A stretch of DNA of 20,396 nucleotides from a virus. Numbering within the stretch: position 1 is the first letter of the stretch; each line of letters begins with the position of its first letter. The notes under the pieces are model-generated. The model was not told where the DNA came from. It saw only the letters and a list, made by a program, of their open reading frames with translations, and ran no database searches. Made by a program: the position numbers and the translations under genes. Location of the stretch: IMG/VR virus record IMGVR_UViG_3300012685_000016, positions 1 to 20,396 of that record; one strand, written 5' to 3'. Of the stretch, positions 1 through 20,396 are shown piece by piece.

Positions 1-1
1 G

Positions 2-79
2 GTCTCCGATTGGCGCGGAGAGTTCAGAACTTCAGACTCGGCGCAACGCTGGGTCACCAACGCGGCGCAATGTCGCTGA
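2..79 (+). CDS. possible C-terminal end of an upstream gene (partial)
   Basis: This frame is open from the window edge and ends at a TGA just before the terminase Shine-Dalgarno sequence. It encodes about 25 residues, and the stop-to-start spacing would suit the tightly packed operon. A second frame (ending 84-86) is also open, so the choice rests only on slightly better third-position GC and on spacing. No family can be recognised from so short a tail. The alternative is that bases 1-82 are an untranslated leader or lie near a packaging site, but nothing here positively shows a cos or pac site. Confidence 0.25.
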   Translation, partial: VSDWRGEFRTSDSAQRWVTNAAQCR

Positions 80-91
80 GGAGTGATCGAC

Positions 92-655
92 ATGACCAAG
101 GGCGGAGCGCGGAACAGGTCCGGGCCGCAGGCTGATCCGAATTCGGGTCGCAGTGATCGTCGGGGCTTCTCGCTGGACGCTTTGCCGGCCGAGGGCTACT
201 CGGGTGAAGTGCCTGAGTTCCCGCTGGAGCAGGTGTCCCTGTATATCGAGCGCAAGGAAGGGTCCCGCGGCGAGTGGACCACGGTCCGCGAGTTCGACTC
301 CGAGGGTTCGGAGGCGTTCCGTGCGCGCGAGGCCGACCTGTGGGCCTGGGTTTGGACGCTTCCTCAGGCGGCGGCGTGGGCGCGGGAACGGTGGCGCTGG
401 CATTCGGTTGCGATGTGGGTCCGGACCGCGATCGTGTGCGAGGGCGGCGAGGCGCAGGCCGCGGACAAGAACTCGCTTCACCGGTTCGCCGACCAGATCG
501 GCATGACGCCGGCGGGGTTGCGGGAGAACGGCTGGAAGATCTCCACCGATGAGGTCGCGGAGAAACGTGACGCGGATCCGCAGGCTGATGCTCGAGCGGA
601 GGCCCGGGCTCTGAAGTCGCGGCTTTCGGTCGTGGCTGATGGCTCCGGAGGCTAG
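92..655 (+). CDS. probable terminase small subunit
   Basis: Likely DNA-recognition subunit of the packaging motor, which selects phage DNA and hands it to the large terminase. The call rests mainly on position directly before an unmistakable large terminase, with a 17-base overlap, and on size (187 residues). The protein has a polar N-terminus, a Trp/Arg-rich central helical part (about residues 80-115) and a charged, Ala/Arg-rich C-terminal helix. The central stretch ends in a 'MTPAGLRENGWKI' segment that could be part of a helix-turn-helix. The ATG at 92 is preferred because GAGGAG (78-83) lies 8 bases upstream. An in-frame GTG at 83 overlaps that Shine-Dalgarno and would add three residues. 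No small-terminase motif is diagnostic by eye, so family membership is inferred from context. Confidence 0.75.
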   Translation: MTKGGARNRSGPQADPNSGRSDRRGFSLDALPAEGYSGEVPEFPLEQVSLYIERKEGSRGEWTTVREFDSEGSEAFRAREADLWAWVWTLPQAAAWARERWRWHSVAMWVRTAIVCEGGEAQAADKNSLHRFADQIGMTPAGLRENGWKISTDEVAEKRDADPQADARAEARALKSRLSVVADGSGG

Positions 656-2264
656 GCGGTACGACCCGGACTTTCCGACGCTGTGGGTCGCGCCCGCTTG
701 GGTGGAGCGGCACTGCATCATCCCGGACGGGTTCCGGAAGGGTGCGCCGTTCCGGCATTACGACTGGCAGCTCTGGTGCACGCTGAACCACTACCGCGTC
801 CGGGAGGGCGCGGAGGCGTTCGACGAGAACGGCTACCCGACGAGGGCGGCGGCGTTCCACTACCGCCGGTTTCAGGTCATCGCGCCGCAGAAGGTCGGCA
901 AGGGCCCGTGGACGGCGACGCTCGCCGCGAACGAGGGTGTCGGGCCGGCACTGTTCGCCGGGTGGGCCGGGGACGATGACGGGTACGTCTGCGCCGATCA
1001 TGGTTGTGGCTGCGGGTGGGAGTACCCGTACGACCCCGGTGAGCCGATGGGGATGCCGTGGTCGACGCCGCTGATCCAGTTGTTGGCGACGTCGGAAGAC
1101 CAGGTCGACAACATCTACCGGCCGCTGCAGGCGATGGCGCGCAACGGCCCGCTGTCGGATCTGATGCTGGTCCGCGAGGGTTTCATCCGGCTGCCGAACG
1201 ACGGCCGGATCGACGCGGTCACGGCGTCGGCGCAGTCGAGGTTGGGTAACCCGGTCACGGCGTACTTTCAGGACGAGTCGCAGCTGTTCACCCTCGAGAA
1301 CAAGATGATCCGGGTCGCCGAGACGCAACGGCGGGGCGCGGCGGGCATGGGCGGCCGCGGCGGGGAGACGACGAACTGCTACGACCCGTCGCAGAACTCG
1401 ACGGCCCAACGCACGCGGGAGTCGCGGGCGAAGGACGTGTTCCGGTTCTACGAGCCGCCGCCGGCCGGGCTGAAGTACACGGTCAAGGCGGAGCGGCGCC
1501 GGATCCACGCGTTCAACTACTCCGGGTCGCCGCACGTCAACATCGACTCGATCGAAGGCGAGTCCGCCGAGCTCGCGGAGAAGGACCCCGGGCAGGCTGA
1601 GCGGTTCTTCGGGAACCGCATGGTCGCCGGGCTCGGCACGTGGATGGACGGCGACCGGTGGGACGCCCGCAAGGCGCCGATGAAGGTGCCGCGGCGCACT
1701 CAGGTTGTCCTCGGGTTCGACGGTTCCGATGTGGACGACTGGACAGGGATCCGCGCGCAGACCCGCGACGGGTTCCAGTTCACCCCGGTCACGCCGGGCG
1801 GTCCGACGATCTGGAACCCGGCGGACTACGACGGGCGGGTACCGCGGCTCGAGGTCGCCGCCGCCGTGGAGTGGCTGTACACGAACTTCGAGGTGATCCG
1901 TGGGTATTTCGATCCCCCGTACTGGGAGACGGAGATCGACGGGTGGGCGGAGAAGTTCGGAGAAAAGCGTGTCATCCGGTTCTCCACGTACCGGCCGGTG
2001 CAGATGCACGCGGCGTGTGAGCGGCAAATCGTCGACGTGAACAAGGCCGACAGCAAGTTCTCTCACGACGGCTGTGAGGTGACCTCGCAGCACATGAGGA
2101 GCGCGCGGAAGGCGCAGCGCCCGTCGAACCGGTACGTCCTGGCCAAACCAGGCGACGGACGAAAGATCGACATGGCTGTGGTGTCGGTGCTGTGCAACGA
2201 AGCCGCCGGGGATGTGACCGCGGCGAAGCTCTGGAAGCAGACCAACTACGTCTACACCGCATAG
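639..2264 (+). CDS. terL: terminase large subunit (ATPase and nuclease)
   Basis: Motor subunit that pumps DNA into the procapsid using ATP and cuts the concatemer. At 541 residues it has the usual length. A Walker A-like P-loop, APQKVGKG, lies at residues 82-89, and a Walker B with catalytic acid, AYFQDES, at 208-214. The C-terminal RNase H-like nuclease is indicated by acidic positions in GFDGSD (Asp361), YFDPPYW (Asp425) and KIDMAVV (Asp511). Between Walker A and B lies an unusual cluster, CADHGCGC (residues 118-125), that could bind a metal. The ATG overlaps the end of the small terminase gene, implying translational coupling. The stop TAG is embedded in the Shine-Dalgarno of the portal gene. 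The identification is secure; the metal-binding idea is inference. Confidence 0.95.
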   Translation: MAPEARRYDPDFPTLWVAPAWVERHCIIPDGFRKGAPFRHYDWQLWCTLNHYRVREGAEAFDENGYPTRAAAFHYRRFQVIAPQKVGKGPWTATLAANEGVGPALFAGWAGDDDGYVCADHGCGCGWEYPYDPGEPMGMPWSTPLIQLLATSEDQVDNIYRPLQAMARNGPLSDLMLVREGFIRLPNDGRIDAVTASAQSRLGNPVTAYFQDESQLFTLENKMIRVAETQRRGAAGMGGRGGETTNCYDPSQNSTAQRTRESRAKDVFRFYEPPPAGLKYTVKAERRRIHAFNYSGSPHVNIDSIEGESAELAEKDPGQAERFFGNRMVAGLGTWMDGDRWDARKAPMKVPRRTQVVLGFDGSDVDDWTGIRAQTRDGFQFTPVTPGGPTIWNPADYDGRVPRLEVAAAVEWLYTNFEVIRGYFDPPYWETEIDGWAEKFGEKRVIRFSTYRPVQMHAACERQIVDVNKADSKFSHDGCEVTSQHMRSARKAQRPSNRYVLAKPGDGRKIDMAVVSVLCNEAAGDVTAAKLWKQTNYVYTA

Positions 2265-2275
2265 GAGGAGGGCCC

Positions 2276-3730
2276 GTGGCGACTGAGGCCGAAGCCCTCC
2301 AACTGGTCGCGTTGCTCGACAGCGAACTGATCAACCGTCGGACGGTGGTGGACCGCAACGCCCGCTACTACCGGGGTGAGCAGCCGCTGAGGTTCGCTTC
2401 GCAGGAGTTCCAGAAGTACCACGGTGATCGGTACGTCGACTTCTCCGACAACTGGGTGCAGGTCGTCTCGGACTCCCCGATCGAGCGTCTCACCACCATT
2501 GGGATCAAGGCCCCGGGTGAGGAGAAGGCGGACGTTGAGTCGTGGCGGGTGTGGCAGACCAACGCCTTGGACGCGGACTCGCAGCTCGGCTATCTGGGTG
2601 CGGTGAACGCGGGCCGGTCGTTCGTGTTGGTGTGGGGCGACCCCGGCGACGAAGAAACCCCGATCGTGACGTTCGAGGACGCTTCGCAGTGCGTGGTGGT
2701 GTACGAGCCGGGTTCGCGCCGGCGGCGGCGCGCGGCGCTGAAGAAGTGGCAGGACGGCAACTGCGACTACGCGACCCTGTACTTGCCGGATGAGGTGTGG
2801 AAGTTCGAACGGCCGTTGCAGCGGATGGAAAAGTCCCCGCAGATGGCGTCGGTCGACGAGGAACTGAAGACATGGGAACCCCGCGACCTCGCAGAGCCGA
2901 ACCCGCAGCCGAACCCCATGGGCGTCGTGCCGATGGTGGAGCTGCCGAACAAGCCGATGCTCGCGGAGGACCCCATCCCGGACGTGTCGGGTGTGGTGCC
3001 GATGCAGGACGCGGTGAACCTGCTGTGGGCGCAGCTGTTCACCGCCTCGGACTTCGCGTCGTTCCATCAGCGGATTGTGCTCGGCGCGGAACGCCCAATG
3101 ATCCCGCTCTTGAACGCTCAGGGTGAGGTAATCGGGTCCCGGCCGGTGGACATGGAGAAGTTCGCTGTCGACCGGGTCCTGTGGATCACCGATGAGAACG
3201 CGAAGATTGCGCAGTGGAACGCGACGGACCTCAACGCCTACACGGACATCATCGAGGTAGCTGTCGGGCACATCGCGGCGCAGACGCGGACTCCGCAGCA
3301 CTACCTGATCGGGAAGATGGCGAACCTGTCCGGGGACGCCCTGATCGCCGCTGAAACCGGTCTGGTGAAGCGGGTCCAGGAAAAGCAGCTGTGGTACGGA
3401 CAGGCCGAGCGGGAGATGTTCGGCCTGATCGCGCTCGCGCAGGGCAACAAGGCGAAGGCGAAGGCCATCACCGCGGGAACGGTCCTGTGGGCCGACGCGG
3501 AGTCGCGGTCGCAGGCGCAGCTGGCGGACGCGTTGCTGAAGCTCCGGCAGATCGGGTTCCCGTTCGAGTGGATCGCGTCCCGGTGGGGGCTCACGCCGCA
3601 AGAGGTCGTGGACCTGATCGACATGAAGAAGCGCGAGACCAACGCGGACGCCGCGGCCGCGGCCGCTTTGGCACTCAAGAACACGACCCCGCCGACTGGT
3701 CCAGTGCAGCAGCCCGCGCCGGTCCAGTAA
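2276..3730 (+). CDS. portal protein (SPP1 gp6-like)
   Basis: Forms the dodecameric ring at one capsid vertex through which DNA enters and to which the neck attaches. It is 484 residues when started at GTG 2276, which is preceded by AGGAGG at 2263-2268 with a 7-base spacer. A longer in-frame reading from 2192 would run deep into the terminase gene and has no supporting ribosome site. The N-terminal part (residues 1-60) has the 'NARYYRGEQPL' pattern of gp6-type portals, followed by 'DNWVQVVSDSPIERL'. The middle region is a mixed beta/alpha wing, then come the long helices of the stem and crown. The last 30 residues are Ala- and Pro/Gln-rich and probably disordered. Position between the large terminase and the scaffold/capsid genes agrees. 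No MuF-type minor head domain is fused to it. Confidence 0.92.
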   Translation: MATEAEALQLVALLDSELINRRTVVDRNARYYRGEQPLRFASQEFQKYHGDRYVDFSDNWVQVVSDSPIERLTTIGIKAPGEEKADVESWRVWQTNALDADSQLGYLGAVNAGRSFVLVWGDPGDEETPIVTFEDASQCVVVYEPGSRRRRRAALKKWQDGNCDYATLYLPDEVWKFERPLQRMEKSPQMASVDEELKTWEPRDLAEPNPQPNPMGVVPMVELPNKPMLAEDPIPDVSGVVPMQDAVNLLWAQLFTASDFASFHQRIVLGAERPMIPLLNAQGEVIGSRPVDMEKFAVDRVLWITDENAKIAQWNATDLNAYTDIIEVAVGHIAAQTRTPQHYLIGKMANLSGDALIAAETGLVKRVQEKQLWYGQAEREMFGLIALAQGNKAKAKAITAGTVLWADAESRSQAQLADALLKLRQIGFPFEWIASRWGLTPQEVVDLIDMKKRETNADAAAAAALALKNTTPPTGPVQQPAPVQ

Positions 3731-3740
3731 TAGATCTGAC

Positions 3741-3757
3741 CTGCGCGCAACGCGCGG
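3741..3757. other. short GC hairpin in the portal-scaffold gap
   Basis: A GCGCG/CGCGC stem with a CAA loop, extended by one G-T wobble pair and one C-G pair, lies in the 55-base gap between the portal stop and the scaffold start. There is no T tract after it, so it does not look like an intrinsic terminator. It could slow translation, protect an RNA end, or be chance in GC-rich DNA. Confidence 0.3.
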
Positions 3758-3785
3758 ATCACCACCCCCGCAATGGGAGATACGC

Positions 3786-4424
3786 ATGGAGAAAACAGCC
3801 GAGGAACTCGCCGCCGAAGCTGCCGCCGCCGAGGCGGAAGCCGCAGCAGCCGTCGAGGCGGACGACGAGGAAGACGAGCCTGAAGGCGCCGAGCAACTCG
3901 GTGACGCAGGGAAGCGTGCCCTCGACGCCATGAAGGCGAAGAAGAACGACTACCGCGACAAGCTCCGTGCCGCGAACACCGAACTGGAGACGCTCCGCAA
4001 CGGAGCGACCAAAAAGGACGGCGAGCTCGACGCCGACCAGATCCGCCGCGAAGCGGAGACGGCGGCAACCACGAAGGCGAACGCACGGATCGTCCGATCG
4101 GAGATCCGAGCCGCCGCAGCCGGCAAGCTGGCCGACCCGAAAGACGCCCTCACCTTCCTTGACCTCTCACAGTTCGAGGTCGACGACAACGGTGAGGTCG
4201 ACAGCGAAGAGGTCGCCGACGCGATCGACGAACTGGTGAAGAACAAGCCCTACCTGGCAGCCGCAACGGCGAAGAGGTTCCAGGGCACCGGCGACGGCGG
4301 CGCGGCACGCAAATCGGGCAAGCCGAAGCAGCTCACCGAAGCCGACCTCAAAACCATGACAGCCGACCAGATCGTGAAGGCGCAGGCCGAAGGCCGCTGC
4401 GCTGACCTGCTCGGCGCCGGCTAA
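3786..4424 (+). CDS. capsid scaffolding protein
   Basis: Probable internal scaffold that guides assembly of capsid subunits and leaves or is degraded before packaging. The 212-residue product is highly charged. It has an Ala/Glu-rich acidic N-terminus (residues 1-40, including 'EADDEEDEPEG'), a long predicted coiled coil (about 42-115), and a short basic-to-acidic helical C-terminus (about 165-212) of the kind that contacts the coat protein. It sits immediately before the major capsid gene, where scaffolds usually lie. No serine- or cysteine-protease signature is visible, and no separate maturation protease occurs between portal and capsid genes. GGGAGA sits 5 bases before the ATG. Assignment is from composition and position rather than from a catalytic motif. 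Confidence 0.82.
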   Translation: MEKTAEELAAEAAAAEAEAAAAVEADDEEDEPEGAEQLGDAGKRALDAMKAKKNDYRDKLRAANTELETLRNGATKKDGELDADQIRREAETAATTKANARIVRSEIRAAAAGKLADPKDALTFLDLSQFEVDDNGEVDSEEVADAIDELVKNKPYLAAATAKRFQGTGDGGAARKSGKPKQLTEADLKTMTADQIVKAQAEGRCADLLGAG

Positions 4425-4441
4425 CCAGAAAGGGGCCCCTC

Positions 4442-5317
4442 GTGGCCATCACCCGATTCAGGCCGGAGATCTGGTCCGCCAATCTCCTGGTCGCACTGCG
4501 GAAGCAGCTCGTGTACGCCGGTCCCGGCATCATGAACCGCGACTACGAGGGTGAGATCACCCAGTCCGGTGACACTGTCCGGATCACGTCCATCGGTGAC
4601 CCGACCATCGGCACGTACAACGCGAACACGACCACGGTCACTCCCGAGGAACTGACGGACGCGCAGCGGACCCTGGTCGTCGACCAGGCGAAGTACTTCA
4701 GCTTCTTCGTCGACGACATCGACCAGCGGCAGGCCAAGGGGAATGTGATCCCCGAGGCGATGTCCCGCGCGGCCTACAAGATCGCCGACGTCGTGGACCA
4801 GTACGTCGCGTCGTTCTACACCGGCGCGCAGACCGCGAACGTCCTCGGGTCGACCGGCTCGCCGATCCTCGCCGGTCCGACGGCGGACACCACCAAGTCG
4901 CTGTTCTACGACCTGGTCCTGGTTCCGCTGCGGACCAAGCTGAACCGTGCCAACGTCCAGAGCGAAGGCCGCTACGTCGTGGTGTCGCCGGAGGCCACGG
5001 CGCGACTGCTGCTCGACTCCCGGTTCATCAAGGTCAACGAATCCGGGACCAGTGAGGCGCTGCGAAACGGCATCGTTGGCCGCGCGGCGGGGTTCGACAT
5101 TCTCGAGTCGAACAACGTTCCCAACCCGACCGGCAACGTCCACGTGATCCAGGCCGGCGTGAACCGGGCGATCAGCTTCGCCGAGCAGATCAACAAGACC
5201 GAGGCGTACCGCCCCGAGGCGAAGTTCGCCGACGCGGTCAAGGGCCTCGTTCTGTACGGCGCGAAGCTCCTCCGTCCCGACTCGATCGCCGTCGCCTACG
5301 CCGACGTGCTCTCCTAA
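4442..5317 (+). CDS. major capsid protein (HK97-type fold expected)
   Basis: Main shell protein of the icosahedral head, 291 residues. The N-terminus 'RFRPEIWSANLLVALRK' and the following 'GDTVRITSIGDPTIGTY' segment are typical of actinophage capsid proteins. 'NVIPEAMSRAAYKIADVVDQ' resembles the spine helix region, and the C-terminal 'VKGLVLYGAKLLRPDSIAV' strand matches the usual last domain strand. The GTG start follows AGAAAGG by a short spacer. The gene lies between the scaffold and a small beta-rich protein, the classical head-gene order. Since no protease gene is seen and the N-terminus already looks like mature coat protein, proteolytic trimming is probably not used; that is inference. 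Confidence 0.92.
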   Translation: MAITRFRPEIWSANLLVALRKQLVYAGPGIMNRDYEGEITQSGDTVRITSIGDPTIGTYNANTTTVTPEELTDAQRTLVVDQAKYFSFFVDDIDQRQAKGNVIPEAMSRAAYKIADVVDQYVASFYTGAQTANVLGSTGSPILAGPTADTTKSLFYDLVLVPLRTKLNRANVQSEGRYVVVSPEATARLLLDSRFIKVNESGTSEALRNGIVGRAAGFDILESNNVPNPTGNVHVIQAGVNRAISFAEQINKTEAYRPEAKFADAVKGLVLYGAKLLRPDSIAVAYADVLS

Positions 5318-5330
5318 GGAGGACTGACCA

Positions 5331-5717
5331 ATGGCACGCACCGCTGTCGCGTACAGCAATCTCGTTCCGAACAGCAACCTCGCCGACCCGTCGGCCACTG
5401 CGGTCACGTCGGGCGCCGGCAACGGCGCGCAGATCCCCGACGTGTCGCCGAACCGGCGCCAGTCGCTGCCCGAACTGACGCTGCTGCGAGTCAGCAACGC
5501 CTCGGGTGGCTCCGGCACCGCGACCCTGAAGGCGGGCGCAGCCCCGCCGGCGCTCGCCGCGGGGCTCGGGGACTTCACGGTCACCGTCGCGAACACGGCC
5601 ACCCAGTGGATCGGCCCGGTCGAATCCGGTCGGTTCATGCAGGCCGACGGATCGCTGATCCTGGAGACCTCGGTCGCGATGTCCGTGACCGCGTTCAAGG
5701 TTCCCCGGAACACCTGA
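5331..5717 (+). CDS. probable head decoration protein
   Basis: A 128-residue, Ala/Ser/Gly/Thr-rich protein with alternating hydrophobic beta strands and no charged helices, starting 13 bases after the capsid gene and preceded by a perfect AGGAGG. Small beta-rich proteins placed directly after the major capsid gene commonly decorate the capsid exterior, and that role is proposed here. The C-terminal half (about residues 50-125) resembles the product of the gene at 7813: both have an LxVxNASGGS strand-turn followed about 35 residues later by a GP turn and a final pair of strands. The N-terminal 45 residues are low-complexity and look flexible. The alternative is a minor head or neck component. 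The stop codon overlaps the next start as TGATG. Confidence 0.65.
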   Translation: MARTAVAYSNLVPNSNLADPSATAVTSGAGNGAQIPDVSPNRRQSLPELTLLRVSNASGGSGTATLKAGAAPPALAAGLGDFTVTVANTATQWIGPVESGRFMQADGSLILETSVAMSVTAFKVPRNT

Positions 5718-6031
5718 TGGCCGAGGAGGAGCGCGAGCTCGCGCATTTCCGAGGCGAGGGCGGCCAGGTCATCGGTATGGATCTGCCGCTGGACGAGACG
5801 ATGCAGGACAAGGTCACCAAGGGGTACCTGAAGCGGGTCAACGAGGACGGTTCGCCGTTCGTCGACGAGTCCGTGAGCAGTGACCTCACCAAGGGGAGCT
5901 CGCCGCGGCCCGCGGTGAACGCGCCGAAGGCGGAGTGGGTCGGGTACGCGGTGAACGCGCTCGGCATGGAGCCGGACGACGCCGAGGCCGCGACCAAGCA
6001 GGACCTCATCGATCTCGCGAACCAGCAGTAG
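5717..6031 (+). CDS. small acidic protein with LEM/HeH-like C-terminus
   Basis: A 104-residue protein of unknown function. Its first part is polar and acidic, beginning 'MAEEERELAHFRGEGG'. The C-terminal 35 residues ('KAEWVGYAVNALGM' then 'TKQDLIDLA') have the helix-extended-loop-helix look of LEM/HeH/SAP-like modules that recur in small phage head proteins, often near the capsid and connector genes. The ATG shares a base with the previous stop (TGATG) and has no good Shine-Dalgarno, so it is probably translated by reinitiation after the decoration gene. A longer in-frame reading beginning at 5606 would lie inside the decoration gene and is not favoured. A structural role in head or neck is possible but not shown. 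Confidence 0.7.
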   Translation: MAEEERELAHFRGEGGQVIGMDLPLDETMQDKVTKGYLKRVNEDGSPFVDESVSSDLTKGSSPRPAVNAPKAEWVGYAVNALGMEPDDAEAATKQDLIDLANQQ

Positions 6032-6043
6032 AGGGAGGCCACC

Positions 6044-6637
6044 GTGGCACTGCAAGACCTGGCGACGGTGGCTGACCTCGAAGACAGGAACGTCACCGTC
6101 CCGGCTGGTGTTCAGCCGTCGGTGTTCCTCGCGGCCGCAGGCGCGGCCGTTCGGGACGCGGCGGGGGTGCCGATCACGGCGGAGACGTTCACGGTCACTA
6201 TCCCCGGCGTCCCGGATCAGTGGCTCCCACTGCCCGGCCAGCCGGTCACGTCGGTGGCCACTGTGCTGCTTGACGGGGTCGCGGTGACGGACTGGAAGCT
6301 TGTCGGCGGCCGCCTGTGGCGCCGCGGCGGGTGGGAAGCGGTGTGCGGGGAACCGTCCAACGTGACTCTCACCATCACCGGCGGACTCCTCGAGGTCCCG
6401 AAGGACATCGTCGACCTCGTCTGCTCGGTGGCGGGGCTCGGAATGCGGGAAGCCGCGGCCGGCGAGTATTCGTCGGCGGGTGACCTGGTGAGCGTCAGCA
6501 TCGACGACTACACCGAACAGCACGGCAACTACCAGGGGGCGGACCGGCTCGCCGGTCTGCTCGAGCTGCCACCGGCGACGCGGGAGCGTCTTCGGGCGCG
6601 GTTCGGTGGCGGCGTGGATCTGCTGAGGTCGCGGTGA
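6044..6637 (+). CDS. head-tail connector (adaptor) protein
   Basis: Probable adaptor ring that docks below the portal (the position of HK97 gp6 or SPP1 gp15). The 197-residue protein opens with a helical 'LATVADLEDRNVTV' segment, typical of connector N-termini, followed by Pro/Val-rich beta strands (about residues 55-110) and a C-terminal helical bundle. Connector proteins of actinophages often carry such an inserted beta sheet. It is the first gene of a run of four overlapping neck/tail-joining genes, in the order expected for adaptor, stopper, gp10-like and terminator. The GTG start lies 4 bases downstream of GAGGGAGG. The role is inferred from order plus overall pattern. Confidence 0.78.
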   Translation: MALQDLATVADLEDRNVTVPAGVQPSVFLAAAGAAVRDAAGVPITAETFTVTIPGVPDQWLPLPGQPVTSVATVLLDGVAVTDWKLVGGRLWRRGGWEAVCGEPSNVTLTITGGLLEVPKDIVDLVCSVAGLGMREAAAGEYSSAGDLVSVSIDDYTEQHGNYQGADRLAGLLELPPATRERLRARFGGGVDLLRSR

Positions 6638-7026
6638 GTGCGCTCGGCGCGGTCATGCGCGGACGCGCGCGCGCCGAGGCGCTGATGCTGGACACCTGCA
6701 CCGTCAAGGCGGTCACCGGGAACACCACCAATCCCACCACGGCGGTCGTCACCCCGACGTACGGGGCTGCGGTGTACACGGGGAAGTGCAAGGTCCAGAA
6801 CCAACGGTCGTTCCCGTCCAACCCGGACGCCGGCGAGCACCAGTTCACCACCACCCCGAACGAACTTCACTTGCCGGTCGCGGCGGTGGTGGCGACGGGG
6901 CAGTTGGTGACGATCACGGCGGCGGTGGATCCGGTGAACGTGGGCCGGAAGTTCCGGATCCGCTCCACAGACCGGAAGTCCCTTCAGACGGCACTCAGGT
7001 GTCAGGTTGAGGAGATAGTCGGATGA
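6634..7026 (+). CDS. head closure (stopper) protein
   Basis: A 130-residue protein in the head-closure slot, overlapping the connector gene by GTGA. After a short N-terminal helix ('ALGAVMRGRARAEAL') comes a beta-rich core with 'LDTCTVKAVTGN', a 'VYTGKCKVQ' strand and a C-terminal 'VGRKFRIRS' strand. That layout matches the small actinobacterial head-tail joining family I associate with DUF6093. Such proteins bind below the adaptor and keep DNA in the filled head. Two Cys residues (in 'DTC' and 'GKC') sit on neighbouring strands. The family name is from memory and was not searched. Confidence 0.72.
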   Translation: MSALGAVMRGRARAEALMLDTCTVKAVTGNTTNPTTAVVTPTYGAAVYTGKCKVQNQRSFPSNPDAGEHQFTTTPNELHLPVAAVVATGQLVTITAAVDPVNVGRKFRIRSTDRKSLQTALRCQVEEIVG

Positions 7027-7391
7027 CCACTGTGGACACCAGCCAGCTGGACGCGCTGGTCGCTGATCTGGAGAAGATCCCAGCGGAGAAGCGGAAAGAG
7101 TTCCGCAAGGTCCTTGAGCGTGGCGCGCTGAACATCAAAAACGGGCTGCGTGCCGACGCGACCGGGCATCCGACGTACCGGTACTTCCCGTTTTCGATCA
7201 CGTACGACATGACGGGGGAGTTCTCGGCGGAGATCGGGCCGGACAAGGACCGTGTTCAGGGAGCGCTCGGAAACTTACTGTATTTCGGCCGGTCTGACTC
7301 CGGTGGCGTGCTGAACATCAACGGCCCCATCGAACGGGAAGCCCCGCGGCTCGAGGACTTCGCCGCCGACGTCGCCGCGGACATCCTGTGA
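7023..7391 (+). CDS. HK97 gp10-like neck/tail-completion protein
   Basis: A 122-residue protein joined to its neighbours by ATGA at the start and GTGA at the end. It begins with a long amphipathic helix ('TSQLDALVADLEKIPAEKR' onward), then beta strands including 'ITYDMTGEFSAEIGPDKDR', and a C-terminal helix. This is the layout of HK97 gp10-like proteins, which act at the head-tail joint or in tail completion. Its place directly before the tail terminator is the conserved order. The exact step it performs is not settled even in well-studied families. Confidence 0.78.
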   Translation: MTTVDTSQLDALVADLEKIPAEKRKEFRKVLERGALNIKNGLRADATGHPTYRYFPFSITYDMTGEFSAEIGPDKDRVQGALGNLLYFGRSDSGGVLNINGPIEREAPRLEDFAADVAADIL

Positions 7392-7810
7392 CCGAGACGG
7401 ACCTGATCCAGAAGCACCGCACCGCGCTGAAGACGCTGCTGTCGGCGGTGAACTTCACGATGCACGACGGCGCGGTCCCGGACCTTCCTTCGTTCCCGTA
7501 CTTCGTGCTGTACACGGACACCGGCATCGACGCGAAGACGAAGGTGTGCGGGGATTCGGACGAGACGACATTCCGGTTCCAGATCACCTCTGTCGGTGAG
7601 ACCGCGGATTCGGCGGCGGTCGTCGCCGGTGCGGTCCGCGCGGTCGTCCTCGACGCCAGGCCGGTCGTTGTCGGTCGGGGGTCGGTGAACCGGATCCGGA
7701 AAGAGACGGGGATCCCGGTCCGGGAGGACAAGGACGTGACCCTGCCGGGAAGCAATCGCCACCCGCTGTACGCGGTGGACACGTACGTATTCGAGTCCTG
7801 GAAGGACTGA
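7388..7810 (+). CDS. tail terminator protein
   Basis: A 140-residue protein proposed to cap the tail tube and join it to the head. It has an N-terminal helix ('LIQKHRTALKTLLSAV'), a central sheet with 'FPYFVLYTDTGID' and 'TTFRFQITSVGET', a helix with 'DSAAVVAGAVRAVVLD', and a final strand pair. This alpha/beta layout is that of gpU/HK97 gp11-like terminators. It lies between the gp10-like gene and the tail tube genes. The GTG start overlaps the preceding stop. Confidence comes from fold pattern plus synteny. Confidence 0.77.
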   Translation: MTETDLIQKHRTALKTLLSAVNFTMHDGAVPDLPSFPYFVLYTDTGIDAKTKVCGDSDETTFRFQITSVGETADSAAVVAGAVRAVVLDARPVVVGRGSVNRIRKETGIPVREDKDVTLPGSNRHPLYAVDTYVFESWKD

Positions 7811-7812
7811 CC

Positions 7813-8151
7813 ATGGCCAACATTGCTCTGGCGCAGGCGCTGCCGGGTGGCGTGGTGCTCACTGCCACCACCCCCACCGCGGGCCCTGACAACCTGACCC
7901 CCGGCGATTCGGGCGCGGGCTCGTACCTGCTCGTCAACAACGCCTCCGGTGGTTCCACCACGATCACGATTCTCGACCCGGGCAAGACGAAGTACGGCGT
8001 CGCGAACGGTTCCCTCGTGGGCACCGTCGCGGCCGGCGCGCTGAAGGTGTTCGGGCCGTTCACGGGCGACCTCGCCCAGGCGGTGGACGGGCTCATCGAC
8101 GTCACCTCGAGCGTGACGGCGTCAGTGTCCCTCTACAGCTTCCGGGGCTGA
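7813..8151 (+). CDS. small beta-rich structural protein, paralogue-like to the 5331 gene
   Basis: A 112-residue protein made of short strands and Gly/Thr/Ser-rich turns. Residues 41-48 (VNNASGGS) and the GPF turn at 81-83 line up with the same elements in the probable decoration protein encoded at 5331, with nearly the same spacing (35 versus 36 residues), so the two probably share a fold. Here it sits between the tail terminator and the tail tube, so it may decorate the head or the tail. GGAAGGA lies a few bases before the ATG. Which virion part it binds cannot be read from sequence. Confidence 0.6.
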   Translation: MANIALAQALPGGVVLTATTPTAGPDNLTPGDSGAGSYLLVNNASGGSTTITILDPGKTKYGVANGSLVGTVAAGALKVFGPFTGDLAQAVDGLIDVTSSVTASVSLYSFRG

Positions 8152-8153
8152 GC

Positions 8154-8378
8154 ATGGCTGACGGTGACGAGTTCACGCGCGCGAAGTGCCCGGCGACCGG
8201 TGCGATCGCCGCGCTCCCGACAGTGGCTTTGAGGCTCGGCCACATCCCCGGCTGGGAAGCCGTCGACGGGCCGCTGCCGGACGGCCCGAAACCCGCCGCG
8301 TTCCCGCCTAAGCCCGCCGGCGCGCCGCCGGAGGAGACCGCCGACAGCAAGTCGGCCAAGCAGACGAAGAAGGAGTGA
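8154..8378 (+). CDS. hypothetical 74-residue protein
   Basis: A small polar protein two bases downstream of the previous stop. It has a short folded-looking N-terminal part with 'KCPATG' and 'GWEAVD', then a Pro/Ala/Lys-rich tail ending 'SKSAKQTKKE' that looks disordered. A TG...GWE.VD pattern recurs, as I recall it, in small proteins near actinophage head-tail genes, but no function is known to me. Tight packing and codon bias support a real gene. Confidence 0.65.
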   Translation: MADGDEFTRAKCPATGAIAALPTVALRLGHIPGWEAVDGPLPDGPKPAAFPPKPAGAPPEETADSKSAKQTKKE

Positions 8379-8381
8379 GTC

Positions 8382-8861
8382 ATGGCCGACATGCTCAACG
8401 ACGGACAGATCAAGGTCACGTTCGTGCCCTCGATTGCCAACATCGCGGCACCGACGACGGCCGAGCTCGCGGCGGGTACGGCTCTGGAGTGCCTGATCAC
8501 CGCTGACGGTCTGGAGATCAAGACCGACGAGGGTGTCATCGAGATCCCGAAGCTCTGCGAGACTTCGATGTCTCAGGCGCCCGGCCGGACCACGCACGGT
8601 GTGACGCTGACGATGGTCCGACAGACCACCCTCGGGTTGGACTACGCGTGGACGGTACTGCTGCGCAACACGATCGGGTTCCTCGTCATCCGGTTGGCCC
8701 TGCCGTACACGACGGCGTACGCGTCGGCGCAGAAGGTCATCGTCTACCCGGGCCGGGTCGGGGAGCGGCGTCTGCAGAAGCCGGAGATGAACGGCGCCAC
8801 GAAGAGCGTGTCCCAATGGTACGTGTCGTCGCAGCCGAACTTGGACGCCACCATCGCGTAA
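8382..8861 (+). CDS. major tail (tube) protein
   Basis: Probable tail-tube subunit, expected to be among the most abundant virion proteins. At 159 residues it is short but within range for siphovirus tubes. It begins 'MADMLNDGQIKVTFVP', has several long beta strands, one helix-like Trp/Leu segment ('LDYAWTVLLRNTIGFLVI') and a C-terminal strand. The placement fits well: after the terminator genes, before an intrinsic terminator, and before the frameshifted chaperones and tape measure. AAGGAG precedes the ATG. The transcription terminator just downstream would favour high expression relative to later genes. Confidence 0.82.
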   Translation: MADMLNDGQIKVTFVPSIANIAAPTTAELAAGTALECLITADGLEIKTDEGVIEIPKLCETSMSQAPGRTTHGVTLTMVRQTTLGLDYAWTVLLRNTIGFLVIRLALPYTTAYASAQKVIVYPGRVGERRLQKPEMNGATKSVSQWYVSSQPNLDATIA

Positions 8862-8871
8862 CCCCCTGTTC

Positions 8872-8922
8872 GCGCCGTCGCGGCTTCTTCTCCCTGATCG
8901 GGCCGCGGCGGCGCTTTCTTGT
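8872..8922 (+). terminator. intrinsic (rho-independent) terminator after the tail tube gene
   Basis: A 13-base arm (8872-8884) pairs fully with 8902-8914, counting one U-G wobble, around a 17-base loop. It is followed at once by TTTCTTGT. The very GC-rich stem plus T-rich tail is the classic arrangement. It lies 11 bases after the tail tube stop, inside the only gap of about 90 bases in this part of the operon. Partial read-through would lower expression of the chaperone and tape measure genes relative to capsid and tube proteins. Confidence 0.85.
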
Positions 8923-8934
8923 CCAGATCAGGGA
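8891..8934 (+). promoter_or_regulatory. alternative pairing partner of the terminator loop
   Basis: TCCCTGATC in the terminator loop (8891-8899) is perfectly complementary to GATCAGGGA downstream of the T tract (8926-8934). The two pairings either form a pseudoknot together or compete, because the second encloses the 3' arm of the terminator. The downstream arm ends 20 bases before the chaperone start. A role in tuning read-through or translation is inference. Confidence 0.5.
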
Positions 8935-8954
8935 AACAGGTCAGGGAGACCACT

Positions 8955-9584
8955 GTGGAGCTCGAAGAATTCGACAAGATCCTTGCGTCGGCGAAGATGC
9001 CGGAGGCGGAGATCCCGCTGTGCCTGCGGGGAGATTTGCAGGCCGAGTGGGAGCTGCTCGACGCCGAGCTGAACGCGGAGCAGCCCAAGGAGACCGCCAC
9101 GCTGGCGGGCCGGGCCCCGAACGTGGAGTTGGCGCAGCGGATCCAGGCGCTCGAAGCTGAGATGGCGAACGCCATGGTCACGATCCGGCTGCGGGCGTTC
9201 AACCGGGACAAGTGGTTCGCGCTCACCGCGAAGCACCCGCCGCGCACGGATGTGTTCACCGACCTGAGGCAGGGGTTCAACGGCTCCACGATCTGGGACG
9301 AACTGATCGCGGACACCATCCTCGAGCCCCAGTTGGACGCTGAGCGGGTGACGAAGCTGCTCGACAGTCTCACCGCCGGGCAGGTCGATCGGGTCGCTCA
9401 AGAGGCGTGGAACCTGAATCGGCAGGACGTCACGCGTGTCCCTTTCTCGTTGACCGCCTCGCGCATCAGCCCGATTTCCGTCGAGACGTCGAAGCCGCAA
9501 CCCGACTCGGGATCTCCCACAGACGGTGGTCCGGGTGGGAACCGAAGGAAGTCACCGAGCACGTCTACGAAGACGGCCGGCTAG
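8955..9584 (+). CDS. tail assembly chaperone, unshifted (gpG-like) product
   Basis: A 209-residue, mainly helical, charged protein that should coat the tape measure during tail tube assembly. GTG at 8955 is chosen because GGGAG lies 6 bases upstream. An earlier in-frame start at 8919 would begin inside the terminator region. The helical core covers about residues 1-160. Beyond Phe164 the unshifted frame continues for 45 residues that are Ser/Thr/Pro/Gly-rich and look like an out-of-frame read of the downstream gene. Position between the tube and tape measure genes and the overlapping second frame are the hallmarks of the lambda G/GT arrangement. Confidence 0.88.
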   Translation: MELEEFDKILASAKMPEAEIPLCLRGDLQAEWELLDAELNAEQPKETATLAGRAPNVELAQRIQALEAEMANAMVTIRLRAFNRDKWFALTAKHPPRTDVFTDLRQGFNGSTIWDELIADTILEPQLDAERVTKLLDSLTAGQVDRVAQEAWNLNRQDVTRVPFSLTASRISPISVETSKPQPDSGSPTDGGPGGNRRKSPSTSTKTAG

Positions 9585-9865
9585 TCCGCTCGGCCACCAT
9601 CCGCGAAGCCGAGTGGGACGGCGAGCAACGGGGCCTCGTCCTGGCGCTCCTGAGCTTCGAAGGCCAGTCCTGCCATGGATGCGGCGGGTTCCTCCCGGAA
9701 ACCACGGATCCGGACAACGACGGCCGGTACAAGGCGGGCTACCCCGGGCGCTGCTACCGCTGCTCGGCGATCAAGGCGCAGCAGAAGGAATACGAGGACC
9801 AGAAACCAGAAGCGTTGGTGCTCTGGCCGGTCGAGTTGAGGAAGAAGGGAGGTTCCGATGGCTGA
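8955..9865 (+). CDS. tail assembly chaperone, -1 frameshift (gpGT-like) fusion product
   Basis: If ribosomes slip by -1 at 9440-9446, residues 1-164 of the chaperone continue in the second frame, giving about 303 residues. The fused T part starts LVDRLAHQPDF, contains 'RRWSGWEPKEV' (a Trp-Glu-Pro motif common in such extensions as I recall them), and has a zinc-ribbon-like pair, CHGC and CYRC, about 28 residues apart. The T frame lacks its own ribosome site upstream and overlaps the tape measure start by 8 bases, as expected for a GT fusion. In lambda the T domain recruits the tube protein; the same role is inferred here. Confidence 0.82.
9440..9446 (+). promoter_or_regulatory. -1 ribosomal frameshift slippery heptamer
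   Basis: C CCT TTC occurs in the required X XXY YYZ register of the chaperone frame: zero-frame codons are CCT (Pro) and TTC (Phe), and after slippage CCC and TTT re-pair with the same amino acids. It lies within the overlap of the two frames, and the shifted reading is open to 9865. No clear downstream pseudoknot was identified by eye. Confidence 0.8.
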
Positions 9866-12800
9866 ACGTTCCGTCAAGGTGGACCTCTCCCTCGATCCGT
9901 CCAAGTACATCGCCGGGGCTCGCGCGGCGACAGCGGCGACGAAGGACCTCGACAAGGCCGCCCGGGATCTCCGCCGCGCGCATGACGACGAAGCCACCGC
10001 GGCTGGTGCGGTCAAGGTGGCCGAGGCGAAGCTCGCTGAGGTCAACGCCGATGCGAAGGCGAAGACGTCGCAGCGGGTCGCGGCTGAGGAGAGCCTCGCG
10101 AAGGCGCACCGTCAGCACGAGGTAGCCCAGTCGAACCTGACGGCGGCGACTGACCGGTTCACCGCGGCGCAGAAACGCGCCGGGGACGAAGCGGAACGCT
10201 CGGGCAAGAAGGTCGAGGCCGCCACCGAGAAGGCCGCTAAGCGCACCAACTCAGCGTTCAACGCACTCGCCTTCACCGGGCTCACCGTCGGCCTGCCAGC
10301 AGCTGCTGCGATCGGCGCCGCAGGCGTCACCGCGTCTCTCTCACTGGTCGCCGGCGGGTTCGCCGCGCTCGGCGTAGTGGGCGTGGCAAAGACCGACGCA
10401 GTGCAGACGGCGTTCACGAAGCTGAAGACCGGTGTGGTTGCTGACGTCCAGGCCATGTCCGCACCGCTGCAGGGCGACGTGGTCAACGCGATCGACGACG
10501 TGGGCAAGGCATGGACGCGGCTCAAGCCGCAGATCGCCACAGCGGTGCAGGGCTCTGCGCCCGCACTGCGCGAGCTGACGGGCGCGGCGACGGACCTGGC
10601 GGAGAACGCCATGCCCGGACTCATCACCGCGGTGCAGGCATCTCAGCCCGCCCTCGCGGGTGTCCGGACGTTCGCCGGACAAGCAGGGGCCGGACTGGGG
10701 GACTTCTTCACCAACGCCTCGAAGGGGTCGCAGGGCGCCCAGGCTGGGTTCACTGTCCTCGGTGGAACGGTGCAGACCCTGGAGGGGCGGCTGGGGTCAC
10801 TATTCGCGAACCTCGCCAATGCCTCCACCGGTCCGCTGCGTTCACTCGACGTGATCGTGGACCAGCTCTCAGGGGGGCTGGTTGACATGACCGCGAAGGG
10901 CTCTGGTGCACTCGGGGTGCTGCAGGGCTTCGGCACGGCAGGTTCGGGTGCGGCGACGGTTCTTCATGGACTGCTGGCGGGAGTCTCGGCGTTGCCGCCG
11001 CAGGTGACTCAGTTCGCGGGGGCGCTCGGCGCGACGAACATGATGATGGACAGGCTGAGCAACGGCAACATCAACATCGGCAAGGGCTTCGAGGGGCTCG
11101 GCGGGAAGATCAAGGCCGCCGAGGGCGCGAGTGGGAAGTTCAGCGCGGCCATCGGTGGCCTCGCGTCTGGCGCGATCAACCCAGCCTTCCTCGCTATCAC
11201 CGCGTTGGGTCTGGGGCTGGACTACCTGGGGGAGAAGCAGCAGAAAGCCGCCCAGTACGCCGCTGAGCACCGCGACAACGTGCGCGCGCTGACGGACGCG
11301 ATCCGCCAGGACAACGGCGTGCTGGGTCAGTCGACGAACCAGGTCAACTCGAAGGCGCTGGCCGACAAGAACGCGGCGAACAACCTGGCTTCGTTCGGGC
11401 AGAACATCGGCACCGCGACGAGGGCGATTCAGGGAAGTAGCTTCGCCTACGACGAGCTGAAGTTCTCCGCTGACGCGACAATGACCACGATCGCCGATGC
11501 GGCGGGGATCACCGGCAACAACCGGGACGAGCTGGTGAAGCTCGGCACGGTGTCCTTGGAGACCGGCAAGAACTACGACCAGCTGAAGAACGACGTCCTC
11601 GCGACAGGGCTGACGTTCGACTCCAGTGGCGAGTCGGCGCAGCGGCTCACCGGTGACCAGCAGAGCCTGATCGAGCAGCTGATAAACGGTACGGGCGCGG
11701 TCGGGGAGCAGATCAAAGCGCAGCGGCAGGCGCACGATTCGTACCTGGCGACTGAGCATGCTCTGACGGGGTTGACGAACGCGCAGATCGAGGCCCGTAA
11801 CGCGACGGCGCTGCACACGCAGGCGATCTACGATCAGCAGAACGCCGCCCTCGGATACCGGGGGACGTTGCTGTCCACTCAGGACGCTGAGGACAAGTAC
11901 AACAAGACCCTGAAGGACGGCAAGGCTACCACGCTCGACAAGCAGAAAGCGTTGCTGGATGTGGAGCGGGCGTATGCGGCGCAGGAGCAGGCCGCCTACA
12001 ACGCCGCCTACGCCGAATCGAAGTCCACTACTGAGGACGGCAAGAAAACCGACGGGCTGAAGGCGCTCAACACCGAGACCGTCAAGATCGCGTCGAAGTT
12101 CAAGAAGGACATCCCGGAGTCGCTGCAGAAGACCATCGGTGCGATGACGCCGTTGGAGGCGACTGCGGCGGGCGCGACGGTGGCGATCAGCAAGACCGGG
12201 GATGCGGTGTATCGCCTGCCGTCCGGCAAAGAGATCAAGATAGTTACGCAGACCGAAGAGTCGAAAGCGAAGCTCGCCGATTTCATCGCGCAGATGCAGG
12301 CGCAGAACATCACCATGAAGGTTTTCACCGATACCGGACCCGCCACTGGGCAGGTGAAGGACTGGCAGAACACCACCACCACGATTCAGGGCAACACCAC
12401 TACTTATACCTACACGGACCCGGCTACGCATGCCGTGTCGATGTGGAAGGTCACGACGGACGCCACCGGCGCGAAGACCACTACCTTTGCCGACGTCGAT
12501 CCGGCGACGGGAAAGGTCCGGATGTGGAAGCAGAACACCGACGGCACGTGGGCGCAGGTGACCGCGACCGCTGATGTTGTGGCGGCCGAGACTGCGCTGA
12601 ACAACGCGGCCCGTCCCCGCACGGCGACCATTCACGTCACCACCACGACCGGATACGCGAACATCGGCATCGGGACCGGCGGCCGAGGCTCAGCCGCCGC
12701 AACCGGTGGGCTCATCACTCCCGGTGGGGCGCAACGGTTCGCGAAGGGTGGCCCGGCGCTCCACGTCGGCCCCGGCGGCCTGCTGTCCGGCCCGGGTACG

Positions 12801-13334
12801 GGTACGTCCGACGACATCATCGCCCGGGTCTCCAACGGCGAGTTCGTCGTCAATGCCGCGCAGACCCGGGAACACCTCCCGCTGCTCCGCGCGATCAACA
12901 ACGGGAGTGACGGGTTCGCCGCAGGTGGCATGGTCCAGGCCGAGGACGGCTCGTGGGTGCCATCGTCGTTCTACGGGTCGGCGCCGAAGGGCCCGCACGC
13001 GATGCTCACCGAGGAGGGCTACGCGAAGCTCCGCGCCCAGGCGAACACGTCGGGCATCGGGTCGCTGCCGCAGATCCTGCAGGACCAGCTCCGCACCTAT
13101 GGCGGCTGGACCGACAACGCGGTGCAGCAAGCCATCCAGTCCGGGAACGCTGTGCGCCAGTCCGCGACATACACGGCGCCGACGAGCTCGGCCAGCAGTT
13201 CAGGCGGCGGGTCGTTCACGGGCAACCTGTACCTCAGCTCGGGTGAGTTCATGGGCAAGGTCCGCGGCGAGATCCAGCGGGACAAGCGCCAGACCCGGCG
13301 CGCGGTGACTTCGGGCGTTGGGGGTGCGCGATGA
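9858..13334 (+). CDS. tape measure protein
   Basis: Sets tail length and is ejected with the DNA. At 1158 residues it would predict a tail of roughly 170 nm, using the rule of about 0.15 nm per residue. An Ala/Lys/Glu-rich coiled coil covers about residues 20-128, followed by a long hydrophobic stretch (136-177) that could insert in the host membrane. A second helical region follows (about 450-740), then three 27-residue repeats (825-905). The Gly-rich C-terminal part has 'GTGTSDDIIARVSNGEFVVN', a motif typical of tape measures. No peptidase or lysozyme domain is evident. The ATG follows GGGAGG and overlaps the chaperone stop; the end overlaps the next start as ATGA. Confidence 0.94.
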   Translation: MAERSVKVDLSLDPSKYIAGARAATAATKDLDKAARDLRRAHDDEATAAGAVKVAEAKLAEVNADAKAKTSQRVAAEESLAKAHRQHEVAQSNLTAATDRFTAAQKRAGDEAERSGKKVEAATEKAAKRTNSAFNALAFTGLTVGLPAAAAIGAAGVTASLSLVAGGFAALGVVGVAKTDAVQTAFTKLKTGVVADVQAMSAPLQGDVVNAIDDVGKAWTRLKPQIATAVQGSAPALRELTGAATDLAENAMPGLITAVQASQPALAGVRTFAGQAGAGLGDFFTNASKGSQGAQAGFTVLGGTVQTLEGRLGSLFANLANASTGPLRSLDVIVDQLSGGLVDMTAKGSGALGVLQGFGTAGSGAATVLHGLLAGVSALPPQVTQFAGALGATNMMMDRLSNGNINIGKGFEGLGGKIKAAEGASGKFSAAIGGLASGAINPAFLAITALGLGLDYLGEKQQKAAQYAAEHRDNVRALTDAIRQDNGVLGQSTNQVNSKALADKNAANNLASFGQNIGTATRAIQGSSFAYDELKFSADATMTTIADAAGITGNNRDELVKLGTVSLETGKNYDQLKNDVLATGLTFDSSGESAQRLTGDQQSLIEQLINGTGAVGEQIKAQRQAHDSYLATEHALTGLTNAQIEARNATALHTQAIYDQQNAALGYRGTLLSTQDAEDKYNKTLKDGKATTLDKQKALLDVERAYAAQEQAAYNAAYAESKSTTEDGKKTDGLKALNTETVKIASKFKKDIPESLQKTIGAMTPLEATAAGATVAISKTGDAVYRLPSGKEIKIVTQTEESKAKLADFIAQMQAQNITMKVFTDTGPATGQVKDWQNTTTTIQGNTTTYTYTDPATHAVSMWKVTTDATGAKTTTFADVDPATGKVRMWKQNTDGTWAQVTATADVVAAETALNNAARPRTATIHVTTTTGYANIGIGTGGRGSAAATGGLITPGGAQRFAKGGPALHVGPGGLLSGPGTGTSDDIIARVSNGEFVVNAAQTREHLPLLRAINNGSDGFAAGGMVQAEDGSWVPSSFYGSAPKGPHAMLTEEGYAKLRAQANTSGIGSLPQILQDQLRTYGGWTDNAVQQAIQSGNAVRQSATYTAPTSSASSSGGGSFTGNLYLSSGEFMGKVRGEIQRDKRQTRRAVTSGVGGAR
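12330..12572 (+). repeat. three 27-residue repeats inside the tape measure protein
   Basis: Residues 825-905 contain three units spaced exactly 27 residues apart: the Trp residues fall at 836, 863 and 890 and the PAT tripeptides at 828, 855 and 882. The consensus is roughly D-x-PAT-G-x-V-x-x-W followed by a Thr-rich strand. The DNA copies have diverged, so this is an old protein-level repeat. It probably forms beta hairpins. Confidence 0.8.
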
Positions 13335-14749
13335 CGGTGACGGCCACCTACATGAACGACCTGTCCCGGGTGCGTGTCGCCTACTCCTCCGCCCCTGCGG
13401 GGACGGACTACGCGAAGGTGGAACGGTCCCTCGACGGGATCACCTGGGTCACCGTCCGAGGCGGAGCGCAGGTCACCACGATCACGAGCGCGGGGAAGGT
13501 CGACGACTACGAGTTCACCCCCGGCGTGGTCAACACCTACCGGGTCTCCTACGTGGACACGGCCCTGTTGCCGACGTTCGGCACGGCGGGGACGGCGGCG
13601 ACCGGGAACAACGCGTCGGTGGTGCCGGCGCATCCGGCGAGTCTCGCTATCGGTGAGCTGAAGCTGATTTTCGCGAGCATCCGCAACTCCGGAGCGGGGA
13701 CGGTGAACACCCCGGCCGGTTGGGCGAAGATCGCCGAGTCGGGGAACATGGCGCTCCTGTCGAGGGTCCACCAGTCTGGCGATACGGCACCGACGGTGAC
13801 ATTCACCGGTGGTGTGGTGAACGCGGATACGTTGGCGCAGATGGCGAGGTTCCCGAACTCGAAAGCTCTGGTGTCGTCCGCGCCGGTGTCGCAGCTGAAC
13901 GGGAGTGCGCAGAACATCGCCGGCCCGACCGTCGTGCTGGACGGTGGGGGGATGCTGCTGTATCTGGGGTGGAAGCAGGACGACATGACGTCGTCCACCA
14001 CCCCGTCGTTCGCGACGAAGATCGGGGACGTCTCCTCGACCACCGGTGACGATGCCAGCATGTGCTGGTTCTACTTCGCGTCCCCCACAGCGAACGCCGG
14101 CGTGTCGTTCACCGTGTGGCCAGTGGTGATCACCGGCGGTGCTGCGGCGATCTCTCGGGGCATGGCTGTGCAGATCCCGGTGGTCGACAACATCGGCGTC
14201 GAGACCCAGACGGTCACACCGTCCCTTCAGGACGTCACCGGTGTCGAGAAGGTGTGGATCAAGAACCTTCAGCGGCCGTACATGAACACGGCGCTCTCCA
14301 CCCCCGTGGGGTTGATCACCGTCAAACGTGCCGCCCGCGCGGGAGTGTTCCCCGTCGTGGGCCGGTCGGTTGCGGTGGCGGTGACGGATCAGAGGCTGGG
14401 GAAGGAGCTCACCCTGGGGGCGCGGGTGGAGAGCGCCAACGAACGGGACCGGCTGGAGCTGGTCCTGAAGTCTGGTGAGCCGATTCTGCTGCATATCCCT
14501 CCGGGGATCATTCGCCTGAAGTCGATGTATGCCGTCATCGGGGACGACGAGTACGACGACGAAACCGTCACCTACACCCTGCCGTTGACGGAGGTCGCCG
14601 CGCCGGACGCGTCGATCGTCGGGAACACGGTGACGTGGACTGATGTCGTAGCGACCTACGCCACCTGGGCGGACCTGATCGCGGCGAAGGCTACCTGGGC
14701 GGCCGTGCTCGACTCCGTTGGCAGCCCCACAGATGTGATCACCGGCTGA
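13331..14749 (+). CDS. minor tail protein, probable distal tail (Dit)-like with inserted beta domain
   Basis: First gene after the tape measure, the usual Dit position, giving the 472-residue protein that starts the tail tip. Residues 1-77 look like a fibronectin-type beta domain ('VERSLDGITWVTV', 'NTYRVSYVD'). Residues about 100-285 form a separate beta-sandwich-like domain matching the product of the 19013 gene, including the GEL to PAGW spacing of 20 residues. The C-terminal part (about 290-440) resembles the all-beta core of actinophage minor tail proteins ('GKELTLGARVESANERD'). It ends in three 10-residue TW repeats. The reading as Dit with an inserted adhesin-like domain is inference. 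It overlaps both neighbours. Confidence 0.8.
   Translation: MTVTATYMNDLSRVRVAYSSAPAGTDYAKVERSLDGITWVTVRGGAQVTTITSAGKVDDYEFTPGVVNTYRVSYVDTALLPTFGTAGTAATGNNASVVPAHPASLAIGELKLIFASIRNSGAGTVNTPAGWAKIAESGNMALLSRVHQSGDTAPTVTFTGGVVNADTLAQMARFPNSKALVSSAPVSQLNGSAQNIAGPTVVLDGGGMLLYLGWKQDDMTSSTTPSFATKIGDVSSTTGDDASMCWFYFASPTANAGVSFTVWPVVITGGAAAISRGMAVQIPVVDNIGVETQTVTPSLQDVTGVEKVWIKNLQRPYMNTALSTPVGLITVKRAARAGVFPVVGRSVAVAVTDQRLGKELTLGARVESANERDRLELVLKSGEPILLHIPPGIIRLKSMYAVIGDDEYDDETVTYTLPLTEVAAPDASIVGNTVTWTDVVATYATWADLIAAKATWAAVLDSVGSPTDVITG
14633..14722 (+). repeat. three 10-residue TW repeats at the end of the 13331 gene
   Basis: Three successive 30-base units encode TWTDVVATYA, TWADLIAAKA and TWAAVLDSVG. 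Each starts with Thr-Trp and alternates hydrophobic residues as an amphipathic helix would. Similar TW repeats close other actinophage minor tail proteins, as I recall them. Confidence 0.75.
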
Positions 14750-15876
14750 TGCGCCCCGTCACGCAACGGTTCCTCGACTCCATCCGAGGCTCCCACGCGA
14801 TGCGCGCCCGCGCCCGCGTCATCCCCGCCGGGCTGTCCGGGTTGAACCCCGGAACGCTGGACTCCAAGGGGAACCCGGTGAACGAGATCCCCATCTTTTC
14901 GGGGGATGTGAAGCTCGACTCCACTGCGGATGTCCGGGGCACCCTGGACATGGAAACCACCTACGCATGGCCCACCTCCGCCTCTGGTCTCCTCACCCCG
15001 TACGGGAATGAGATCTACATCGAGCGGGGCGTGGTGTTCGGCGATGGCGTGGTCGAGTGGGTGTCTCAAGGCTACTTCCGGATCTACTCGGTCGACCAGG
15101 CGGACGCACCCGATGGGCCGATCCAGATCGGCGCGCGGGACCGCATGTCCGGCATCATCGACTTCAAGCCGTTGGCGCCGCGGCAGTTCCTCGCGGGGAC
15201 GACGGTGGACGCGGCGTTCACGGCGTTGGTGGGTGAGGTGTATCCGTCGGCGATCATCATCTACGACTTCGATGCCACCGTTACCCCGTTCACGAGCAAC
15301 CATGTGATGGACAGTGACCGGTACGCGTTCCTGAAGGACATCGTGGACAGTCTCGGGAAAGTCATGTACTGGGACTACCAAGGCCGTCTGCAGGTGAAGA
15401 CCGCCCCGAACCCGGCAAATTCGGTGTTCACCATCAACCACGGAAAGGGCGGGGTGATGGTGAACATGTCCCGTTCCCTGGACCGGGCGGACGTGTTCAA
15501 CGCCGTGGTGGCGAAAGGCGAAGCACCGGGCGAACAGCAACCTGTTCGTGCAGTGGCGTACGACTTCAACCCGAAATCCCCGACCTATTGGGACGGTCCG
15601 TTCGGGAAGGTCCCGACTGAGCTGACGTCGTCGTTCATCACGACGACGGAGCAGGCACAGACTGCGGCTCAGGCGAAGCTAGACCGGTCGATCGGCGTGC
15701 CCTACAGCGTGGACTTCTCCCTGATCCCGAACCCGGCCCTGGAGCCACTGGATCCGGTGTTGGTGTCGTACACGGGGAAACGCCCGTCTGAGACGCACGT
15801 GATCCAGTCTCTGACGGTTCCGTTGACAGCGCAGGAAGCCATGACCGGGACGACGCGGCAGAGGGTGTTCTCATGA
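14749..15876 (+). CDS. minor tail protein, hub-like (DUF5047-type N-terminus)
   Basis: A 375-residue protein whose start 'MRPVTQRFLDSIRGSHAM' matches the beginning I associate with DUF5047 tail proteins of actinophages. The body is mixed beta/alpha ('SGDVKLDSTADVRGTLDM', 'GYFRIYSVDQADAPDG', 'DRYAFLKDIVDSLGKVMYWD') with a C-terminal 'LDPVLVSYTGKRPSETHVIQ' segment, as in tail hub or tail-associated proteins (gp27-like). By position after a Dit-like gene it is likely the baseplate hub. The start shares a base with the previous stop (TGATG) and the end overlaps the next start (ATGA). No peptidase or lysozyme motif is seen. Confidence 0.8.
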   Translation: MRPVTQRFLDSIRGSHAMRARARVIPAGLSGLNPGTLDSKGNPVNEIPIFSGDVKLDSTADVRGTLDMETTYAWPTSASGLLTPYGNEIYIERGVVFGDGVVEWVSQGYFRIYSVDQADAPDGPIQIGARDRMSGIIDFKPLAPRQFLAGTTVDAAFTALVGEVYPSAIIIYDFDATVTPFTSNHVMDSDRYAFLKDIVDSLGKVMYWDYQGRLQVKTAPNPANSVFTINHGKGGVMVNMSRSLDRADVFNAVVAKGEAPGEQQPVRAVAYDFNPKSPTYWDGPFGKVPTELTSSFITTTEQAQTAAQAKLDRSIGVPYSVDFSLIPNPALEPLDPVLVSYTGKRPSETHVIQSLTVPLTAQEAMTGTTRQRVFS

Positions 15877-16571
15877 GATCCGACGACGTCGCACCGGGAA
15901 TGGTCCAGCGGGACCCTTCAGGCAGTCGGGACATCGGTCTCCGTCAGGGCGTCATCACCGCGTGGGATGACCTGACCGGTCAGAACACAGTGAACGTCGA
16001 GGGCGAAGAGTTCACCAACCTGGATTGCGTGCAAAGCGGCATCGGCATCAGCTACGCGGCGGGCGACTCAGTCGTAGTGATGAAGAAGCAGTCCACCTAC
16101 TTCATCCTAGGCAAGGTCGCATCGTCAAACGGAATGGCCGGGTCGGCAATCCAAGAGGTCGTGTACGGCTATAGCGACACGGTCGGGTCCACGGGCGGCG
16201 GGTGGATCGACGTTCCGACCGCACCCGTGTCAGTTACGGCATATATCGGCTCAAGTCGTAAGTGCATTGTTATCTGGCGCGCCGATGTATCCGTGAACAA
16301 CAGCCTCGGTGAAGTCTCCTGGGATGTAACAGGAGCATCCAGTATCACGGTCGCATCCAGGGCAGGTATGTCGATGATCATGGATGCCACGAGTTCGGGC
16401 TCACCGTCGACTGCCGTGAAGGCCACCCTCGCGGGGTTCTACACCGTTCGACCTTCGATTGGCCTGAAGCAGGGATTGAACACCTTCACGATGAAATACC
16501 GGGTCGCCCTTCATGGGTCAGGAACAGTTTCAGTGTTCGGGTCCCCGCAGATGACGGTCATACCGCTGTGA
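15873..16571 (+). CDS. minor tail protein with OB-like N-terminal domain
   Basis: A 232-residue protein. Residues about 20-82 ('LRQGVITAWDDLTGQNTVNV' to 'TYFILGKV') look like the small OB-fold found in spike or baseplate proteins next to the tail hub. Residues about 93-232 form a beta-rich module without charged helices, as in receptor-binding tips. The second half is unusual in composition: hand counts of 16261-16380 plus 16441-16500 give about 52% GC, while nearby tail genes are near 70%. This suggests the tip domain was acquired separately. It overlaps the hub gene by ATGA. Receptor binding is inference. Confidence 0.72.
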   Translation: MRSDDVAPGMVQRDPSGSRDIGLRQGVITAWDDLTGQNTVNVEGEEFTNLDCVQSGIGISYAAGDSVVVMKKQSTYFILGKVASSNGMAGSAIQEVVYGYSDTVGSTGGGWIDVPTAPVSVTAYIGSSRKCIVIWRADVSVNNSLGEVSWDVTGASSITVASRAGMSMIMDATSSGSPSTAVKATLAGFYTVRPSIGLKQGLNTFTMKYRVALHGSGTVSVFGSPQMTVIPL

Positions 16572-16591
16572 ATCCGGGAAAGGAGTAGCTC

Positions 16592-17143
16592 ATGCCCGGT
16601 GCAACTGCCCGATACGGCTGGCACTACGGGGTTCTGTCCGACACGCCTGATGGGGCGACACAGGAGCAGACCCTCGCGCAGGACGTCGAGGTCACTGTCG
16701 GCGGACTCGACGACCGCACCGTCAACTCCCCCAAGGGCTACATCGGCAGCCACAAACCAGTCGCTGCCGTCTCCAGCGCAGGTACCACCGAGACAGTCGC
16801 GTGTGTGGTGCAGTGGACCGCGGTCACCGGCCGCCGGTACATGTGCCGGTGGCAGGGGGACATGAGCGGCACCGGTACCACCACCACCGCAAACCTCCGC
16901 ATCCGGTTCAAGCAGACCGCGTCCACAACGGACATCACCGGCACCATCATCTCTGCCCGCGACTCCCCTGTGAACGCTGGCGCGAACACCCCATGCGACC
17001 AGTTCGGAGACTTCGTAGCCGCCTCCTCCCTGACCTACACCGTCGTCGCGACCATCCAGGCGAACGGTACCGGGAACGCAGTGCAGGCGTACAACGCGAC
17101 GACGCACACCCCGAACCTGACGATCGAAGACATCGGAGTCTGA
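16592..17143 (+). CDS. minor tail / tail tip protein
   Basis: A 183-residue beta-rich protein following AAAGGAG. The N-terminal 45 residues ('ARYGWHYGVLSDTPDGATQ' and the 'VEVTVGGLDD' strand) resemble attachment segments of actinophage tail tip proteins, where a short peptide anchors a variable adhesin domain. The remainder (about residues 50-183) is rich in Thr and Ala with alternating strands ('RYMCRWQGDMSG', 'ANLRIRFKQT'). It has no collagen-like or coiled-coil shaft. It is the last tail gene before the lysis genes. The exact virion position is unknown. Confidence 0.68.
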   Translation: MPGATARYGWHYGVLSDTPDGATQEQTLAQDVEVTVGGLDDRTVNSPKGYIGSHKPVAAVSSAGTTETVACVVQWTAVTGRRYMCRWQGDMSGTGTTTTANLRIRFKQTASTTDITGTIISARDSPVNAGANTPCDQFGDFVAASSLTYTVVATIQANGTGNAVQAYNATTHTPNLTIEDIGV

Positions 17144-17144
17144 T

Positions 17145-17402
17145 GTGGACGGCGGCCTGCTGGGGTCTCTGATCGCCTCCGCCATCGTGCTGCTCGGCGG
17201 CGGCACGAAGCTGGAGATAAACCGAGTTTCCCGGCGAGACAAGAAGATCGAAGTCCTTGAGGCCATCGTCGATGCGCAGAAGCAGACGATCGCGAAGCAG
17301 GACCGGCAGCTCGATCGGTTCGAAATCACAGCGGAGATCCAGGACAAGTTCTTCTCTCAACTGCCGCAGCCCTTACAGCGCAATGATCCGAGGCGATCAT
17401 GA
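17145..17402 (+). CDS. single-TM coiled-coil membrane protein in lysis region
   Basis: An 85-residue protein with one N-terminal hydrophobic segment (about residues 4-20, 'LLGSLIASAIVLLGGG') followed by a positively charged stretch and a coiled coil (about 27-65). The start is the GTG one base after the previous stop, with GGAG 6 bases upstream. The overlapping ATG at 17143 gives only nine codons. One TM plus coiled coil before holin and endolysin genes could be a spanin-like or accessory lysis protein, or a holin regulator. Nothing in the sequence decides this. It overlaps the next gene by ATGA. Confidence 0.65.
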   Translation: MDGGLLGSLIASAIVLLGGGTKLEINRVSRRDKKIEVLEAIVDAQKQTIAKQDRQLDRFEITAEIQDKFFSQLPQPLQRNDPRRS

Positions 17403-17587
17403 AGTGGATTCGGCGACGCACCACCGACGAAGCACTCCATGAGCAGCTCGCCCTCGCGCAGGAGAAGTTGCGGGAAACGAAAAGCCGAGACCCGAAGGTG
17501 AACAGGATCGCCGACAGACTGCGCAAGCACTACGAGGACAACCAGTTCGCGACCCGGATCGTCCAGCACCTCGCGGAGGGCCGATGA
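17399..17587 (+). CDS. small helical hypothetical protein
   Basis: A 62-residue, strongly charged, all-helical protein with the C-terminal pattern 'VNRIADRLRKHYEDNQFATR'. Similar short proteins ending in a leucine/asparagine-containing helix are frequent near actinophage lysis genes, as I recall them. There is no TM segment or signal peptide. It is linked to both neighbours by ATGA overlaps, so co-translation with the membrane proteins on either side is likely. Function is unknown. Confidence 0.65.
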   Translation: MKWIRRRTTDEALHEQLALAQEKLRETKSRDPKVNRIADRLRKHYEDNQFATRIVQHLAEGR

Positions 17588-17913
17588 CACCCGTGGCCCC
17601 GGCGTGGCTGATCATCTTGTCTGGAGTGCTCCTCGCTGTCGACACGCTCGCCTGCGTCGCGTTCATCGTCATCTACACCCGCCGTGCGAAGTGGTGGCGC
17701 AACGACGTCGGCCGAAACCTCGTCACCATGTCCGCCTCGCTGGGAGGACTGCTCGGGTACAGCGCTTTGGCGTTCCTGTGGCCGGGCATTCCGGGGCGGG
17801 TCATCATCCGCACCGTCCTGTTCCTGTCCCTCACCGCCGCTGTCATCTGGCGGGTCGTGGTGTTCCACAGGATCGGCCGGGAGATCGATCGAAAAAAGGA
17901 AGATCAGGGATAG
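17584..17913 (+). CDS. three-TM membrane protein, candidate holin
   Basis: A 109-residue integral membrane protein with hydrophobic segments at about residues 8-30 ('LIILSGVLLAVDTLACVAF'), 50-66 and 74-91, joined by basic loops ('YTRRAKWWRNDVGRN'), and a charged C-terminus ending 'RKKEDQG'. It lies directly upstream of the endolysin gene, so it could be a holin or a holin-associated protein. A second, more typical two-TM holin lies just after the endolysin. It is linked to the 17399 gene by ATGA. A short gap of two bases separates it from the endolysin start. Confidence 0.7.
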   Translation: MTPVAPAWLIILSGVLLAVDTLACVAFIVIYTRRAKWWRNDVGRNLVTMSASLGGLLGYSALAFLWPGIPGRVIIRTVLFLSLTAAVIWRVVVFHRIGREIDRKKEDQG

Positions 17914-17915
17914 CC

Positions 17916-18752
17916 ATGCGCACGATGTACGACGCGGTGACCGCGTCTAACATCCCCACGACCGCCGCCATGGTCGCCGGGTACGTCGACCAGATCAAGC
18001 TTCCACCCTGGACGGCCGCCGACTGGGCTCGCTTCCCCAACGCCGTCAAGGTCGAGATCGTCAAGAAGGCCACCTCGGACTGGGGTGACGTCCTCGACGT
18101 CGAGCCGGGCGACGCCACACCCGCCGAGGCGCCTGGCTGGGTGGCAATGCGTCGCCGTTCCGGCGCCGACCCCACTGTCTACTGCAACTCCTCGACGTGG
18201 CCCCTGGTGCGCGCGGCGTTCCAGAACCAAGGCGTCCCGGAGCCGCACTACTGGATCGCCAAGTACGACGGCGTGGCCACCATCCCCGCCGGCTGGTCCG
18301 CGCTCGGCTGTGTCGCGAAGCAGTACGGCGGCGACGTCCCGGGCGGCTACGACCTCAGCTGTGTCGCCGACTTGTGGCCCGGCGTCGACTCCGGCCAGCC
18401 AGCCCCTGCTCCAACCCCCGCCAATCCGTCAGGAGTGGAACTCATGGAACGCAAGATCGTCCCCGCCAGCCCGTCGACTACTTCCGTCCGGCTGCTGCTC
18501 TCCGGCTCGCCCGGCGCGGCCATCGTCATCCGACCGAAGATCGGCCCGGACGGCTTGGCGAAGAACCCCGTCTACATCGGCAACATCTTCGCGTGGGGCA
18601 ACGACAAGTCCGGCGTCGGCCACAACCCGAAGACCGACGGCACCAAGGACTTCCGACTGGAATCCCACCGCCGGATCGAACTCCCGGGCGCCGTGTGGGC
18701 CGACCTCGAGTACTCGTGCAGCGAAGACTTCGAACTCGACATCGTCGGCTGA
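17916..18752 (+). CDS. endolysin: GH25-like muramidase plus C-terminal wall-binding domain
   Basis: Degrades host peptidoglycan at the end of infection. The product is 278 residues from ATG 17916, preceded by AGGGA with a 5-base spacer. A longer in-frame reading from 17604 would overlap the membrane protein gene and is rejected. The N-terminal domain (about 1-160) shows a GH25-like pattern: 'MYDAVTASNIP' near the start, the acidic pair Asp61-x-Glu63 in 'VLDVEPGDATP', then 'PTVYCNSSTWP', 'HYWIAKYDGV' and 'GYDLSCV'. A Pro/Ala linker (about 163-172) leads to a beta-rich C-terminal domain (about 177-278) likely to bind the wall. No signal peptide is evident, so a holin is needed. An internal start precedes the C-terminal domain. 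Confidence 0.9.
   Translation: MRTMYDAVTASNIPTTAAMVAGYVDQIKLPPWTAADWARFPNAVKVEIVKKATSDWGDVLDVEPGDATPAEAPGWVAMRRRSGADPTVYCNSSTWPLVRAAFQNQGVPEPHYWIAKYDGVATIPAGWSALGCVAKQYGGDVPGGYDLSCVADLWPGVDSGQPAPAPTPANPSGVELMERKIVPASPSTTSVRLLLSGSPGAAIVIRPKIGPDGLAKNPVYIGNIFAWGNDKSGVGHNPKTDGTKDFRLESHRRIELPGAVWADLEYSCSEDFELDIVG
18431..18446 (+). promoter_or_regulatory. internal Shine-Dalgarno and ATG within the endolysin gene
   Basis: AGGAG at 18431-18435 is followed 8 bases later by an in-frame ATG (18444) coding for Met177, exactly between the linker and the C-terminal domain. Its match and spacing are at least as good as those of the main start. Spacing and placement suggest use, but a chance match is possible because GGA and GAG codons occur often. 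Confidence 0.55.
18444..18752 (+). CDS. possible separately translated endolysin wall-binding domain
   Basis: Starting at the internal ATG would give a 102-residue protein beginning MERKIVPASPS and containing the whole C-terminal beta domain without the muramidase. In several clostridial and enterococcal phage endolysins an internal start yields free binding domains that associate with the full-length enzyme; the same is proposed here by analogy. The alternative is that the ATG is just an internal Met codon of the full-length enzyme. Confidence 0.45.
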   Translation: MERKIVPASPSTTSVRLLLSGSPGAAIVIRPKIGPDGLAKNPVYIGNIFAWGNDKSGVGHNPKTDGTKDFRLESHRRIELPGAVWADLEYSCSEDFELDIVG

Positions 18753-18766
18753 GAAAGGACCAGGCC

Positions 18767-19006
18767 ATGAGCGACCCCATTCCGCCGCTGCCCCTGCCGC
18801 GGCACTCCCTCGACACTCCCGCCCCGTGGTACGCCCGCTACTCGAAGGCGCTCGCCGCGCTCCTCGGCACCCTCACGCCCGGTGCGGTGCTCGCGCTGCT
18901 GGGGCTGTTCGGGGTGCACGTGGACTCCACCGTCGCCATGGCGATCGTGACGGTCCTCGGGTTCCTCTCCACCATCCTCGCGCCGGCCAACGCCGCGAAG
19001 GAGTAG
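18767..19006 (+). CDS. holin (two-TM)
   Basis: A 79-residue protein with a Pro-rich cytoplasmic N-terminus ('DPIPPLPLPRHSLD'), two hydrophobic segments (about residues 28-49 and 55-73) separated by a short turn ('HVDST'), and a brief Ala/Lys/Glu end. Size, topology and position 14 bases after the endolysin gene are those of actinophage holins. The gene starts at ATG 18767 preceded by GAAAGGA. A long open reading through 18197-19006 in the same frame is a shadow of the endolysin gene and is not used. It would form membrane lesions that release the signal-less endolysin. Confidence 0.8.
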   Translation: MSDPIPPLPLPRHSLDTPAPWYARYSKALAALLGTLTPGAVLALLGLFGVHVDSTVAMAIVTVLGFLSTILAPANAAKE

Positions 19007-19012
19007 GCGCCG

Positions 19013-19702
19013 GTGGTTGCCAGTGTCGCCACCGTCGCGTCCGGGAACGGCACCGGCAACTACACCGTCAACGTCCCCGCCAGCACCGCGAACGGCGACC
19101 TTCTGATCGCGGTCAACGCGTCCGACTGGTCCACCCTGGCGTTGGAAGACGTCCCCGCTGGCTTCACCACGCTCACAACCTCCCGGTACGACGGCGGCAC
19201 CAACGCCGTCCACGTCGCGCTCGGCTACCGCATTGCGAGCTCGGAGCCGGCGAACTACACCTTTGCTGGCGGCGGCGGCTCAGACTCCGCCGGGTGCCTG
19301 CTCCGTATCACCGGGCACCAGTCGACCCCGACGATCGTCCAGGTCGCTCCGACGGCGTTCGTGGCGGGCTCGGGGGCGACGGTGGCGCCGACCATCACCC
19401 CGAACGGGACGGACGATCTGCTGCTGTGCTTCGCCGTCGCCGACGGAGCCAACGGCGGCGGAACCCTCACCTGGACTGCGCCATCCGGCATGACTGAACA
19501 CATCGATGTCCAGTCCACCACCTTCACCACCCTGACAGTGGCGTCGCTGCAGTCTCCTTCGTCCCCGTCGGGGACGAAGACGTTCACCCCCAGCGCGGCT
19601 CACGACAAGGGCGCCTGCTGCACCATCTCGATCAAGTCAGCGGCCGGTACCGCGCCCGTGGTCCCGATTTTCCCCATCTCCCAGTACGGGAGTTTCCACT
19701 GA
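19013..19702 (+). CDS. tail-surface beta-sandwich protein
   Basis: A 229-residue, Thr/Ala/Ser-rich protein read from GTG 19013 after AAGGAG in the end of the holin gene. It consists of two beta-sandwich-like halves, each with a D-L-L-(hydrophobic) strand near the start (GDLLIAV at 28-34 and DDLLLCFAV at 134-142). The pattern 'VPAGFTTL' then 'YTFAG' is that of a domain widespread in phage tail proteins, and it matches the middle of the 13331 gene product. A short C-terminal extension ends 'SQYGSFH'. It is a likely tail or capsid surface protein made late, although it follows the lysis genes. Binding target unknown. Confidence 0.7.
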   Translation: MVASVATVASGNGTGNYTVNVPASTANGDLLIAVNASDWSTLALEDVPAGFTTLTTSRYDGGTNAVHVALGYRIASSEPANYTFAGGGGSDSAGCLLRITGHQSTPTIVQVAPTAFVAGSGATVAPTITPNGTDDLLLCFAVADGANGGGTLTWTAPSGMTEHIDVQSTTFTTLTVASLQSPSSPSGTKTFTPSAAHDKGACCTISIKSAAGTAPVVPIFPISQYGSFH

Positions 19703-19715
19703 GAGAGGTTCGACC

Positions 19716-20183
19716 ATGGCACGTTATTCGGCGCAGGCGAAGTCGTCGGCGGCTCTGGCCGTCGACACCGGGTTCGCGTGGCTTCAGGCATCCGCAACCA
19801 ACGGGTTCAAGCTCCGCCGTCTGACGCTGGGCGTCGTGGCTGGCGCGACCACCCCGACGAGTCAGCAGCTGACGGTCGGGATCAACCGTGTCACCACCGC
19901 GGGCACCACCCCCGGCGGCGGCATGACCCCGAACAAGCTCGACCCGAACTCGGCGGCCGCGGGCTCGACGTTCAAGACGACCTACGCGACCCCGCCGACC
20001 CTCACGGCGGACGACCTGTTCACGGCGCCGTTCAACAGCCAGTCCGGTGTGGACCTTCCATGGGAGCTGCTGGAGGAGTTGGCGGTGACGCTCGGGACGG
20101 CGAACGGCCTGGTGTTCATCAACCGCGACAACGCGCTCCCCGCCTCGCATTCGTACCGGATCAGCGTCGAGTGGGAAGAGTGA
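19716..20183 (+). CDS. hypothetical structural-type protein
   Basis: A 155-residue protein with predominantly beta character and no TM segment. It begins 'MARYSAQAKSSAALAVDTGF', with a central Gly/Thr/Pro-rich loop ('TTAGTTPGGGMTPNK') and a final strand 'SYRISVEWEE'. The layout suggests a virion-surface component similar in class to the gene before it, but no family is recognised with confidence. GAGAGAGG lies upstream of the ATG. It lies in the tail-surface segment after the lysis genes. Confidence 0.65.
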   Translation: MARYSAQAKSSAALAVDTGFAWLQASATNGFKLRRLTLGVVAGATTPTSQQLTVGINRVTTAGTTPGGGMTPNKLDPNSAAAGSTFKTTYATPPTLTADDLFTAPFNSQSGVDLPWELLEELAVTLGTANGLVFINRDNALPASHSYRISVEWEE

Positions 20184-20208
20184 CCTGCTTCTAACCTAGG
20201 AGTAGATC

Positions 20209-20396
20209 ATGAACCGTCGTTGGCGGAACCTGACCGTAGCCCTCCGCCGACGCCGGTTCGACCCACCCTGGGTCGGTGTCGCACCGGCCCCGCCACCTGC
20301 ACTCCCGGGATTCCGGGACCAGGCCGGTGTGCGGCCACGCTGGTACGCCCTCGTCCGGCGAGGCCGGTTCCTGCCGCTGCCGCCCGCGCCTGTCCA
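20209..20396 (+). CDS. Arg/Pro/Trp-rich protein, truncated by the window edge
   Basis: The frame stays open from the ATG, preceded by AGGAG 6 bases upstream, to the end of the window (62 codons seen). The product is very basic and proline-rich, with two similar units: RW followed by a leucine/arginine helix, RRRRF or RRGRF, then a run of prolines. The two RW pairs are 40 residues apart. This could be the beginning of a longer repeat protein. No function can be assigned. Confidence 0.6.
   Translation, partial: MNRRWRNLTVALRRRRFDPPWVGVAPAPPPALPGFRDQAGVRPRWYALVRRGRFLPLPPAPV

Follow-up and report, generated by a model that had tools for sequence, protein, structure and literature searches.

Lysin gene and lysis cassette

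The window, i.e. the whole stretch of DNA analysed, is an IMG/VR virus record of 20 396 nucleotides (IMGVR_UViG_3300012685_000016). The lysin gene lies in a lysis cassette, with a Phage_holin_2 gene directly upstream, whose stop codon is 2 nt before the lysin start at 17916, and a gene for a holin-like protein directly downstream. The features are as follows.

17145..17402, + strand: small membrane protein of 85 amino acids (aa) with a weak match to Rz-like spanins (PHROG 739, E 3e-3; one hydrophobic segment)
17584..17913, + strand: holin, Phage_holin_2 (Pfam PF23778, E 6e-21; hydrophobic segments)
17916..18752, + strand: lysin gene, full-length product of 278 aa (open reading frame; catalytic domain conserved in 70+ homologues)
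17916..18389, + strand: GH25-like catalytic domain, residues 1-158, with Asp6, Asp61, Glu63 and Asp146 (AlphaFold pLDDT mostly >90, VIA, alignment)
18390..18434, + strand: disordered linker, Pro/Ala-rich (sequence; pLDDT <50 at residues 162-172)
18431..18435, + strand: internal Shine-Dalgarno (SD) element AGGAG (read from the sequence; nucleotide-level conservation in homologues)
18444..18446, + strand: internal start codon ATG, Met177 (read from the sequence; VE[IL]M kept in homologues with the window's module)
18444..18752, + strand: C-terminal beta domain of 102 aa, predicted also as a free protein (all-beta in AlphaFold; the module recurs behind other enzymes)
18767..19006, + strand: second small holin-like membrane protein (two hydrophobic segments; weak PHROG holin match, E 8e-4)

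The 85-residue protein, a putative spanin-like protein, is encoded upstream of the holin gene (17145-17402).

An earlier, sequence-only reading had noted AGGAG at 18431-18435, an eight-base spacer and an in-frame ATG at 18444. Direct reading confirmed all three: the sequence from about 18423 is AATCCGTCAGGAGTGGAACTCATGGAACGC and the 8 nt spacer is TGGAACTC. The ATG is codon 177, in frame with the start at 17916, and opens an internal reading frame of 102 aa, the length previously given for the C-terminal piece. The Met177 start ranked best among the 12 in-frame internal starts of the gene (3.0; the next-best internal start scored 11.4 and the start at 17916 scored -1.1) in an initiation-energy estimate that was home-made and simplified, is not a published RBS calculator and serves only to rank sites.

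Domain structure and fold

The AlphaFold2 prediction depended on its input: 12 sequences gave a pLDDT of 47, and a 40-row alignment gave a usable model with a mean pLDDT of 87.7. In this model the catalytic domain extends to about residue 158, and residues 162-172 form the linker that precedes an all-beta domain. Since the low-confidence linker is followed by the first C-terminal strand (residues 176-182), Met177 is predicted to sit at the domain border, in agreement with the earlier placement of the internal start at the junction of the linker and the beta domain.

The first domain was compared with known structures using VIA, giving a Z score of 14.1 for 1sfs and of 11.7-12.0 over about 150 residues for the GH25 phage lysins phiSM101, Ply40, Cpl-1 and CTP1L. 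Asp6, Asp61, Glu63 and Asp146 are near-invariant in the homologues of the 40-row alignment; they would correspond to the positions expected for GH25 catalysis, with roles carried over from known GH25 enzymes. The assignment to a GH25-like enzyme, already made from the sequence, is thus supported by the fold and by these four residues. The lysin is named GH25-like because its score against Pfam PF01183 (14.3 bits, E 0.05) does not reach the gathering cut-off of 27. When the whole model was run against the PDB with Foldseek, nothing reached E<=0.001, which leaves the VIA comparison as the basis of the fold assignment; PDB sequence searches gave chance-level matches only. The beta domain matched no Pfam family and showed a weak likeness to GOLD domains, CBM32 and lectin sandwiches (VIA Z 6-7.4 only).

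Relatives and hosts

Viral contigs contained 28 loci related to the lysin. Many more relatives were found in genomes, mostly of Amycolatopsis, with one to three copies in 26 of 80 genomes. The nearest relatives are Amycolatopsis chromosomal genes and viral contigs, which bears out the proposed actinophage origin. Annotated phage records held no relative of the full lysin or of either C-terminal module family tested; with the catalytic domain as query they gave nothing beyond two partial matches with E>1.

Two chromosomal copies were scanned for their neighbourhoods. Their neighbours are host genes (a solute-binding/VWA protein, a glyoxalase and a GntR-aminotransferase regulator; an FtsX permease and a LacI regulator), so these two copies look domesticated rather than prophage-borne. 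L035:2501-3301, L043:2501-3319 and other Amycolatopsis loci are examples of lysin-like genes that carry this internal start and lie among host genes in the chromosome. The Amycolatopsis chromosomal GH25-like protein is apparently non-secreted.

Conservation of the internal start

Start sites were counted in 76 homologues, which lie in viral contigs and in genomes related to Amycolatopsis; these homologues are not mutually independent. The catalytic domain is conserved across the 76, and the C-terminal module varies. A site was defined as GGAG, GAGG or AGGA 4-10 nt upstream of a start codon, gene counts being based on ATG and GTG. By this rule an in-frame SD and start were present at the junction in 35/39 homologues with the window's module and in 32/37 with other modules. 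The frequency was 3-5% in control windows of the catalytic domain (8/156 and 4/147), and 0-3% per frame for out-of-frame sites at the junction itself (0/39 and 1/37). The junctions examined represent 23 C-terminal clusters with no between-cluster BLASTP similarity at E 1e-3, and at least one member of each cluster carries an SD and a start codon at the junction. The sequence-only reading had proposed comparing this element among homologous lysin genes; its conservation held, including in homologues with unrelated C-terminal modules.

Most homologues outside the rule show a near-miss (GGAAGTGGAGCTCATG, GGAAGAAGGTTTCGCCATG); in L028 the junction lacks an internal start. This rule, strict on tetramer and spacing, replaced SD duplex energy as the sole yardstick, because GGGTGG before Met78 also scores well on energy. 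A weak SD accompanies the retained methionine (motif TELMER) in about nine chromosomal relatives of the classic-GH25 type (L122-L130), so that conservation of the methionine alone proves little. In these relatives either the residue matters to some degree for the protein or the start site has decayed.

Selection on the nucleotides

Codon usage was analysed in 30 representatives with catalytic domains less than 75% identical. GGA accounts for 19/20 glycine codons at positions -6 to -2 relative to the internal start and for 46/668 at other places (p 4e-20). Because the junction start had been picked as the strongest in its window, the control windows were given the same selection rule; GGA then made up 7/83 (p 5e-14 against the junction). 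The median SD energy was -9.5 at the junction and -3.3 in the control windows (p 7e-15). Just upstream of the internal start GC3 is 0.60, down from 0.90, and the gene shows less secondary structure at the junction than in its other parts (z +1.7, p 2e-9). The SD falls in two codon registers, one giving Gly-Gly (L020, L022, L023; QGGN in L020) and the other Glu-Glu/Asp (L019, L017 and others; QEDD in L019). Synonymous resampling with the amino acids fixed gave a weaker signal (Fisher p 6e-4), as Glu-Glu or Glu-Asp in GC-rich DNA gives rise to GAGGAG in any case; it is the glycine codons that carry the stronger synonymous signal. Together, the nucleotide evidence supports an internal initiation site that is functional and selected.

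Module exchange and split genes

The enzyme types of L108, L110, L112 and L139 come from Pfam, which was also run on L111, and those of L113, L136, L140 and L141 were read by eye. The window's module also occurs behind classic GH25 domains (L108, L110, L113), behind Amidase_2 (L112, L136) and, in L111, behind an N-terminal domain that matched no Pfam family and was read as Rv2525c-like. Most of these genes have an SD and ATG at the junction. In L113 the methionine has shifted by one codon and an SD remains, and in the Amidase-type lysin at L136:766-1806 the SD and the methionine codon (now CTC) are both lost. A second, unrelated module of the DPNRPGP type is found behind Rv2525c-like (L139, L140) and GH25-like (L141) enzymes, each time with a strong SD and start at the junction (CAGGAGGATGAAATG, GGAGGAGGAAGACGTG and CGGAGGACGACGACATG).

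A third module is unfused in two phages (L013 and L115), where the enzyme ends at GAAGTGAGGTAG and the module reading frame begins 2-5 nt later. The junction DNA is near-identical (CGGCTCGACGAAGAAGTGAGGTAG) behind two different GH25-type enzymes (L013:2501-3384, L115:2355-3348). This is a natural split form, in which the separate module gene begins where the fused genes have their internal start. It is possible, though somewhat less likely than not, that the unit exchanged among these lysins is a C-terminal module that carries along its own ribosome-binding site, as a portable, independently translated cistron, either fused behind different enzymes or alone, with the free module under selection.

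At L076:1501-2300 the enzyme and the module no longer share a frame after a frame change, and the SD and ATG of the module are intact in another frame. This may be a pseudogene, a sequencing error or a real split; as either of the first two is possible, the locus was left out of the proof.

Comparison with known systems

Internal starts are established in phage endolysins such as CTP1L, Lys170 and Ms6 LysA (Pinto 2022), as the sequence-only reading had stated for some clostridial and enterococcal phages, and are predicted in about half of the endolysin genes screened (PMC9430671). The clostridial lysins CTP1L and CS74L (PMC4777826) resemble the window lysin in their GH25-type catalytic domain (5a6s, Z 11.7 over 152 residues), in a linker SD such as GGAGG and in an internal start whose codon encodes the first C-terminal-domain residue; they differ in their low-GC Firmicutes hosts and in the C-terminal domain itself. 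The free C-terminal domain of CTP1L was proven by mass spectrometry and a crystal structure (PMC4777826), whereas that of the window lysin is predicted. Lys170, LysIME-EF1 and LysP7951 likewise have one catalytic domain and one wall-binding domain, with the internal start lying between the two (PMC9430671, PMC7098653), but their enzyme and binding domains are of other kinds, and their heteromers have been shown, that of the window lysin being hypothetical.

Among actinophages, the mycobacteriophage Ms6 lysin (LysA / Lysin241) has a conserved in-frame internal SD with GTG (PMC3111421), and internal SD elements have been tabulated for mycobacteriophage LysA proteins (PMC3111421). In Ms6 and Pollywog the start lies between two catalytic domains (PMC9430671, PMC3111421), and the short Ms6 product keeps a catalytic domain, whereas the short product of the window gene is predicted to be the C-terminal module alone. 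L139, L110 and L108 (Rv2525c-like and classic GH25) share module families and the junction start with the window lysin but have different catalytic domains.

Two-polypeptide reading and alternatives

The window gene is very probably a two-polypeptide endolysin gene, encoding the full lysin and a predicted free C-terminal domain. Ribosomes would start at 17916, giving the full lysin with its GH25-like, muramidase-type domain, disordered linker and beta domain, and would also start at the internal SD and ATG (18431-18446), giving the 102-residue C-terminal domain alone. The free domain would accumulate and bind the same wall ligand as the tail domain of the full-length enzyme. It might then multimerize with the full enzyme and raise its avidity, as in Lys170, LysIME-EF1, LysP7951 and CTP1L; alternatively, it might occupy wall sites and so tune lysis. 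The initiation site is supported by sequence comparison, and the precedents suggest the short product, wall binding and heteromer.

Both polypeptides might be made with no complex between them. The free domain would then act by itself, perhaps setting the time of lysis or covering wall ligand once released. Not every known case forms a complex (LysJavan488, PMC9430671), and L013 and L115 encode a C-terminal module in a gene of its own. Complexes have, however, been reported for lysins that pair a single catalytic domain with a single wall-binding domain and start internally between the two (PMC9430671), and we consider independent action of the free domain somewhat unlikely.

Other explanations deny the internal start a present role. 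The enzyme and module may once have been adjacent genes whose fusion left the start site behind, as the two split arrangements (L013, L115), with the module starting at the same place, would allow. A relic would decay at synonymous positions, however, and the site is intact in homologues less than 75% identical in the catalytic domain (GGA in 19/20 against a background of 7%) and recurs with 23 dissimilar modules, making a functionless relic very improbable. Intragenic SD-like sequences have been suggested to slow down ribosomes, and the purine-rich element, lying at the domain border, could mark a translational pause that aids co-translational folding. Yet at the junction 30/48 SD-like elements have an in-frame ATG or GTG 4-13 nt behind them, whereas in other parts of these genes 21/125 do (p 1e-8; with ATG only, 21/48 and 4/125), so that initiation is favoured over a mere pause; the site is also unfolded, and in L013 and L115 it serves a real gene start. 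A pause is accordingly a very improbable explanation. It is still harder to believe that Met177 is kept for protein structure, as part of the beta domain's first strand, with AGGAG there by coincidence. The retention of TELMER with a weak SD in L122-L130 would fit, but other modules, unrelated in sequence, still carry the SD and start, L136 has lost methionine and SD together, and in L113 the methionine has moved and an SD is present.

The probable two-polypeptide gene of the window adds to the known internally started endolysins. Its lysin family, for which annotated phage records gave no convincing relative, belongs to high-GC Pseudonocardiales phages and brings these into the group of endolysins that have an internal start and probably two chains. 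The literature compared gave no example in which a start site is kept across so many unrelated C-terminal modules and split versions occur as well. This suggests a general rule, by which replacement of the module leaves the internal start in place and selection acts to keep the free C-terminal chain. Recoding of the linker during cloning or codon optimization of such lysins could lose the second chain. The chromosomal Amycolatopsis copies with the same site offer a culturable system in which to seek the short protein.
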